A DNA stretch of 64,000 bases from assembly GCA_019358835.1 (NCBI GenBank), contig JAHHIH010000003.1, positions 124,001 through 188,000 of the forward strand, in the 5' to 3' direction. The position numbers and the translations under genes are program-made. The notes under the pieces were generated by a model. It did not search any database. It saw only the letters and a list, made by a program, of their open reading frames with translations, and had not been told where the DNA came from. Source of the DNA: Tildeniella torsiva UHER 1998/13D (GTDB lineage: Bacteria > Cyanobacteriota > Cyanobacteriia > Phormidesmidales > Phormidesmidaceae). Below are positions 1-64,000 of the stretch, piece by piece. Positions within the stretch are counted from its first letter, which is position 1. Each line of letters opens with the position of its first letter.

Positions 1-995
1 CCTTCCCGCAGGGCGCGCTCGCAGATGGTGATGCTGTCGGCCCCCAGTAAATCCATCGTCTCCTGGAGAATCACCGCCCCCGCAACGACAATTTCGGCGC
101 GGCGGGGCGACATCTCGGGCAGGGCCAGCCGTTCGGCAGAAGTGGCCTGGCGCAAGGTTTCAACCAGCCGCGAGATCTCGTCGTAGCTCATCTGAAACCC
201 GTTGAGAGGGTCGGGCACCAGCCCCAGCCGCTCGCTGGCGATGACGGCCGCTAGACACTCAATGGTGCCCGAGGTGCCCAGCAGTTGGATCGGTTCTTCG
301 GGCTTGAGGTTGTGCTTAAGCCCGGTGGTGTTGGGCTCTAGCATGCCCCGCACGTAGGCTCGCAGGGTGCTAAATTCGGTGTCTGAAATGGGGTCAGTGG
401 AGACAAACTGGCTCGTGAGCCGCACCGCCCCCACCTTAGTGCTGCTGAGAAACCGGTGGGGTTCGCCGGTACCCAAAATCAGCTCGGTGGAGCCGCCGCC
501 AATATCGATAATGGCGTGGGGCTGGCCGTTAAACTCCATCCCCGAGAGCACGCCCAGGTAAATACGGCGGGCTTCTTCGGTGCCTGAGATCAGGTTGATG
601 GCGAGGCCGACTTCGTTGTAGACCCGCTCGATAAATTCTTGGCCGTTGCTGGCCTCCCGCACGGCGCTGGTGGCGACCGCCACAATGTCTTCGGCCTGGA
701 GGCTGGAGGCGATCGCACAGCAGCGTTTCAGCGCCTTGATCGCGCGCTCCATGGCCGTTTCAGACAGCCCGCCCGTGGCATCGTTGAAGTTGCCCAGGCG
801 CACGGTCTCTTTTTCGCGATCGACAATGGTGAAGGCGGGCAGGTCAGGCTGAATTTTGACGATCACCATATGGATCGAGTTAGTGCCCACGTCAATGGCC
901 GCCAGAATGCGATCGCTGGTAATTTCTGACGGAGCAAAGTTCGAAAAATCCGTCATTGTGGGACTCGACTCGCGAATCGAGGTAATACCGGTCAT
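1..995 (-). CDS. ppx: Ppx/GppA family exopolyphosphatase/pppGpp phosphatase, 3' end outside window
   Basis: Reading on the minus strand from an ATG at 995 gives an open frame of about 331 codons that leaves the window. It opens with the actin-like phosphate-binding signature DVGTNS at residues 35-40. A second motif, IDIGGGSTEL, follows near residue 145, and SGTIECLAAV later, all typical of the Ppx/GppA fold. The family removes terminal phosphate from polyphosphate or converts pppGpp to ppGpp in the cytoplasm; sequence alone does not separate the two activities. A second in-frame ATG at 956 is an alternative start that would drop 13 residues. The C-terminal part is missing, so a fused HD domain cannot be excluded. 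Confidence 0.88.
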   Translation of the reverse strand, partial: MTGITSIRESSPTMTDFSNFAPSEITSDRILAAIDVGTNSIHMVIVKIQPDLPAFTIVDREKETVRLGNFNDATGGLSETAMERAIKALKRCCAIASSLQAEDIVAVATSAVREASNGQEFIERVYNEVGLAINLISGTEEARRIYLGVLSGMEFNGQPHAIIDIGGGSTELILGTGEPHRFLSSTKVGAVRLTSQFVSTDPISDTEFSTLRAYVRGMLEPNTTGLKHNLKPEEPIQLLGTSGTIECLAAVIASERLGLVPDPLNGFQMSYDEISRLVETLRQATSAERLALPEMSPRRAEIVVAGAVILQETMDLLGADSITICERALRE

Positions 996-1080
996 AGTGC
1001 GCCCATGCTGCATTTGCTTCAGATCTTACCTGTCAAGCTACAGCCCATCAGGACGCTGAAAAAACTTTACTCAGGCTAAA

Positions 1081-1213
1081 TGGAGTGGGTGAGTAGGTGA
1101 GGTGGGTGGAATAGGTGAGGTAGGTGGGTGGATAGATGAAAAAGAAAAATTCCACTCACTCACCCACCCACTCACCCGCCCGCTCACCCACTCACTCACT
1201 CACCCACCCCCAA
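1081..1213. repeat. GGTGAGTGG-type short tandem repeats in inverted arrangement
   Basis: The left half is built of GGTGAG/GGTGGG units and the right half of their complement CTCACCCAC. They are separated by an A-rich spacer near 1138-1152, so the whole can fold into a long imperfect hairpin. It fills the spacer between the divergent ppx and flavoprotein genes. Such short tandem repeats are common between genes of filamentous cyanobacteria. Confidence 0.75.
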
Positions 1214-1255
1214 TCCCCCTGGCGCTAAACTCATGGGGACACCCACGGAGCAACC

Positions 1256-2662
1256 ATGACCGTTGACTACGACGCAGTGATTCTCGGCGGCTCGGTGCAG
1301 GGGCGGGAGGCCGCTGCCCTCGCCACTCGGGAAGGGGCGCGAGTAGCGCTGGTGGAGTCGCCAGGGGAAGTAGATTGCTGCATTCGTCGTCAAATTGTGC
1401 TCGCGGCGCTGGCTCAGGCTGGAGGATCTCAGCACCCAACTTGGGAGGCGTTGCGATCGCAGGTTGAAGCCCTAGAGACTGTTGCTTACCCCCATTTGAG
1501 GCTTGACGGCCTGGCCACCAGCGGTGTGGATGTAGTGCTGGAGCCAGGGCAGTTTAGCCCTCGGCCAAATCTGGCGGTGACGACGGCGACACGGCGGCTC
1601 AGGTCGCGCGGCTATCTCCTCGCCCCCGGTACCGAGGTCACTGTCCCGGATATTCCTGGCCTAGCCGAGACTCCTTACCTAACCGTCGATACGCTGCTGG
1701 ATTTAGAGGCGCTGCCTGAGTCGGCGATCGTGCTGGGGCGGAGTGTGGCGGCGATCGCCCTAGCCCAGTCCCTGGCTCAGATGGGCAGCCATACTACTTT
1801 GATCACCCGAGGCGATCGCCTGCTCCCCACCGAAGATCCGGACATATCTGCCTTTGTGGCAGCGCTGCTAGAGGTGGCAGGGGTAACCCTCATGCTCAAC
1901 ACTCACTTAGACGCAATCCACTACAAAGACAGTTTTGGGGTGTCGATGGTCGATGGCGACTTGATCAAGGCTCAAACCCTGGTACTGGCGACCGCCTCCC
2001 ACCCTGCCCTGGGGGCGCTCAACCTCACCAGCATTGGCATTCAGCCCCAAATGGTTCACGGCGTCGCCACCGCTCTGCCGGTGGACGATCGCCTTGCCAC
2101 CGCCCATCCCCGCGTATTTGCCTGTGGCCCGGCCCTGGGCAGCTACTGGAGCGAATCGATGGATCACCAGGATGTGGCGATCGCCCTACACAACGCCCTT
2201 TACTTACCCTGGCGCAAGCTTTCCTTTTGGCATCGCCCGGCCCTGCTGCCTACGACGCCAGAGTATGCTCGCCTGGGCCTTACCGCCGCCCAGGCCCGCC
2301 GTTGGTACGGCAGCGAAGCCACCATAGTCCAGGTTTCCTTTGGCCAGGTACTCAAAACCCACTTCAGCAGCGACATAACGGGCTTTTGCCGGTGGGTTGT
2401 GCGCCGCGATGGACAGATACTCGGTGCCCAAATTTGCGGCCCTGGAGCCAGTGAACTTATGCACACCGTAGCGCTGGCGGTACAGCAGAATATTCCCATC
2501 CAACGCCTGGATCGGGTACCCACGCTGCCCCTCAGTCAGGCTGCCATGATTCCGCTCATGGTGGGCGATTGGCAGCAGCAGCGCTGGCAGCAAGGCACCT
2601 GGCGGCGCGACTGGGCCGAGAACTGGTTTAACTGGCGGCGATCGCGGCGGCGGCGGTGGTAA
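1256..2662 (+). CDS. FAD/NAD(P)-binding oxidoreductase of the disulfide reductase fold, lacking redox cysteines
   Basis: The 468-residue protein has an N-terminal dinucleotide-binding segment AVILGGSVQGREAA (residues 8-20) and a second one around VLGRSVAAIALAQSL. An ACGPALGS segment resembles the FAD-contacting GD motif, and a dimerisation-like C-terminal third follows. Overall it resembles the mercuric reductase/dihydrolipoamide dehydrogenase family. Where the family has CxxxxC, this protein has two adjacent cysteines (41-42, DCCIRRQ), and the C-terminal His-Glu pair is replaced by VPTLPLSQ. It therefore probably does not use the classical disulfide mechanism; substrate unknown. It ends in an Arg/Trp-rich tail. 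ATG 1256 follows the repeat block and is divergent from ppx. Confidence 0.8.
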   Translation: MTVDYDAVILGGSVQGREAAALATREGARVALVESPGEVDCCIRRQIVLAALAQAGGSQHPTWEALRSQVEALETVAYPHLRLDGLATSGVDVVLEPGQFSPRPNLAVTTATRRLRSRGYLLAPGTEVTVPDIPGLAETPYLTVDTLLDLEALPESAIVLGRSVAAIALAQSLAQMGSHTTLITRGDRLLPTEDPDISAFVAALLEVAGVTLMLNTHLDAIHYKDSFGVSMVDGDLIKAQTLVLATASHPALGALNLTSIGIQPQMVHGVATALPVDDRLATAHPRVFACGPALGSYWSESMDHQDVAIALHNALYLPWRKLSFWHRPALLPTTPEYARLGLTAAQARRWYGSEATIVQVSFGQVLKTHFSSDITGFCRWVVRRDGQILGAQICGPGASELMHTVALAVQQNIPIQRLDRVPTLPLSQAAMIPLMVGDWQQQRWQQGTWRRDWAENWFNWRRSRRRRW

Positions 2663-2726
2663 GGGGAAGAGTGGGGAGTAAGGGGGTGGGGGAGATGGGG
2701 GAGATTGGGAAGATGGGGGAGAATTT
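2663..2726. repeat. GGGGGAGAT-type tandem repeats
   Basis: Units of GGGGGAGAT/GGGAAGATG fill the space between two convergent genes and end at the stop codon of the nuclease gene. No U-tract terminator is visible here. Confidence 0.6.
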
Positions 2727-3801
2727 AGCGGAGGCTTTCGCAGGCAACGCCATCGCTGTCGCCATCCAGACGATGAGGATCGCCGGGGGAGGCATTGAGC
2801 ACCGCCTGAGCTTGTTCCCAGGTGGCGAAGTCGCCGCAGTCGCAGTCGCTAGAGACACAAGCAGGCAGGGCTGAAGTCGCTGCCGCAGGCGGGGTGTCAG
2901 GAGCTGGAACAACAGCCGGGGGAGGAGCGGTGGGGGCTGGGGATGCCCCGCCCCGGCGAAAATCCCAGGGCATGGTGGGGTTGGGCTGGCTCCAGAAATT
3001 GCGGCGGGCGTTGCGGGCAGCAGATTCCGCCTGGCGGTAGTCTTCAGCAGTGGGGGCACAGCCAGAAATGTACTGCTCGTAAACAACGGCATAGCCCTCG
3101 CGCACCAGTTGCAGCCCTACGGATTGGCCACCGCTGTAGATTTCGGCCACGGTTCTGCCGTAGCGATCGCGCTCAATCGCCCGCACTTCCACCGGCTGCC
3201 CAGTTGACACTATCTGCCGCAGCCGCAGCGTGGCCTCTGGCCCAAAAGCTTGACTGCTCTCCGGCGCATCCACACAGGCCAGGCGAATGGTAACCGGGCC
3301 ATCCTGGCCCTGCACCCGCAGGGTGTCGCCGTCGCCCACAGACACCACCTCGGCGGTGGGCAGAGTTTTGGCAGCGGCGGCCTGGGTAGCGTAGGCCAGG
3401 TTCGCCTCGTATTCCTGGCGTTTTTGCTGGGCGGTGGCAAAGAGGGCGCTGGTATTGGGGATGGCGGTGAGGGATGCGATCGCCCCCTCCCACTGATCCT
3501 TGACCTGCTGCCAATCGATAGCAGACTGGGCGGTTTGGGTCGCCACCGCCGCCGCCATGCCCTGGTCTAGAGCCTGATTGTAGTGCTGTTGCCCCTGAGC
3601 TGTTTGATCAGAACTCTCAATCATCGAAGGGCTTAGCTTGCTGCCTGGATCCTCAGCAGCGACTTTTGCCTGCCTCAAGTTAGCCCCAATAGCCCCCACT
3701 TCAGGTAAGGCCGAGCATCCCGACAGCAGAATTAGTAGACCCAGGGCATAGGCAGGCTGGCAAAGGGCTGCTGGATATCGACTGTCACGGGGCTGGGGCA
3801 T
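2725..3801 (-). CDS. Thermonuclease (SNase-like) lipoprotein with C-terminal excalibur domain
   Basis: Starting at ATG 3801 the protein has 358 residues. The N-terminus carries a lipoprotein signal with lipobox LSGC (Cys29). A helical spacer is followed by a staphylococcal-nuclease domain at about 150-262, with [12 protein letters not shown], the catalytic [10 protein letters not shown] (Arg, Glu) and [10 protein letters not shown] (Arg). The last 40 residues form an excalibur domain with the Ca-binding-like [10 protein letters not shown]. It is expected to be membrane-anchored outside the cytoplasm and to cut DNA or RNA in a Ca2+-dependent way. An upstream TTG (3858) would add 19 residues ahead of the signal and is less likely. 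Confidence 0.85.
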
Positions 3802-3910
3802 AGTTGGGGGCTGGTTATGCGATCGCCGTTTCACAAAAAATGTCACCTTGTATACCAAGGATACTTACCCCAGCGATGCAGTTCAGGACAAAAACCTCCC
3901 AGGCCCAGAT

Positions 3911-4321
3911 TTACCCCATCAACATAACGGTATCCAGCACGTGGATGATGCCGTTGTCGGCCTCAATATCGGCGGCGAGCACCGTAGTATTTTTCACCTC
4001 GAAAGCCCCATCGTCAGAGAGGGTGTGGATGGGGATCGGGGCACCTTCAAGGGAATCCACCGTGCCGAGTTTGATCAATTCATCCTTAGTGTATTTGCCC
4101 GCCACCACATGAAACTTGAGAATACGGCCAAGCTGGGGCGGATTTTGCACCAGGGTTTGCACCGTGCCGGGGGGCAGTTTGGCAAAGGCGGCATCATTGG
4201 GCGCAAAGACCGTGAAAGGGCCAGGGCTTTGCAGCGCTTCGACCAATCCAGCTGCCTGGACGGCGGCGACCAGGGTGGAGAAGCCTTCGGTGTTGACAGC
4301 AATATCGACGATGGTAGGCAT
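3911..4321 (-). CDS. cupS: CupS-like fasciclin-domain subunit of the CO2-uptake NDH-1MS complex
   Basis: The 136-residue protein is a single FAS1/fasciclin domain: [15 protein letters not shown], the [12 protein letters not shown] stretch and a terminal [13 protein letters not shown]. Small fasciclin-fold proteins encoded beside ndhF3-ndhD3-cupA are the CupS subunit of the inducible NDH-1MS complex on the thylakoid membrane, and this gene sits exactly there, last in the set. The start chosen is ATG 4321. Sequence further upstream is repeat DNA and its translation is not protein-like. A stand-alone secreted fasciclin protein is the alternative, but no signal peptide is present. Confidence 0.8.
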
Positions 4322-4360
4322 GGGGATGAATGGGTGAGGGGTGGATGGGTGAGGGGTGGG
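4322..4360. repeat. GGTGAGGGGTGGATG tandem repeats before cupS
   Basis: Two and a half copies of a GGGTGAGGGGTGGAT unit lie directly upstream of the cupS start codon and form its immediate leader on the minus strand. Confidence 0.6.
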
Positions 4361-4447
4361 GAGAAAGTTTTGAATGTTGAGTTTTGAGTTTTGAATGCAA
4401 GACCTACAGCAAGAACTCAAAACTCAAAACTAAGAACTCAAAACTTT
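4361..4447. repeat. GTTTTGAG-type inverted repeat between cupA and cupS
   Basis: Left arm units AGTTTTGA/GAGTTTTG are mirrored by AACTCAAAA units on the right. They form an imperfect stem of roughly 30 bp around the loop near 4396-4412. It starts next to the cupA stop (4449) and lies within the cupA-cupS spacer, where it could terminate, attenuate or stabilise the transcript. Confidence 0.7.
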
Positions 4448-4448
4448 C

Positions 4449-5744
4449 CTAACGGTAGTCCTGTCGCTGAACATCCTTCAGCCGGGCTTCGGGACGCACA
4501 AAGCGATCCATTTGGGCTTCGAAGAATTGGCGGTTTGCCATTAGGTGGCGAGGGTTTTGGTCATCTAGGGGGTAGAGCAGGGCGGCGCGGAGGGCCTGGA
4601 TAACAGCGGAGGTGACGTTGTACATCGATCGCTGAAAAGTGATCCCTAACTGAGTCAGCATGTCGTCTTCGCCCCGACAGTACTGCTGGTAATACTCCAG
4701 TAGATAAGGCGGTAGAAAGTGGAGCATATCTTGCATCAGAAGCGTGGGGGGAATGCCTGCGCTGCCGACGGGGAAGACATCGGCGTAGAGAATGCCGTAG
4801 TGGAAATCGTTTTGATCCTGGGGCACCTGCCCGGCCTGGGCGTTGTAGGATTTGGTGCCTCGGAAGGGGGCGGTGCGGTAGAAGACAGCTTCCACGTAGG
4901 GCAAAGCCGCTTCATACAGCCAGGTGAACCCGCAGGATTTGGGAATCAGCTCGAAGCATTCGTCGCCCACGTAGACGTGGTGGTAGATGGGGCGACCGGC
5001 GACGGCGAAGATGCCGTTGACGATGAAGTTCATGGCGTCGGGTACGCCCGCAAAGCCGCCTTCGTCATAGATGTCCGACATTTCAAAAAAGACCGGGGCC
5101 ATGACTTCCCAAAACAGGCCCAGGTTTGAATAGTAGGAGAGTTCGCGGCACTTTTCGTAGAACATCTCGGGGAAGAGTTTGTGCAGACCCAGCATGGCGG
5201 GGTTGCCTTTGAAGTAAGCGCGAATGGCGCGATCGCACGCCCCCTTATATTCCTCTGTATATAAATAGTCGTTGAACCGCCCGCCCATATCCTGGTGCCA
5301 GAGCATGGCCCGCATGCAGGCTTCGGCAAACTCCATATTGATGCGATCGTGCCAGAGGTGAAGCAACAGCTTGGGAAGCTTGCGCTTTGTCTCGCCCTGG
5401 GCCATAAAGTCCAGTAGCTCAGGATGGGCAGTCGCCTCGCCCCGCCAGATCCGCAGATCCGCCGTATCCCCGGCGTAGTGGTTGGGCAAATCCAGATATT
5501 CTTGCGGCAAGAAATATTTGAAGGCGGGGACGGGGTTGAGAAATACCCGTTCAGCAATGTAGAGCAGGTCGCGCCAGTAGAAATCCATCGGCACTGCGTA
5601 GGCTTTGTAGATGCCGATAATCTGCATCAGGTTCTCTGGCGTGTCGGGCAGCATCGAGCCGCCCGCCTCTAGCCGGTGAATGATGTCGGCGTGGGGGTGG
5701 GCGGAGGGGGGGATGAGGGTGGTGGGTTGGGTGAGGGTAGGCAT
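4449..5744 (-). CDS. cupA: CO2 hydration protein CupA (ChpY)
   Basis: The 431-residue protein matches the CO2 hydration protein family (ChpX/ChpY) along its length: YIAERVFLNPVPAFKYFLP, HLWHDRINMEFAEACMRAMLW, HQDMGGRFNDYL and the Cys-containing MFYEKCRELSYYS. CupA is the peripheral subunit that couples NDH-1MS electron/proton flow to conversion of CO2 to bicarbonate at the thylakoid. Neighbouring ndhD3/ndhF3 and cupS identify it as the inducible, high-affinity form rather than CupB. The first 20 residues are Pro/Thr/His-rich and partly encoded by the adjoining repeat DNA, so the true N-terminus may be shorter. A Nudix gene and repeats separate it from ndhD3, so it probably needs its own promoter. 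Confidence 0.92.
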   Translation of the reverse strand: MPTLTQPTTLIPPSAHPHADIIHRLEAGGSMLPDTPENLMQIIGIYKAYAVPMDFYWRDLLYIAERVFLNPVPAFKYFLPQEYLDLPNHYAGDTADLRIWRGEATAHPELLDFMAQGETKRKLPKLLLHLWHDRINMEFAEACMRAMLWHQDMGGRFNDYLYTEEYKGACDRAIRAYFKGNPAMLGLHKLFPEMFYEKCRELSYYSNLGLFWEVMAPVFFEMSDIYDEGGFAGVPDAMNFIVNGIFAVAGRPIYHHVYVGDECFELIPKSCGFTWLYEAALPYVEAVFYRTAPFRGTKSYNAQAGQVPQDQNDFHYGILYADVFPVGSAGIPPTLLMQDMLHFLPPYLLEYYQQYCRGEDDMLTQLGITFQRSMYNVTSAVIQALRAALLYPLDDQNPRHLMANRQFFEAQMDRFVRPEARLKDVQRQDYR

Positions 5745-5884
5745 AGGGGTGGATGGATAAGGGTGTGGATGGATAAGGGGGTGGATGGGTGAGGGGTGGG
5801 TGGGTGAGGGGTGGGTGGGTAAGGGGTGGATGGGTGGAAGGTAAACGTTAGTTCCCTACCCCCTACTCCCTACTCCCTACCCCC
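5745..5884. repeat. GGTGGATGG-type tandem repeats between divergent cupA and Nudix genes
   Basis: About 100 bp of GGTGGATGG/GGGTGAGGG units are followed by CCCTACTCCCTAC units from about 5855. The block occupies most of the 181-bp divergent spacer, so any cupA promoter must lie in or beside repeat DNA. Confidence 0.7.
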
Positions 5885-5925
5885 TCTTGCTGTAGGCTAA
5901 ATTCGTTCAATCGGAGATTTCAGCA

Positions 5926-6354
5926 ATGGCCAAGAAAGAGCGAATTCGGCCAATTTCAATCTGTTTGATGCGGCGGGGCGAGGAGATTCTCGTTCATGAA
6001 GCCTACGACTCGGTGAAAGAGCGGGGGTTTGCGCGGCCTCTGGGGGGCGGTATTGATTTTGGCGAGACTAGCGAAGCAGCGGCGATTCGCGAAATCAAGG
6101 AGGAGCTAGGGGTTGACATCACTGGAGTCACGCTGCTGGGCATTGTGGAGAACATCTTTGTGCTGGAAGGGGAGCCGGGGCACGAGATGGTGTTTGTCTA
6201 CGACGGGCAGTTTGTGGATGAGTCGCTGTATCAGCGGGAGCATCTGGAGGCGGTGGAGGGGAAGCGGCAGTTTAAGGCGGTTTGGCGATCGCCCCAAGCC
6301 CTGCGCGACGGCCCCTGCCACCTGGTACCCGAAGAAATTTGGCAGTTCCTTTAA
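5926..6354 (+). CDS. Nudix hydrolase
   Basis: The 142-residue protein contains a complete Nudix box at residues 41-63: G, five residues, E47, seven residues, R55-E56, E59-E60 and G62-V63. Nudix enzymes hydrolyse nucleoside diphosphates linked to another group using the box glutamates to bind Mg2+; the substrate cannot be told from sequence. It lies on the opposite strand between ndhD3 and cupA, which are otherwise contiguous in the classical CO2-uptake operon. This suggests insertion here or rearrangement. It is convergent with ndhD3. Confidence 0.88.
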   Translation: MAKKERIRPISICLMRRGEEILVHEAYDSVKERGFARPLGGGIDFGETSEAAAIREIKEELGVDITGVTLLGIVENIFVLEGEPGHEMVFVYDGQFVDESLYQREHLEAVEGKRQFKAVWRSPQALRDGPCHLVPEEIWQFL

Positions 6355-6374
6355 CCTCCGCCTCCAGCGATCGC

Positions 6375-6517
6375 CCGTAGGGTGCATTAGGCCTAAACCA
6401 ACCTTGAGCTACCGTTCGGGGAATATCGCATTGGCCGTAATGCACCATTGAGAGAATGTGAGCCTTGGGTGGGTTGCGTCATGGGATGGTGCATTGCTTT
6501 GCGAATGCACCCTACGG
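6375..6517. repeat. MITE-like element with TAGGGTGCAT terminal inverted repeats
   Basis: Perfect 14-bp inverted ends CCGTAGGGTGCATT (6375-6388) and AATGCACCCTACGG (6504-6517) enclose about 115 bp with further internal TGCACCAT/ATGGTGCAT copies. No coding sequence and no clear target duplication are seen. It sits between the convergent Nudix and ndhD3 genes. A shorter relative occurs at 18640-18670. Confidence 0.65.
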
Positions 6518-6526
6518 GGTTGGGGG

Positions 6527-8101
6527 TCATGGCAGGGTGGGGAGGGTGGCGACGGGGAGAAGCAGAGGTTCGGCGGGAAGCTCCTCGGTATCTTCAAGGG
6601 GCAATGATTCGATTACCTCATCGGCCACCACCTCATTCAGCACTATTGGAATTGCCGCGACCATGACGCTGGCGGTAGGTTCGCCCCACTTCACCAGCCA
6701 GTTAGGCTGAATACCGAGGAAGAGGATTAGCCCCGCCAGAATGTAGGCGGGGAGCTTTTCGGAGAACGTGACCTTGGGAAAGTAGGAAATAGCGTTGTCT
6801 AGCCGCCCAAAGCAGGTGCGGTTGAGCAAAATTACGAAGTACACCGCCGTCAGACCTGTGCCGATTACCCCCAGCAGAGTCTGCACCGGATACGCCACAT
6901 AGCTGCCCTGGAACACCAGAAACTCCGTCACAAACCCCACCAGTCCGGGAATACCCGCGCTGGCCATACCCCCCAACACCAGTAGGGCACTGACCATGGG
7001 CAGACCCCGCACCGGGTTCATCAGCCCGTTCAGCACGTCCAATTCGCGGGTGCCGACCTTGGTTTCAATCACCCCAACCAGGTGGAACAGAATCGCGAGA
7101 ATAATGCCGTGGGAGACCATTTGGCTAACGGCCCCGGTGAGAGCCAGGTCGGTCATGGCCGCACCGCCCAGCAGCACGTAGCCCATGTGACCGATGGAGC
7201 TGTAGGCCACCATGCGCTTGATGTCTTTTTGCGCGATCGCCGTCACCGCCCCATACAGAACACTGATCGCCGCCCAGGTTGCCAGGTAGGGCGAGAGCTG
7301 CGCCCAGGCATCGGGGAACAACCCCAGGCCAAATCGCAGCAAACCGTAGGTGCCCAGCTTAGCCAGCACCCCGCCCAGCATCATCGCCACAGGGGTCGAA
7401 GCCGACACATAGGTATCCGGCAGCCAGGTGTGAAACGGCACCAGGGGAATTTTGATGCCAAAGGCCACCAGCAGCAGACTCAGCAAAACCACCTGCCACA
7501 CCATCGGCAGCTCGTGGCCCATCACCGCATAGTAGGTAAAGTCCTTAGCTCCACTGAGCCACACCGTACCGAGGAACCCGGCCAGCATCAGCGCCCCCGA
7601 AAGCGCCGTGTAGAGCAAAAACTTAGTGGCCGAGTAGGCTTTCTTCTCACCACCCCAGATGGCGATCAGCAGGTACAGGGGCACCAGCTCAATTTCGTAG
7701 AGCAAAAAGAACAGCATCAAATTCTGCGCCACAAAGGCCCCCGCCACCCCGCTGCTCACCAGTAGCAATAGGCTGTAAAACAACCGAGGCCGCTCGGTCT
7801 CCGGGGAGCTGCTCCAGATCGCGATCCAGGTGATCAGGCTGTTCAGCGCCACCATCAGCAGCGAGAGGCCATCCAGGCTGAGTTCGTAGTTGAGGCCCAG
7901 GGCAGGCAACCAGGGTAAAAACTCGTGGAACTGAAAGCCGCCAAAGGAGAGGTCGAACTGGGTAAACAACCAGACCGTCCACAGCAGGGCGGCACCGGAG
8001 GCGACCAGGGCACCATTGCGTGCCTGGGCGCTGGTAAGGCCGGGCCAGCAGGAGAGGGCGATCGCGCCAACAAGAGGAATCAGCAGGAGTGGAGTGAGCA
8101 T
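6527..8101 (-). CDS. ndhD3: NAD(P)H-quinone oxidoreductase subunit 4, CO2-uptake form NdhD3
   Basis: This 524-residue multi-membrane-segment protein belongs to the NDH-1 subunit 4 (NuoM-like) family. Signatures include LLYEIELVPLYLLIAIWGGEKK, the MLGGVLAKLGTYGLLRFG segment and KDIKRMVAYSSIGHMGYV. NdhD proteins pump protons; the D3 form is part of the inducible NDH-1MS complex, an assignment resting on linkage to ndhF3 and cupA. ATG 8101 is chosen because residues upstream would be encoded by repeat DNA. The extreme C-terminus (PVATLPTLP) also lies in repeat-like GGGTGG sequence. Confidence 0.93.
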   Translation of the reverse strand: MLTPLLLIPLVGAIALSCWPGLTSAQARNGALVASGAALLWTVWLFTQFDLSFGGFQFHEFLPWLPALGLNYELSLDGLSLLMVALNSLITWIAIWSSSPETERPRLFYSLLLLVSSGVAGAFVAQNLMLFFLLYEIELVPLYLLIAIWGGEKKAYSATKFLLYTALSGALMLAGFLGTVWLSGAKDFTYYAVMGHELPMVWQVVLLSLLLVAFGIKIPLVPFHTWLPDTYVSASTPVAMMLGGVLAKLGTYGLLRFGLGLFPDAWAQLSPYLATWAAISVLYGAVTAIAQKDIKRMVAYSSIGHMGYVLLGGAAMTDLALTGAVSQMVSHGIILAILFHLVGVIETKVGTRELDVLNGLMNPVRGLPMVSALLVLGGMASAGIPGLVGFVTEFLVFQGSYVAYPVQTLLGVIGTGLTAVYFVILLNRTCFGRLDNAISYFPKVTFSEKLPAYILAGLILFLGIQPNWLVKWGEPTASVMVAAIPIVLNEVVADEVIESLPLEDTEELPAEPLLLPVATLPTLP

Positions 8102-8117
8102 GGTGGATGGGGGGATA

Positions 8118-8176
8118 AAGTTTTGAGTTTTGAATTTTGAGTTTTGAATTCGAAAGTAAGAACTCAAAACTCAAAG
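8118..8176. repeat. GTTTTGAG-type inverted repeat between ndhF3 and ndhD3
   Basis: TTTTGAGTTTTGAA units on the left pair with AACTCAAAACTCAAA on the right across a loop near 8150-8160. It fills the gap between the ndhF3 stop (8187) and the ndhD3 start (8101). Confidence 0.7.
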
Positions 8177-8186
8177 CCTTTGTCAT

Positions 8187-10040
8187 CTAAAACAGTGCCG
8201 ACAATGCCGACCAGTTCATCAACACCCCCAGCCCAGCGACGCCTAAGGCGATGGTGAGCGCATAGAACTGGAGCTGCCCGGTGTTGCCATACTTGAGGGT
8301 TTCGCCACTAAAGAGGGAGGCGAGGCCTACGGCATTCACCAGACCATCGACCACGTAGCGATCGAGCCAGTCGGTCATGCGCGACAGCAGATCCACACCC
8401 AGCACAAAGGTATTGCGGTAGAGCTTCGGGGTGTAGAAGTCGTAGGCCAGCAGGTTTTGCAGCGGCTTTTTCACCAGGCCCGCCGGATGCTCGACCACGC
8501 GGTTGACGTAGAGCAGGGTGCCGATCGCTGCCCCCAGAATGCTCGACCAGGTGAGCAGCAGCGCCATGTCTTGGCTGACCTCGGCCCAGGCGGGCAGCAG
8601 ATGGAGCTGGGCCATCACCAGCGGCAGGTGCAGGGTAAAGCCAGCGACAGCGGCCATCGGCAGCACAATCAGCCAGATCGGTTCGGGGGAGCGGATGGTC
8701 ATCTGCTGGGTTTTGCCCGCAAACACCAGGCCAATCATCCGCGCCAGGCTAAAGGCAACCAGCCAGTTCACCAGCAGCACGATCGCCACTAGCAGACCCC
8801 GCTGACCATCCCACAGGCCCGACACCAGCGACAGCATGGCCCAAAAGCCGCCCAGGGGAGGTAGGGCTACCAGTCCAGCGGCTCCGGCAATCATCGCCAT
8901 CAGAGTCACCGGGCGACGCCCCCATAGCCCCCCCATCTGGGTCAGATCCTGGGTGGTGATGTTGATAATGATCGAGCCTGCGCCCATGACTAACGCGGCC
9001 ATTCCCACGGCGTAGACCAGGGCCAGCAGTAGGGCGGCACCGGGCTGGTGAGCACCCACGGCGATGAACATCAGGCCCATGTAGGCGCTGCTGAGGTAAG
9101 ACAGCACTCGCTTTATGTCAATTTGGGCGGCGGAGATGAGCGTCGCACCGATCGCAGTAACTGCACCAACGGCGATCGCAAACGCACTGGCCGTAGACGA
9201 CAGCGCAATCACCGGCTCCAGCTCCACCAGCACCCACACCCCCGTCGTCACCACCACCGCGTTCCGCAGAATGGTGCTGGGCAGCGGGCCTTCCATCGCC
9301 TCATCAAGCCATAGATGCAGCGGGAACTGAGCGCATTTACTCATCGGGCCAGCGATCAGGCCAATACAAATTAGCGTTATCAACCCAGGATCTACATTTG
9401 CCGTCTGTGCCCAGGCCGCCAGCTCGCGAATGTCCCAGGTGTGGGCCAGGGGGTAGATGGCCAGCACTGCCATCAGCAGTACCAGGTCGCCCACCCGCTT
9501 GGTCAAAAAGGCGTCCCGCGCCCCGGTCACCACCAGCGACTGGTTGTACCAAAAGCCCACCAGCAGGTAGGTGCCTAGGGTGAGAATCTCCAGCAGCATG
9601 TAGGCAAACAGCAGCGAGTTGCACAGCACCAGGGCGCACAGCCCCGCCTCAAACAGGGCCATCATGGCAAAGAATCGGCCCCAGCCCCAGTCCATTTCTA
9701 GATAGCCGACGGCATAAATTTGGGCCAACAGGTTCAGCGTGGTAATCAGCACGCAGGCCCCCAGGGTAATAGCCGACGCCTCTAGGGGAATGGTGAGATT
9801 CAGCCCTGCCACCTCTAGCCAGGGGGCAAAGAAAAACTGGGGCGACGACTTGCCCCAAAAGGCCAAAAACGCCAGCAGGCTGTGCCCCAGGGCAAACGCC
9901 GTAGTGACAATATTGATATAGCCCGCCGGGCGTGGCCCGGTACGGGTAATAAAGGCCGGTGACCAGGGAATCGTCAGCAGCGCGCCTATTAATGGGTAGA
10001 GGGGAATGAGCCAGCTTGTCTGAGCCAGAATCGGAGTCAT
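8187..10040 (-). CDS. ndhF3: NAD(P)H-quinone oxidoreductase subunit 5, CO2-uptake form NdhF3
   Basis: From ATG 10040 the protein has 617 residues and resembles NuoL/NdhF proton-pumping subunits. Typical segments are the LLFAYMLLEILTLGTYLLVGFWYNQS region, FPLHLWLDEAMEGPLPSTILRNA and QIDIKRVLSYLSSAYMGLMF. Together with NdhD3 it forms the distal membrane arm of NDH-1MS, which drives CO2 uptake via CupA/CupS. It is the first gene of the minus-strand set; the upstream spacer carries LysR-type inverted repeats. A TTG at 10061 would add seven residues (MPEDAST) and is less convincing. Confidence 0.93.
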   Translation of the reverse strand: MTPILAQTSWLIPLYPLIGALLTIPWSPAFITRTGPRPAGYINIVTTAFALGHSLLAFLAFWGKSSPQFFFAPWLEVAGLNLTIPLEASAITLGACVLITTLNLLAQIYAVGYLEMDWGWGRFFAMMALFEAGLCALVLCNSLLFAYMLLEILTLGTYLLVGFWYNQSLVVTGARDAFLTKRVGDLVLLMAVLAIYPLAHTWDIRELAAWAQTANVDPGLITLICIGLIAGPMSKCAQFPLHLWLDEAMEGPLPSTILRNAVVVTTGVWVLVELEPVIALSSTASAFAIAVGAVTAIGATLISAAQIDIKRVLSYLSSAYMGLMFIAVGAHQPGAALLLALVYAVGMAALVMGAGSIIINITTQDLTQMGGLWGRRPVTLMAMIAGAAGLVALPPLGGFWAMLSLVSGLWDGQRGLLVAIVLLVNWLVAFSLARMIGLVFAGKTQQMTIRSPEPIWLIVLPMAAVAGFTLHLPLVMAQLHLLPAWAEVSQDMALLLTWSSILGAAIGTLLYVNRVVEHPAGLVKKPLQNLLAYDFYTPKLYRNTFVLGVDLLSRMTDWLDRYVVDGLVNAVGLASLFSGETLKYGNTGQLQFYALTIALGVAGLGVLMNWSALSALF

Positions 10041-10132
10041 GGTCGAGGCATCCTCGGGCAAAAGGACAGCGAAAGCCTTACCTGGTAAGGGGTGATCACA
10101 GTTTATCTAGACGCTGAGCACCTAGAATTAGG

Positions 10133-10157
10133 ATTGACAAAGGTCAATCGAATTGAC
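10133..10157. promoter_or_regulatory. Candidate NdhR/CcmR (LysR-type) operator, overlapping palindromes
   Basis: ATTGAC-AAAG-GTCAAT (10133-10148) is a perfect inverted repeat with the T-N11-A spacing of LysR-type regulators. The right arm also pairs with ATTGAC at 10152-10157, giving two overlapping palindromes 93 bp upstream of the ndhF3 start. In Synechocystis the LysR regulator NdhR controls ndhF3 through related TCAAT/ATCAAT sites; its use here is inference. Confidence 0.55.
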
Positions 10158-10257
10158 GACTGAATAGACTTAAGACTATTTTCAATTGAGTTTAGCCAAT
10201 GGATGTCCCAAAAAGAAAGGGGTAAATTGATTAAATGCTATTTGCTTTTCGTTTCTG

Positions 10258-10273
10258 ATTGATAAATTTCAAT
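10258..10273. promoter_or_regulatory. Second ATTGA-N6-TCAAT site
   Basis: ATTGA-TAAATT-TCAAT has the same 16-bp span and T-N11-A spacing as the site at 10133. It lies 110 bp further from ndhF3, as a distal LysR-type site would. Confidence 0.4.
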
Positions 10274-10437
10274 AATGCTTTTCCCCTGACTTCCCCGGCT
10301 GCTTGCCTGGCTTTGTCCCAAAAACATCCTGACGGTGCGATCGCGCCCTGAAGAGTAAACCAGTAGCGGTGTAGCCCCCCTGACGCCCCCTCAGTCACCG
10401 CAGCACTCCAGCGGTTTTAATCATCAGGGGAAATAAC

Positions 10438-12777
10438 GTGGCCGATAATCATTGGTTAACCCGAGCCGAACGCGCTCTGGTTGTAGGATCTGGCGTCGGT
10501 GCCGTGGCATCTGTTGCCGCCCAAAATATTGCGCTGACCTCCGCGCCGCTGACGGTGCTAGTTGCGATCGGGCTGCTCAACCGCAACCGCGTTGAGCAGC
10601 AGCTCGAAGAAGCTCAGGAAAAGCTCGCCCGCCAGCATCGCCAAACCGGACACCGCCTCACCAACCTGGGTAAGCAGGTCAGTGCCATGCCGTCGCCCGA
10701 GGCGCTGACTAACTTTCAGCGGGCGGTGATGGAGCGCAACAACCACTCCTTCATTCGCTTTTCTAAGGAAATGAAGGGGCTCAAGGCCCACGTCGATCAG
10801 CGACTTGAGACGCTGCCCGCCCCCGATCTGACGGGCATTAACCAGCAGATTGCCCAGCTGCAAGAGCAGTCGGCGGCGGCCCAGGTGAACTTTGAAAACC
10901 TCAATACCTATATGCAGCGGCTGGTCACCACCCCTCGGGTAGAGGCCGCCGAGAACAAACTCTCCCAGGTCAAAACCGACCTCATGCAGACCCGCGTGAG
11001 TCTAGAGAACCTGCGCTCAGACACCCGCTGCCTGGTCACCAACCTGCAAGATGCCCTGGGGAAACTCGATCGCCGCTGGAATGAGTTTCCCCAGAGCAAC
11101 ACCCCCGGCCAGAACCGGGCCGAAATGGGCGATATGATCAAGGCCATGGCCACCCTGGTGCCGCAGTCAGAATTCAGCCGATTAGTCGATCACGTCAAAG
11201 ATCTCACCCGCCAGCAGACTCGCCTAGAGCAGGCCCTCACCAAGATTCCGGTGGGCACGGTGAACGGGTTGCCGGCGGCACCGCCCAGCACCGCTCAGCT
11301 AGAGCAGTTGACGGCAGAGTTAAGGCAGTTGCAGCAGCAGGTGAGCCGCCAGGAGACCGCTGGCCACACCCAGGAACAGGTGCAGCAGGTGGTCTCGCAG
11401 TACCTGGGGCAGGTTAAGGCCCAAGTGGCACAGCTAGAGGGGGTGACGCGATCGCTCTCCGAGCGCCAGCACCAGCTCACCAGTCAGCTAGTCACCGCCC
11501 CCGCCGACACCGCCAACCGCAAAGCCCTAATGCAGCTGGCGCGGCGGGTGCAGCAGACCGAAACCGAGCTCAAAACCTCCCGCGACCATCCACCGGCTCA
11601 GCTCGCTGTCGCCCCCCATGCCGAGTGGATTATTGACCTGCCCGTGGCCAATGCCCCTGAGCATGCCACTGAGCCCCAGGCCATGGCCAGCCGCCAGGCC
11701 CTAGAGACCGCCCTGAGGATGGCGACGCGGCGGGTGCTGCTGGTGTGGCCCTGGGCCAGCTACGTCACCATTGATGACAATTTGCTAGAGCAGTTTCGTC
11801 AGCTGCTAGAGCGAGGCGGCCAGCTCGAAATTGGCTGGTGCCACCGGGGCGATCAGCACGATGGCCGTCTGGCCTGGCGCATTAGCCAGCGCTGGGGCAC
11901 CGAGTCGAGCCAGCTACAGTTGCTCAAAGCCTCCCTCAACCAGCTTTTGCCCCTGCGGGAAAACTACCCCGATCGCTTCAAGTTCAGAATTATGGGCACC
12001 GCCGAGAGCTATCTGGTCTGCGACAGCGGCAATAGCGCGTCCCCCAAACAGACCTACGCCATTGTCAGCCTCAAGGCGCTGCCCACCCAGAGCGCCGCCA
12101 TCCCAGACCTAGACGCCAAGCTGCGCACCGCCGAACCCGCTGTTGTCCAGGCTCTCATGCAGCGCTTCCGCGATCCGGCCATTCCCCCTGGGGATACGGT
12201 GGCGTTCTTTAACCGGGGCACCACCCGCCACGACCTGCGCGACCAGCCCGGCGCGATCAGCGACTACAGCCAGGTGATTGCCCTCCAGCCCGACCACGCC
12301 ATTGCCCTCAACAACCGAGGGGTGGCCCAGCTTGAGCTCAACCAGGTCGAGGCCGCCGAGGCCGATCTTACCGAGGCGATTCTGCAACACGGCAAGCTGT
12401 TTGCCCCCTACTGCAACCGGGGCTGGCTACGCCTAGAGCAGCGTCGCTACGCCGCCGCGATCGCCGACTTTACCCAGGCGATCGCCCTCAAGCCGCACCT
12501 GCCCATGGCCTACGTGTACCGGGGCAGCGCCCTGCAAAAGCTGGGCGATCTCAAAGGCGCGGTGCGCGACTACAGCGACGCCATTGCCTGCGGCGACCCC
12601 ATTGCGCTGCCCTACTGCTACCGCAGCGCCGCCTACCAGAGCCAGGGCGATCAGGCCAGGGCGATCGCCGATCTAGAGCGAGCCAGCGCCTACCTCGAAG
12701 CCCAGGGCGATCGGCAGGGGCTCACTTCTGTGCAGCGGACCTTGAGCAGGTTGCAGGGGATGGGGGTGAGTGGGTGA
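10438..12777 (+). CDS. Large coiled-coil protein with PLD-like central region and C-terminal TPR repeats
   Basis: This 779-residue protein starts at GTG. A short hydrophobic segment (about 14-47) precedes a long Gln/Glu/Leu-rich coiled coil (about 50-390). A folded region at about 395-560 contains RVLLVWPWASY, LLERGGQLEIGWCHRGD and FRIMGTAESYLVCD, resembling the strand pattern of a degenerate phospholipase D-like domain without its HxK residues. From about 590 there are at least four TPR units (FNRGTTRHDLRDQPGAISDY, LNNRGVAQLEL, YCNRGWLRLEQRRY, YRGSALQKLGDL). The layout suggests a membrane-associated scaffold; no function is established. Confidence 0.85.
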   Translation: MADNHWLTRAERALVVGSGVGAVASVAAQNIALTSAPLTVLVAIGLLNRNRVEQQLEEAQEKLARQHRQTGHRLTNLGKQVSAMPSPEALTNFQRAVMERNNHSFIRFSKEMKGLKAHVDQRLETLPAPDLTGINQQIAQLQEQSAAAQVNFENLNTYMQRLVTTPRVEAAENKLSQVKTDLMQTRVSLENLRSDTRCLVTNLQDALGKLDRRWNEFPQSNTPGQNRAEMGDMIKAMATLVPQSEFSRLVDHVKDLTRQQTRLEQALTKIPVGTVNGLPAAPPSTAQLEQLTAELRQLQQQVSRQETAGHTQEQVQQVVSQYLGQVKAQVAQLEGVTRSLSERQHQLTSQLVTAPADTANRKALMQLARRVQQTETELKTSRDHPPAQLAVAPHAEWIIDLPVANAPEHATEPQAMASRQALETALRMATRRVLLVWPWASYVTIDDNLLEQFRQLLERGGQLEIGWCHRGDQHDGRLAWRISQRWGTESSQLQLLKASLNQLLPLRENYPDRFKFRIMGTAESYLVCDSGNSASPKQTYAIVSLKALPTQSAAIPDLDAKLRTAEPAVVQALMQRFRDPAIPPGDTVAFFNRGTTRHDLRDQPGAISDYSQVIALQPDHAIALNNRGVAQLELNQVEAAEADLTEAILQHGKLFAPYCNRGWLRLEQRRYAAAIADFTQAIALKPHLPMAYVYRGSALQKLGDLKGAVRDYSDAIACGDPIALPYCYRSAAYQSQGDQARAIADLERASAYLEAQGDRQGLTSVQRTLSRLQGMGVSG

Positions 12778-12866
12778 GTGGGTGGGGAGTGGGGAGTGGG
12801 GAGTCTAGTTTTTATCTCCCTCCTACCTCACCCACCTCACCTACCTCACCTACCTCACCTACCTCA
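12771..12866. repeat. GGTGGGGAGT and 9-bp ACCTCACCT tandem repeats, partly coding
   Basis: GTGGGGAGT units (12779-12804) are followed by five copies of a 9-bp CTACCTCAC unit (about 12825-12869). The second array is in frame with the minus-strand membrane-protein gene and encodes its Gly-Glu-Val tail. Confidence 0.75.
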
Positions 12867-13504
12867 CCCAAACCGGGCCGCAGCGCTAGATACAGACAGG
12901 CTCCCACCAGCGGCAGGGCCAGCACCGCCGCGATCACCCAGGGCTGACTCAGGCCTCGGCGGGCCATATCGTCGCGCAGCAGCACTGGGAACAGCAGCCA
13001 CAGAGCGCAGAAATCCAGCGACATAACGTGAATAAAGCGGCTAGTCTGCCACTGCTGCCAGAAATCGGGCCAGTCTCCTTTAAGTAATGCAAATGCAGCC
13101 AAGGCGATCGCCCCCGCCGCCAGGGCCGCCCCCAGCCAGCGAGCCTCTAGCAGCCGCAGCAGGGCACTTTTGGGGCCGCTAAAATTGGGGCCAAAACTGG
13201 GATTAGACTGTCGCAGGGCCAGGTAGGGCAGCAGCGCAAAGGCCCCCACCGCAAACGACACCACCACAAAAGGCCAAGCCCGCTGCTTTTGCCCGTGGCC
13301 ATCGATTAGGGCCACCGCAGCATAGACCATTGGCCAGATTCCCATAGCGTTGAACAGCGCCACAATGGTGGGGTTGATATCGTCCCACTGTCCCGTGGAG
13401 AGGCGCAGAATCAGATCAGCCGTGTCGGGGCGATCGGGGGGAGCAAGTATAAATGCATACAGAATAAACCCAAGCCAAAGTCCCAAAAAAATCAATCGAT
13501 TCAT
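12812..13504 (-). CDS. Conserved cyanobacterial-type membrane protein of unknown function with repeat-encoded tail
   Basis: The 230-residue protein has several hydrophobic segments (about 3-20, 50-66, 76-94, 122-140, 163-176, 188-208) and FSGPKSALLRLLEARWLG between them. It belongs to no family I can name with confidence. Its C-terminus is five Gly-Glu-Val triplets plus GGR, encoded by the 9-bp intergenic-type repeat, so the original stop codon was probably lost to repeat growth. ATG 13504. It is convergent with the TPR gene; the two stops are about 35 bp apart. Confidence 0.75.
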   Translation of the reverse strand: MNRLIFLGLWLGFILYAFILAPPDRPDTADLILRLSTGQWDDINPTIVALFNAMGIWPMVYAAVALIDGHGQKQRAWPFVVVSFAVGAFALLPYLALRQSNPSFGPNFSGPKSALLRLLEARWLGAALAAGAIALAAFALLKGDWPDFWQQWQTSRFIHVMSLDFCALWLLFPVLLRDDMARRGLSQPWVIAAVLALPLVGACLYLALRPGLGEVGEVGEVGEVGEVGGR

Positions 13505-13748
13505 GCCTTGTCGAGTGCTAAGTTTCTCACCAAATTATCAAACAAAAGCAACGAAGTCTGTCAGGCTAGATAAAAGCAAATAAGCTGTATCCAAGCCATA
13601 CAGCCCCCATATATGGCGATTGTTAAAAAATAATTAATCACATTTTGAACTGTAAATTTATGTTCCTGAGTCTTAGTTAAAGAAGCGTTAACCTCACTCA
13701 TAAATCTCGTTTTCCAAAGTAGTTTTTCATACCCCCTTCACAGCCTGT

Positions 13749-14756
13749 ATGCCCCGATTTTGGGAACCTGCCGTGCCATTAGTCGCCCCCCGTGAGTCTG
13801 GCGCTTCCCCGGCTCACCACAGAAGCATTATGCACATTAAGTATTTCCTTGAGCTCTATGAAGCTGGCTACCGCGACTTCACCGGCATCAGCCTGGCCGG
13901 TGCTGACTTTAGCCACCACATTTTGGTAGACGTTGACCTCAGCCGCGCCAATCTCAAAGGGGCCAACCTCAGTCGCTCCTTTCTCACCCAGGCCAACCTC
14001 GACTACGCCACCCTCAACTGGGCGAACCTGAGCTTCGCCAAAATGAGCGAAACTCACCTGAGCCAGGCCGACCTCACCAAGGCCAACCTGCGCGGATCCT
14101 TCTTAGTGCGGGCCGACCTGCGCCATGCCAAGCTCAGCGGCTGCGACCTGTGCCATGCCAACCTGCGCAATGCCGATCTGCGGGAGGCCAACCTCTGTGG
14201 CGCTAATTTAACGGGGGCCAACCTGCGCGGCGCAAATCTGAGCGGGGCTAACCTCTCCTGGGCGCATCTCACGGGGGCTCGACTCAGCGGGGCCGACCTA
14301 GAGCGCACCTGCATGGATGCCGTCAACTTAGAAGGAGCCTGGCTTAACGGCGTAGACCTGCACGGCATGAATTTGGCCGGTGCCAACCTCAAAGAGGCTA
14401 AGCTCAACGGTGCCAACCTTGATCACGCCAACCTCAGCTCGGCCAATCTCACCCACACCACCATGCGCGGGGTGAGCCTGGTGGGGGCCAACCTCAGCGG
14501 CTCTGACCTAACCGGGGCCGTACTGTGGAACGGCATGCTTGACGGTGTAGACCTATCGCGGGCTGACCTCACCCGCGCCCATTTGGGGGAGGCGTCTCTC
14601 AAGGAAGCTGTGGTGGTGGGCACTGAGTTCACCGAGTCGGTGCTGCCCGCCAAGGCCCGTGCCTACCTCTACGAAACGGTACAGGGTGAAACCCGTTGGA
14701 CTCACCGCTCGGCTCGGGAAACCCTAAACCAGTCGCAGTTTGTCGATCGCATTTAA
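13749..14756 (+). CDS. Pentapeptide-repeat protein
   Basis: Residues from about 45 to 290 are nearly unbroken A(N/D)LxX pentapeptides (GANLSRSFLTQANLDYATLNW and onward), expected to form a right-handed quadrilateral beta-helix. No enzymatic domain is seen; pentapeptide proteins are abundant in cyanobacteria and mostly uncharacterised. The start is uncertain: ATG 13749 gives 335 residues, while ATG 13830 begins at MHIKYFLELYEAG, the usual family N-terminus. The stop TAA overlaps the cutA ATG by one base, so the two genes are translationally coupled. Confidence 0.88.
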   Translation: MPRFWEPAVPLVAPRESGASPAHHRSIMHIKYFLELYEAGYRDFTGISLAGADFSHHILVDVDLSRANLKGANLSRSFLTQANLDYATLNWANLSFAKMSETHLSQADLTKANLRGSFLVRADLRHAKLSGCDLCHANLRNADLREANLCGANLTGANLRGANLSGANLSWAHLTGARLSGADLERTCMDAVNLEGAWLNGVDLHGMNLAGANLKEAKLNGANLDHANLSSANLTHTTMRGVSLVGANLSGSDLTGAVLWNGMLDGVDLSRADLTRAHLGEASLKEAVVVGTEFTESVLPAKARAYLYETVQGETRWTHRSARETLNQSQFVDRI

Positions 14757-15082
14757 TGACGCCCCCATCCTTAGGAGTCGTGTTGATCACCGCTGGCGCT
14801 GAGGCCGAGGCCGAGAGCCTGGCCCGCCATCTGGTGGAGACCCGTCTAGCGGCCTGCGTCAGCGTATTACCTATTCGTTCTGTTTATCGCTGGCAGGGCA
14901 ACATTCATACCGAGCCCGAGTGGCAGCTGATCGTCAAAGCCGATCTCAGCCAGTTTGAGGCGATCGCCCAGGCCATCACCCAGCACCACAGCTACGAGGT
15001 GCCCGAGATTATCGCTCTACCGATTGTGGCGGGGTTGCCCGATTACCTGAGCTGGCTTCAGGCACAGGTGCAGCCGTCCTGA
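14756..15082 (+). CDS. cutA: Divalent-cation tolerance protein CutA
   Basis: The 108-residue protein shows the CutA1 signature: GAEAEAESLARHLVETRLAACVSVLPIRSVYRWQG, then the ITQHHSYEVPEIIALPI motif. CutA1 is a small trimeric, ferredoxin-like protein linked to copper and other metal tolerance. The start ATG overlaps the TAA of the pentapeptide gene (TAATG), fixing the start and indicating one operon. Confidence 0.93.
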   Translation: MTPPSLGVVLITAGAEAEAESLARHLVETRLAACVSVLPIRSVYRWQGNIHTEPEWQLIVKADLSQFEAIAQAITQHHSYEVPEIIALPIVAGLPDYLSWLQAQVQPS

Positions 15083-15086
15083 AAGC

Positions 15087-15116
15087 AAAAAAAAGGACTG
15101 ACCAACGGCCAGTCCT
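15087..15116 (-). terminator. Rho-independent terminator for the minus-strand signal-peptide protein
   Basis: On the minus strand AGGACTG/CAGTCCT arms (15094-15100, 15110-15116) enclose a 9-nt loop and are followed by eight T residues (15087-15094). Confidence 0.85.
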
Positions 15117-15160
15117 CGATTCAGCTACTCAAGGAGATTTTCAACCACAGTCAAGCCGCT

Positions 15161-15556
15161 CTAACGCCGGTAGGCCAAAGCCACCTCACTCTCAATCTCA
15201 GCTGGCTCAGACACCAAAACCGTTTCAGTCTCGGTGGTCAGGCTCAGGTCAACCTCAGCCTCTAAGGCTGCCCCATTGGCCGCCGCTTCTTGGGTTAGCC
15301 AGCGCTTACGCACTAGCAGAGTACCGCCGGTCAGCAGAGCGGCGATCGCCCCCAAGCCGCCCAGGGCCACCCCCGAAGCATTGCTGTCAGGCCAAGTCGC
15401 CCAAAAGCCGCTTGGCCCAGCGTCCGATGTCGAAATTCCAGAATCACCCCAGTTAGACAGGGCACAATCGGAATACGCACTTCCAGGGCCAGCAGTAGCC
15501 AGCAGACCAGCCGCTACCACAAAAGCCCCCAGGGCAGAACGAGATAGAAGTTTCAT
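15161..15556 (-). CDS. Small exported protein with one C-terminal membrane anchor
   Basis: The 131-residue protein starts MKLLSRSALGAFVVAAGLL and has a signal peptide with likely cleavage after GSA. A short Ser/Gly/Trp-rich extracytoplasmic part with one Cys follows, then a transmembrane segment VALGGLGAIAALLTGGTLLV, RKRW on the cytoplasmic side and an acidic tail. This resembles a sorted/anchored surface protein. No family was recognised. ATG 15556 was chosen because it begins the signal peptide; a longer frame exists upstream. It is followed by a strong terminator. Confidence 0.7.
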   Translation of the reverse strand: MKLLSRSALGAFVVAAGLLATAGPGSAYSDCALSNWGDSGISTSDAGPSGFWATWPDSNASGVALGGLGAIAALLTGGTLLVRKRWLTQEAAANGAALEAEVDLSLTTETETVLVSEPAEIESEVALAYRR

Positions 15557-15675
15557 AGCCAGATGGAGAGAGAACGCCTCAACGTAACGCCATTGTTGCG
15601 GCACTTCCTCAATCCCACAGCTTCAGGGGCTACAGAATCTCAGAAAAATCCTGGCAGGCCCTTGGGAGAGGCGAC

Positions 15676-15727
15676 GAGTAGGTGGGTAAGTGAGTAGGTG
15701 ATGTCGTGTCCTCACCTACTCACTTAC
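15676..15727. repeat. GTGAGTAGGTG repeat hairpin at the htpX 3' end
   Basis: A perfect 16-bp inverted repeat (15686-15701 with 15712-15727, 10-nt loop) built from the GGTGAGTAGGTG repeat overlaps the htpX stop codon. Without a U-tract it is a weak terminator candidate but a strong RNA 3' hairpin. Confidence 0.7.
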
Positions 15728-16595
15728 ATCACCTTCACCGCCTTCGCCAGCTCCGCCTCCAGCTGCCGCAGCTTCTCAATACGGGCCTCGGTAGAGGGAT
15801 GGGTGGCAAACAGCCCCGCCACGCCCTCGCGGGAAAAGGCATTGACAATCAGCAGCGGCTCAAAAGCAGGGTTCCCCTGGATAGGGGTTTGGCGGGCGCT
15901 AGCCTCCAGCTTTTGCAGGGCGGTGGCCAGGGCACCTGGGTTTTTGGTCAGCCGCCCGGCTCCGGCGTCGGCCTCAAACTCGCGGGTGCGCGAAATCGTC
16001 AGTTGAATCAGCGTCGCCGCCAGGGGGGCGACAAAAATCGCCAGCAGCAGGCCCAAGGGGTTGGGGCCACGGTTCTCGTCTTGGTTGCTGGCCATGCCGT
16101 AGCTGGCCCACTGAGCCATATAGGCCAGCGACGAAATGGCACCGCCCACGGTGGCCGCTACCGCCTGGGTCAGGGTGTCGCGGTTGATGATGTGAGAGAG
16201 TTCGTGAGCGATCACCCCCTCCAGTTCTTCCGTAGTCAGCATTGAGACAATGCCTCGGTGACGGCCACGGCTGCATGGCTGGGGTCGCGCCCGGTGGCAA
16301 AGGCGTTAGCCGCCAGGCTGGGGATCAGGTAAACCCCCGGCATCGGAATTTCGGCGCTGAGGCTGAGCCGTTCGACGATGTCGTAGATGGCCGGAGCCTG
16401 GTCGCGGGTGATGGGCTGGGCATTGTAGGCCCGCAGGGCAATCTGGTCAGAGAAGTACCAGGAGCTGAGGTTGCCCACGGCTGCCATCGCAAGACCAATA
16501 AAAATGCCCGTAGGCCCGCCAATAATCAGGTAGCCGAGGCCCACCAGCAGCCCCGACAGCAAAGACAGAAGCGCAAGGGTTTTGACCTGATTCAT
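15724..16595 (-). pseudogene. htpX: HtpX-like membrane zinc metalloprotease, frameshifted into two reading frames
   Basis: The first frame (16595-16236) encodes two N-terminal membrane segments and up to NAFATGRDPSHAAVAVTEAL, then stops. The second (16242-15724) starts at MLTTEELEGV and carries the zinc site HELSH, two more membrane segments and the C-terminus. In intact HtpX these join as VTEGI..EELEGVIAHELSH. Adding one G/C within 16252-16256 (GAGGC to GAGGGC) restores one frame. HtpX degrades misfolded membrane proteins. A good AGGAG lies before ATG 16595. The halves overlap as ATGCTGA, so coupled translation of two pieces is possible. A sequencing error is the main alternative. Confidence 0.8.
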
Positions 16596-16921
16596 CGCCG
16601 TTTCTCCTGAATGAGGGGTCAACTCAAGTTGTGTAACTGAGACTACACAGCCTACAGACAAATCATAAGCAGGGGCTAAGAAGCAAAAATCGTTCACCTG
16701 GGGTGGATTACCGGCCTCTAAAGGTCAGGAATTCTTGGCTTTTGGGCCTTACACCTAAAGAAAACCTTTGGGAGCATGGCCTTCCTGAAAAAGTTGTTTA
16801 GGCTGTTGACAGTTTTGATGCCAGTGGCATTGCATTCATCTCCCATTGACCCGCCCACCCCAGAGTTTTCGCAGGAAACCCGCCTTAGACCGTCGATCGA
16901 ACCGTTACCGAGAATATTGAT
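16596..16921. other. Divergent spacer htpX-gnd
   Basis: This is a 326-bp non-coding region. I see no RNA gene or clear repeat. A TTGACA at 16805-16810 could be a -35 element for gnd but has no convincing -10 partner. Confidence 0.4.
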
Positions 16922-18346
16922 ATGGCACAGAGTTTTGGTGTAATTGGGCTCGCCGTTATGGGCGAGAACCTGGCGCTTAACGTTGAGAGTAAGGGCTTCC
17001 CGGTGGCGGTATACAACCGCACTGCCGCCGTGACCGAGCGCTTTATGGAAAAGCGTGCCCAGGGCAAAAATGTCAAGGCCACCTACAGCCTCGAAGAGTT
17101 TGTGCAGTCGTTAGAGCGGCCTCGGCGCATTTTGGTCATGGTGAAGGCCGGGGCTCCGGTAGATGCTGTGATCGACCAGCTGCGCCCCCTGCTGGATGAT
17201 GGCGACATGATTATGGACGGCGGCAACTCCCTCTACGAAGATACCGAGCGCCGCACGAAGGATTTGGAATCCACCGGCCTGCGGTTTATTGGTATGGGTG
17301 TCAGCGGCGGGGAAGAAGGGGCTCTCCTCGGCCCCAGCCTGATGCCGGGCGGCACCCGCGCGGCCTACGACTCGATCGAGCCGATCGTCAAAAAAATTGC
17401 CGCCCAGGTGGATGACGGCCCCTGTGTCACCTACATTGGCCCTCGCGGCGCGGGCCACTACGTCAAGATGGTGCACAACGGCATCGAGTACGGCGATATG
17501 CAGCTGATTGCCGAAGCCTACGACCTGATGAAGAGCGTGCTGGGGCTGAACCACAACCAGCTCTTTGACGTGTTTGCTGAGTGGAATCTCACCGACGAGC
17601 TGAATTCTTTTCTGATCGAAATTACCGCTGACATCTTTACCAATATTGATGCCGAGACTGGTGAGCCCCTGGCGGAGCTGATTCTGGATGCAGCCGGGCA
17701 AAAGGGCACGGGCCGCTGGACGGTAATGAGCGCTCTGGAGCTGGGCGTGGGAATTCCCACCATTACCGCTGCGGTCAACGCGCGGATTATGTCGTCGATT
17801 AAAGAAGAGCGGGTGGCGGCGTCTAAGGAGCTGAGCGGCCCCACGGCTAGTTTTGACGGCGATGTCAAAACTATGGTCAATAAAATTCGCGATGCGCTGT
17901 ACTGCTCGAAGATTTGCTCCTACGCCCAGGGCATGGCGCTGATTGGCGCGGCCTCTAAGGCCTATGAGTACGATGTCAATCTGGGCGAGACAGCTCGAAT
18001 TTGGAAGGGGGGCTGCATTATTCGCGCCGGGTTCTTGAATAAGATCAAGCATGCCTACGATGAGAACCCCAGTCTGCCTAACCTGCTGCTGGCCCCTGAG
18101 TTTAAGCAGACGATTCTCGATCGCCAGACGGCTTGGCGAGAGGTGATCGCGATGGCGGCGACGTTTGGCATTCCGGTGCCGGCGTTTAGCGCTTCGCTAG
18201 ATTACTTTGACAGCTATCGGCGCGATCGCCTGCCGCAAAATCTGACCCAAGCCCAGCGCGATTACTTTGGGGCACATACTTACCTGCGGGTCGATAAGGA
18301 GGGTACGTTCCACACGGAGTGGACGAAAGCTCCGGCTCGGGTGTAA
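16922..18346 (+). CDS. gnd: 6-phosphogluconate dehydrogenase, decarboxylating
   Basis: The 474-residue protein contains the NADP-binding GLAVMGENLALNVESKG (residues 8-24), VYNRT, MDGGNSLYEDTERR, the substrate motif GVSGGEEGALLGPSLMPGG and the catalytic KMVHNGIEYGDMQLIAE. It matches the family length and oxidatively decarboxylates 6-phosphogluconate to ribulose 5-phosphate, making NADPH in the oxidative pentose phosphate pathway. It is monocistronic, with a terminator 35 bp downstream. Confidence 0.98.
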   Translation: MAQSFGVIGLAVMGENLALNVESKGFPVAVYNRTAAVTERFMEKRAQGKNVKATYSLEEFVQSLERPRRILVMVKAGAPVDAVIDQLRPLLDDGDMIMDGGNSLYEDTERRTKDLESTGLRFIGMGVSGGEEGALLGPSLMPGGTRAAYDSIEPIVKKIAAQVDDGPCVTYIGPRGAGHYVKMVHNGIEYGDMQLIAEAYDLMKSVLGLNHNQLFDVFAEWNLTDELNSFLIEITADIFTNIDAETGEPLAELILDAAGQKGTGRWTVMSALELGVGIPTITAAVNARIMSSIKEERVAASKELSGPTASFDGDVKTMVNKIRDALYCSKICSYAQGMALIGAASKAYEYDVNLGETARIWKGGCIIRAGFLNKIKHAYDENPSLPNLLLAPEFKQTILDRQTAWREVIAMAATFGIPVPAFSASLDYFDSYRRDRLPQNLTQAQRDYFGAHTYLRVDKEGTFHTEWTKAPARV

Positions 18347-18380
18347 GGGTTTCTTGAGTTAGATGCCTCTACAGAGTGTT

Positions 18381-18412
18381 GCCGTCGATCCATTTGGGTC
18401 GGCGGCTTTTTT
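18381..18412 (+). terminator. Rho-independent terminator of gnd
   Basis: GCCGTCGATCC pairs with GGGTCGGCGGC (two G-U pairs) and is followed by TTTTTT. Confidence 0.85.
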
Positions 18413-18639
18413 AGAGGCGGATGGCGATCACCCCATCAGCAGCGTTGACCACTGCGGCGCACAATTGCGGGTAACAGCCAGGTCTGCCACCGGGGGTATT
18501 TCGCTACCCCCAGACCCCTATCGAGAAGGACGTTCCGTCGTCCTTCACCTCACGGAAAGGACTAACCTGCCATCGGTTTAAACCTCTGTATTGCCAATTA
18601 GTCTGTTGGTAACTCCGATGGGCTGAAGCAGGTGAACCT

Positions 18640-18670
18640 GTAGGGTGCATCCGCGCAACGATGCACTATT
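18640..18670. repeat. Short TAGGGTGCAT inverted repeat
   Basis: GTAGGGTGCATC and GATGCACTAT flank an 8-nt loop. The sequence shares the TAGGGTGCAT end of the 6375-6517 element and looks like a minimal copy. Confidence 0.5.
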
Positions 18671-18737
18671 CCAAAGGGTTTGTGATGTGATCTCTGCCAC
18701 CTCGGTATAGTGAAGGCATCCCCTAGCTAAGAGTGTT

Positions 18738-19745
18738 ATGGCTGGTCTTCCGCCGGGTTTGCTGATTCGCACTGCTAAGCAGGTTTGGACGACGCTGTGG
18801 CAAACCATGATGGGTCAGATGGCTCCCAGCAGCAAGGGCGGCGATTACCAACGGCCTGAGAGTGAGTTTCGCCAGTGGGTGACTCCCGATGGAGCTTACT
18901 CCCCTGAGGCGAGTCGCTATCAGCTGATTGTCGGCATGGGCTGTCCGTGGGCGCACCGGACTTTGGTGACGCGGGCCTTGAAGGGGTTGGAGGGGACAAT
19001 TTCAATTATTCCTGTAGTTCCTTCCCCGGACGAAGGCTGTTGGGTATTCGAAAAGCCCTTTCGCGGCTGCCGCACGCTGCCAGAATTCTACCGTCAGGTT
19101 AAGCCAGGCTATAAGGGGCGGGCGACGGTACCTGTACTGTGGGATCGGCAGAAGGCCAGCATTGTTAACAACGAAAGCGCCGAGATCATCGTAATTTTGA
19201 ACGAGGCGTTCAATGAATGGGCGACTCGGCCAGAGGTTGACCTCTACCCAGAAGCCTTAAAAACTGAAGTTGACCAGTGGAACGATCGCACCTACCAGGC
19301 CGTTAACAATGGCGTTTACCGCTGCGGCTTTGCCCAAACCCAGGCGGCCTATGATCGCGCCGTCACCGAGCTATTTGATGCGCTGGATGCGATCGATGGG
19401 GCGCTGGGCGATCGCGCAGCGTCCCCTGAGGGGAATCGCCCCTACCTCTGCGGCGACAGGGTGACGCTGGCGGATGTGCGGCTGTTTACCACGCTGTTCC
19501 GCTTCGATGTGGTCTACTACAGCCTGTTTAAGTGCAATCGCCGCCGCATTCAAGACTATGTCAATCTTGGCCCCTACCTGCGGCGCATGTATCAACTGCC
19601 GGGGGTGGCGGAAACTTGCGATATTGAGGCGGTTAAACGAGACTACTACGGCAATCTGTTTCCGCTCAATCCGGGCAGCATTATTCCCTCAGGGCCAGAT
19701 TTGGGGTATCTAAAATCGCCGGTTGAGGTGTTGGCTAATGGGTAG
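18738..19745 (+). CDS. Glutathionyl-hydroquinone reductase (Xi-class GST, YqjG/ECM4-like)
   Basis: The 335-residue protein has the catalytic GMGCPWAHRT motif (Cys69), the family-specific LPEFYRQVKPGYKGRATVPVLWD and VNNESAEIIVILNEAF. A C-terminal GST helical domain contains YLCGDRVTLADVRLFTTLFRFD. Xi-class enzymes reduce glutathionyl-quinones or other glutathione adducts through the CPWA cysteine. ATG 18738. Neighbours suggest no operon. Confidence 0.93.
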   Translation: MAGLPPGLLIRTAKQVWTTLWQTMMGQMAPSSKGGDYQRPESEFRQWVTPDGAYSPEASRYQLIVGMGCPWAHRTLVTRALKGLEGTISIIPVVPSPDEGCWVFEKPFRGCRTLPEFYRQVKPGYKGRATVPVLWDRQKASIVNNESAEIIVILNEAFNEWATRPEVDLYPEALKTEVDQWNDRTYQAVNNGVYRCGFAQTQAAYDRAVTELFDALDAIDGALGDRAASPEGNRPYLCGDRVTLADVRLFTTLFRFDVVYYSLFKCNRRRIQDYVNLGPYLRRMYQLPGVAETCDIEAVKRDYYGNLFPLNPGSIIPSGPDLGYLKSPVEVLANG

Positions 19746-19782
19746 CGATCGCCGATTTAGGCCATTAATTTAGGCCAACTAT

Positions 19783-20505
19783 TCAAGCCATTTTGCCAAC
19801 AACAAAAGGCGCTAATCCAGAGGCGTAACGGCCTTCGCCCCGCAGGTAGAGCCAGGTCGGCAATTGCTGTACATAATCACTCGGCCCCTCAAAGGTGATG
19901 CTGCCTACTTTGAGCGCCTGATCTAGACTTTCATAGCCCATCACCACATGGGTAAAGGCGCTGAGATCAGCGGCGATTACCACATCAACTTCAAAGCCCG
20001 GATCTTGAAAGCAAACATCAACTCGTTCTGACTCAACCACCATCCAGTAGCTGCGTTCTTTCTGCTTTCCTCTAGTTAAACCGCGCAGGTCAAATTGCAA
20101 AACCACTTTGGCCGAGGGAAACGCTTTGAGATTAACGCTCCGACGCATGGCCCACATCAAGAGCTGGTCATCTAGTTCATCTGGCAAAAGGCGATCGCGG
20201 GTCCACTGGGTGGCCCAAATCCCCATTTGGTCAATCAGCGGCCTCAGCGCTTCCCCCGCTGGAGTGAGTAAATAAACCGATCCCTGCCCAACGGCTTTTT
20301 CCTGGCGAGTAATAATGCCAGCCAGTTCTAACTCTTTGAGGCGTTTAATCAGCAGCGCCCTCGACATCAGTGGCACCCCATAGCTGATCTCGTTGAAGTG
20401 GCGGCTGCCAGACATCAGCTCCCGCAAAATTAGGGGCGTCCAGCGCTCGCAAACAACCTCTGCCGCTCTAGAAATCGGGCAGTACTGACCGTATCCCTTT
20501 CCCAT
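19783..20505 (-). CDS. HxlR-type winged-helix regulator with C-terminal SCP2-like domain
   Basis: Residues 1-100 match HxlR regulators: YCPISRAAEVVCERWTPLILRELMSGSRHFNEI, then the LLIKRLKELELAGIITR helix and the YLLTPAGEALRPL wing. A further 140 residues resemble a sterol-carrier (SCP2) fold that could bind a lipid-like ligand (MVVESERVDVCF, FEGPSDYVQQLPTWL). Cys9 lies in the position often used for redox sensing. It is transcribed divergently from the acyl-CoA-dehydrogenase-like gene, which it probably controls. Confidence 0.87.
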   Translation of the reverse strand: MGKGYGQYCPISRAAEVVCERWTPLILRELMSGSRHFNEISYGVPLMSRALLIKRLKELELAGIITRQEKAVGQGSVYLLTPAGEALRPLIDQMGIWATQWTRDRLLPDELDDQLLMWAMRRSVNLKAFPSAKVVLQFDLRGLTRGKQKERSYWMVVESERVDVCFQDPGFEVDVVIAADLSAFTHVVMGYESLDQALKVGSITFEGPSDYVQQLPTWLYLRGEGRYASGLAPFVVGKMA

Positions 20506-20525
20506 GACGATTACCCATTGTTGCG

Positions 20526-20540
20526 ACCTGTAACGCAGGT
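20526..20540. promoter_or_regulatory. Candidate operator between the HxlR regulator and the dehydrogenase-like gene
   Basis: ACCTG-TAACG-CAGGT is a perfect 5-5-5 inverted repeat in the 113-bp divergent spacer, 21 bp from the regulator start. Binding is inferred from position only. Confidence 0.35.
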
Positions 20541-20618
20541 ACAGATTGTGATCTTGTATCCCAATAGCTCTAACACCAGAATAGACCCATCGAACGATTT
20601 CAGCTTCAAGGAGCCCCC

Positions 20619-21770
20619 ATGCTTGAACTTATGAATCAACCGACCGATCAGCAGCAAAATCGTGATTGGTCAGCCCTGGCCCAGTCGTTAGGGCAACAGT
20701 TTATCTCCAGCGAACAAGCCGCCGATGCCTCTGACGAATTCGTTGGCGAAAATTTCGAAATGTTGCGGCAATCTGGGCTGTCGGCTATGGGTGTCCCCCA
20801 AGAATTGGGTGGAGGAGGTGCTAGCTATGCAGAGGTTTGTGAAACGTTAAAAACCTTAGCTCGCCACTGTAGCTCAACGGCCTTGGCTTTTTCGATGCAC
20901 ACCCACCAGGTGATGGTGCCAACCTGGAAATGGCAGCACCAAAACGCTCCGGTAGATGGTTTACTCAAACGCATTGCCCAAGAAAAAATCATTCTGCTCA
21001 GCAGTGGGGGTGGCGATTGGCTGCCTGGCTCTGGCACCGCGACTCGCACCGAAGGCGGATTTCTGATCACGGCGCGCAAAGTCTTTGCTAGCGGTGCCCC
21101 AGCCGGCGATTTGCTCATGACCAGTGCCGTCTATGACGACCCGTCTGACGGCAAAACGGTGCTGCACTTTGCCCTACCCATGCAGACCCCCGGCGTCTCA
21201 ATCGTGCCCACCTGGCAAGCCATGGGCATGCGTGGCACCGGCTCCCACGATATTGTGATCACCAATGTTTTTGTGCCCGATCAGGCGATCGCCCTGCGTC
21301 GTCCGGCAGACAAATGGCACCCGGCGTTCCATTTGATCACCATGGTTGCCTTCCCAATTATTTACTCGGTCTATGTTGGGGTGGCCGAAGCGGCTAGAGA
21401 TTTAGTCGTGCAGCAAATTAGCAAAAACCGCGACGACGATCATCTTTACTATCAAGTTGGCGGCTTAGACAATGAATTAACGGCGGCCAGAATTGCTCTA
21501 CAGCATATGATTTCAACCAGCATCTCTAGCCAGCCTGGCTTTGATACCACCAACCAGATTATGACGGGTCGAGCACTGGTAGCGCGATCGGTACTTGGGG
21601 TTGTCGATCGGGCAATGGAAATCGCTGGAGGCCGTTCCTTCAACCGCCCCTTTGGGTTAGAAAAACTCTTCCGCGATGCCCAAGGAGTTCGGTTTCACCC
21701 CCTGCGAGATGAGGCCCAGCGGAAACTGTCGGGGCAACTGGCTCTGGGGTACGATCGAACGCTGCTGTAG
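20619..21770 (+). CDS. Acyl-CoA dehydrogenase-family flavoprotein, monooxygenase-like variant
   Basis: This 383-residue protein has the acyl-CoA dehydrogenase fold: GLSAMGVPQELGGGGASYAEVCETL, the middle-domain GMRGTGSHDIVITNVFVP and a C-terminal helical domain. Where dehydrogenases carry the catalytic YEGTSEIQ-type segment, this one reads LFRDAQGVRFHPLRDEAQ. That is closer to flavin-dependent monooxygenases of the DszC type, so oxidation of a sulfur compound or aromatic is as likely as acyl-CoA dehydrogenation. An AAGGAG precedes ATG 20619. It is divergent from the HxlR gene and ends at a strong terminator. Confidence 0.85.
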   Translation: MLELMNQPTDQQQNRDWSALAQSLGQQFISSEQAADASDEFVGENFEMLRQSGLSAMGVPQELGGGGASYAEVCETLKTLARHCSSTALAFSMHTHQVMVPTWKWQHQNAPVDGLLKRIAQEKIILLSSGGGDWLPGSGTATRTEGGFLITARKVFASGAPAGDLLMTSAVYDDPSDGKTVLHFALPMQTPGVSIVPTWQAMGMRGTGSHDIVITNVFVPDQAIALRRPADKWHPAFHLITMVAFPIIYSVYVGVAEAARDLVVQQISKNRDDDHLYYQVGGLDNELTAARIALQHMISTSISSQPGFDTTNQIMTGRALVARSVLGVVDRAMEIAGGRSFNRPFGLEKLFRDAQGVRFHPLRDEAQRKLSGQLALGYDRTLL

Positions 21771-21780
21771 TCAACAGTTC

Positions 21781-21810
21781 AAAAGCAAAGGTACCCTGAC
21801 CTTTGCTTTT
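21781..21810. terminator. Bidirectional Rho-independent terminator
   Basis: Arms AAAAGCAAAGGT and ACCTTTGCTTTT form a perfect 12-bp stem with a 6-nt loop. The A/T ends give a U-tract on both strands, 10 bp after the dehydrogenase-like stop. Confidence 0.85.
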
Positions 21811-21832
21811 GAGAAAGGGAGCTGCTCAATCC

Positions 21833-21987
21833 CTGGTTGACTGACAAAAGTCTATGGCCCTCACCCCCAACCCCTCTCCCAGAGGGCGAGGGGAGCCGAT
21901 CTACTTTTCCAGTTCCCTCTCCCAGAGGGAGAGGGCTAGGGTGAGGGCTTTCGGGGATCTGGCTAACAAGTTTTGTCAGTCAATCAG
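21833..21987. mobile_element. 155-bp MITE with 17-bp terminal inverted repeats and 9-bp target duplication
   Basis: The ends CTGGTTGACTGACAAAA and TTTTGTCAGTCAATCAG are inverted repeats with one mismatch. They are flanked immediately by direct repeats GCTCAATCC (21824-21832 and 21988-21996), the expected target duplication. Inside, CCCTCACCC and CCCTCTCCC blocks form a second, nested palindrome. There is no open reading frame, so it must be moved by a transposase from elsewhere. Confidence 0.85.
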
Positions 21988-21996
21988 GCTCAATCC

Positions 21997-22137
21997 TCAT
22001 TGAGAGAGAAACCCGGTCGCCAGTAGGGGCAGCAAAATTAGTAGGGTCAAAATCACCATCAGGGTTGGCACGTCGATTTTGAGGACGTTTTTCTCAGACG
22101 CCGAGGGATTGCGCTTGGGAGAATTGGGGTCAGTCAT
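21997..22137 (-). CDS. Small single-pass membrane protein
   Basis: A 46-residue frame begins MTDPNSPKRNPSASEKN and has one hydrophobic segment, VPTLMVILTLLILLPLLATG, near the C-terminus. It starts five bases after the stop of the isoaspartyl peptidase gene on the same strand, suggesting coupled translation. The adjoining MITE target duplication abuts its stop codon exactly. Function unknown; no strong Shine-Dalgarno. Confidence 0.6.
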   Translation of the reverse strand: MTDPNSPKRNPSASEKNVLKIDVPTLMVILTLLILLPLLATGFLSQ

Positions 22138-22142
22138 AGCGG

Positions 22143-23096
22143 TTACACCACTCCGGTTAGGGTACCTGAGTCTAGCTCTAAGGTATCACCCATGCCATCG
22201 CCCGTATGATAGGCCGCCAGCAGCACATCGCTGGTTTTGCCCCAGGCGATTTGGCCCTGGTGGCTGAGGGCGATCGCCCCAAAATCCCGCCGATGTTCCG
22301 TCGCTTCCCCAAAGGTTTTCTCGAAAGCTGCCAAAATGTCCATGCCATCGGTCACCCGCACCACAATGCGGGCCGCCAGGCACTCGTCAATAATGTCTTC
22401 GCCAATGCCGGTGCAGCTCACTGCCGCAAAGGCATTGGCATAGTTGCCCGCCACGGTGGCCGAGTCACTTACCCGCCCCAGCCGCTCCAGCCCCTTGCCG
22501 CCCGTGGAGGTACCGACCGCCAGCCGTCCCTCGGCGTCTAGCACCACAACCCCAATCGTGCCCCGCCGACTCTCGGGGTCAGCGGGCACCTCTACCGTCT
22601 CCGCCACCACCCCAGCCATGGCGCTTTGAAAGTTGTTGGCCCGCTCCCGCATCCATTCTTTGAGGCGCACATCGGTCACCGGGTCAAAGGGCACCAGGCC
22701 CATCTCTCGGGCCAGTTCAGCAGCCCCAAAGTCAGACAGCACGCGATCGGGGGCGGGTTGCAGGTAAGCCGCCAGATCGATCGGGTGCCGCACCCGCGAC
22801 ACGTTGATAATGCCGCTAAATCGTTGGGCACTGCCATCCATCAGCCCCGCACTCATACGCACCTGGCCGTCAGATTGCAGCACCGAGCCATAGCCCGCGT
22901 TGAAGTGGGGCGAATCTTCCATCAGCTGGCAACCCATCACCACACAATCGCGAGCGCTGGCCCCGGCCTCAGCCTTGCTGTATACCTGACTGACAATACT
23001 GTGCAAATCCTCCCGCAGGGTCAGCAGTCGTTCCTTATGGCCCACTGAGCTACCGGCTCCTCCGTGGATGATTACCTTGGGTAAGGCCTGAGTCAT
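22143..23096 (-). CDS. iaaA: Isoaspartyl peptidase/L-asparaginase (plant-type, Ntn hydrolase)
   Basis: The 317-residue protein shows IIHGGAGSS at the N-terminus, FNAGYGSVLQSDGQVRMSAGLMDG, the autocleavage site RRGT with Thr180 as new nucleophile (RRGTIGVVV), and the STGGKGLERLGRVSDS and CTGIGEDII substrate segments. It hydrolyses isoaspartyl dipeptides and asparagine after self-processing into two subunits, and may recycle damaged proteins or cyanophycin products. ATG 23096. A small membrane protein gene follows. Confidence 0.94.
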   Translation of the reverse strand: MTQALPKVIIHGGAGSSVGHKERLLTLREDLHSIVSQVYSKAEAGASARDCVVMGCQLMEDSPHFNAGYGSVLQSDGQVRMSAGLMDGSAQRFSGIINVSRVRHPIDLAAYLQPAPDRVLSDFGAAELAREMGLVPFDPVTDVRLKEWMRERANNFQSAMAGVVAETVEVPADPESRRGTIGVVVLDAEGRLAVGTSTGGKGLERLGRVSDSATVAGNYANAFAAVSCTGIGEDIIDECLAARIVVRVTDGMDILAAFEKTFGEATEHRRDFGAIALSHQGQIAWGKTSDVLLAAYHTGDGMGDTLELDSGTLTGVV

Positions 23097-23252
23097 GGCA
23101 GCTGTCCTTAAAAATGCTTCCCTATCTTAGGGGGTTAGTCGCTGGGTAACTGTAGCGGTGGCGATCGCTCAGCTAACTCTATTGCACTCATATCCTTAGA
23201 GAAACCCATCCCGGAAGCCCGTCAGGGAATAGCGGCACTTAGACATCCGCCG

Positions 23253-23393
23253 CTAGCGACGACGACGGCAGCGATCGCTGCAATACTTCACCTCATCCCA
23301 GCATTCGGCCCATTTTTTGCGCCAGGTAAACGGTCGTTGGCACACCGGGCAAACCTTTGTCGGCAGGTCGGCTTTAGCGCGCTGCTTCGGCAC
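23253..23393 (-). CDS. DUF2256 zinc-ribbon-like small protein
   Basis: A 46-residue protein starts at GTG 23393, three bases after the gun4 stop, with a GAGGAGGGG Shine-Dalgarno formed by the last gun4 codons. It has Cys15/Cys18 (CPVC) and Cys38/Cys42 plus the family words [19 protein letters not shown] and a final RRRR. This is the DUF2256 pattern, a probable metal-binding protein of unknown role. Coupling to gun4 is clear from the spacing. Confidence 0.85.
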
Positions 23394-23395
23394 CG

Positions 23396-24100
23396 TTACC
23401 CCTCCTCACTCCAGGCGGGGTGGGTCAGCAGAGACGACATCATGCGCACGCCGCGCAGCTGGTTTGACAGGGGCAGATGGCCGTCGGGGGCGCTCAAATC
23501 CCAGGTAAAGCCGCCGGGGTAGCGCGTCCAGATATTGTCGTCTTTCCAGGCAATGCGGGGCCAAAAGTTATCCCAGTTTTGGCCCAGGCTCAGCCAGAGA
23601 CGGCGCTGCACCGAAAAGCCAAACTTACCCTCAGAGTAGATCAGCCACAGGCGATCGATAGTGCGCAAATCGACTACCGGAAACTGCTCTACCTCGGTGA
23701 AATAGATCCAGTTGCGCTTCACTGCCGTCGGCCCCGCCAGCTCACACAGCTTCGCCAGGGTCACGCGATCGGCCGCTTCAAAGTCCTGCTGAATTAGCAA
23801 CTCTTGCAGCGGCCCGTAATCTACGCCCTGGGCCGACGGCATCTCCAGCCGCCCCTGGGGCCAGTGCTGGGTCAGCAACCCGCGCAGCTCATCCTGCTCT
23901 GTAGCGTAGAGCACCTGAAAAATCTTGCCGTCTAAAATCGTGGGTTGCTCATCTTTACGCTCCACCAGGGTAGTGGTCAACACCCCAAGCCCCTCCTGCC
24001 CAAGAGCCAGCAGCTCATGCACTGCCGAGAGCTGCTTTTTCAGCGAATCGCCCCGCAGCTGAGCGCGCAAATCCACCAGTGTGTCGCTGTCCGAAACCAT
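23396..24100 (-). CDS. gun4: GUN4, Mg-chelatase regulator
   Basis: The 234-residue protein has an N-terminal helical-repeat domain (about 1-90) and the porphyrin-binding GUN4 domain (about 95-230). Diagnostic stretches are [38 protein letters not shown] and [23 protein letters not shown]4 binds protoporphyrin IX and Mg-protoporphyrin and stimulates Mg-chelatase, setting flux into chlorophyll. Length and domain order match the Synechocystis protein rather than GUN4-domain kinases. Confidence 0.93.
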
Positions 24101-24151
24101 AGATACCGCACGAGAGAGCCCGTTCTCAATGATAGAACGTGTTGGGCAGGG

Positions 24152-24243
24152 AGGTGAAGTGGGTGTGTGGGTGTGTGGGTGTGTGGGTGTGTGGGTGTGT
24201 GCAATTCACCTACCCCACCTACTTCACCTACCCACCTACCCCT
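24152..24243. repeat. GTGGGTGT 8-bp tandem array plus CCCACCTA units
   Basis: Five exact copies of GTGGGTGT occupy 24159-24198. They are followed by complementary CACCTACC units running into the last codons of the response-regulator gene, so the spacer between that gene and gun4 can fold back on itself. Confidence 0.8.
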
Positions 24244-24877
24244 TCCCCAACTCCTCCGGCACCCGATACCCTTGCTCGAAGGCAAAGCGCACGATCTGCG
24301 AGCGGTTCTCTAGGTTGAGCTTGGTCAGCATGTTGCTGAGATGGGTTTGCACCGTGCGGGGGCTGAGAAAGAGGTGTTCGCCGATCTGCTTGTTGGTGAA
24401 GCCTTGGACAACTTCCCAAAATACTCGCTCTTCGGCGGGGGTAAGGGGTAAGGGAGTGGGCTGAAGGGTTGCCTGCTCGAGCAGGCGCTCTAGGGCGCTG
24501 TGGAGGCGCTGCGATCGCGCGATCGCCCCCTTCACCTTGGCAATGAGTTCCTGGGCCGAGAAGGGCTTGACTAAATAATCGTCGGCCCCCAGGAGGTGGC
24601 CCTGCACCCGGTTAGTCAGCTCCCCCAAACTCGAAAGGAAGATAAACGGCACCATTTCTCCGGCGGGGCTAGAGCGCAGGTGATGGCAAAACTCAAACCC
24701 ATTCATGCCCGGCATCATCACATCTGACACCACCACATCGGCGGGTTTATGGCCCAACAGCTCTAGTGCCTCCTGGCCGGAGGTCGCGCTCATCACCTCA
24801 AAGCCCTGAGCTTCTAAGCGTCGGGTCAAGGCCATTTGCAGGACGGGATCGTCATCAACAATTAGAACCGTATTCAT
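24236..24877 (-). CDS. NarL/LuxR-type two-component response regulator
   Basis: The 213-residue protein has a receiver domain (1-115) with acidic pair Asp8-Asp9, phosphoacceptor Asp52 (VVVSDVMMPG) and Lys104 (DDYLVKPFS). A LuxR-type HTH (about 142-205) follows, LTPAEERVFWEVVQGFTNKQIGEHLFLSPRTVQTHLSNML. It should bind DNA when phosphorylated. Overall form fits the Ycf29/Rre1-like group of cyanobacteria and plastids, but that subgroup assignment is tentative. No histidine kinase is adjacent. Confidence 0.9.
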   Translation of the reverse strand: MNTVLIVDDDPVLQMALTRRLEAQGFEVMSATSGQEALELLGHKPADVVVSDVMMPGMNGFEFCHHLRSSPAGEMVPFIFLSSLGELTNRVQGHLLGADDYLVKPFSAQELIAKVKGAIARSQRLHSALERLLEQATLQPTPLPLTPAEERVFWEVVQGFTNKQIGEHLFLSPRTVQTHLSNMLTKLNLENRSQIVRFAFEQGYRVPEELGKG

Positions 24878-25134
24878 ACATTCAAGATCTCAACGGCAAG
24901 TCAGACTAGGGCTGAGGGCATGGATTTCAAAGCGAAGCGACGGCAAGCTGTAGCGTCACCGCTGCCCACCATGGCAGCAGCGGGGTTAACGCTATCTCGT
25001 TGCCTAGACAGGGCTGGGGGCCTGCGGGTCTCTAGACTGTTTACACCCAGATCTAAATCGTTGCTCAACGAGCAAAATTGTGGGTTAAAGCGCATTAGAC
25101 TATGGGATGTTTTGTCGTTTGCGGGCAATTTGCG

Positions 25135-26562
25135 ATGTACGAACGGATCACTCCCCCGGCAGTAGGCGAACGCATCACCTTCAAAGATGGCGAACCCGTC
25201 GTGCCAGATACACCTATCATTCCCTACATCCGTGGCGATGGAACGGGGGTAGATATTTGGCCCGCCGCCCAGCGGGTGTTTGATGCAGCGGTGGCCGCGG
25301 CCTACGGCGGCAAGCACGAGATTGTCTGGTTTAAGGTCTACGCGGGCGACGAAGCCTGTGAGCAGTACGGCACCTATCAATACCTGCCCGACGACACCCT
25401 CAAGGCGATCGAAGAATTTGGTGTAGCGATCAAGGGGCCGCTCACCACCCCCGTGGGCGGCGGCATTCGATCGCTGAATGTGGCCCTGCGGCAGATCAAC
25501 GACCTCTACGCCTGCGTGCGTCCCTGTAAGTACTACGCGGGCACCCCCTCGCCCCACCGCAGCCCCGAAAAGCTCGATGTCATTATTTATAGAGAAAACA
25601 CCGAAGACATCTACCTCGGCATCGAGTGGAAGCAGGGCGACCCAATCTGCGACCAGCTGATCAAATACCTCAACACCGAGCTGATCCCCGCCACCCCAGA
25701 GCACGGCAAAAAGCAGATTCCCCTCGACTCGGGCATTGGCATTAAGCCAATCAGCAAAACCGGCAGCCAGCGCCTGGTGCGCCGGGCCATGAAGCACGCC
25801 CTGCGCCTGCCCAAAGACAAGCAGCAGGTCACCCTGGTGCACAAGGGCAACATTATGAAGTACACCGAAGGGGCCTTCCGCGACTGGGGTTACGAGCTGG
25901 CCACCTCAGAATTTCGCGCCGACTGCGTCACCGAGCGCGAATCCTGGATTTTGGGCAATAAAGAGGCCAATCCTGACCTCTCCACCGAAGAGAATGCTCG
26001 CCAGATCGAACCCGGCTACGACGCCCTCACCCCCGAGAAAAAGGCCGCCATCCACACCGAGGTAGAGGGCATTCTCGCCGCCATCTGGGACACCCACGGC
26101 AACGGCCAGTGGAAGGACAAGATCATGGTGAACGATCGCATCGCCGACAGCATCTTCCAGCAGATTCAGACCCGGCCCGATGAGTACTCCATCCTCGCCA
26201 CCATGAACCTGAATGGGGATTACCTGTCGGATGCGGCGGCGGCGATCGTCGGTGGCCTGGGCATGGGGCCAGGGGCCAACATTGGCGACACCTGCGCGGT
26301 GTTTGAGGCCACCCACGGCACTGCACCGAAGCACGCCGGGCTCGATCGCATCAACCCCGGCTCCGTCATTCTCTCCGGCGTGATGATGCTGGAGTACATG
26401 GGCTGGCAAGAGGCGGCAGATCTGATTAAAAAGGGCATGGGCGCGGCGATCGCCTCCCGCGAGGTCACCTACGACCTGGCCCGCATGATGGAGCCCCCGG
26501 TCAACCCACCGCTGAAGTGCTCGGAGTTCGCCGAGGCGATCGTCAAGCACTTTGATGATTAG
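25135..26562 (+). CDS. icd: NADP-dependent isocitrate dehydrogenase
   Basis: From ATG 25135 the protein is 475 residues and starts [14 protein letters not shown] as in other cyanobacterial enzymes. It has [41 protein letters not shown] (substrate Ser and Arg), [32 protein letters not shown] and [11 protein letters not shown]. It makes 2-oxoglutarate, the carbon skeleton for ammonium assimilation and the nitrogen-status signal. Single gene with a very strong terminator. Confidence 0.97.
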
Positions 26563-26574
26563 CCAATGAGATTG

Positions 26575-26624
26575 GGGTTTAGCAGGGTTTCAGGTCTGGG
26601 TCTGAAACCCTGCTAAACCCTTTT
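26575..26624 (+). terminator. Terminator of icd
   Basis: A perfect 19-bp stem (26575-26593 with 26602-26620) closes an 8-nt loop and is followed by TTTT. It lies 13 bp past the icd stop. Confidence 0.9.
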
Positions 26625-26656
26625 GTGATACCCTAGTAAAGTTGTCAAAAACCACA

Positions 26657-26720
26657 CATTCGAATTTTCGGGTCTTTCCTACGGAAAGCACGTTCGAATG
26701 GAGGATTAACCCGAAAGGAG
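26657..26720 (+). promoter_or_regulatory. Structured rpsB leader with alternative pairings near the Shine-Dalgarno
   Basis: CATTCGAA (26657-26664) pairs with TTCGAATG (26693-26700) around an inner CTTTCC/GGAAAG hairpin (26674-26688). Alternatively TTTCGGGT (26666-26673) can pair with ACCCGAAA (26709-26716), which overlaps the AAGGAG Shine-Dalgarno (26715-26720). The two folds exclude each other, suggesting translational control, perhaps by S2 itself. Confidence 0.5.
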
Positions 26721-26730
26721 TCAAAACCAA

Positions 26731-27510
26731 ATGCCCGTTATTACTCTCCCCGAGCTACTAGAATCTGGGGTTCACTTCGGCCACCAAACCCGCCGCTGGA
26801 ACCCCAAGATGGATCAGTACATCTTCACTTCCCGCAACGGCGTTCACATCATTGACCTGGTGCAAACCGCCCAGCTGATGGAAGAGGCCTACAGATTTGT
26901 CCGCACGGCAGCCGAGCAGGGACAAAAATTTCTGTTCATTGGCACCAAGCGCCAGGCGGCTGGCATTGTGGCCCAAGAATCTGCCCGCTGCGGCTCCCAC
27001 TACGTCAACCAGCGCTGGCTGGGCGGCATGCTGACCAACTGGGAAACCATTAAGTCTCGCGCCAACCGCCTCAAAGAGCTTGAGCGCATGGAAGAGTTGG
27101 GTGCCATTGACCTACGCCCCAAAAAAGAAGCCGCCGTACTGCGCCGCGAGCTAGAGAAGCTGCAAAAGTACCTGGGTGGCATTAAAACCATGCGCAAGGT
27201 ACCCGATGTCGCCATCATCGTTGACATCAAGCGCGAGTACAACGCGGTGTCTGAGTGCCACAAGCTGGGCATTCCGATCATTTCCCTGCTAGACACCAAC
27301 TGCGACCCTGACCTGGTGGATGTGCCCATCCCCGGCAACGATGACGCCATTCGCTCCATCAAGCTGATTCTCGGCAAGCTGGCCGACGCCATCTACGAAG
27401 GCTCGAACGGTGCCAAGGCTCGCGGCAACGATGACGACTACGAAGACTATGACGGTGGCGAAGACGACGAGTACGGCTACGACGCCCCCGCCGCCGATAG
27501 CGACGACTAA
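26731..27510 (+). CDS. rpsB: 30S ribosomal protein S2
   Basis: The 259-residue protein begins [27 protein letters not shown], the S2 signature. It continues with [34 protein letters not shown] and the [31 protein letters not shown] motif. S2 binds the 30S head late in assembly. The last 28 residues are a highly acidic Asp/Glu/Tyr tail not required by the core fold. AAGGAG lies 10 bp upstream of ATG 26731. tsf follows 194 bp later, the usual pairing. Confidence 0.98.
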
Positions 27511-27565
27511 GACTTAGCCCCGCTCCGCTCTCCTACTGGAGAGAGGTTTGAGAGTCTAGGTTCCC

Positions 27566-27599
27566 CTGGGCAAAGGCAGAATGTTCTGCCTTTGCCCAG
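27566..27599 (+). other. 16-bp perfect hairpin between rpsB and tsf
   Basis: CTGGGCAAAGGCAGAA (27566-27581) and its exact complement (27584-27599) are separated by two bases. No U-tract follows, so it may attenuate or mark a processing site rather than fully terminate. Confidence 0.6.
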
Positions 27600-27704
27600 C
27601 ATTGGCCTTAGTGAAGGTGGCCCCTGGGGGTTTAAGCTGAACTAGGGTATTTCCCTTGAGTTTTTATTGAGTTCGACGATAGCGCGTTAGGACGGTAAAT
27701 CACC

Positions 27705-28454
27705 ATGGCAGATATTTCTGCAAAGCTCGTTAAAGACCTGCGCGACAAGACTGGCGCGGGCATGATGGATTGCAAAAAAGCCCTCAAAGAGAACGATGGC
27801 GATATCGAGAAGTCGATCGAGTGGCTGCGCCAGAAGGGCATTGCTTCGGCCTCTAAGAAAGAGGGTCGTGTAGCGGCTGAGGGCATTATTGGCAGCTACA
27901 TTCACACGGGCGATCGCGTCGGCGTGCTCGTAGAGGTCAACTGCGAAACAGATTTTGTCGCCCGCCGAGACGAATTTAAGAGTCTAGTGCGCGATGTGGC
28001 CATGCAAATCGTGGCCTGCCCCAATGTAGAGTACGTGCGCGTCAGCGACATTCCGGCTGAAATATCCGAGAAAGAGAAATCTATCGAAATGGGTCGCGAT
28101 GACATCGCCAACAAGCCCGAAGCCATGCGCGAGAAGATTGTGGAAGGCCGCATTCAAAAGCGCCTGAAAGAGCTATCTCTGATGGATCAGCCCTTCATCA
28201 AAGATCAAAATATTTCGGTGGAAGAGCTGATTAAGCAGGCGGTTTCTAAGCTGGGTGAAAACATTCAGGTGCGCCGCTTCTCTCGGTTTGTGCTGGGCGA
28301 AGGCATTGAGAAAGAAGAGAGCAACTTCGCTGAAGAAGTCGCAGCTCAGGCTGGTCTCAATAAAAAAGAGGAGCCCGTAGCCGAAGCCGAGCCGGTAGCT
28401 GAGCCTAAGGCAGAGGCCACCCCCAAGAAAGAGAAGAGCAAGAAGAAGAAGTAA
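27705..28454 (+). CDS. tsf: Elongation factor Ts
   Basis: The 249-residue protein has the EF-Ts N-terminal domain ([37 protein letters not shown]), the [29 protein letters not shown] core and [18 protein letters not shown]. It recharges EF-Tu by releasing GDP. The last 30 residues are an Ala/Glu/Pro-rich linker ending in KKEKSKKKK, an extension beyond the conserved core. ATG 27705; downstream partner of rpsB. Confidence 0.97.
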
Positions 28455-28530
28455 GGCTAGGATGGGCCAACTTCAGTCTAGGGGCTGGAGTTAGCGATGG
28501 TCGCAGATCGACCCTTAGCCATCGCCAATA

Positions 28531-28563
28531 GCGGGGGTGCAGGTATCGCATCCCCGCTTTCAA
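28531..28563 (+). terminator. Terminator after rpsB-tsf
   Basis: GCGGGGGTGC pairs with GCATCCCCGC (one G-U) around an 11-nt loop and is followed by a TTTCAATATTT stretch. Confidence 0.65.
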
Positions 28564-28571
28564 TATTTCCC

Positions 28572-28577
28572 TATAAT
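28572..28577 (+). promoter_or_regulatory. Probable -10 box upstream of the acidic conserved protein
   Basis: TATAAT lies 24 bp upstream of ATG 28602, directly after the tsf terminator, with no clear -35 element. Its position argues that translation starts at 28602 and not at the upstream ATG 28497. Confidence 0.4.
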
Positions 28578-28601
28578 CAGGTATGGCATGGGCAGAGCGG
28601 C

Positions 28602-29801
28602 ATGGTAAGGCCAGTTGAAAGCATTCGCAAAGATCTCAAAGGGCTAGAGGGGACTACCGCTACCCTAGCCGACGAGTTCAGCGAGATCTATGCCACGTAT
28701 CTCACGGTGCTGGGGCAGACTATGCGGCGGCAGGTGATTATGGCCGCCTACCACCTCTGTACCCAGGTCTATCCTGAAGAATTTTTGACGCTGGCGGTGA
28801 GCGATCGCGGCCGACTTCAGCAGAGCTTGCAAACTCTAGGCCACAAAGCCCAAGACTGGCTACAGCAGCTGATGGAGGCTGACCCGCCCCTGGCCGAACC
28901 CAACCTTGATCCTGCCGACCTCAATCGCCTAGAGGCGGCTCTGGTGGCTCTGGCCCAGTCTTCGCCAGAGGCTGAAGAGTCCTCTGATGACGAGGCTTCA
29001 GATCCAGAAGCCAGTCTCCTAGAAGCCAGCACTGAGGGGCCAGATACTGAGGCTATTGAGGAAGACTCTGAGGGAGCGATCGCAGCCGATTCTGACACCA
29101 ACCCGATTGCTGAATCCCTCGAAGCTGTGCCGCTGTCAGAGGAAGACGCTTCTTCCTCTGACACTGCCGATAGCGCGGTTCCAGCGCTGAACCCTCAGCA
29201 GCTCATGCAGTCTGTCATCATGGCCGCTATCTCCGGCGATATAGAGGACAGGTTTAGCGATCGCCCCTTTACTGGCGACCCGCTGACGCCCACCCTAGTC
29301 GCCAAGCACCACTTAATTTTAGAGCAGCGCATTCGTGACGTTCTCCAACGAGTTTCTAGAAAGGCCAACCGGCTGCTGCGCAAGGCCCAAGTAATTCCTG
29401 ACCTGCCCGAGCCAGTGCTGGAGGCCGCTGCCGATGCCGATATGGCCATTCCCAAAGGGCGCGCCGTCCCCAATGTGCTCAACGTGCTGGTGGCGATGGC
29501 TGGGGATATGCCCGCCCAGTTTGACCGCCAGGAAACGGACGACGAAGGTGAAACCGATGACTCAGAGGATGACGACGAGGCTCTAGAGGGCAGTATGACC
29601 CATCTGGCCGCCATTCAGCTGCGCTTGAGCGATCTGGAGTTTGGCGATGTGCAAACCGCCCTGTGGCGTGGCAAACTGCGTACCGCCGTGGGCCGACTGC
29701 GCAAGCTGGGCAAACAGTACCAGCGAGCCGAACGCGAACTGGCGATCGCCCAGGCCGAGCAAGCCTGGCGATCGGTTTGGTACGACGACTCTTCCCGCTA
29801 G
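28602..29801 (+). CDS. Conserved acidic protein of unknown function
   Basis: The protein has 399 residues from ATG 28602 (MVRPVESIRKDLKGLEG). A helical N-terminal domain (about 1-115: EFSEIYATYLTVLGQTMRRQVIMAAYHLCTQ) is followed by a Ser/Glu/Asp-rich low-complexity linker (about 120-225). A helical C-terminal half ends in an RKLGKQYQRAERELAIAQAEQAWR coiled coil. No domain was recognised. It lies 18 bp upstream of recG on the same strand, so the two are probably co-transcribed. Confidence 0.8.
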   Translation: MVRPVESIRKDLKGLEGTTATLADEFSEIYATYLTVLGQTMRRQVIMAAYHLCTQVYPEEFLTLAVSDRGRLQQSLQTLGHKAQDWLQQLMEADPPLAEPNLDPADLNRLEAALVALAQSSPEAEESSDDEASDPEASLLEASTEGPDTEAIEEDSEGAIAADSDTNPIAESLEAVPLSEEDASSSDTADSAVPALNPQQLMQSVIMAAISGDIEDRFSDRPFTGDPLTPTLVAKHHLILEQRIRDVLQRVSRKANRLLRKAQVIPDLPEPVLEAAADADMAIPKGRAVPNVLNVLVAMAGDMPAQFDRQETDDEGETDDSEDDDEALEGSMTHLAAIQLRLSDLEFGDVQTALWRGKLRTAVGRLRKLGKQYQRAERELAIAQAEQAWRSVWYDDSSR

Positions 29802-29819
29802 GGCTCTGGGGAAGCATCC

Positions 29820-32357
29820 ATGACAGAAGCACCGACCTCCCTACCCGACTGGGTGCGGCTCCAGCGAGCCCTCTCGGTTGAGGCCGAAACCGGCTTCAAC
29901 AATCTGGTGGGCAAACAGCAGAGCTTCAGCGAATTTCTGCGCGATAGCCTGCAACAGCCGCCAGCCATTCTCCCTGGCGATCAACAACAATCCTGGCAGA
30001 GCCTGGCCCAAAAGTATGATGGCTACATCGACCTCAGCTTTGCCCAGCGCCAGCACCTGGTAGCCGAAACCCGCCGCTTTCTCCACGGTACCCAGCGCTT
30101 ACTGGAAAAGTTTGCCGAGACCAAGTCCCTCCGTACCCGAGAAAGTGCCGCCTCAGACGCTGGAGAATCGAAGTCCGCTAAGGCCTCCCGCAAGCCCAAA
30201 GCTACCCCTAAGACCACTCAGCTAGCAGAGGCATCTGGCACCGGCAGCTTTCGCTTTGGCCTCGATCAGCCCGTCACCTACCTGAAGGGCATTGGGCCAA
30301 AAAACAGTGAACGCCTTGCTAAGCTGGGGCTGTTCACCGTGCAGGATGTGCTCTACTACTACCCCCGCGACCACATCAACTATGCCCAGCAAGTCAAAAT
30401 TCGCGATCTGGAACCGGGCGAAACCGTCACCATTGTCGGCACCGTCAAGCGGGTCAACTGCTTCACCAGCCCCCGCAACAAAAAGCTCACCATCTTTGAG
30501 CTTCAGCTTTCCGACGGCAGCGGCATCCTCAAGCTCAACCGCTTCTACCCCGGCAACCGCTACGCCACCCCGAGCTGGCAACAGCAGCAAAAGCGCCAGT
30601 ACCCCCAGGGGGCGATCGTCGCTGCCTCGGGGTTGGTGAAGGATGGCAAATTTGGGGTGACGCTGGAAGATCCGCATTTAGAAGTGTTGGACAGTTTGGG
30701 CGATCGCATCGAATCCCTCACCATTGGCCGCATGGTGCCGGTGTATTCCCTCACCGAAGGCGTCGCAGCGGATCTGGTGCGCAAAGCTGTAGCGGCTTCC
30801 CTTCCGGCGGTGCCAGAACTGCAAGATCCCCTGCCGGTGGATCTACGGCAGCGGTACGAGCTAGTAAAGGTGGAGGATGCGATCGCCCAGATCCACTTTC
30901 CCGACGACGAAGAGAACCTCGCAAAAGCTCGCCGCCGCTTAGTATTCGACGAATTTCTTTACCTCCAGCTCGGCCTCCTGCGCCGCCGCCAGCAGCAGCA
31001 GGCCCAGCAAACCGCGATCGCCCTTGCCCCCACCGGGAAGCTGATCGACCAGTTCTACGGCGTGATTCCCTTTAGCCTTACGGGTGCCCAGCAGCGGGTG
31101 GTCAACGACATCCTTTCTGACCTGCAAAAGCCCATCCCCATGAACCGTCTGGTGCAGGGCGATGTGGGTTCCGGCAAAACCGTCGTGGCCGTAGTCGCCA
31201 CCCTCGCCGCCATTCAGTCAGGCTATCAGGCCGCCATCATGGCCCCCACCGAGGTGCTGGCCGAGCAGCACTACCGCAAGCTGGTGGAATGGTTTAATCA
31301 GCTGCACCTCACGGTCGAGCTACTCACGGGTTCCACCCGAGCCGCCAAACGTCGCAAAATGCTGGGCGAACTGGCCACTGGCGAACTGCCCATCCTCGTC
31401 GGCACCCACGCCCTGATCGAAGACCCTGTCCAGTTTCGCGATCTGGGCCTGGTGGTGATCGACGAGCAGCACCGCTTTGGCGTGCAGCAGCGGGCCAGGC
31501 TGACGCAGAAAGGCGCAAATCCCCACGTTCTAACCCTCACCGCTACTCCCATTCCCCGCACCCTGACGCTGACCATGCACGGCGATCTAGATGTGAGCCA
31601 GATCGACGAGCTGCCGCCGGGGCGCAAAGCGATTCAAACCACGCTGCTAACCAACAAAGAACGCACCCACGCCTACGACCTCATCCGGCGCGAAATCGCC
31701 CAGGGTCGCCAGGTCTACGTAGTGCTGCCCCTAGTTGAAGAGTCTGAAAAACTCGATCTCAAATCCGCCGTGGAGGAGCACCAGCGGCTAGCGGAGGTGA
31801 TCTTTCCAGAATTCACCGTCGGTCTGCTCCACGGTCGCATGTCCTCCGCCGAAAAAGATGATGCTATTACCGCCTTCCGTAAGCAAGAGAGCCAAATTCT
31901 GGTCTCTACAACAGTGGTGGAAGTCGGGGTAGATGTTCCCAATGCCTCGGTGATGCTGATTGAGCACGCCGAGCGGTTTGGCCTCTCCCAGCTCCACCAG
32001 CTCCGGGGCCGAGTCGGGCGAGGAGCCGCACAATCCTTTTGCCTGTTACTCAGCAGCAGCCGTAGCGAAAATGCCATTCAGCGCCTCAAGGTGCTAGAGC
32101 AATCCCAAGACGGCTTCTTTATTGCCGAGATGGATCTGCGCTTTCGCGGCCCTGGAGAAGTGCTGGGCACCCGCCAGTCAGGCCTGCCCGACTTTGCCCT
32201 AGCCAGCCTAATCGAAGACCAGGACGTGCTCATGCTGGCCCGCGAGGCAGCAGAAGCCATGCTGAAAGAAGATCCAGAACTAGCCCGCTGGCCCAAGCTG
32301 GCAAAGGAACTTCAGCGCCGCTACGAAAAGCTGATGGGCGGCACAATCATGACCTAA
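29820..32357 (+). CDS. recG: ATP-dependent DNA helicase RecG
   Basis: The 845-residue protein has a cyanobacterial N-terminal extension (about 1-145). Its wedge/OB domain begins at PVTYLKGIGPKNSERLAKLG. The helicase core has GDVGSGKTVVA (about 446-456), DEQHRFGVQQR, TATPIPRTL, VEVGVDVPNASVMLIEHAERFGLSQLHQLRGRVGR and the C-terminal ETRFRGPGE-like MDLRFRGPGEVLGTRQSG. RecG reverses stalled replication forks and migrates Holliday junctions. Motifs are intact. Confidence 0.97.
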   Translation: MTEAPTSLPDWVRLQRALSVEAETGFNNLVGKQQSFSEFLRDSLQQPPAILPGDQQQSWQSLAQKYDGYIDLSFAQRQHLVAETRRFLHGTQRLLEKFAETKSLRTRESAASDAGESKSAKASRKPKATPKTTQLAEASGTGSFRFGLDQPVTYLKGIGPKNSERLAKLGLFTVQDVLYYYPRDHINYAQQVKIRDLEPGETVTIVGTVKRVNCFTSPRNKKLTIFELQLSDGSGILKLNRFYPGNRYATPSWQQQQKRQYPQGAIVAASGLVKDGKFGVTLEDPHLEVLDSLGDRIESLTIGRMVPVYSLTEGVAADLVRKAVAASLPAVPELQDPLPVDLRQRYELVKVEDAIAQIHFPDDEENLAKARRRLVFDEFLYLQLGLLRRRQQQQAQQTAIALAPTGKLIDQFYGVIPFSLTGAQQRVVNDILSDLQKPIPMNRLVQGDVGSGKTVVAVVATLAAIQSGYQAAIMAPTEVLAEQHYRKLVEWFNQLHLTVELLTGSTRAAKRRKMLGELATGELPILVGTHALIEDPVQFRDLGLVVIDEQHRFGVQQRARLTQKGANPHVLTLTATPIPRTLTLTMHGDLDVSQIDELPPGRKAIQTTLLTNKERTHAYDLIRREIAQGRQVYVVLPLVEESEKLDLKSAVEEHQRLAEVIFPEFTVGLLHGRMSSAEKDDAITAFRKQESQILVSTTVVEVGVDVPNASVMLIEHAERFGLSQLHQLRGRVGRGAAQSFCLLLSSSRSENAIQRLKVLEQSQDGFFIAEMDLRFRGPGEVLGTRQSGLPDFALASLIEDQDVLMLAREAAEAMLKEDPELARWPKLAKELQRRYEKLMGGTIMT

Positions 32358-32358
32358 G

Positions 32359-32471
32359 GGGTGATACGAAATCCGATTTGGTAAACCCCAATTCGTAATC
32401 AGGAACCCTGTAGGGGCGGAGCATGCTCCGCCCCTACAAATCGGGGGTATTCATTTGGGATTTAGTATGGG
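32359..32471. repeat. Palindromic MITE-like element around GTAGGGGCGGAGC
   Basis: A perfect 28-nt palindrome (32410-32437, arm GTAGGGGCGGAGCA) is flanked by imperfect inverted ends (GATACGAAATCC on the left, GGATTTAGTAT on the right). This occupies the first third of the 331-bp recG spacer. The remaining 32472-32688 shows no gene. Confidence 0.55.
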
Positions 32472-32688
32472 ACGTTCCTACGCTTGGGACGCTGAACGGC
32501 TCACAGCATATGCCTGAAGTCTCATTCTGCTGAAACGCCAAACATCTAACCAAGGATGAATAACACTGGGGCATAAACTCTTTAGCCTGTAGGCACAAAG
32601 ATTTACGGTGGCGTCCTGAATTGTGGTGTTTTTAAGGTCTAGATGCCATGGGTAGATCAGGTGCTATTTAGTTTTAGGAATTTGACCT

Positions 32689-33153
32689 ATGAAAAGCAAT
32701 GCTGTGTCGAAATGGGTTGGCGGGAGCGCACTGGCGCTAGGTCTGGCAATTTTGCCGTCTGTACTCCCGGCCTCTGCCCAGACAGCGACTGACTCTGTGC
32801 CCCCAACCGCCCCCGGAACGGTTGACCCAACCCTTCCCGAAGGAAATATGCCCGATTCAACCGTTCCGGGGGAGACCTACTCTGACCCAGTAACCCCAGC
32901 TGCTCCGGGCACCGTTGATCCATCTGCCCCAGTCGCTCCCGATGCAACCGTGCCTAGCGAGACTTACGCCGACCCGGTGGCACCCAACGCAACTACGACC
33001 ACCACTGAGGACGACGGGTTGAGCTGGGGTTGGCTCGGCCTGTTGGGGCTGCTGGGGTTGGGCGGCTTGGCTGGGCGCAGCCGGTCTACAGCACCGGCCT
33101 ATCGCACTGGCGATCGCGTCACCACTCCCACCTCTGCCGATCCCCGCATTTAG
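32689..33153 (+). CDS. Exported Pro/Thr-rich protein with WGxxGxxG C-terminal membrane motif
   Basis: The 154-residue protein has a signal peptide (cleavage after ASA, about residue 30). A low-complexity Pro/Thr/Val region contains an internal duplication (GTVDPT..STVPGETYSDPV and GTVDPS..ATVPSETYADPV). It then has the anchor WGWLGLLGLLGLGGLAGR (about 113-130), the WGxxGxxG arrangement used by many cyanobacterial surface proteins, ending in a short basic tail. Role unknown. It ends at a strong terminator. Confidence 0.75.
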   Translation: MKSNAVSKWVGGSALALGLAILPSVLPASAQTATDSVPPTAPGTVDPTLPEGNMPDSTVPGETYSDPVTPAAPGTVDPSAPVAPDATVPSETYADPVAPNATTTTTEDDGLSWGWLGLLGLLGLGGLAGRSRSTAPAYRTGDRVTTPTSADPRI

Positions 33154-33193
33154 AAATAGAGACCTGGCAAATTTAGCCTAACTGCTTAGAGAG

Positions 33194-33219
33194 GGGTGCT
33201 CTTTAGCATCCTTTTTTTT
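33194..33219 (+). terminator. Rho-independent terminator
   Basis: GGGTGCT pairs with AGCATCC (one G-U) over a CTTT loop and is followed by eight T residues. Confidence 0.85.
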
Positions 33220-33277
33220 GCGGAGATGTAGAGAGCAGCAAATTGGTAATTGGGCAGGCTTTCCGCTGGCCTTGAAT

Positions 33278-34384
33278 TCAGTGTGGCTCAGGTAGAGCGC
33301 GATCGCGCAGGAGCATCCCTTGGGATAGCGGCAGTTCATGACGCAGCGCGTTAACGCTATCATCCCCCACCGGCAAGGGTTCGTGGGGGGGCACGGGCGT
33401 TGGGTCGAGGGCTCGGTTCACCAGGTCGGCCATTAGATCAATCGCCTCCACGAGCGGCAGCAGAGTCAGATGCACCGGCAAAATGCGGATCTCAAAGGTG
33501 TGCTTATGGCGGGGGGCGTAGACGATATTTTTGAGGTTAAAGTCGCAGTATTTGGTGAGGGGAATCGCTTTGAGCCGAGAGCTGGCTTGATCCCAAGGCA
33601 GATCGCCCCAGCCTGGCTCTCGCACTAGGGTAAGCAATTCTGGGGGCCAAAGCCCCAGACGCCGGCAGTGAGGATTGCTGCCCAACAGCCATTTTAGGGT
33701 GGGGCCATAGGCCCACAGCAGGTTCACCAGGTTGCGGATAGCCGGGGCAGAACAGAGGGGAGCCCCATCAAAATGTAGATGGGTGGCCCCTTCAACCGGA
33801 GCATAAAAGTTGAGCCGACGGGCCGCCTCAAGGTAGGCCTCTAGTTGAGGCAGCTCAGCGGCGGTTAGGGGTGGGGTGATCAATTCGCAGGGGCGCTCTC
33901 GCTCACCGGGCAGCGTGGTGGCAATGGCAATGGGTGGCCCTAGGTCATCGGCTAGCTTGACCATGCCCTGAGGCCCCTGCTGTAGATCCAAACCCAGGGT
34001 CTTGGCGACCGGTTGCAACACCTCGGCCAGGGGCAGGTTGGCATCGGTGAGTCGGCCAATGATCTGCATAAACCGAATGTCGTCGCCGACGATGCGGTAC
34101 CAGCCGGGCTGGGGCGGGCGGTTGCGATCGCAGTCCGCTTGCAGGGTCAAATCATCGACACACCAGGCGATCGCCCGGTGATGAGCATCGCGCACCTCAA
34201 ACCCCAAAGTGAGGTTTTCTAGCACCGGGGTGCCGACAATCTGGCTGTGCTCTGACTGAGGATAAAACACGCGGCTGACGCTGCCCCCGTGAGCTGAGGA
34301 GATCGCCTCAGCCAGCGCCTGGCGGCTAGCCCCCCTGGGGGCCATCAGCTCGATTTCTAGGCCAACTCTGCCCTCTAGGGTCAT
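33278..34384 (-). CDS. Putative amidoligase (GCS-like fold)
   Basis: The 368-residue protein fits the putative amidoligase family: GLEIELMAPRGASRQALAEAI at the N-terminus with the Mg-binding Glu pair, a middle CELITPPL, and GATHLHFDGAPLCSAP, the His-x-His signature. A C-terminal HTFEIRILPV segment follows. Related enzymes form amide bonds between acids and amines, using ATP as glutamate-cysteine ligase does, and are proposed to modify peptides. It starts three bases after the stop of the upstream exported-protein gene, so the two form an operon. Confidence 0.78.
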   Translation of the reverse strand: MTLEGRVGLEIELMAPRGASRQALAEAISSAHGGSVSRVFYPQSEHSQIVGTPVLENLTLGFEVRDAHHRAIAWCVDDLTLQADCDRNRPPQPGWYRIVGDDIRFMQIIGRLTDANLPLAEVLQPVAKTLGLDLQQGPQGMVKLADDLGPPIAIATTLPGERERPCELITPPLTAAELPQLEAYLEAARRLNFYAPVEGATHLHFDGAPLCSAPAIRNLVNLLWAYGPTLKWLLGSNPHCRRLGLWPPELLTLVREPGWGDLPWDQASSRLKAIPLTKYCDFNLKNIVYAPRHKHTFEIRILPVHLTLLPLVEAIDLMADLVNRALDPTPVPPHEPLPVGDDSVNALRHELPLSQGMLLRDRALPEPH

Positions 34385-34387
34385 GGT

Positions 34388-34924
34388 CTAGGGCTCGGGG
34401 GCGGCCAGTTCTAGGGCGTAGTCAACCTCGTCGGCGTTGCCCATAATCAAGTTGCGCTCAATGCGGAGCTTGGCGTCATAGGGGGTAGCATCGCCCCAAA
34501 ATTTGGCCAGCACGGCGGCATCATCGTAGGTGTAGCGGCTTTCGCCATAGAAGCGCAGGTCATTCACCGCCTGGAGCGACTCTAGGCGGGCATCGAGCAA
34601 AAACTGCTCCAGCAGGGCAACATCGGCAGGCCCCCACAAAATCTTGCGGCCCATGCGGGCCTTGGCTTCATCGACATCTTGGCCCCAATAGCTGGCTAGC
34701 TGAGCGGCATCCCAGTAGCTGTAGCCGCTGCTAAAAAAGGTGTCTAGCTCGGCCTGGGCGTAATTTTGGCTGATTTCGCTCTCGTCACACTTGAGTGCTG
34801 CCCCAGACCCAGCGCTGAGCGCCCCGTGGGGCTGAGCGGAGTCGGCAGCAAAGGCGCTGCCGGTAGTGAGAATGGTGGCGATCGCAAGCAGGATAGATAG
34901 ATGAAGCGTTTTAGAATATTTCAT
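34388..34924 (-). CDS. Exported two-repeat protein upstream of the amidoligase
   Basis: The 178-residue protein starts MKYSKTLHLSILLAIATIL and has a signal peptide cleaved near AFA. The mature part contains two related units: YSYWDAAQLASYWGQDVDEAK..GRKILWG and YTYDDAAVLAKFWGDATPYDAK..ERNLIMG. Each has Tyr-Asp-Ala-Ala and a Trp-Gly. The family was not recognised. Tight linkage to the amidoligase suggests a functional partner; whether it is a substrate is speculation. Confidence 0.75.
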   Translation of the reverse strand: MKYSKTLHLSILLAIATILTTGSAFAADSAQPHGALSAGSGAALKCDESEISQNYAQAELDTFFSSGYSYWDAAQLASYWGQDVDEAKARMGRKILWGPADVALLEQFLLDARLESLQAVNDLRFYGESRYTYDDAAVLAKFWGDATPYDAKLRIERNLIMGNADEVDYALELAAPEP

Positions 34925-35032
34925 AGGGTTTAGGCTAAGTTTGCTCCATCATAGGCGGGGGTGCTTGGCTTTTCGGGGGTTTGTAACGAATGCCGCGCTA
35001 CCCTTCATCAAACGCTGTGTTGGGAATCGGTG

Positions 35033-36055
35033 CTAGGGGACAGTGTCGGCCAAACCGCTGTGGATGTGGGCGGCGATCGCACCGGGATGGGTCAGCCACA
35101 CCCGATTGGGCTGATTGCTGGCCACATTGGCGATGTGTTGCAGCGCCCGGCGCAGGTGCCGCAGCCGAAAGGGCTGCCCCACAATGTAGGGGTGCAGAGC
35201 AATGCCATACACTAGGGGCTGCTGGTGAGACTGCTCTAGCATTTCATCGAAGTTGTCGATGATCATCTCGGCAAAGTCTTTGGCACTCACCCGACGCACA
35301 GCAATGGCCGGTATATCGTTAATTTCTTGGGGATAGGGCACCGAGAGAATGCGCCCCTGCCGAGTGTTAAACCAAATCGGCTGATCGTCTTGACACCAGT
35401 CAAGCAGGTAGGTGTAACCCGCCTCCTGAAGCAGGTCGGGGGTGACAGGGCTTTGGGCAATCCAGGGGCCGAGCCAGCCCTGGGGCAGCTGCCCCTCATG
35501 GTTTGCAAGGATCTGCGTGGTTTCGGCAATCAGAGCGGCCTCATCTGCCTCGCTCAAGGTGCTCTGGCGTTCGGAGTTGGTGCGGCCATGGGCGACAATC
35601 TCATCGTTGCGATCGCGAAAGGCCGCCACCACCTCTGGGCAATAGTCGTAGATTGCCGAGTTCACCAGCAGCGCCACCGGCAACTCCAGCTGATCAAACA
35701 GCTCCAGCAGTCGCCAAACGCCCACCCGGTTGCCGTAGTCACGCCAGGCGTAGTTCAGCACGTCGGGCTGAGGGCCACCGGGGGCCAGTTCGGCCCCCAG
35801 ACCTTCGCCAAAGGCAAAATGTTCCAGATTGAGGGCAATGTAAACGGCCAACCGTCGTCCGCCGGGCCAGCGATAGTCGGGCCGCTGGGTAATGGCCGAG
35901 TAGTTGTAGCGTCCGTGGTGGGTCAGCGGCAAGGCGTAGTCTCCCAAAGTCAAGGCAGGGCACGACTGGAAGGGTAGCAGAAACCGCCCACTGTTGAGGT
36001 CAGTACGCCATGCAATGCCGCCGATCCTATTAGTTGCCGCCGCAGTCCTAGCCAT
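35033..36055 (-). CDS. Polysaccharide deacetylase-family protein (PuuE-like)
   Basis: The protein has 340 residues from ATG 36055. It has the NodB-type fold with the Asp/Glu and His positions seen in PuuE-like enzymes: VYIALNLEHFAFG, the IVAHGRTNSERQSTLSEADEAALI stretch, the GWLGPWIAQSPVTPDLLQEAGYTYLLDWCQDD run and YGIALHPYIVGQPFR. The family hydrolyses N-acyl or ureide groups (chitin, peptidoglycan, allantoin); substrate unknown. The start is uncertain: an upstream TTG (36100) and later ATGs are possible. Confidence 0.82.
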   Translation of the reverse strand: MARTAAATNRIGGIAWRTDLNSGRFLLPFQSCPALTLGDYALPLTHHGRYNYSAITQRPDYRWPGGRRLAVYIALNLEHFAFGEGLGAELAPGGPQPDVLNYAWRDYGNRVGVWRLLELFDQLELPVALLVNSAIYDYCPEVVAAFRDRNDEIVAHGRTNSERQSTLSEADEAALIAETTQILANHEGQLPQGWLGPWIAQSPVTPDLLQEAGYTYLLDWCQDDQPIWFNTRQGRILSVPYPQEINDIPAIAVRRVSAKDFAEMIIDNFDEMLEQSHQQPLVYGIALHPYIVGQPFRLRHLRRALQHIANVASNQPNRVWLTHPGAIAAHIHSGLADTVP

Positions 36056-36156
36056 CAAACAGGCTGACACTGGGGATCGAGGGTTTTTTAAGCAAGCCAA
36101 AACAAGCCGTGGAATCAGCTCTAAAGGGCTCCTTTAACAACCCTAAGCCACCAGAG

Positions 36157-36546
36157 TCAAAGATGAGCCTTGATTAGGATTAACGCCCCAGACAAGACCC
36201 CCACCGACAGCAAGATAGAACCCAGCGAAATCAGCGTCATTTTGCGTCGAACAACTCGCTGTCTCAATCGGTCTGAACTGTTAAACCCTTCTAGCTCGGG
36301 GTTGAAGAGAGGCGTTAAAAAGCCGATTGAGTAAAGGATAGACGCGCCAACGAAGACAATGATTGGGGCAAATAGAACTAACCCTCGCTCTACCCCAGCA
36401 TCGCTGTCAAAGGGGATGGCCAGCATAAAGAGCCCTAGGTAGATTGGAATTGCCGCTAAGCTGGCTTGCAGCATCAGCCGACAAAACGATTGCGAAATTA
36501 TCAAAGAATCTACGTTGGTGTCTGGCAGCGATCGAACGATAGTCAT
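36157..36546 (-). CDS. Small hypothetical membrane protein
   Basis: The 129-residue protein has four hydrophobic stretches (about 24-44, 55-76, 103-125 and a weaker one). A basic loop, SSDRLRQRVVRRK, precedes the last segment. No family was recognised. It may follow its own promoter; the next gene on the strand begins about 100 bp away. Confidence 0.65.
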   Translation of the reverse strand: MTIVRSLPDTNVDSLIISQSFCRLMLQASLAAIPIYLGLFMLAIPFDSDAGVERGLVLFAPIIVFVGASILYSIGFLTPLFNPELEGFNSSDRLRQRVVRRKMTLISLGSILLSVGVLSGALILIKAHL

Positions 36547-36760
36547 ATCTAGATAGTATTTTTCGATAATTGAAAGTCATTCTAAGGAACAGCCGTAACG
36601 GCTAACACTGAGTAGCGGTAGCTTTACGCATAATTTAGCGGCCCATGTAGTAAGCCAAAAGAGTTAAAGGATTTAGGGACGCAATTCCTCGCTGATTGCC
36701 GAACGGCGATCGCGAGGCTCTGAGGTTCAGGTCAAGCGATCGCCGTTCCCTCACCATTCC

Positions 36761-37105
36761 CTAAAACGGCAGTCGCCCTGTGGCTAGCAGCCTGTAGCCA
36801 AAGGTCATGCCCAGCATAGAAACAAAGAAATGCCAGAGACTGGTGGGGTTGAGCACGGCCCGACTGCTGACAAAAATGCAGAGAATGCCGCCCGTTACAA
36901 ACACCCAACCCAGCTGCTTCATGAAGCCCAGAGGCATAAAGACCAGCAAAAAGATGCCGCCAAACAACAGAAAAATCGACAGATCGGCGGCAATACCTCG
37001 CCACCAGTAGGGGCTGACATTGGTGGTAAAAAAGATATTTTTACCCAAAAAATAGACACCCAACAGCATTAGGGCTAGACCGACAATTTGAATCAAAAAT
37101 CGCAT
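36761..37105 (-). CDS. Small hypothetical membrane protein
   Basis: The 114-residue protein has about four membrane segments (residues 3-22, 40-60, 64-82, 88-106) with the words NVSPYWWRGIAADLS and SSRAVLNPTSLWHFF between them. It resembles small conserved cyanobacterial membrane proteins, but no named family could be assigned. ATG 37105; it stands alone. Confidence 0.7.
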   Translation of the reverse strand: MRFLIQIVGLALMLLGVYFLGKNIFFTTNVSPYWWRGIAADLSIFLLFGGIFLLVFMPLGFMKQLGWVFVTGGILCIFVSSRAVLNPTSLWHFFVSMLGMTFGYRLLATGRLPF

Positions 37106-37390
37106 AGGGAATGAGTTGACAGTTCAGTGAATGGAGAAGCCTCGTCGGGTAGACAACCGCCGAGCATGCCAGGGGAGATACGCGCTGACACTGACAGAGC
37201 AAACAGTGACCCGTCGCGCCAGATTGGAACCGTGGGCATTGAGAGCATCTTTTCTCCTACAGCCTGAGGGGCGGCGATTCCGGACGCAGCCGTGGCCAAT
37301 ACTGTACAAAGTTCTCTACCCCATGGTCGATACAGCTGCTTTTGTCAGCCTGATACATTAACGCCCATGTCCCCCATTCGGTGGAAGGCT

Positions 37391-37906
37391 ATGAAACTTA
37401 GATGGTTGAGCTATGCAAGTGGTCTGGGGCTCGTGGCGGGTGCCCTGCTGTGGCCCAGCGCGAGTCAGGCCCAGGGGTTTTGCTATCTCATCAACGCCGA
37501 AGGCCGGGTCGTCAATCTGGATGACCTTTGTCTCAGCGACGACGAGCCTGAAACCCTGCCTGCCCCCGACGCCAGCGATGCGTCAGCCGAGCCTCAAGAC
37601 AGCTCATCAACCTCTGAGACCAGGAGCTACACCATTACGAGCCCCGCAGCGGTACCTGGTTCTAGTGCCACGCCTGCCCAGCCCAATGCCGACCCTGCCA
37701 ATCCAGATGCCGCGGAGCCTGCGGCAGAATCTCCTGAAGAACCATCCTCTGAAGCTACGCCCGCCGAGCCCGGCAATTCTTCGGAGCAAAACGATCAAAA
37801 TGATCGCCTAGACATTCCGGTGAGAGAAATTGAGCAGCCTGAGATCCCCGCGATACAGACCCCTCAGACACCAGATTCTACCGACAGCAGCACAGATACG
37901 CCTTAA
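37391..37906 (+). CDS. Exported acidic Pro/Ser-rich protein
   Basis: From ATG 37391 the protein has 171 residues. It has a signal peptide (MKLRWLSYASGLGLVAGALL, cleavage after SQA) and a short folded-looking head FCYLINAEGRVVNLDDLC with two Cys. A long disordered Pro/Ala/Ser/Glu/Asp-rich tail follows. The head is recurrent in cyanobacterial secreted proteins; function unknown. In-frame ATGs further upstream would hide the signal peptide. Confidence 0.72.
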   Translation: MKLRWLSYASGLGLVAGALLWPSASQAQGFCYLINAEGRVVNLDDLCLSDDEPETLPAPDASDASAEPQDSSSTSETRSYTITSPAAVPGSSATPAQPNADPANPDAAEPAAESPEEPSSEATPAEPGNSSEQNDQNDRLDIPVREIEQPEIPAIQTPQTPDSTDSSTDTP

Positions 37907-37993
37907 TTCCGCCAATTGTTCAGACTAGAGGGAAACGCGAGTCTGCCTCAACCCACTAGCCGTAGCCTAGTGGTCAACCTATCTTTGCCTACT

Positions 37994-38740
37994 ATGGGAA
38001 GTTCCTCAGACTTGCAGCTCAGAGCGATCGCCGTTCACCATCGCCTCTGTGCCGAATACGGTTGCCCCATTCCCTATTTCCATAGGCTCGATCCGCTGAG
38101 TGAGCTGGTTTCTTCTCTGCTGTCCCACCGCACCAAGAATCGGGATTCGGGTCGCGCGTTCAAGCAGCTAGTGGCCCAGTTTCCCACTTGGGAAGCGGTG
38201 CGGGATGCGCCCACGGAGCTGGTAGAACAGGCGATCGCACCCTGCACCTGGCCCGAGCAAAAAGCGCCCCGCATTCAGCAGGTGTTGCGATTGGTTGGTG
38301 AGTTGACCAACGGTGAATGGTCGCTCGATTTTTTGAAGGATATGCCGGTGACCGAGGCTCGCGCCTGGCTCGAAGCGCTGCCCGGCGTCGGGCCAAAAAC
38401 TAGTGCGGCGGTGTTGTGCTTTAGCGAGTTGCGGGGTCGAGCGCTGCCGGTGGATAGTCACCATCACCGGGTAGCCCAGCGGTTGGGCCTGATTCCTAAA
38501 GCGATGGCGGTGGGGCCATCCCATGTGGCACTGGAAGGGTTTTTGCCCGACGAGTGGGATGCCCAGCAGGTCTACGACCACCATGAAGTGATGATGTTGC
38601 ACGGCCAGCGGTGCTGCTTTTATAACAACCCGAGCTGCGATCGCTGCGTGGTGCTCGATCTGTGTCCCTGTGGGCAGGAGAGACGAGAAAAAAACGAAGA
38701 GTTAAGAACGAAAAACGAAAAGGGGCTTTCTACGGGGTGA
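37994..38740 (+). CDS. nth: Endonuclease III-like DNA glycosylase with [4Fe-4S] cluster
   Basis: The protein has 248 residues from ATG 37994. It has the HhH-GPD fold: LLSHRTKNRDSGRAF, helix-hairpin-helix LPGVGPKTSAAVL with the catalytic Lys, and VDSHHHRVAQRLG with the catalytic Asp. The C-x6-C-x2-C-x5-C cluster is CFYNNPSCDRCVVLDLC. The HRT variant instead of the Q-T of classical EndoIII suggests altered base specificity. The last 20 residues are Glu/Lys/Arg-rich and encoded by GAAAAACGAA-type repeats. The 3' end overlaps the convergent GTPase gene by 11 bp. Confidence 0.88.
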   Translation: MGSSSDLQLRAIAVHHRLCAEYGCPIPYFHRLDPLSELVSSLLSHRTKNRDSGRAFKQLVAQFPTWEAVRDAPTELVEQAIAPCTWPEQKAPRIQQVLRLVGELTNGEWSLDFLKDMPVTEARAWLEALPGVGPKTSAAVLCFSELRGRALPVDSHHHRVAQRLGLIPKAMAVGPSHVALEGFLPDEWDAQQVYDHHEVMMLHGQRCCFYNNPSCDRCVVLDLCPCGQERREKNEELRTKNEKGLSTG

Positions 38741-40280
38741 TCTTGGCTCTAAGTTCGGCTTTGATGCGGTTGAGGATAGACGTTTCATCAAGGCCATCGA
38801 GAATTTCGCCGATCACGGCTTTGGGGCCGTTTGGCCCCCAGGTGGCCCCGTTGGTGAGATAGGTTTTGGTAATCTGGCCGATGCCGTAGGTAGCCAGACC
38901 AGCGACGCCGCCCTGGGCCAGGGCTACGGGAATGTAGGGGGCGATCGCCAGCCCACCCGTCGCGATCGCCGACACCCCTAGCATGCCCTTCAGCGAACTC
39001 AGCCCCAGGGTGATCACCAGCTCGCTGATGGTGATGCCGCCCAGACCCAGGGCAATCTGCTGGAGCAGTTTGAGGGCGGCGGGTCGGGTCATGGGCAGGC
39101 CGTAGAGCCGCGACAGGTTGAGAATCAGCATGACATCAATGACGGTGCCGCCGATCAAATCCGCCACGGTGATGGGGTTGAGGGCAACGGCGACGGCTTT
39201 GATCATGGTGGCGTTCCAGATGGTGTCGTCGGCGATGCGATCGCAAATCTGCCGCTTGCGTTCGAGAATTTCGGCGCTAACGCCCTCGGCATACATCAGG
39301 GTGTTGAGCGCTACCAGGGCTTTGCCTTCGCGGTGCAAAATGTCGAGAATTTTGAGCTTCAGATCATCGACCTGGGGCTGGGCGCGCACGGTTTTGTAGG
39401 TCGTTTCGCCACTGGGTTGGGTGACAGCCTGCACCGCCAGCGGGGAAGCCGCCGCCATGACGATTTCGTCGGGGGAAATTAAGTTTTGGAGGCGGCGATC
39501 GCGCAGGGTTTCGTAGAGCGTCTGGCGATCGGCCTCAGGGAACTGGTCAACTTTGTTGAACACCAGCAGCATCGGCTTACTGGCCTGGCGCAGAGCTTTT
39601 AATGCCTCATATTCGACACGGGTAATGTCACCCGCAATCACAAACAGAATCAGATCGACCTGCTCGGCAATGCGGCGGGCCAGAGCGGCGCGGTCTTCGC
39701 CATCTACTTCGTCAAGGCCGGGGGTGTCGATTAGCTCGATGCGCGACTGGCCGACGCTCTTGAGCGAAACTCGCAGCAGATCGGGCAGGTCGGGCGCAAG
39801 GGATTCTCGACTAACGGCCCAGGCGCTGCCTTCGACCACCTGGGTGATACCGTGGGTGACGCCAGTGGCAAACACCTCTTGGCCCATCAGAGCATTTAGC
39901 AGGGAAGATTTGCCGCGCCCCACCAGACCAAAGGCGGCGATGTGTACCACCGTATTCTCTAGCTTGTCTTTGAGCCCCTTGAGGTTTTGCAGGGCTTCTT
40001 CGACCCCGGCCTGCTCGCGGGGGGTGAGGTTGAGGCGCTGCACCAGGCCACCCAGGGCTTCTTGAGCGCGGCGGTAGTTGAGGTCGTCTTGTAGGTCTTG
40101 AAAGTCGAGCACCAGATCGCCCAGCTCTTGCTCCACAGCCTCCCAGGTGGCGGGGTCGGCGGCAGGAAGCGCTAGGGGAGCGCCCTGCACGGTGGCGACG
40201 AGTTCCCCCAGTTCAGCCTCGACCTCTTCCCAGGTGGTATCTGGGTTTGGGGGAGTAGGCAGGGGATCGTTAGCGGGCAT
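38730..40280 (-). CDS. Era-like GTPase with DUF697 membrane domain
   Basis: The 516-residue protein has an N-terminal coiled region (to about 120), then a GTPase domain. This carries G1 GLVGRGKSS, G2-region GITQVVEG, G3 DTPGLDEVDGED and G4 NKVD. A C-terminal hydrophobic DUF697-type domain (about 360-500: IKAVAVALNPITVADLIGGTVIDVMLIL) follows. Such proteins occur in cyanobacteria and enterics (YcjF type) at membranes; role unknown. ATG 40280. Confidence 0.87.
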   Translation of the reverse strand: MPANDPLPTPPNPDTTWEEVEAELGELVATVQGAPLALPAADPATWEAVEQELGDLVLDFQDLQDDLNYRRAQEALGGLVQRLNLTPREQAGVEEALQNLKGLKDKLENTVVHIAAFGLVGRGKSSLLNALMGQEVFATGVTHGITQVVEGSAWAVSRESLAPDLPDLLRVSLKSVGQSRIELIDTPGLDEVDGEDRAALARRIAEQVDLILFVIAGDITRVEYEALKALRQASKPMLLVFNKVDQFPEADRQTLYETLRDRRLQNLISPDEIVMAAASPLAVQAVTQPSGETTYKTVRAQPQVDDLKLKILDILHREGKALVALNTLMYAEGVSAEILERKRQICDRIADDTIWNATMIKAVAVALNPITVADLIGGTVIDVMLILNLSRLYGLPMTRPAALKLLQQIALGLGGITISELVITLGLSSLKGMLGVSAIATGGLAIAPYIPVALAQGGVAGLATYGIGQITKTYLTNGATWGPNGPKAVIGEILDGLDETSILNRIKAELRAKITP

Positions 40281-40356
40281 GAGTAGCAGGTGAAGGTAAA
40301 CCTGCTCTAAGCATAGCGAAGCGAGTTGGGGGTGAGAGGGTGGGCCAATAGGGTAT

Positions 40357-41046
40357 TTACCGGGGGAGAGCCCAAAGCCCGCTCAGCCCAGACTGCAAAA
40401 ACAGCAGGCCAAACACCAGGGAGACGCCGATCACAATGGGGCGGTTGTAGGCGGTTAACCAGGCCGAGGCGCGATCCAAAATCGCTTTGGATTGTTGGGG
40501 AATGACCAGGCGCAGGGCCAGGGGCAGCAGCAGCAGCGATTGGGCCAGGAGGATGAAGATCAGGTAGGCGATCGCCCCACCTTGCAGCCCCAGCTGAGCG
40601 GTAGCGATGGTGGCCAAAGCACTGAGGGTAAACACCCACAGCTTGATGGCGATCAGCGGCAGAGTCAGGCCAATGCCTAGGGCTTGCCAGGGGGTGGCGC
40701 TGTCGATGGCGGTCAGCCACTTGGGAGGCGGTTCGTCAGGGTCGGGCTGTTTGCGCCACTTTTTGTAGGCGGTCACCAGCAGCAAAATGCCGAGAACTAG
40801 CAGCAGGGTCGCCACCACTGGCCCCTTGCCCCCTTCCCCCGCCGAGGCCGCGACGGATTCGCCTAGAAATAGCCCAAAGGCCGCTCCTTGCAGGAGGCGG
40901 GTGAGGGTCATGCCGCCCACGTAGGCGACACCCTTGAGCAACCCCTGGTTTGGGCTTTGCAGCAGCAGCAGCCCGATGATGATTTGCAGCGGCACCAGGG
41001 CACTGCCGAGGATGTAGGGCAACAGTGCAACGATCATGCTTCCCAT
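40357..41046 (-). CDS. GAP/Sap-family membrane protein (LysE-like)
   Basis: The 229-residue protein has six membrane segments with the two-half layout of the GAP (Sap) family, PYILGSALVPLQIIIGLLLL and WQALGIGLTLPLIAIKLW. Mycobacterial members take part in peptidoglycolipid or sulfolipid surface transport, and the family is related to LysE exporters. Substrate unknown. It is convergent-independent, 76 bp upstream of the GTPase start on the same strand. Confidence 0.78.
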   Translation of the reverse strand: MGSMIVALLPYILGSALVPLQIIIGLLLLQSPNQGLLKGVAYVGGMTLTRLLQGAAFGLFLGESVAASAGEGGKGPVVATLLLVLGILLLVTAYKKWRKQPDPDEPPPKWLTAIDSATPWQALGIGLTLPLIAIKLWVFTLSALATIATAQLGLQGGAIAYLIFILLAQSLLLLPLALRLVIPQQSKAILDRASAWLTAYNRPIVIGVSLVFGLLFLQSGLSGLWALPR

Positions 41047-41207
41047 AGGTTTAAATTGCTCCGGCTAAGGGAACTTGGGGCATTGGCGGTTTGCTGGATG
41101 CAAAGGCAGGCAGGCCCGACTTAATGTTGAGACACACAATCCTATGCCGGGGTGCTCAGGGGGTACAAGATCTGTGTAGAGGATGTATTAATTGGGAGTT
41201 TGCAATC

Positions 41208-41630
41208 ATGACCACGCTACCCCCCAGTCAGGATGTTGAGCGGTTGCGCGTGCTGGCAATGCTGCACTACGTAGTGGCGGGGCTGGTGCTAGCGTTTGCG
41301 CTGCTGCCGCTGGTGTTTGTGGCGATTGGGGTGTTGGTGCTGCTGGCCCCAGAGGCTGCGGTTAGCATCGATAATGAGTTACAGCCCAGGGCGGCGGGGC
41401 TGATCTTTTTGGCGATCGGGTTGGCGCTGTTTCTCTACGGGATGGTGCTGGCGATCGCGCTGATCATATCGGGCGGCTGCTTGCGGCGGCACAAGCACTA
41501 CTGGTTTAGCTTTGTGGTGGCCTGCGGGGCGCTGCTGTTTACGCCCCTGGGCACGCTGCTGGGGTTGGCGACGCTGGTGGTGCTGCTGCAAGAGTCGGTG
41601 CGCGAGCTGTACGGAGTTTCTTTCGGCTAA
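41208..41630 (+). CDS. Small conserved membrane protein
   Basis: The protein has 140 residues from ATG 41208 (MTTLPPSQDVERLRVLAMLHYVV). Membrane segments lie at about 17-46, 62-88 and 97-122, with a CLRRHKHYWFS turn. The pattern resembles a small DUF-type bacterial membrane protein; function unknown. An inverted repeat follows its stop. Confidence 0.72.
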   Translation: MTTLPPSQDVERLRVLAMLHYVVAGLVLAFALLPLVFVAIGVLVLLAPEAAVSIDNELQPRAAGLIFLAIGLALFLYGMVLAIALIISGGCLRRHKHYWFSFVVACGALLFTPLGTLLGLATLVVLLQESVRELYGVSFG

Positions 41631-41643
41631 GGATCCTATTTAA

Positions 41644-41704
41644 GGGGTCGGGTGCCTGGGGCGAAGCCAGGGACTGTGACAACACATCAAAGGCACCCGA
41701 TCCC
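41644..41704. terminator. Inverted repeat between convergent genes
   Basis: GGGGTCGGGTGCCT (41644-41657) pairs with AGGCACCCGATCCC (41691-41704), one G-U, with a 33-nt loop. There is no U-tract, so this is a weak terminator candidate. Confidence 0.4.
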
Positions 41705-41710
41705 TACAAC

Positions 41711-42670
41711 TCATTTGAGCGCTTCGATCACCGCATCGTGGATCGCGCCGTTGCTGGCGACGACGCCGGGGTTATTAGGGAAGCGGGCCGCGCTGGCAAA
41801 GTCGAGGGGCTGGCCGCGCATATCGGTGACGCGGCCCCCGGCTTCTTCGACCACCAGCACTCCGGCAGCGTGATCCCAAATTTTTTCGCGATAGTCGGGG
41901 GTTTTGGGAGAGGGCAGGCGCAGGTAGAGGGCAGCTTGCCCTGCGGCCACAGCGGCGTACTTAGCCTGGCTATCCATGCGAATAGAAGGGGCGGTAATGC
42001 CAACAGCCTGGGCGACATGGGCCTGCTGGCTGAGGTCGCCGTGGCCCGACTCGACACTTTCGACCAGGCGTAGGTGGTCAACATCGTCGGCAGCGGTAAC
42101 TTTCAGCGGTTGGAGGGTGCCGCCCGCCAGGGACATCATCACGGTGCCCTCACCGCGCACGGCGACAAAGATTAAGCCCATTTCGCCACCGTCAAAGCTG
42201 AGGAAGGGGCAGCCGAGCACTCCTACTTTGATGTCGCCATCAACGACCAGGGCCAGGGCGATCGCGTACTGGTCACCGCGCAAAAAACCCTTGGTGCCGT
42301 CGATGGGGTCGAGGGTCCAGTAGCGGGGCGCGACATCACCATTACCGTGGTCAATCCAGTTCAGCACATCGCTATCGGTGGCGCTGGGAATGGCTTGCTG
42401 TACCTGGGCAGTGACGGCGGTGAGAACAGCGGTGGTTTCGGGCTGGCGCAGGTCGGTGGTGTCTTCTTCGCCCACCACCGAGTCACTGGGAAAGGCCTCG
42501 GCCAGGGCTTTACAAATCAACGCTTGGGCACCGTAGTCGGCGATGGTGACGGGGCTTTTGTCGTTTTTTTCGATGGCGGCGGGGACGAGGCCCTGGCGCA
42601 CGGCTTCGCAGAGCTGGGCGGCTTGGATGACGGCGGCAATCGCGACTTGTTTTTCCTTGTCGTAGGGCAT
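41711..42670 (-). CDS. cysQ: 3'(2'),5'-bisphosphate nucleotidase, inositol monophosphatase family
   Basis: The 319-residue protein shows VVGEEDT (metal Glu), YWTLDPIDGTKGFLRGDQYAIAL (the DPxDGTxxF metal site) and the C-terminal KIWDHAAGVLVVEEAGGRVTD. It matches HAL2/CysQ-type enzymes that turn 3'-phosphoadenosine 5'-phosphate into AMP, clearing the by-product of sulfate assimilation. Other inositol-phosphatase activities are possible. ATG 42670. Confidence 0.9.
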   Translation of the reverse strand: MPYDKEKQVAIAAVIQAAQLCEAVRQGLVPAAIEKNDKSPVTIADYGAQALICKALAEAFPSDSVVGEEDTTDLRQPETTAVLTAVTAQVQQAIPSATDSDVLNWIDHGNGDVAPRYWTLDPIDGTKGFLRGDQYAIALALVVDGDIKVGVLGCPFLSFDGGEMGLIFVAVRGEGTVMMSLAGGTLQPLKVTAADDVDHLRLVESVESGHGDLSQQAHVAQAVGITAPSIRMDSQAKYAAVAAGQAALYLRLPSPKTPDYREKIWDHAAGVLVVEEAGGRVTDMRGQPLDFASAARFPNNPGVVASNGAIHDAVIEALK

Positions 42671-42727
42671 GGGGAAGTAGGGAGTGAGGGGGGTTAGGGG
42701 AGATGGGGGAGTGGGGGAGATGGGGGA
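42669..42727. repeat. GGGGGAGATGGG-type tandem repeats
   Basis: GGGGAGATGGGGGAGTGGGGG units fill the spacer between the PfkB gene and the nucleotidase gene on the minus strand and abut the nucleotidase start. Confidence 0.6.
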
Positions 42728-42740
42728 TTACAAGAGAGCA

Positions 42741-43601
42741 CTATAGCCGCTGGGGTGCATTCTCGATCCAGGCACGGGTACCAAAGTGGCGGCAGCTCTC
42801 GGCAGCGACATGGGCGGCCTGGGTCAGGGCGTCGGGGAAGGGGGTATGCAGGCGGTAGTGGCAAAAGGCTCCGTGGAAGATGTCTCCGGCTCCGAGGGTG
42901 TCTTGGACGGTGACTTGGGGGACGGGTAGGGTGCCCAGGGTGCTGCGATCGCAAAAGTGAATAGGGTTGGGGCCGTGGGTGATGGCAACATCGGGAATGC
43001 CCAATGCACTGAGGGCTGTTAGGGTGTCGGGTTGGCTCGGCAGCTGAAATTTGGCGGCGGCGATGACGCTGGTGGCGAGGGGGAGGACACTGTCGAAGCC
43101 GGGTTTCCAACTGCCTGCGTCGATGACGATGGGAATGGTTTGGGACTGGGCGGCGATCGCAATGGCATGACTGGTGGCTATCTGGTGGCCGTCGATCAAG
43201 ACTATATCGACAGCGGTGAGTAATTGTTCTGGAGTCGCAGGAGTCTCGGCCTGGCGACCGACGGCATTGCGGGAGACGATGGCGCGATCACCCGTGGCGG
43301 CGGTGATGAGAATGGTGGAGAGCGGCGGCGGGGATTGTAGTTGGGGACTGAGATCCACAATCTCGATGCCGTAGGTCATTAGGTCAGCTCGAATCAGATC
43401 GGCCAGGGGGTGCTGGCCCAGGGCACCCAGGAGAATCGCTCGATTGCCCAAGGCAGCAAAGGCGATCGCGGCGTTGGTGGCTGGCCCACCCGCGACCAGC
43501 AAACTCTCCTCAGCGACAATTTTCTCATCGCTGCTGGGCACATGGTCTACGCGATAGATGCAGTCGAGGGTGATCAATCCCACAAACAGTCCAGTGGCCA
43601 C
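42741..43601 (-). CDS. PfkB-family carbohydrate kinase
   Basis: From the GTG at 43601 the protein has 286 residues (MATGLFVGLITLDCIYRV). It has the ribokinase-fold signature VAGGPATNAAIAFAALG and the C-terminal DTLGAGDIFHGAF with the catalytic Asp. Substrate (sugar or nucleoside) not assignable; the small size and IYRVDHVP lid fit ketohexokinase-like members. A longer frame reaches a TTG at 43742 but would overlap the divergent promoter. It is upstream of the nucleotidase gene. Confidence 0.85.
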   Translation of the reverse strand: MATGLFVGLITLDCIYRVDHVPSSDEKIVAEESLLVAGGPATNAAIAFAALGNRAILLGALGQHPLADLIRADLMTYGIEIVDLSPQLQSPPPLSTILITAATGDRAIVSRNAVGRQAETPATPEQLLTAVDIVLIDGHQIATSHAIAIAAQSQTIPIVIDAGSWKPGFDSVLPLATSVIAAAKFQLPSQPDTLTALSALGIPDVAITHGPNPIHFCDRSTLGTLPVPQVTVQDTLGAGDIFHGAFCHYRLHTPFPDALTQAAHVAAESCRHFGTRAWIENAPQRL

Positions 43602-43744
43602 GGTGATATTTCTCTCGGCAGATTCTAATTGGCGGAGCAAGCCGTACTCTCCACAGCATAGGTCTAGCCCTGCGTGTAAGGTAAAGAATGCGATCGCCCC
43701 ATCTTTCGCCTGTTTCGGATTGTTTTCGCTGGGTTGCACCAAAA

Positions 43745-43924
43745 ATGGCTGATTCGTTGCCGCTGGCCTACTTGCCCATGTTCTTGCACTGCGTGATTGG
43801 GCTAGTGGCGGCCCAGGTGGCCCAGCGCAAGGGCTACGACCTGGGCCTGTGGATGGTTTGGGGCATGGTGGGCGGCACCGTGGCCCTAGTGGATGCCCTG
43901 CGGCGACCCCGGCAGCCGCAATGA
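43745..43924 (+). CDS. Small membrane protein coupled to an MFS transporter gene
   Basis: The 59-residue protein has two hydrophobic stretches (residues 7-24 and 33-50) and a basic tail RRPRQPQ. Its stop overlaps the start of the MFS gene as ATGA, so the two are translated together. It may assist or regulate the transporter; no family was recognised. Confidence 0.7.
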   Translation: MADSLPLAYLPMFLHCVIGLVAAQVAQRKGYDLGLWMVWGMVGGTVALVDALRRPRQPQ

Positions 43925-45168
43925 TGGCATTCCTTCAGCGCTGGCTCAAGGGATGGCTGCCCGAACTCGACCCCCGGGTGTGGATCTTGGCGGGCGGACG
44001 GCTGCTGTCCCAGGTGGGCATTGGCTTTACGCTGTTCTACGCGCCGATTTTCTTTACCGAGCAGGTGGGGCTAACGGCTACCCAAGTGGGCTTGGGGATT
44101 GGCTTTGGCTCGGTGGCGGGCATGGCCGGACGGTTTTTAGGCGGCTCCCTGGCCGATTCGCCGACGGTGGGGCGACGACCGACGCTGTTGGCTTCAGCCC
44201 TGGTGTCGGCGGCGGCGGATGGCGTACTGCTGCTGGCCAACGATTTTTGGATATTTTTGGCGGGCAATCTGCTGATGGGGTTTGGCGTGGGGCTCTACTG
44301 GCCGGCGGCGGAGTCAGTTGCGGCAGACATCACCACCCCAGAACAGCGTAACGAAGCCTATGCCCTAGTGCGCCTGGCCGATAACCTGGGTCTTGGAGTG
44401 GGGGTGATTGCCGGAGGGGCGCTGATCTCGCTCACCGGAGCCTACCGGGCGCTGTTTGCCATTGACGGCGTGACGTTTCTGCTGTTTTTTGGCATTATCT
44501 ATGCCGCCATTGCCGAGACCCGCCCAGCGGGGAATGGGGCGCGATCGCTCTTTCAGGGCTGGGGCCATGCCCTGCGAGACACCACCCTGATGGTCTACGC
44601 CCTGGTCAATGTGCTGTTCACGGGCTATCTAGCGCAGATTCAAAGCACGCTGCCCCTCTATCTCAATCGGTTTGCGGGGGGCGAGCAGGGGGTGAGCGAG
44701 GGGACGCTGAGCCTGCTGTTCACAGGCCATGTGGTGCTGGCGGCGATCGCCCAGTTACCCATGGCTCGCTGGCTCAACCGCTACCGCCCCGCCCAGGGGC
44801 TAATGGTGTCGGCGCTGCTGTGGGGGCTGGGGTTTGGCCTAGTGTGGCAGTCGGGGATAGGAGCTTTGCCGCTGGTGTGGGGCGGATTAGCGCTAGGAAT
44901 CATGGCGCTGGCGATGGTGGCCTATACACCGATTGGCTCGGCGCTGGTGGCGGCGATCGCCCCTGAACCCCTGCGCGGCGTCTACCTCTCGGTAAACTCA
45001 ATGTGCTGGGCCGTGGGCTACCTGATTGGCCCACCCCTGGGCGGCTGGGCACTCGATCAGGGAGAGGCAGCGGCCCAGGGCTTTTGGCTGGGGTTAATGG
45101 TGACGGTGGTGCCCGCTCTGGCGGTGTTGATGTGGCTTGATCGCCGTCTGCGCCGCCAGGGAGTTTAA
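43921..45168 (+). CDS. Major facilitator superfamily transporter
   Basis: The 415-residue protein has about 12 membrane segments and the MFS loop 2-3 motif GRFLGGSLADSPTVGRRPTL. A second-half repeat includes RPAQGLMVSALLWGLGFGL. The family exports or imports small molecules by proton coupling; the drug-efflux branch is most similar, substrate unknown. Two consecutive ATGs at 43921 and 43924; the first overlaps the preceding stop. Confidence 0.9.
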   Translation: MMAFLQRWLKGWLPELDPRVWILAGGRLLSQVGIGFTLFYAPIFFTEQVGLTATQVGLGIGFGSVAGMAGRFLGGSLADSPTVGRRPTLLASALVSAAADGVLLLANDFWIFLAGNLLMGFGVGLYWPAAESVAADITTPEQRNEAYALVRLADNLGLGVGVIAGGALISLTGAYRALFAIDGVTFLLFFGIIYAAIAETRPAGNGARSLFQGWGHALRDTTLMVYALVNVLFTGYLAQIQSTLPLYLNRFAGGEQGVSEGTLSLLFTGHVVLAAIAQLPMARWLNRYRPAQGLMVSALLWGLGFGLVWQSGIGALPLVWGGLALGIMALAMVAYTPIGSALVAAIAPEPLRGVYLSVNSMCWAVGYLIGPPLGGWALDQGEAAAQGFWLGLMVTVVPALAVLMWLDRRLRRQGV

Positions 45169-45178
45169 GGGGCAGAGC

Positions 45179-45200
45179 CAGATCTAAGTGGCTAGATCTG
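45179..45200. terminator. CAGATCTA hairpin between convergent genes
   Basis: CAGATCTA and TAGATCTG form a perfect 8-bp stem with a 6-nt loop between the MFS stop and the DUF2267 stop. No U-tract. Confidence 0.4.
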
Positions 45201-45623
45201 ATCCCACATCACGTTGAGCCCGTCGGGCAGAGTGCTCGAAATCTCTTTGATTTGCGCTTCAGACAGCTCTTCGCGGGCGGCGGAGAAGACTGCAATCACC
45301 ACCCCTTCCGCAGACGCGTCTTTGGGCATGCCGCCTTCTTGCTGAATGCGACGCAGGAAGGTTTCGGTATCGATTTTGAGGGGAGGGCGCAGGCGGCTGA
45401 GCACCCGCACAATCGGGTTATCGTCTTTCCAAAGAGCGGCAATCTCGTCGTCTTTGAAAGCAGCTTCGGTGCGATCGGCCGCTTCGGTGGTCATCAGGTC
45501 TCGCATAGAGCGAAACACAACCAGAGTTAAGTCACGGGCGTCGTAAATATCTGGCAGGTTGGCCCGCTGCATGACTTTTTCCAAGAAAGCTCGTTCGTTA
45601 GCGCTAAATTTTTCGATTGCCAT
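45192..45623 (-). CDS. DUF2267-domain protein
   Basis: The protein has 143 residues from ATG 45623 (MAIEKFSANERAFLEKVM). It is all-helical with the DUF2267 pattern: ARDLTLVVFRSMRDLMTTEAADRT, then DTETFLRRIQQEGGMPKDASAEGVVIAVFSAARE and LPDGLNVMWDQI. DUF2267 proteins are small and soluble, often stress-related; mechanism unknown. Confidence 0.85.
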   Translation of the reverse strand: MAIEKFSANERAFLEKVMQRANLPDIYDARDLTLVVFRSMRDLMTTEAADRTEAAFKDDEIAALWKDDNPIVRVLSRLRPPLKIDTETFLRRIQQEGGMPKDASAEGVVIAVFSAAREELSEAQIKEISSTLPDGLNVMWDQI

Positions 45624-45976
45624 AATGCTTTGCCAAAATTTGCTGCAACAGTAGACACGGCCAGTTCGGCTCGATGGTACCACGTCAAGCGGGCGCGACG
45701 GGCAGGATTGTTGCTACCGCTACCGATGCAGCCTCCTTGCGAGCAACTTTTTATACCACGCTCGAGGTTATCCGCCGATGATGAGACTGAGGATAGCTAT
45801 ATTTATCCGAATAACTTCACCGTGTTGAAGCTGCATCTTGGGACTCCTGCGTTACAGCAACTCTTGCCCCAATTCTTAAGCTGAATATCTATGCCAATGG
45901 CCGAGATTATGCTGTGTAAAACAGTCTAGCGCTGCCCATCTTCCTACCGGGTCAGCCAGGAACGAGCCTGCCTTCC
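45624..45976. other. Spacer without recognised features
   Basis: This is 353 bp between two minus-strand genes, including the probable promoter of the DUF2267 gene. Reading frames present show no family features, and I see no RNA gene or repeat. Confidence 0.4.
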
Positions 45977-46585
45977 CTAAGGATTGACCGATCTGACCTG
46001 CCAGGTGCCATCGGGTTGTTGGTCATAAAGGGTGCGGTTTTGGGGTTCGCCGCGCAGCTCTAGGTGGTCAACTTGGTCGGGTTCCAGCAGCACCAGACAA
46101 AATTCTGCGGCAGGCGTCGCCTGAATTTCTTTGGGCGAAAAATCGGCCTCGGCGGTGCGGGGCTGGGCCGGGTGGGGCCAGTAGAACTGCTGGCGGGCGT
46201 TGTCGGAAAGGGCTTCCCAAGAATTCTGCCGGGCTTGCAATAGAGCGGGATTGGCTTCAACAGTCACCACCTGAATGGAGCCCGCCAGGCGAAACTGCTC
46301 GCGGGTGTCGGTGAAGTACCAGCAGGCTTCGGCCCAGGGGTGAGCGGCGATGTCGGCCACCTTGGTGCTGCGCTGGTCGGTGATCAGGGTTAGGGTGTTG
46401 CTGTTGGGCAACCAGCTGCGAAAGACCACGGTGCGATTGGCGGGGCGGCCCATGGGGGTAACGGTGGCAAGCTGAAAATAGCGGCTGTAGGGTCGGCTGC
46501 GGTTGCGGTGCAGGGCGCGAGCCAGGGCGCTACGCCAGGGGGCCAGGGCTGAGGCTTTTGACAGGGAGGCATCAGAATCAGACAT
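45977..46585 (-). CDS. PPOX-class FMN-dependent flavoprotein, Npun_F5749/Alr4036 type
   Basis: The 202-residue protein has the split-barrel FMN fold: YFQLATVTPMGRPANRTVVFR, DQRSTKVADIAAHPWAEACWYF and REQFRLAGSIQVV. The C-terminal VDHLELRGEPQNRTLYDQ is characteristic of the Alr4036 family. It is related to pyridoxamine 5'-phosphate oxidase, but the substrate is undefined. ATG 46585. Confidence 0.87.
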   Translation of the reverse strand: MSDSDASLSKASALAPWRSALARALHRNRSRPYSRYFQLATVTPMGRPANRTVVFRSWLPNSNTLTLITDQRSTKVADIAAHPWAEACWYFTDTREQFRLAGSIQVVTVEANPALLQARQNSWEALSDNARQQFYWPHPAQPRTAEADFSPKEIQATPAAEFCLVLLEPDQVDHLELRGEPQNRTLYDQQPDGTWQVRSVNP

Positions 46586-46729
46586 ACTTGTGAGATTGGT
46601 TAGTTTGGGGTGGCAGAATGCTAACCCCAGGATTAGGCCCTTCTAGTAGAACGTTTGCTGAGTGAGCTGGCAAGTGTACTGCCGCCATTCTCCCGGTAGG
46701 ATGGGTAGCACCGTTTTCTTTCTGCAACC

Positions 46730-48319
46730 ATGGCTATAGCGGTTGATTTTGGCACCAGCAATACCGTCATTGCCCGCTGGAACCCAGTTTCTGAAAGCCC
46801 GGAGACCCTAGCGCTGCCGGGGCTGAGCTTGAGTCTGGCAACGGTGCCGCCCCTGGTGCCCAGTCTGGTCTATGTGGAAAAGCCCCAGGCCGATGGGGTA
46901 GTGGTAGGGCAGGCGGTGCGCGATCGCGGCCTCGACATCCCTTCCGATCCTCGATTTTTTGCCAACGTCAAGCGCGGCATTGGCACACCGCTGCAAGGGT
47001 TTCTGCCCGATATTGATGGGGAGACGCTCTCCTTTGAGCAGTTGGGGGAGTGGTTTTTGCGATCGCTGCTCACCCAGGTGCGCGCTGTGGCTGGGGAAGA
47101 CGACAGCCTGGTGCTGACGGTGCCGGTGGATAGCTTTGAAGCCTACCGCCTGTGGCTGGGCGACGTGGCCACTGCGCTGGACTTTAAAGAAGTGCGACTG
47201 CTCGACGAGCCCACCGCCGCCGCCCTGGGCTACGGGCTGACGGGGGAGCAAACGATCCTTGTCCTAGACTTTGGCGGCGGCACGCTGGATTGGTCGCTGG
47301 TGCGGCTGGTGGCCCCCGCCCAAAAGCAGCCCGTCGGATTTTTGCTCAAGTGGCGGGGCCAGGGGGCAGAGCAGACCAGCGCCCAAAAGCCCGAGGTGGC
47401 GCGAGTGCTCGCCAAAGCAGGCGAAAACCTAGGCGGGGCCGACATCGACAACTGGTTGGTCGAGCATTTCGCCGGTCAGGGAATTTCGGGCGGGGCCGTG
47501 GTGCAGCGCCTAGCTGAGCGAATTAAGATTGCGCTGTCGGAGCAAACCGAGGCGGCAGAAGCCTACTTTGACGACGAGACCTTTGACACCTACGACCTGA
47601 CCCTAACCCGCGACCAGTTTGAGGAAATTCTCACCCAGAACCAGTTCTTTGAGCGGCTGGAGAAGGGGTTGAGCCAGGTGCTCCAGCAGGGACAGCGCCA
47701 GGGCATCGACGTAGATGCGATCGACGCGGTGCTGCTGGTGGGGGGCACGGCGCAGATTCCGGCGGTGCAGCGGTGGGTAACAGAGTGGTTTGGGGCCGAG
47801 AAGGTGAGGTGCGATCGCCCCTTTGAAGCCGTGGCTCAGGGAGCGCTGCAAATTGCCCAAGGGCTGGCCGTCGAAGACTTTCTTTACCACAGCTACGGCA
47901 TTCGCTACTGGGACAAGCGCAACAACCGCCACGGCTGGCACCCCATTCTCAACCAGGGCCAGCCCTACCCTATGTCTGCCCCCATTGAAATTACCCTGGG
48001 CGCCTCGGTGGAGAAGCAGCCTAGCATTGAGCTAATTGTGGGTGAACTGGGGTCGGCCAGCACCCAGACCGAAGTGTATTTCGAGAACGGCCGCCTGGTG
48101 ACGCGCCAGCTCAGCGGCGATGCCCCCTCGGTGCAGCCGCTGAACGATCGCGAGGGGGCGCGCACCATTGCCCAGCTCAACCCGCTGGGGTTTCCGGGCA
48201 GCGATCGGGTGCGGGTGCTGTTTCAAATCGATCGCGATCGCCTGCTGCGCCTCACCGTCGAAGACATTCTCACCGGCAATACGCTGTTAGATAATCAGCC
48301 CGTGGTGCGGCTGAGCTAG
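46730..48319 (+). CDS. Hsp70-family ATPase (DnaK-like, divergent)
   Basis: The 529-residue protein begins AIAVDFGTSNTVIARW, the phosphate-1 loop of actin/Hsp70 ATPases. It has LLDEPTAAALGYGL, ILVLDFGGGTLDWSLV (phosphate 2) and VLLVGGTAQIPAVQRWV. A 130-residue beta-rich C-terminal part (IEITLGASVEKQPSIELIVGE) resembles a shortened substrate domain. It is shorter than DnaK and lacks the helical lid, so it is probably a specialised chaperone or a regulatory ATPase. Confidence 0.9.
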   Translation: MAIAVDFGTSNTVIARWNPVSESPETLALPGLSLSLATVPPLVPSLVYVEKPQADGVVVGQAVRDRGLDIPSDPRFFANVKRGIGTPLQGFLPDIDGETLSFEQLGEWFLRSLLTQVRAVAGEDDSLVLTVPVDSFEAYRLWLGDVATALDFKEVRLLDEPTAAALGYGLTGEQTILVLDFGGGTLDWSLVRLVAPAQKQPVGFLLKWRGQGAEQTSAQKPEVARVLAKAGENLGGADIDNWLVEHFAGQGISGGAVVQRLAERIKIALSEQTEAAEAYFDDETFDTYDLTLTRDQFEEILTQNQFFERLEKGLSQVLQQGQRQGIDVDAIDAVLLVGGTAQIPAVQRWVTEWFGAEKVRCDRPFEAVAQGALQIAQGLAVEDFLYHSYGIRYWDKRNNRHGWHPILNQGQPYPMSAPIEITLGASVEKQPSIELIVGELGSASTQTEVYFENGRLVTRQLSGDAPSVQPLNDREGARTIAQLNPLGFPGSDRVRVLFQIDRDRLLRLTVEDILTGNTLLDNQPVVRLS

Positions 48320-48483
48320 TTGAGCAATTCCCTAATTTCTTTATCAAGGGATACTCAGAATTCTCAGAGAGGGTTTAAGGCTCGCTCAGAGTCTCATCAG
48401 TGCCCTCTCAGTCGCCCCTAGCACTATAGGACTCAAGTTGATTGATTCAACAAACCTTCTGAGTTCTAAAGGAGCTGACCACT

Positions 48484-48732
48484 ATGAAACGCACCGCCCT
48501 CCTCATTCTGACCGCTGCGATCGCTGCCGCCACTGTCTCTCCCGCCGTTGCCGCCACTAACTTCCGCGAGCTGCGTCAAGAGAATCTAGAAAAGTCTGCC
48601 GTAAACTTCGATCAGCTGCGCAACGAGAACCGCGACAAGGCCGACTTCGACCAGCTGCGCAATCAGAACCGCGACAAAGTGGATTTTGAAAAGCTGCGGA
48701 TTACCAACCTCGATAAGTCCAATGAAGGCTAG
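48484..48732 (+). CDS. Small exported protein with four 13-15-residue repeats
   Basis: The 82-residue protein has a signal peptide (MKRTALLILTAAIAAATVS, cleavage near AVAA). The mature part is four tandem units of the form (N/D)F(D/R/E)(Q/E/K)LR..N(R/L)(D/E)K: NFRELRQENLEKS, NFDQLRNENRDKA, DFDQLRNQNRDKV and DFEKLRITNLDKS. Such a highly charged repeat would be helical or disordered in the periplasm. No named family. ATG 48484 follows GGAGCTGACCACT. A palindromic terminator lies downstream. Confidence 0.78.
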   Translation: MKRTALLILTAAIAAATVSPAVAATNFRELRQENLEKSAVNFDQLRNENRDKADFDQLRNQNRDKVDFEKLRITNLDKSNEG

Positions 48733-48870
48733 ATTCGCTGCGATCGCTCTAATGTGTCCCTCACGGCAGACTGATGACCTAAAGAATGGGGCGAGACATC
48801 TACCGCTCTTTGCGGAATAGTGCCGCCTTGTTCTGTAGCTCTCTTTGGCAAAGTTGAAGTTGAGTCACCC

Positions 48871-48911
48871 TGCCCCGCCGGTATGCGCATACCGGCGGGG
48901 CAGCGGTTTTT
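48871..48911 (+). terminator. Perfect 32-nt palindromic terminator
   Basis: Arms TGCCCCGCCGGTATGC (48871-48886) and its complement (48887-48902) form one palindrome with no unpaired centre by sequence, followed by GCGGTTTTT on the plus strand. Confidence 0.7.
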
Positions 48912-48934
48912 AAAGCGGTCTTTGAGACGGGGCT

Positions 48935-49681
48935 CTAGGGAGCTTGCCCAGACAGCGTTAGCGAAGCCCGGCCAGAGGCAGACTGCTCCAGCTCTTCTTG
49001 CAGCAAGTTGTCGTAAATGCGGGGCAGGCGAGTGGTCATACTGTTTGACTCAATGCCGTAGCCGAGGCTAGTCCAGGTGCCCGAGAGGTGGCGCAGCACC
49101 TCGTCTAGGCGACCATCGCGCAGGGCGGTGGGAATATCGAGATTCCAGGCCGAGGCATCCTTCAGCCAGTGGTAGACCACTAAATCCTGAGATTCGGGGT
49201 CAAAGCTATAGTCGCGCCAGCCGCCAAACCAGCTCGATGACTTGGGATGATACTGGCGAGCTTTTTCTTGCCAGGTGGTAGTCAAAAACTGATAGCGTCC
49301 GGCAGCGGTGGTGCACTGGCCTTGATTAGGCCCGGTCACAATTTCAGTACAGATATCGGGGTGGCGGTTGAGCTGCTGCACCACATCGCCGCCGTAGAGC
49401 ACGTTGTAGGGCTGATTAGTATTTGACTCAGCGGCAGAAATCGTGCGCATCAGGGCGCGAATGTAGGGGTCACCCCCGGCCATCGCCAGCGGTTCGGGAT
49501 GGCTAACCCACACGGTTTCTTGAATTTGCCGCAGCGAGGGACGCGGGAGAGACTGCACTCCCAGCGTCCCGATGCCCAGCAGGAGCAGCGCGGCAATGAC
49601 AACCGCCCGCCGCTGCTTGGCCTGCTGAATGCGGCGCTGCCGGGCGAGGGTGCGAGATGGGCTGGAGGGCAGTGAAGTCAC
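48935..49681 (-). CDS. Membrane-anchored lysozyme-like glycoside hydrolase (GH104/lambda lysozyme type)
   Basis: The 248-residue protein has an N-terminal signal-anchor (AVVIAALLLLGIGTLGV). The lysozyme-like domain holds LMRTISAAESNTNQPYNVLYGG with the catalytic Glu, and TTAAGRYQFLTTTWQEKARQY, characteristic of lambda-lysozyme-like transglycosylases. It probably cleaves peptidoglycan in the periplasm during growth. ATG 49681; convergent with the repeat peptide gene. Confidence 0.85.
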   Translation of the reverse strand: MTSLPSSPSRTLARQRRIQQAKQRRAVVIAALLLLGIGTLGVQSLPRPSLRQIQETVWVSHPEPLAMAGGDPYIRALMRTISAAESNTNQPYNVLYGGDVVQQLNRHPDICTEIVTGPNQGQCTTAAGRYQFLTTTWQEKARQYHPKSSSWFGGWRDYSFDPESQDLVVYHWLKDASAWNLDIPTALRDGRLDEVLRHLSGTWTSLGYGIESNSMTTRLPRIYDNLLQEELEQSASGRASLTLSGQAP

Positions 49682-49830
49682 AGGCGGCGGAATGATTCAG
49701 GAACAGAGGGGCTAGCATCAGCCAGCCCAGATGGAGGACAATTGCCCTCCACGATCCTCTAGGCATTGCAAAATCTGAGCCATCGCTATGGTAGTCCATC
49801 GGCTCAAGAATCTGCGCTGGGGTGTGGCCC

Positions 49831-51015
49831 CTATCGGTCTACCGACCCCATAATCACGTCGATACTGCCCAAAATAGCCATAATATCGGCTACCTTTACC
49901 CCCTTTAGCAGGTGGGGTAAAATTTGCAGATTGTTGAAGTCAGGAGCCCGAATCTTAAACCGCCAGGGGAAGATGTTGTCGTTGCCCATAATAAACACGC
50001 CCATCTCGCCTTTCCCGGCCTCTAGGCGCACGTAGTGCTCCCCGGCGGGAATTTTGAAGGTGGGGGCAATCTTTTTGCCGATAAACTGGTAGTCAAAGCT
50101 GTTCCACTCTGACTTAGGGCCTTCGGCCATACGCTTGGCCTCCAGGTTTTCGAAGGGCCCACCGGGCAGGCCAGCGCAGGCCTGCCTAACAATTTTGACC
50201 GACTCACGCATCTCGCGAATGCGGACCTGGTAGCGGGCCATACAGTCGCCAGCAGTTTCGTACTGCACGTCCCAGTCGAAGTCGTCGTAGCACTCGTAGT
50301 GATCGACTTTACGCAGATCCCACTTAACGCCAGAGCCGCGCAGCATGGGGCCAGACAGCCCCCAGGAGATGGCTTCGTCGCGGGTGATGGTGCCAATGCC
50401 CTCAATGCGGCGGCGAAAAATGGGGTTATTGGTGATGAGTTTTTCGTACTCATCGACCTTGGGCAAAAAGTAGTCGCAGAAATCTAAGCACTTGTCGATC
50501 CAGCCGTAGGGCAGGTCGGCGGCCACCCCGCCAATGCGGAAGTAGTTGTTGTTGATCAGGCGCATGCCCGTGGCGGCTTCCCACAGGTCATAGATCATCT
50601 CGCGCTCGCGGAAAATATAGAAGAAGGGCGTCTGGGCACCGACATCGGCCAGGAATGGGCCAAGCCACAGCAGGTGGTTGGCAATGCGGTTCAGCTCCAG
50701 CATGATGACGCGGATGTAGCTGGCCCGCTTGGGCACTTCGATGTTGGCCAGCTTCTCGGGGGCGTTGACGGTAATCGCTTCGTTGAACATGCCTGCCGCG
50801 TAATCCCACCGGCTGACGTAGGGCACGAACATGAGGTTGGTGCGGCTTTCGGCGATTTTTTCCATGCCCCGGTGCAGGTAGCCAATCACCGGCTCGCAGT
50901 CAATTACGTCTTCGCCGTCGAGGGTGACAATGAGCCGCAGCACCCCGTGCATGGAGGGGTGGTGGGGACCCATGTTGAGCACCATGGGTTCTGTCTTAGT
51001 TTCAATGATTGACAT
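49831..51015 (-). CDS. ndhH: NAD(P)H-quinone oxidoreductase subunit H
   Basis: The protein has 394 residues from ATG 51015 ([24 protein letters not shown]). It is the 49-kDa/NuoD-type peripheral subunit: [63 protein letters not shown] and the C-terminal [18 protein letters not shown]. It lies near the plastoquinone site of NDH-1, serving respiration, cyclic electron flow and CO2 uptake. Single copy, not linked to other ndh genes here; divergent from rsmH. Confidence 0.97.
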
Positions 51016-51114
51016 AGGGGCTACCCAATCGTCGAAGGCTTGTTGTGCTGTATCTTTGAGTATCTTAATGGGTATCGCCTCAGTTGGCATACGAAGCAGG
51101 GATTGAGATTGCTG

Positions 51115-51987
51115 ATGGCAGAGCCAGAGTTTCATCATGTGCCGGTGCTGCCTGAGGCGGTAATCGAGGGGCTCAACATTCAGCCTGGTGGGCGGTATTT
51201 AGATGCCACGACAGGGGGCGGGGGCCACAGTCGGCTGATTTTAGAGGCCGATCCCACTGTGAGTTTGGTGGCGGTGGATCAGGATGCGGCAGCGATCGCG
51301 GCTACCCAGGCCAATCTGGCTGAATTCGGCGACAGAGTTTCGCTGTGGCACGGCAACTTTGCCGACTTTAACCCCGCCGGAAATCTATTCAACGGCGTGT
51401 TGGCTGACCTAGGGGTGAGCTCGGTGCAGCTCGATGTGGGCGATCGCGGCTTTAGCTTTCGCCAAACCGCTCCCCTCGATATGCGCATGGATCCGCGCCA
51501 AGACCTCACCGCCGCCGACATCGTCAACCACTGGGATGAAACCGAGCTAGCGAACCTGATCTACACCTATGGCGAAGAACGGCTCTCCCGCCGCATTGCC
51601 CGCAAAATTGTCGATCAGCGGCCCTGGCAGACCACCACCGACCTGGCCGAGGCGATCTTCCACTCCGTGCCGCGCAGCTATCGCTATGGGCGCATTCATC
51701 CGGCCACCCGCACCTTTCAGGCCTTACGCATTGCGGTAAATCAGGAGTTAAAGGTATTAGAAACCCTGCTAAAGGTCGCACCCACCTGGCTCACCCCTGG
51801 CGGACGGCTGGTGATTATTAGTTTCCACAGCCTGGAAGATCGCCTGGTCAAGCACAGCCTAAAAGATTCCCCCGACCTCAAGGTGATTACTAAAAAGCCC
51901 GTGATCGCCACCGAGACCGAAGTGAGCCAAAACCCCCGCGCTCGCTCGGCCAAGCTGCGGGTAGCCGAACGCATCGTAGCGCTGTAG
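51115..51987 (+). CDS. rsmH: 16S rRNA (cytosine-1402-N4)-methyltransferase RsmH
   Basis: The protein has 290 residues from ATG 51115 ([20 protein letters not shown]). It has the SAM motif [44 protein letters not shown] and the C-terminal [18 protein letters not shown] and [14 protein letters not shown]. RsmH (MraW) methylates C1402 in the 16S P-site. Outside cyanobacteria it is usually in the dcw cluster; here it stands beside ndhH. Confidence 0.97.
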
Positions 51988-52191
51988 CCCATAGCTCTAA
52001 AGGCGCGATCGTTACGTTTATTGATGAAGAATTTCTCCTAAACGTAGCTAAGGTAACAATCTCGAAATCCAGGGTAAAGATTAAAATTAATTCGCAAGAA
52101 AAAGACTTACCTCACAGTTCCTTCATATAGGATTAAAAAGTAGGAATATAAGTTCCTGCTCAAATTTCAATCCTCACTATAAGAAACCACC

Positions 52192-52380
52192 ATGAATAAC
52201 CTAAGCGACAAAGGCTACTGCTTTTCTGTGCTTCCTGGCACTCGCGACCACCGGGGCTTTTTTATTCAAGATACGACCTATGAACTGGTCGATGTCAGTG
52301 CGGCGGGCTGGGCACGCATCTGTTTAGACAGCGCGGCTTGCTACTACGTCGATCCTGCCAATATCAAAGCCTTTTGTTAA
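52192..52380 (+). CDS. Small hypothetical protein
   Basis: The 62-residue protein (MNNLSDKGYCFSVLPGTRDHRG) contains four Cys and no signal or membrane segment. No family was recognised. It is preceded by AAACCACC rather than a Shine-Dalgarno, the same start context as the next small gene. It lies in an AT-richer region between rsmH and the terminator at 52798. Confidence 0.55.
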   Translation: MNNLSDKGYCFSVLPGTRDHRGFFIQDTTYELVDVSAAGWARICLDSAACYYVDPANIKAFC

Positions 52381-52522
52381 TTCACCGAGTCTAGTTCAGC
52401 CTTAATTTCTGACTCTAGGTAGGGTTTACACCAGACGGGTCTGGGCTTTGCCTTTGGTTTGAAACCGTGTGTGAGGAAATCGTTACGCCACCAATCATTC
52501 TTACGACAGGTCGCTAACCACC

Positions 52523-52732
52523 ATGAACGCTGCAACCCGAATTTTTTCTGTGTACGTGTCAGATTTTGCCATTGAACTTCGGGATGATGGCAATGAATAC
52601 TCCGGTGATGGGCGACTGGTTTGTAGGCAGCGTAACTACGATAGTCTGTTTAAGTTTGCCAAAAATATGGCTCTAAATTACGCCATTCCCCTGCGGGATT
52701 ACACTCGCTCAGAAGCCCAATACCAGTATTAG
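52523..52732 (+). CDS. Small hypothetical protein
   Basis: The 69-residue protein (MNAATRIFSVYVSDFAIELRDD) has predicted beta-strands followed by a short helix (YDSLFKFAKNMALNYA) and a Tyr/Arg-rich tail. No family was recognised. The start shares ACCACCATGAA with the previous gene, and its transcript would end at the hairpin 66 bp downstream. Confidence 0.55.
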   Translation: MNAATRIFSVYVSDFAIELRDDGNEYSGDGRLVCRQRNYDSLFKFAKNMALNYAIPLRDYTRSEAQYQY

Positions 52733-52797
52733 CTAATATTGGTATTGGCATTGCACATTTCGCGAAGCATCTTCATGCTCCGTTAGATACAAACTCT

Positions 52798-52841
52798 CTC
52801 AACAAAGCAGCCCTCCAAAACTGGAGGGCTGCTTTGTTGAG
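52798..52841. terminator. Strong 20-bp hairpin terminator
   Basis: A perfect 20-bp stem (52798-52817 with 52822-52841) closes an AAAC loop between the small genes on the plus strand and the hydroxylase gene on the minus strand. The U-tract is poor. Confidence 0.65.
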
Positions 52842-52894
52842 GGTGGTCAACGCGCCAGCCCAAACCGAGGTTTCCCGCTGATTTTGAACTTCAG

Positions 52895-54184
52895 TCAATT
52901 GAGCTTTTGCCGCCCCAGATGGGCTATGTAGGGCACTCGACCGAGGCGACCGGTCATCAACCGTAGGGCCAGGCGCTTGAGCGGGAGAACGTGGCTGAGT
53001 GCCCAAAGGCCGCCGCGGCGCAGCACCACGACGGGCAACAGCTGGTTTGAGAAAATGCGGGTTAGCCCATCGGTAAAACTGAGAATGACCCAGTTTTCTA
53101 ACCGTCGCCAGCGCTCGTAGCGGCGCAGCACGGTGAGGCTGCCTAGGTCTTGGCGCTGCTGGTGGGCGGTCGTCAACACTTCTGCCAGGGCAGCAGCATC
53201 GCGAATACCCATATTTAGCCCCTGCCCGCCGACGGGGTGGCAGCTATGGGCGGCGTCCCCCACTAGGGCCAGGCGGGGCAAAACGTAGCGATCGCACTGC
53301 ATCAGCTGCACCGGAAACATCGCTGGCGCGGTCAATCGCCTGAGTTTTCCCATCTGGCTACCGTAGCGCTTCTCTAATTCAGTCATAAACTCGGCTTCGG
53401 GCAGGTGCAAAATAGCCTCGGCCTCAGCGTGGGGGGCCGTCCACACCACTTGGCAGCGCTGGCCAGGCAGGGGCAGAATGGCGAAGGGGCCGCTGGGCCA
53501 AAAGCGCTCGTAGGCGATGTTTTGATGGGAGTGCTCGGGAGCTAGTACCGCTGTGACGCAGGATTGCCGGTAGCGCCAGCCAAAGCTGCCAATGCCCGAT
53601 CGCTGCCGCAGGGAAGAACCCTTGCCGTCGGCGGCAACGAAAAGGGGCGATCGCACCATGACCTTGCCCTCGGGCGTGCTCACTGTTGCGACAGTGAACG
53701 CCTGCTGGTCGTGGATTTCTCCCAGAGTGGCCGAGCAGAGGTAGTGGATGTTGGGGAAGGCGGCGATCGCCCCTTGCAATGCCGCCATCAGCACCCCGTG
53801 CTCGGCCCCGTAGTAGACCGCATCTGTGCCCAGATCGCTGGGCAAAAACCGTACGACCTTGCCGTAGTCGCCATCAGAGAGCTGCACTTGGTCAAAATGG
53901 CAGATGTGCGGCCCAATCTGCGACCATAGCCCCAATCCCTTAAAAATATCTGCCGAGGTGAGCGAAAAGGCGTAGGCTCGCTGCCGCGAAGCCGCTGCTG
54001 CTGCCGTTTGCGCTTCAATCACAGCGATCTGCATACCGCTGTCTCCCAGAGCTACTGCCAGGGTCAGCCCAACAGTTCCCCCGCCGACAATGGCCACATC
54101 CACTGTTAGCTCCGACGGTTGAGGGGCGGGCTGAGGATAATCGGCTGGGGAGGGCGAGCTAAATTGCGGGGTGGTAGCGGTCAT
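52895..54184 (-). CDS. UbiH/COQ6-family FAD-dependent hydroxylase
   Basis: The 429-residue protein has VDVAIVGGGTVGLTLAVALGDSGMQIAVIEA (FAD Rossmann motif near 28-58), the ADGKGSSLRQRSGI motif and ALVGDAAHSCHPVGGQGLNMGIRDAAALAEVL (second FAD motif). Related enzymes hydroxylate ubiquinone precursors. Cyanobacteria make plastoquinone, so the exact substrate is uncertain, but it is probably a prenylquinone or other aromatic. ATG 54184. Confidence 0.9.
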   Translation of the reverse strand: MTATTPQFSSPSPADYPQPAPQPSELTVDVAIVGGGTVGLTLAVALGDSGMQIAVIEAQTAAAAASRQRAYAFSLTSADIFKGLGLWSQIGPHICHFDQVQLSDGDYGKVVRFLPSDLGTDAVYYGAEHGVLMAALQGAIAAFPNIHYLCSATLGEIHDQQAFTVATVSTPEGKVMVRSPLFVAADGKGSSLRQRSGIGSFGWRYRQSCVTAVLAPEHSHQNIAYERFWPSGPFAILPLPGQRCQVVWTAPHAEAEAILHLPEAEFMTELEKRYGSQMGKLRRLTAPAMFPVQLMQCDRYVLPRLALVGDAAHSCHPVGGQGLNMGIRDAAALAEVLTTAHQQRQDLGSLTVLRRYERWRRLENWVILSFTDGLTRIFSNQLLPVVVLRRGGLWALSHVLPLKRLALRLMTGRLGRVPYIAHLGRQKLN

Positions 54185-54256
54185 AGGTGCAGAGGTTCGC
54201 CGTTGTTATAGCTTTATTCTGACCCGATTATCTGGAGGAAATCAAGGTAAAACGCC

Positions 54257-55390
54257 CTATGCCGCCATGGGCAGCGATCGCTGGGCCAGCACCTGCCGAT
54301 AAAACTGCTGAAGCTGTCGAGTGGCTGCCGCCCAGCCCCACTGCTCAGCCTCGGCGACGGCGTTGCGGCGCATCAGTTCGCGCTCGGCTTTGGCTTCGAT
54401 CAGGCGGCGGGTGGCGGCGATCGCCCCTTCTTCATCCGTCGGGTCGAACAAAAAGCCGTTGACGCCGTCGGTCACAATGTCGGGAATGCCGCCGGAGTTG
54501 GCCGCCACCACCGGGCAGCCCGCCGCCATGGCCTCTAGCAGCACCAAACCCAACGTCTCGGTGCGGGAAGGGAAGACAAAGGCGTCGGCGGAGGCGTAGG
54601 CCGAGGCTAAGTCCTCGCCGCCCAGGTAACCGACAAAGTTAGTGGGAGTATCGGCGAAGTGGGCCTCTAGCTCGGCGCGGTAGGGGCCATCGCCCACCAA
54701 GGCCAGCCGCGCATTGGGGATGGCTTGAAGCACGGGCTTGATGCGATCGATTTCTTTCTCGGCAGAGAGGCGACCGATATAGAGCAGCAGGGGCGCTTCG
54801 GGATGGCCCTGGGAGAGGCGATCGCGCATTTCGGCACTGGCCAGCTCAGGGCGAAATAGCTCGGTATCGACGCCGCGCTGCCACACCTCAATGTTTTCAA
54901 CACCATGCTCCGACAGCTCGGTTTGCATGGCGCTGGAGGTGACCAGGTTGATCTGGGCCTGGTTGTGCATGGCTTTGATCAGCTCCCACATCAGCCCTTC
55001 GAGCATACCCAGGCCGTAGTGCTCTAGGTACTTGGGCAAATGGGTGTGGTACGACGCCACCAGCGGCAGATCTAAGGTTTTGCTGTAGTAAATGCCCGCC
55101 AGTCCAAGGACCGCCGGATTCACCACATGGACTAAATCAGGCTGAAAGTTCTCTAGCGCTTCGCCAATGGAGGGGCGCGGCAAAGCCAGCTTTAGCTCGG
55201 GATAGAGCGGCAGCGGAAAGCCAGATACGCCGTGAATTTTTGCCCCTCGATACTCGGTTAAGCCCCCCTCGGGGGAAAACACTAAAACCTGGTTGCCCTG
55301 GCGCTGCAAGTGATCAACGGTGTGCTTGAGACGGGTCACAATGCCGTCTACTTTCGGCAAAAAGGTCTCGGTGAAGAGAGCAATCCGCAT
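54257..55390 (-). CDS. sqdX: Sulfoquinovosyl diacylglycerol synthase, GT4 family
   Basis: The protein has 377 residues from ATG 55390 (MRIALFTETFLPKVDGIVTRL). It has a GT-B fold with FSPEGGLTEYRGAKIHGV, SYHTHLPKYLEHYGLG, RGVDTELFRP, YIGRLSAEKEI and the nucleotide-sugar E-x7-E motif FPSRTETLGLVLLEAMAAGCPV. It follows sqdB on the same strand, identifying it as SqdX, which transfers sulfoquinovose from the UDP donor to diacylglycerol. A 18-bp hairpin lies between the two genes. Confidence 0.92.
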   Translation of the reverse strand: MRIALFTETFLPKVDGIVTRLKHTVDHLQRQGNQVLVFSPEGGLTEYRGAKIHGVSGFPLPLYPELKLALPRPSIGEALENFQPDLVHVVNPAVLGLAGIYYSKTLDLPLVASYHTHLPKYLEHYGLGMLEGLMWELIKAMHNQAQINLVTSSAMQTELSEHGVENIEVWQRGVDTELFRPELASAEMRDRLSQGHPEAPLLLYIGRLSAEKEIDRIKPVLQAIPNARLALVGDGPYRAELEAHFADTPTNFVGYLGGEDLASAYASADAFVFPSRTETLGLVLLEAMAAGCPVVAANSGGIPDIVTDGVNGFLFDPTDEEGAIAATRRLIEAKAERELMRRNAVAEAEQWGWAAATRQLQQFYRQVLAQRSLPMAA

Positions 55391-55440
55391 AAAAATTGAG
55401 GGGGCTAAGGAAGATGATTGAAACAAGAAGAACAAACCTG

Positions 55441-55479
55441 TAAATGGGCCAAAATCACGCTGTGATTTTGGCCCATTTA
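55441..55479 (-). other. 18-bp perfect hairpin between sqdB and sqdX
   Basis: TAAATGGGCCAAAATCAC (55441-55458) and its exact complement (55462-55479) flank a 3-nt loop, starting two bases after the sqdB stop. The sqdX side is not U-rich, so it is a candidate partial terminator or mRNA-stability element. Confidence 0.65.
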
Positions 55480-55480
55480 C

Positions 55481-56647
<1,167 letters not shown>

Positions 56648-56853
56648 TCAATCTCTTTGCCGATACCAAGACAATCTACCAGGTTTGGAGGCTCTGTAAA
56701 CTACCCAATCAAAGATTGGGGGATCGGAAAGATTTTTTTACAGAAGCCAAATTGAGCGTCAACTTAGGGGCGTTCCCATAGCCTTGGATCTGCCTCAATC
56801 GGCGGGCTTCACTGAGCTACAACGACTCCACAGCTTGGGGATACTAAGCTAAG

Positions 56854-56880
56854 CTAACTATTAGGTAAACTAACTGTTAG
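56854..56880. promoter_or_regulatory. Tandem palindromic operator upstream of the MarR gene
   Basis: CTAACTATTAG (56854-56864) and CTAACTGTTAG (56870-56880) are two near-identical inverted repeats 16 bp apart; the second is perfect and extends to ACTAACTGTTAGT. They end 18 bp before the GTG start of the MarR gene, ideal for autorepression. Confidence 0.6.
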
Positions 56881-56898
56881 TCGAGAGCCCATTTAACT

Positions 56899-57357
56899 GT
56901 GGCTACCCAAGTTCTGAACTCAACCCAGTGCGCGGCAGACATTATGACGGCGGTACCAGCGGTGACGCGGTTCTTGCGGGCGGGCATTCGTCGCCACGGC
57001 AAACCCCATCTGTCGCTGTCGCAACTGCGGGTGCTGTATTTTTTGCGGCGGCGATCGCAGTCCTCCCTGTCAGAGGTGGCTGACTATTTAGATGTCACCC
57101 GACCCACCATGTCAGCTATGGTCGAGCGCCTAGTGCAGCGGGGGCTAGTCAACAGAATTAGCGATCCTGCCGAGCGGCGGCGCATCATTCTTACCCTGAC
57201 TCCCAAAGGAACAGCGGAAATGGAGCGAGTCTACGATGCCACCTTGCAGACCGTAGCCGATCGCCTAGCGACCCTACCCGCCGCCGATCTGCAACAGGTG
57301 CAAGCTGGGTTGGCGATCTTGGGCGACCTATTTGATGAGCCCAAAGGACAAGAGTGA
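56899..57357 (+). CDS. MarR-family transcriptional regulator
   Basis: The 152-residue protein starts at GTG 56899. The winged helix runs LSLSQLRVLYFLRRRSQSSLSEVADYLDVTRPTMSAMVERLVQRGLVNR with wing DPAERRRIILTLTPKG. MarR proteins usually repress neighbouring efflux genes and release DNA when a small molecule binds. Two matching palindromes lie just upstream, and an ABC exporter follows on the same strand. Confidence 0.9.
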   Translation: MATQVLNSTQCAADIMTAVPAVTRFLRAGIRRHGKPHLSLSQLRVLYFLRRRSQSSLSEVADYLDVTRPTMSAMVERLVQRGLVNRISDPAERRRIILTLTPKGTAEMERVYDATLQTVADRLATLPAADLQQVQAGLAILGDLFDEPKGQE

Positions 57358-57362
57358 TAGAG

Positions 57363-57425
57363 GAAGTTTTGAGTTTTAAGTTTTGAATTAAAGCCACCCT
57401 CCCCAACTCAACACTCAAAACTCTT
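57363..57425. repeat. GTTTTGAG-type inverted repeat between MarR and ABC genes
   Basis: AGTTTTGAGTTTTAAG on the left and AACTCAACACTCAAAACTC on the right form a stem-loop just after the MarR stop. It is the third copy in this window at a same-strand gene junction. Confidence 0.65.
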
Positions 57426-57480
57426 ATGCCCCTACTCTCCACCCCCACCCTCCCCATCTCCCCACTCCTCACTTCTATAC
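57426..57480. repeat. CCCTACTCTCC/CCCCATCTCC tandem-like repeats
   Basis: The complement of the GGGGAGATGGGG repeat family fills the rest of the spacer up to the ABC ATPase start; any translation of it would be Pro/Leu/Ser-rich. Confidence 0.5.
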
Positions 57481-57482
57481 CA

Positions 57483-58280
57483 ATGATTGAAATCCAAAAA
57501 CTCACCAAACTCTTCGGCACCAAAACCGCCGTCGATAGCTTCTGCCTCACTGTCGAGCCGGGGGAAGTCTTTGGCTTGCTGGGGCCAAACGGGGCGGGCA
57601 AAAGCACAGTGATTAAAATGCTCACCACCCTGCTGCCCGCTAGCAGTGGACGGGCTGCGATCGCCGGATACGACATTGGCCGCCAGCCCTCTGGGGTGCA
57701 GCGCAGCATTGGCTACGTTCCCCAGGCCCTCTCAGTAGACGGCAACCTGACTGGCTACGAAAACCTATTGATTTTGGCCAAACTCTACGGCGTGCCCCGG
57801 CGGCAGCGGCTCGATCGCATCCATGCCGCCCTCCACTATGTCGGACTCGACACGGTGGCGAACCGTCTGGTCAACACCTACTCCGGCGGCATGATTCGGC
57901 GGCTAGAGATGGCCCAGGCCACCCTGCACCGCCCCCCGGTTTTATTTCTGGATGAACCCACGGTGGGGCTCGACCCGGTGGCCCGCAAAACCATGTGGGA
58001 TCTGATCTTGCAGCTGCGGCGCGACTACCAAACCACAGTGTTTCTCACCACCCACTTTATGGAAGAGGCGGATGTGCTGTGCGATCGCATCGCCATGCTC
58101 TATAACGGCCAGCAGGTGGCCATGGGCACCCCCGCCGCGCTCAAGGCCACCGTGCCCCACCCCGAAGCCACCATGGATGACGTCTTCATCCACTACACCC
58201 GCAACCCCCTGACCACCGACAACGAAGGAAGCTATCGTGACACGTCAACTACACGACGCACCGCTCAGCGGTTGGGCTAA
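57483..58280 (+). CDS. ABC transporter ATP-binding protein, DrrA type
   Basis: The protein has 265 residues from ATG 57483 (MIEIQKLTKLFG). It has Walker A GPNGAGKST, Q-loop YVPQALSVDGNLTGYENL, signature YSGGMIRRLEMAQA, Walker B PVLFLDEPTVGLDP and switch His TTHFMEEADVL. It energises the ABC-2 permease encoded next. The last 14 codons overlap the permease start, so the two are coupled. The DrrA-like form suggests export of a drug or lipid. Confidence 0.93.
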   Translation: MIEIQKLTKLFGTKTAVDSFCLTVEPGEVFGLLGPNGAGKSTVIKMLTTLLPASSGRAAIAGYDIGRQPSGVQRSIGYVPQALSVDGNLTGYENLLILAKLYGVPRRQRLDRIHAALHYVGLDTVANRLVNTYSGGMIRRLEMAQATLHRPPVLFLDEPTVGLDPVARKTMWDLILQLRRDYQTTVFLTTHFMEEADVLCDRIAMLYNGQQVAMGTPAALKATVPHPEATMDDVFIHYTRNPLTTDNEGSYRDTSTTRRTAQRLG

Positions 58281-59073
58281 CCGAAGCCGCATTACCGCTC
58301 CAGTAGAGGAATTTATTGCCAAAGCCCTGGTGGCCGCCGAGCTAGAAATTCGCAAGCTGCGCCACGACCCCATTCAACTATTTACCCGCGCCGTGCAGCC
58401 GGTGCTTTGGCTGACCATTTTTGGCCAGGTGTTTACCCAGGTGCGCGGCATCCCCACCGGCAACCTCAGCTACATTGACTTTATGACGCCGGGCATTTTG
58501 GCCCAAAGCGTTCTATTTATGTCAATCTTCACCGGACTGCTGGTGATCTGGGAAAAAGATCTGGGGATTTTGCACAAGCTGATGGTCAGCCCTGCGCCAA
58601 AGTCAGCGCTGGTGCTGGGAAAGGCGATCGGAGCCGGGGTGCGATGCCTGTCGCAATTGCTGATCATTTATATTGTGGCAGCTCTCATGGGCGTGGCGAT
58701 TAACTGGAATCCTCTCGCAATTCTCGGCGTGGCCCTAGTGGTGATGCTGGGGGCGGCGCTGTTTTCCACCTTTTCCCTCATCGTCGCCTGCTGGGCACAG
58801 ACCCACGAGCGGGTAATGGGCGTAGGTCAGCTAATGATGATGCCGTTATTCTTTGCCAGCAACGCGATCTACCCAATCTCGATCATGCCCGCTTGGCTCC
58901 AGGTAGTGTCGCGGCTCAACCCGCTGACTTACATGGTCGATGCCCTGCGCAACCTCATGCTGGTAGAACCGGCGGGCAGCTACAGCCTGGGGCTGAGCAT
59001 CTCGATCTTGGTGGGCGTGGCGGCTGTGCTGATCGCCTTCTGCGGTCGCCTGTATCCTCGTCTGGTGCAATAG
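58237..59073 (+). CDS. ABC-2 type transporter permease
   Basis: The 278-residue protein starts at GTG 58237, 44 bp inside the ATPase gene. It has six membrane segments and the ABC-2 pattern: QPVLWLTIFGQVF, the YIDFMTPGILAQSVLFMSIFTG stretch, EKDLGILHKLMVSPAPKSALVLGKA and the C-terminal FFASNAIYPISIMPAWLQVVSRLNPLTY. With the ATPase it makes a DrrAB-like exporter under MarR control. Confidence 0.93.
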   Translation: MTRQLHDAPLSGWANRSRITAPVEEFIAKALVAAELEIRKLRHDPIQLFTRAVQPVLWLTIFGQVFTQVRGIPTGNLSYIDFMTPGILAQSVLFMSIFTGLLVIWEKDLGILHKLMVSPAPKSALVLGKAIGAGVRCLSQLLIIYIVAALMGVAINWNPLAILGVALVVMLGAALFSTFSLIVACWAQTHERVMGVGQLMMMPLFFASNAIYPISIMPAWLQVVSRLNPLTYMVDALRNLMLVEPAGSYSLGLSISILVGVAAVLIAFCGRLYPRLVQ

Positions 59074-59255
59074 TCCTCATTATTCCATCTAGAGATCAAT
59101 GGGTTTAAAGATGGATGGGTAGCGTGCGATCGCTAAACTACCGATGGAAGATCTGAAACCACTAGCGCAATTGGCAAGGCGGTAAGCACGCTAAAAAGTG
59201 GCCTCAGTGCAGAGTCAGGGAACAATACCTCTGTATTTACTTCTCCCTTCTGCCA

Positions 59256-59740
59256 ATGGTTGCTCAACTTTTACAGGCCCTAAGTCTGTCTCCTTTATGT
59301 CTTTTGCTGGTGGGAGGTGCGATCGCCAACGCTCAAAACCTGCCTCCCTATGCGGGTACCTACTGCACCGATTTCGCCACCTATCCAGAAGCTCAGTGGC
59401 ACTATATGCGGGTACCTACTGCACCGATTTCGCCACCTATCCAGAAGCTCAGTGGCACTATTCTTTCGGGACTGCACCCGCTTCTGTAGACGAAAATAGA
59501 GATGGTCGAGCCTGTGAGTATCTAACCAGCGCTATTCGGCAAGATGGCAATCGCATATTTTCAAACCAGGCCACTCGCGGTTCAGAGGTTTTTAGATTAG
59601 AGGTTTGGCGAGTTAACGCTAGAGATGTGTATTTACGCATCAAGTCAAATCGCGGGGTAGACTTTACTACCCGCAGCTTTCCCTCTGACTCGGCAGCCAG
59701 GGCACATATGAGAACCTACTACCAAAATTTGCTGAACTAA
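59256..59740 (+). pseudogene. Exported excalibur-domain protein gene broken by a 56-bp tandem duplication
   Basis: An intact signal peptide (MVAQLLQALSLSPLCLLLVG..ANA) leads into YAGTYCTDFATYPEAQWHY. The DNA for this stretch (59349-59404) is exactly repeated at 59405-59460. Since 56 is not a multiple of three, the frame shifts and stops at 59489. After removal of one copy the frame runs on through SVDENRDGRACEYL, an excalibur-like Ca-binding motif, and ends at 59740 with about 140 residues. The same domain ends the nuclease at 2725. Function unknown; likely secreted. Confidence 0.8.
59405..59460. repeat. Second copy of a 56-bp perfect tandem duplication
   Basis: It begins TATGCGGGTACC and ends GTGGCACTA, identical to the preceding 59349-59404. 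Its perfection implies a very recent event. Confidence 0.9.
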
Positions 59741-59875
59741 GAGCTAGCCAAGCGGCCTGTACAGTTGCTGAGATTGGGCAAAGGGCCGTGCTCAATCTCA
59801 GGAAATTCCCTCCAAGAAATCCTCAAATGCTCCAGACTTACTACTGCCATACCGCCTCGGTTTGCTAAAGGTACT

Positions 59876-60580
59876 TCATGACTCGGCCAGGTCAGCGCTA
59901 AGGGCAAGGGGCTCGATACAGTCTGGGGAATCGTTTTGGGGCTTGTTGACCAAAGTCGAAACCGGGTAGCGATCCATTGCCCCATCGTCGTAGGGGCGCA
60001 GCATCTCTTGAAGCACCTGGGGCTGGTAGTAATCGGGGTCGAGCCAGGCACCATAGTCTTCCGGAGCCAAAATTACCGGCATACGGGTGTGGATCGGCTC
60101 CATCAGCTGGTTGGGGGTAGTGGTGAGAATGGTGCAGGTTTGCAGTTCGCCGCCGCCAGTCGGGTCGCTCCAATGTTCCCACAGCCCAGCAAAGGCAAAG
60201 GGCGCATGGTCCTTGAGAAAGATATAGTGGGGCTGTTTGGTCTTATGGCCAGAAATGGCCTCCCATTCGTAAAACCCATCGGCCAAGATCAGGCAGCGAC
60301 GGCGCTTAAAGGCGGCGCGAAAGGACGGCTTTTCGACCACGGTTTCGGCGCGGGCATTGATCATCCGGCTGCCGATGGTAGGGTCTTTGGCCCAGCTAGG
60401 AATTAGCCCCCAGAGGCGGAAGTCGAAGTAGGGCTTTGGATCTTCAACAGTGGCCACCACCGTGGCCACCAGCTGGCTGGGGGCGATATTAAAGCGCGGC
60501 ATAACCGGGGGAGTGGACTGAAGCAGAAAGGCATCAGTCAGGTCATCGCCGGTTTTGTTGAGGCTGAACCGTCCACACAT
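59876..60580 (-). CDS. SOS-response-associated peptidase/abasic-site shield (SRAP, YedK/HMCES-like)
   Basis: The 234-residue protein begins MCGRF with the catalytic Cys2. It has FNIAPSQLV, WGLIPSWAKDP, MINARAETV (active-site Asn and Glu), the CLILADGFYEWEAI stretch and HTRMPVIL (active-site His). SRAP proteins crosslink to abasic sites in single-stranded DNA through Cys2 to protect them from cleavage. Full length, ATG 60580. Confidence 0.95.
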   Translation of the reverse strand: MCGRFSLNKTGDDLTDAFLLQSTPPVMPRFNIAPSQLVATVVATVEDPKPYFDFRLWGLIPSWAKDPTIGSRMINARAETVVEKPSFRAAFKRRRCLILADGFYEWEAISGHKTKQPHYIFLKDHAPFAFAGLWEHWSDPTGGGELQTCTILTTTPNQLMEPIHTRMPVILAPEDYGAWLDPDYYQPQVLQEMLRPYDDGAMDRYPVSTLVNKPQNDSPDCIEPLALSADLAES

Positions 60581-60774
60581 TGCCCGTCTTCCTGCTTACG
60601 TGCTGTTGCTATGGTAGCAATTGGCTGGGGCGGCCTTGGTCTGCTGATAGGTGGGTAGATATGGCTTTCGCCTCGAACCTTTCCAAAGAGGGAGGGTACC
60701 CCTGAATTCTCACGGAATCATGAAGGTTGTGAGAAACGATTCATTGCCCAACTTCTAATTAGGAAATACATCTA

Positions 60775-61329
60775 ATGACTGATATGACAACCTTAGCCAC
60801 CAAGCTCGCTGATCTGAAGCTTTTTCAAAATGTTTTGATTGACAGTGAGCAAAAGCTAATGGCAGCTACTAGTGATAGCACTATTCGTGAGCGTCTTGAA
60901 GGGATGCTGAAGAGCGATCGCGAAAACCTCAGCAACATCGAAGAATCTGTAACCAAACTAGGCTCCGCAGCAGAGCCGCGCGATATTACCCAAAAGCATG
61001 CTGAGGCCGTTACCAAAATGATGGCGGGTTCAGAATTGTCTACTTATGACAAGTTTTTTCAGCTTGAATTGTTGAAGCACCAGCAGGTGATGACGGGTTT
61101 GGTGCTGCACAAAGTAGGTCAAACCCTGAGCGATTCGCTGCAAGACGCCATGGAGCCACTCAACAAAGTCAACTTTGAAAATCGGGCCCACCAAGAGGTT
61201 CTCAAAGGCGTTCTTTACTTTGTTGGCACCCGTGAAATAGCGGGTACAGAGCCTGATATGGGTCTGTGGGCCAGCGTCGAGCAGGGTATTGCGGCTCTCA
61301 AAGGGGCGATCGGCAGCGCTGCTAGCTAA
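60775..61329 (+). CDS. All-helical conserved protein, possibly ferritin-like
   Basis: The 184-residue protein is almost entirely helical (LATKLADLKLFQNVLIDSEQKLMA, IRERLEGMLKSDRENLSNIEESV, and a Leu/His-rich ELLKHQQVMTGLVLHKVGQTL). A conserved-looking HQEVLKGVLYFVGTREIAG is present. It resembles hemerythrin/ferritin-like four-helix bundles of cyanobacteria, but metal ligands are not arranged in a way I can assign. ATG 60775. Confidence 0.7.
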   Translation: MTDMTTLATKLADLKLFQNVLIDSEQKLMAATSDSTIRERLEGMLKSDRENLSNIEESVTKLGSAAEPRDITQKHAEAVTKMMAGSELSTYDKFFQLELLKHQQVMTGLVLHKVGQTLSDSLQDAMEPLNKVNFENRAHQEVLKGVLYFVGTREIAGTEPDMGLWASVEQGIAALKGAIGSAAS

Positions 61330-61378
61330 TCAGTTGCTCTGCGATCGTTGTTGGGAGCAATGGCGCAACATTCTTTGG

Positions 61379-61404
61379 GGGTGGGCCATGACTTAGGCCC
61401 ACCC
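61379..61404. terminator. GGGTGGGCC hairpin between convergent genes
   Basis: GGGTGGGCC (61379-61387) pairs with GGCCCACCC (61396-61404), perfect 9 bp, 8-nt loop. It serves both flanking convergent genes; no U-tract. Confidence 0.5.
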
Positions 61405-61427
61405 TCTGTCTTTGCGCGATAGAAACA

Positions 61428-62594
61428 TTACATCTGCAAACGCAGCAGAATTAGCTGGGTGGCGCGATCGCCCTCAAAGTTGTTGTCGCTCACCATCAGC
61501 AGGCTCTGGCTACCGTCGGGCAGGCGCGGGCCTAGGGTCATACCCTCTATGTTATCCACCGCCAGGGGCGTCTCGGCAAAATCGAGCACCAGCTGCTTGC
61601 GGATGGGTGAGCTGCCCGACACGTCCCCGCTCAAGCTGGGAATTGTTGACGTATCAGTCGCGCCACCTGTAGCCAATTGGTATAGCTTCACCTGCAACCC
61701 GCGCAGACCCGCGGCCCGCTCTAGGGATAGAAAATGCCCGGCTGGGTCAATCGCTAGCAGGTCAGTGAGGCCATTCACTACAGCGCCAGAGGGCTCTAAA
61801 TCGAGGGGATAGCGATGCTCGGCGATTAGCGTATTCTGGTCGTCGCCAATCAGATAGTGCAAAAAGCGGCTGTTGAGGGGCTGGCTGGGATCGTCATTGT
61901 AGTCTTGTACCAGCGCTGACTCAGTGGCGGCAAAGAGGCGAAAGGGCTCAGTCATGCCCGCCCCGCTGGGCGACCCGGTGACGGTGAGGGCCTCTAAGCT
62001 AAGGTTGTTTTGCACCCCCTGAGTGGGGCGATTGGGGTCGTCAGGCAGGTATCGCTTGGGCAGTGGTAGGGTGGCGATCGCCTGGCCCGTCTCGCGGTCA
62101 AACTCGCCAATAAAGGGTGGCACATTTTGACTAACATCTCCCTCACTGGCAATGAACAGCGTGTCGCGGGGCGATAGGGCAATGCCTTCGGGGTCGATGC
62201 AGCCCTGGGGATAGGGGTTGTCCTCGGCATTGAGCAGAGGGGTAAAGGCCTCGAGGGTGACGCTGTCAAACTTGGGCGGGCCGCTGCGCTTGAGGGTAAT
62301 GGCCAGGGTATAAAACCGGGCGGAACCAAACCGGCCCCGGTCGTCGGAGAGGGCGTAGAGTCGGTCGCGGGGACGATCGTAGGCCAGGGCCGACAGCCCA
62401 CCTACCGTAGTGCCCTCAAACTCTTGGGGCGGCAGGGTATACACATCTAGCAACTCAGCGGTGAGGGGCAGAAACAGCCGGTCTTCGGCCTTGATCTGAG
62501 GTATGGCACAGCTGGTTAGCGCCAGCACAAGCAGGAGGAGGAGCGATCGCCGCCGCCCAATTCGCCGTAGCATCCGGCCCATCCACTCTGCCAT
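61428..62594 (-). CDS. Phytase-like esterase-domain lipoprotein
   Basis: The protein has 388 residues from ATG 62594, with a lipoprotein signal (RRSLLLLLVLALTSC). The esterase-like/phytase-like beta-propeller carries GGLSALAYDRPRDRLYALSDDRG, CIDPEGIALSPRDTLFIASEG, NLSLEALTVTGSP and the DNIEGMTLGPRLPDGSQSLL stretch. Family members hydrolyse phosphate esters or serve as extracellular binding proteins. A GTG at 62609 is an alternative start. Membrane-anchored outside the cytoplasm. Confidence 0.85.
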   Translation of the reverse strand: MAEWMGRMLRRIGRRRSLLLLLVLALTSCAIPQIKAEDRLFLPLTAELLDVYTLPPQEFEGTTVGGLSALAYDRPRDRLYALSDDRGRFGSARFYTLAITLKRSGPPKFDSVTLEAFTPLLNAEDNPYPQGCIDPEGIALSPRDTLFIASEGDVSQNVPPFIGEFDRETGQAIATLPLPKRYLPDDPNRPTQGVQNNLSLEALTVTGSPSGAGMTEPFRLFAATESALVQDYNDDPSQPLNSRFLHYLIGDDQNTLIAEHRYPLDLEPSGAVVNGLTDLLAIDPAGHFLSLERAAGLRGLQVKLYQLATGGATDTSTIPSLSGDVSGSSPIRKQLVLDFAETPLAVDNIEGMTLGPRLPDGSQSLLMVSDNNFEGDRATQLILLRLQM

Positions 62595-62754
62595 CGACAA
62601 TCCCCTCACCCATCAGCCAGCACCCTCTAGGATAGGCCAAGGGTGGGTTGACTAAACTACGGTTTTGCCAGCCCCTGGACGGTACAGTCCAGCCTTAGAA
62701 ACCAGTCATATTGCCGGTAGTCAGCCCCTAGACGAACTCTCCATTTCATAGGGC

Positions 62755-62794
62755 CGCCCAAAAAGCCGGGGTTCAAGCCATCGGGCGTTTTTTT
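62755..62794 (+). terminator. Possible orphan terminator on the plus strand
   Basis: CGCCC and GGGCG close a 23-nt loop and are followed by seven T residues. No plus-strand gene ends nearby, so it could mark the end of a short non-coding transcript. The stem is weak. Confidence 0.3.
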
Positions 62795-62838
62795 ATTTTT
62801 CGCTCTTCTATTTTCCTTCTTTCACTGGATTTGCCTTA

Positions 62839-64000
62839 TTACCAAGTAAACTTCAGCCCCTGCTGGATCAAAAATTCTTGCAGAGCCGGCATTTGCCCGG
62901 TCACCACCACCTGGGCCGGGGTCAGATCACTGGGTTTGGCATAGCGCACCAGCCAGCCAGCCGTCGCCCCTGCGGCCCCGCCGATGCTCCACTCGCCGTA
63001 GTGCACCCGCGTCACCCCGTTGACGATGTGGCTAGCAGCCACGCTCTTGCCGCCAATCAACACGTTGTCTACCCCCTGGGGCACCAGCGCCTCTAGGGGC
63101 ACTTGCAGCGGCCGCACCACAAATTCCTTAATGCTAGCCCCCGCCGCCTCGTAGGAGGGTCGCCACGATCGGTAGCGGCAGCCGTGGATATCAATGTCGT
63201 AGTGGGCCAGGGCCACGGCAGTTGCTCTAAAATCGCGGCCCCCAGTCATGTCTTCTCGCAGATCGGCTTCCACCGCCATAAAGCTGTCTTGACCATAGGC
63301 CGGGCGGCCCAGAATCCGGCGACCCTCACGAATATAGGGCACCATACTGAGGCCAGATTGAGTGCCCAGGGGTGACTCATCCCCTCGCAAAAACGTCAGC
63401 GACAGCTTGTTGGTACTCTCCTTTTCGATCAGCCACTCGGCAAACTGAAGCGCGTGAACTTCACCGTAGTTGAGCGATTCGGTGGATAGCCCCCCCAGCC
63501 AGTCCTGGCGCTGCCCCGACAGGCGAATATCCTCCTCGGTGAATACCAAAGGCGGATCCATAAAGTGCCAGTCGTTGCCCTTGTTCCAGTTGATCAGGGT
63601 AATTTCGCCGGGCTGGGTTCGATTGACGTTTGAGTTTCCCGCCCGCTGGCTGACAATACGGCGATAGTTGAATACGCTGCCAAAGTCAAAAAAGGGAAAT
63701 CCCTCCAGGTTAAATTCTTTGCGGTGCTCAGCCTTAGAGAGAGCAGGTTCTAGCTTTTGCAGCTCCTTGAGGCTCTCATTTTTGTCGTCGAGCGTAGCCA
63801 GCACAAAGGGATAGGTGTAGGCCTGGGTACAGTCGGGGTTATCCTTCGGCGGCGCATTGACTTCGCCGGTAAAGCCCTGACCGTCAGACCCTAACCGGTG
63901 GGGCAGGTTAGCCCAGCCCACCAGCTCACCTGTGTCGGTGGCGTCAATCACAATCATGGAGCGGTTCGGCGGCGGCTGTAGACGGATGGGAATTTTGTTA
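62839..64000 (-). CDS. FAD-dependent oxidoreductase, N-terminus outside window
   Basis: The frame enters from the right edge and runs 386 codons. It contains MIVIDATDTGELVGWANLPHRLG, the GGLSTESLNYGEVHALQFAEWL segment, GRPAYGQDSFMAVEADLREDMTGG, the VDNVLIGGKSVAASHIVNGVTRVHYGEWSIGGAAGATAGW FAD motif and a C-terminal QEFLIQQGLKFTW. This is the FAD_oxidored family, whose members oxidise or dehydrogenate unknown substrates, often secreted. The dinucleotide-binding N-terminus is missing. Confidence 0.85.
   Translation of the reverse strand, partial: NKIPIRLQPPPNRSMIVIDATDTGELVGWANLPHRLGSDGQGFTGEVNAPPKDNPDCTQAYTYPFVLATLDDKNESLKELQKLEPALSKAEHRKEFNLEGFPFFDFGSVFNYRRIVSQRAGNSNVNRTQPGEITLINWNKGNDWHFMDPPLVFTEEDIRLSGQRQDWLGGLSTESLNYGEVHALQFAEWLIEKESTNKLSLTFLRGDESPLGTQSGLSMVPYIREGRRILGRPAYGQDSFMAVEADLREDMTGGRDFRATAVALAHYDIDIHGCRYRSWRPSYEAAGASIKEFVVRPLQVPLEALVPQGVDNVLIGGKSVAASHIVNGVTRVHYGEWSIGGAAGATAGWLVRYAKPSDLTPAQVVVTGQMPALQEFLIQQGLKFTW

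Follow-up and report, generated by a model that had tools for sequence, protein, structure and literature searches.

What does it mean that a small gene, otherwise clean and conserved, is interrupted by a perfect direct copy of part of itself? The locus lies in a 64,000-nucleotide stretch of the cyanobacterium Tildeniella torsiva UHER 1998/13D that was analysed as a whole (hereafter the window), and its repeat could in principle be a reversible switch, an error of assembly, the seed of a new protein or simply a mutation.

The repeat consists of two head-to-tail copies that are identical at 56/56 bases and is the best-scoring of the 27 TRF rows in the window (59349-59461; period 56, 2.0 copies, 100% matches). 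The period match continues for one base past the right edge and for none past the left, giving the unit boundary a one-base ambiguity. On the grounds of length, the identity of all 56 positions in adjacent copies makes a chance origin extremely unlikely. Translation from ATG 59256 stays in frame across copy 1, slips out of it on entering copy 2 and terminates at 59489 after 77 amino acids; the original frame picks up again in copy 2 and remains open for 111 codons to a stop ending at 59740. Of the 485 nt from 59256 to 59740, removal of one copy leaves 429 nt, or 143 codons including the stop, which is the length of the intact relative in L007 (142 amino acids). The sequence-only reading, which had claimed an exact 56-bp tandem duplication and a frame shift that is mended by removing one copy, is therefore borne out on both points (Table 1).

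Table 1. Features of the disrupted locus, in window coordinates
Feature	Positions	Strand	Basis
ABC-2 type transporter permease, left neighbour	58237..59073	+	Frame list, Pfam scan
Segment between permease and SRAP gene, missing at this site in eight relatives	59095..59905	.	Flank comparison; borders approximate, by eye
Alternative open frame across both copies (GTG 59198, 180 aa; ATG 59297, 147 aa by position)	59198..59740	+	Frame list
Truncated frame, 77 aa: signal-peptide-like N terminus, start of excalibur-like domain, shifted residues, early stop	59256..59489	+	Frame list; N terminus against four homologues
Copy 1 of the 56-bp direct repeat	59349..59404	+	TRF, copy comparison
Copy 2 of the 56-bp direct repeat, same as copy 1; period match to 59461	59405..59460	+	TRF, copy comparison
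Original frame resumed, 111 codons and stop: excalibur-like domain and C-terminal part found almost only in the genus	59405..59740	+	Frame, homologue search, alignment
SRAP-family gene, right neighbour	59876..60580	-	Frame list, Pfam scan

A promoter scan returned 0 promoter-like sites against 0.8 expected in shuffles and does not separate the candidate starts, a terminator scan returned three terminator-like sites against 0.8 expected (sd 1.1), and no structured RNA in Rfam matched 58900-60200 at gathering thresholds. On both strands of the 56-bp unit, folding is no stronger than in shuffled sequence (z -0.45 and -0.03), and hairpin-driven slippage at the repeat was set aside on this basis.

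The product would be a small, probably secreted protein. From ATG 59256 the N terminus resembles, by eye, a Sec signal peptide, and pairwise comparison with four homologues shows 20 or 21 of its first 35 residues shared in every case. The excalibur motif is an acidic D-x-D-x-D-G-x-x-C-E loop with a cysteine pair; in an alignment judged by eye, residues C6, D29, G34 and C37 are invariant in 9/9 rows, and the loop carries N at the second D in the window copy and deviates at the third D or the E in some other rows. Against Pfam Excalibur (PF05901; cut-off 22 bits), the 111-codon part scores 17.8 bits and the paralogue on contig C37 of the same genome 17.4 bits, both below the cut-off, with the full-length homologue on contig C25 above it (31.5 bits). 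Because the window copy and its C37 paralogue lie under the cut-off and Pfam has no match to the C-terminal part, we use the label 'excalibur-like'. The protein shares with excalibur proteins a small size, probable secretion, two conserved cysteines, parts of an acidic loop and a C25 homologue that passes the cut-off, and differs from them in the low scores of the other two copies and in a C-terminal part that is almost confined to the genus. Of the secreted excalibur protein proposed earlier, the secretion signal is consistent with the look of the N terminus, and the family name holds only in this weakened form. Calcium binding is possible.

None of the three query sequences matched NCBIfam, a sequence search of solved structures and a search of PLSDB plasmids for the gene gave no match, PHROGs returned a single weak family of unknown function, and two IMG/VR contigs matched the excalibur-like stretch only (48% and 45% over about 35 residues). 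An AlphaFold model of the intact C37 paralogue had a mean pLDDT of 51.5, too low for a fold search.

The C37 paralogue (77426-77755) is 72-73% identical to the window copy, has an open frame of 147 amino acids without internal stops and adjoins a CAP-domain gene. The C25 homologue, on a 23.5-kb contig, is 57% identical and likewise open without internal stops, and lies near a gene that we take to be ParA-like. Both contigs provide an intact homologue in the same genome, as redundancy would require, and the broken gene is probably an extra, redundant copy as judged by this similarity. The window copy and its C37 paralogue have diverged at over a quarter of their residues and their synonymous sites are saturated, so that C37 may serve another function. 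The same saturation (pS 0.793) indicates that the window copy did not split from C37 recently.

Matches occur in 11 of 63 genomes of the order, ten of them in the genus of the window (its own genome and partial matches counted), and the sole match outside the genus is weak (E 4.0e-4). One named relative is the cyanobacterium Phormidium sp. FACHB-1136. The gene that follows the homologue begins similarly in five relatives (L004, L005, L007, L084 and L085), and the G015 homologue (L010) has different neighbours. The G021 homologue (L012, G021:C72, 1501-1623) lacks 47 codons in frame, the gap starting about 18 bp after the position at which the 56-bp unit ends, by eye against G002; it sits at a contig end, divergent from a neighbour that is presumably recA. 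The counterpart of the CAP-domain gene in G008 (L007, 1858-2253) encodes 131 amino acids compared with 210 on C37, and in G016 (L006) its frame appears broken.

Across the 25 further genus genomes whose flanks were compared, the permease and SRAP genes are adjacent in eight, six without a gene between them (match spacings of 54, 54, 55, 56, 76 and 121 bp) and two with a different one. The latter, L023 in G004 and L029 in G012 (spacings of 893 and 648 bp), carry at this site what we take to be an NADPH-dependent FMN reductase gene, suggesting that the spot may accept different genes. In the other 17 genomes, both genes are present but apart in six (on different contigs, or about 1 Mb apart in G009) and one or both flanks were not found in 11; adjacency is thus not universal. 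DNA similarity to the relatives fades over the last codons of the SRAP gene, where the segment joins. Judged by the eight relatives with a readable site, the gene appears lineage-specific at this locus.

The break seems to be young. The window copy and the C37 paralogue differ at 20, 20 and 62 sites in codon positions 1, 2 and 3, respectively (pN 0.163, with synonymous sites saturated as above), and their pN to the C25 homologue is equal (0.354 and 0.348), which indicates no relaxed decay. Codons downstream of the repeat are free of stops and of the further decay that was looked for there. By these substitution patterns, the gene is one that was under purifying selection until recently; with no decay downstream, this makes the break young, and a disrupted frame whose remaining codons record past purifying selection is what a recent pseudogene would display. 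Identity over 56 bases bounds the divergence of the copies at about 5% (95%), barring gene conversion, which could instead have kept them identical. The suggestion of a very recent event is hence upheld by identical copies, an undecayed downstream frame and no excess of amino-acid changes.

We therefore propose, at a probability of roughly 0.8, that a small excalibur-like gene for a probably secreted protein, present here as an extra and lineage-specific copy, was recently inactivated by a spontaneous 56-bp tandem duplication. The duplication would have arisen by replication slippage or by illegitimate joining of ends that share next to no homology; the protein from the window locus would now be lost, and its loss may be tolerated because the C37 paralogue is intact. 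Like any such duplication, two perfect copies could collapse to one at low frequency. As in ordinary bacterial pseudogenes made by a frame-shifting indel, a single lesion affects one genome, which also has an undamaged relative of the gene; unlike them, the lesion is a longer duplication, so that exact undoing is possible in principle. Slippage could plausibly remove one copy, given general considerations and the pneumococcal precedent discussed below; this would make the mutation revertible but not an evolved switch. Of modest consequence outside annotation, the locus would then be a clean example of a spare gene starting to decay, before any second lesion; should mixed alleles turn up in reads, it would also offer a simple cyanobacterial system for studying duplications that can revert. 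Among the matches listed, the available portions of the literature on excalibur in cyanobacteria, short tandem duplications and cyanobacterial frameshift or phase variation hold no such case.

The strongest competitor is an assembly artefact, in which overlapping sequence ends were joined unmerged to leave a second copy. The assembly is a 48-contig draft, such a join would leave just this kind of perfect duplication in a gene that is otherwise clean and conserved, and the period of 56 is close to a common k-mer size, 55. The period is even, however, whereas k-mers are usually of odd length, and assemblers are more prone to collapse short tandem repeats than to create them. In a scan of 625,851 bp of the genome (10.7%; periods 10-600), no perfect tandem repeat apart from the 56-bp one had a unit longer than 23 bp, which argues against a systematic single-length duplication in that sequence. 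We regard an artefact as less likely than a real mutation, with a probability on the order of one in eight. The same scan returned five rows at 90% identity or more with units of at least 20 bp, the 56-bp repeat and a 141-bp unit on C37 (97% identity) among them. By this measure, 400 kb of G008 held one row and 400 kb of G015 held 21, some overlapping (perfect repeats whose units measure 24 and 27 bp among them, and one with a unit of 384 bp at 99.5%), suggesting that rates of tandem duplication differ widely in the genus and that one event is unremarkable.

Spontaneous tandem duplications in pneumococcal capsule genes (the type 3 locus, cap8E and tts) were reportedly described by Waite et al. 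in 2001 and 2003, as phase variation by title. Papers citing that work call the capsule duplications reversible in the parts available (PMC4022640, PMC4243769), and they lend some substance to a phase-variable gene here, in which gain and loss of the second copy would switch a secreted protein off and on under selection. Slippage can act on two perfect copies lying side by side to remove one, and, in the part of the GeneTack study available, phase-variable products are commonly exposed proteins and a tandem repeat near a frameshift counts as a feature of phase variation (PMC3711429). Within that same part, a singleton is taken to be probably a sequencing error or an indel mutation (PMC3711429), and ours is a single case: no perfect tandem repeat with a unit of at least 15 bp was found around any of 11 further homologues (C37, C25 and those of nine genomes), scanned over up to 800 bp around the gene or 423 bp at the contig end in G021. 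A repeat conserved or varying in number among relatives, as phase variation would predict, is thus seen in 0/11. Edge homology of 1 bp and an ordinary fold leave no visible feature that would predispose the site to repeated gain. With only two copies and an extra paralogue as well, the on/off switching put forward in the sequence-only reading finds no support beyond the repeat itself, and a selected switch is very improbable. The capsule cases do resemble our locus in having a tandem duplication within an ORF, an inactivated gene and exact reversion possible in principle, but reversibility is stated for them, and our locus comes from a single genome, involves a gene that is probably redundant and shows no sign of reversion. 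Slightly more doubtful still is the specific picture of an excalibur-like protein switched by a reversible 56-bp duplication in its own domain, a capsule-like system but in a phototroph.

Least credible is that the two-copy allele makes a new functional, non-secreted protein from GTG 59198 or ATG 59297, keeping the excalibur-like and C-terminal parts: the frame is open through both copies, but its N terminus lacks a hydrophobic, signal-peptide-like stretch by eye and in the four homologues compared an ATG or GTG start codon stands where ATG 59256 does, followed by a similar N terminus in that frame, so the alternative frame probably has no real product.

Two further observations concern the rest of the window. 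Short, degenerate G-rich or C-rich tandem tracts occur at 1081-1207, 5745-5885, 12756-12868, 24159-24242 and 42669-42730. On the minus strand, a 377-amino-acid frame at 2725-3858 ends in a C-terminal Excalibur domain that exceeds the Pfam cut-off (27.7 bits), and its middle part is presumably thermonuclease-like.
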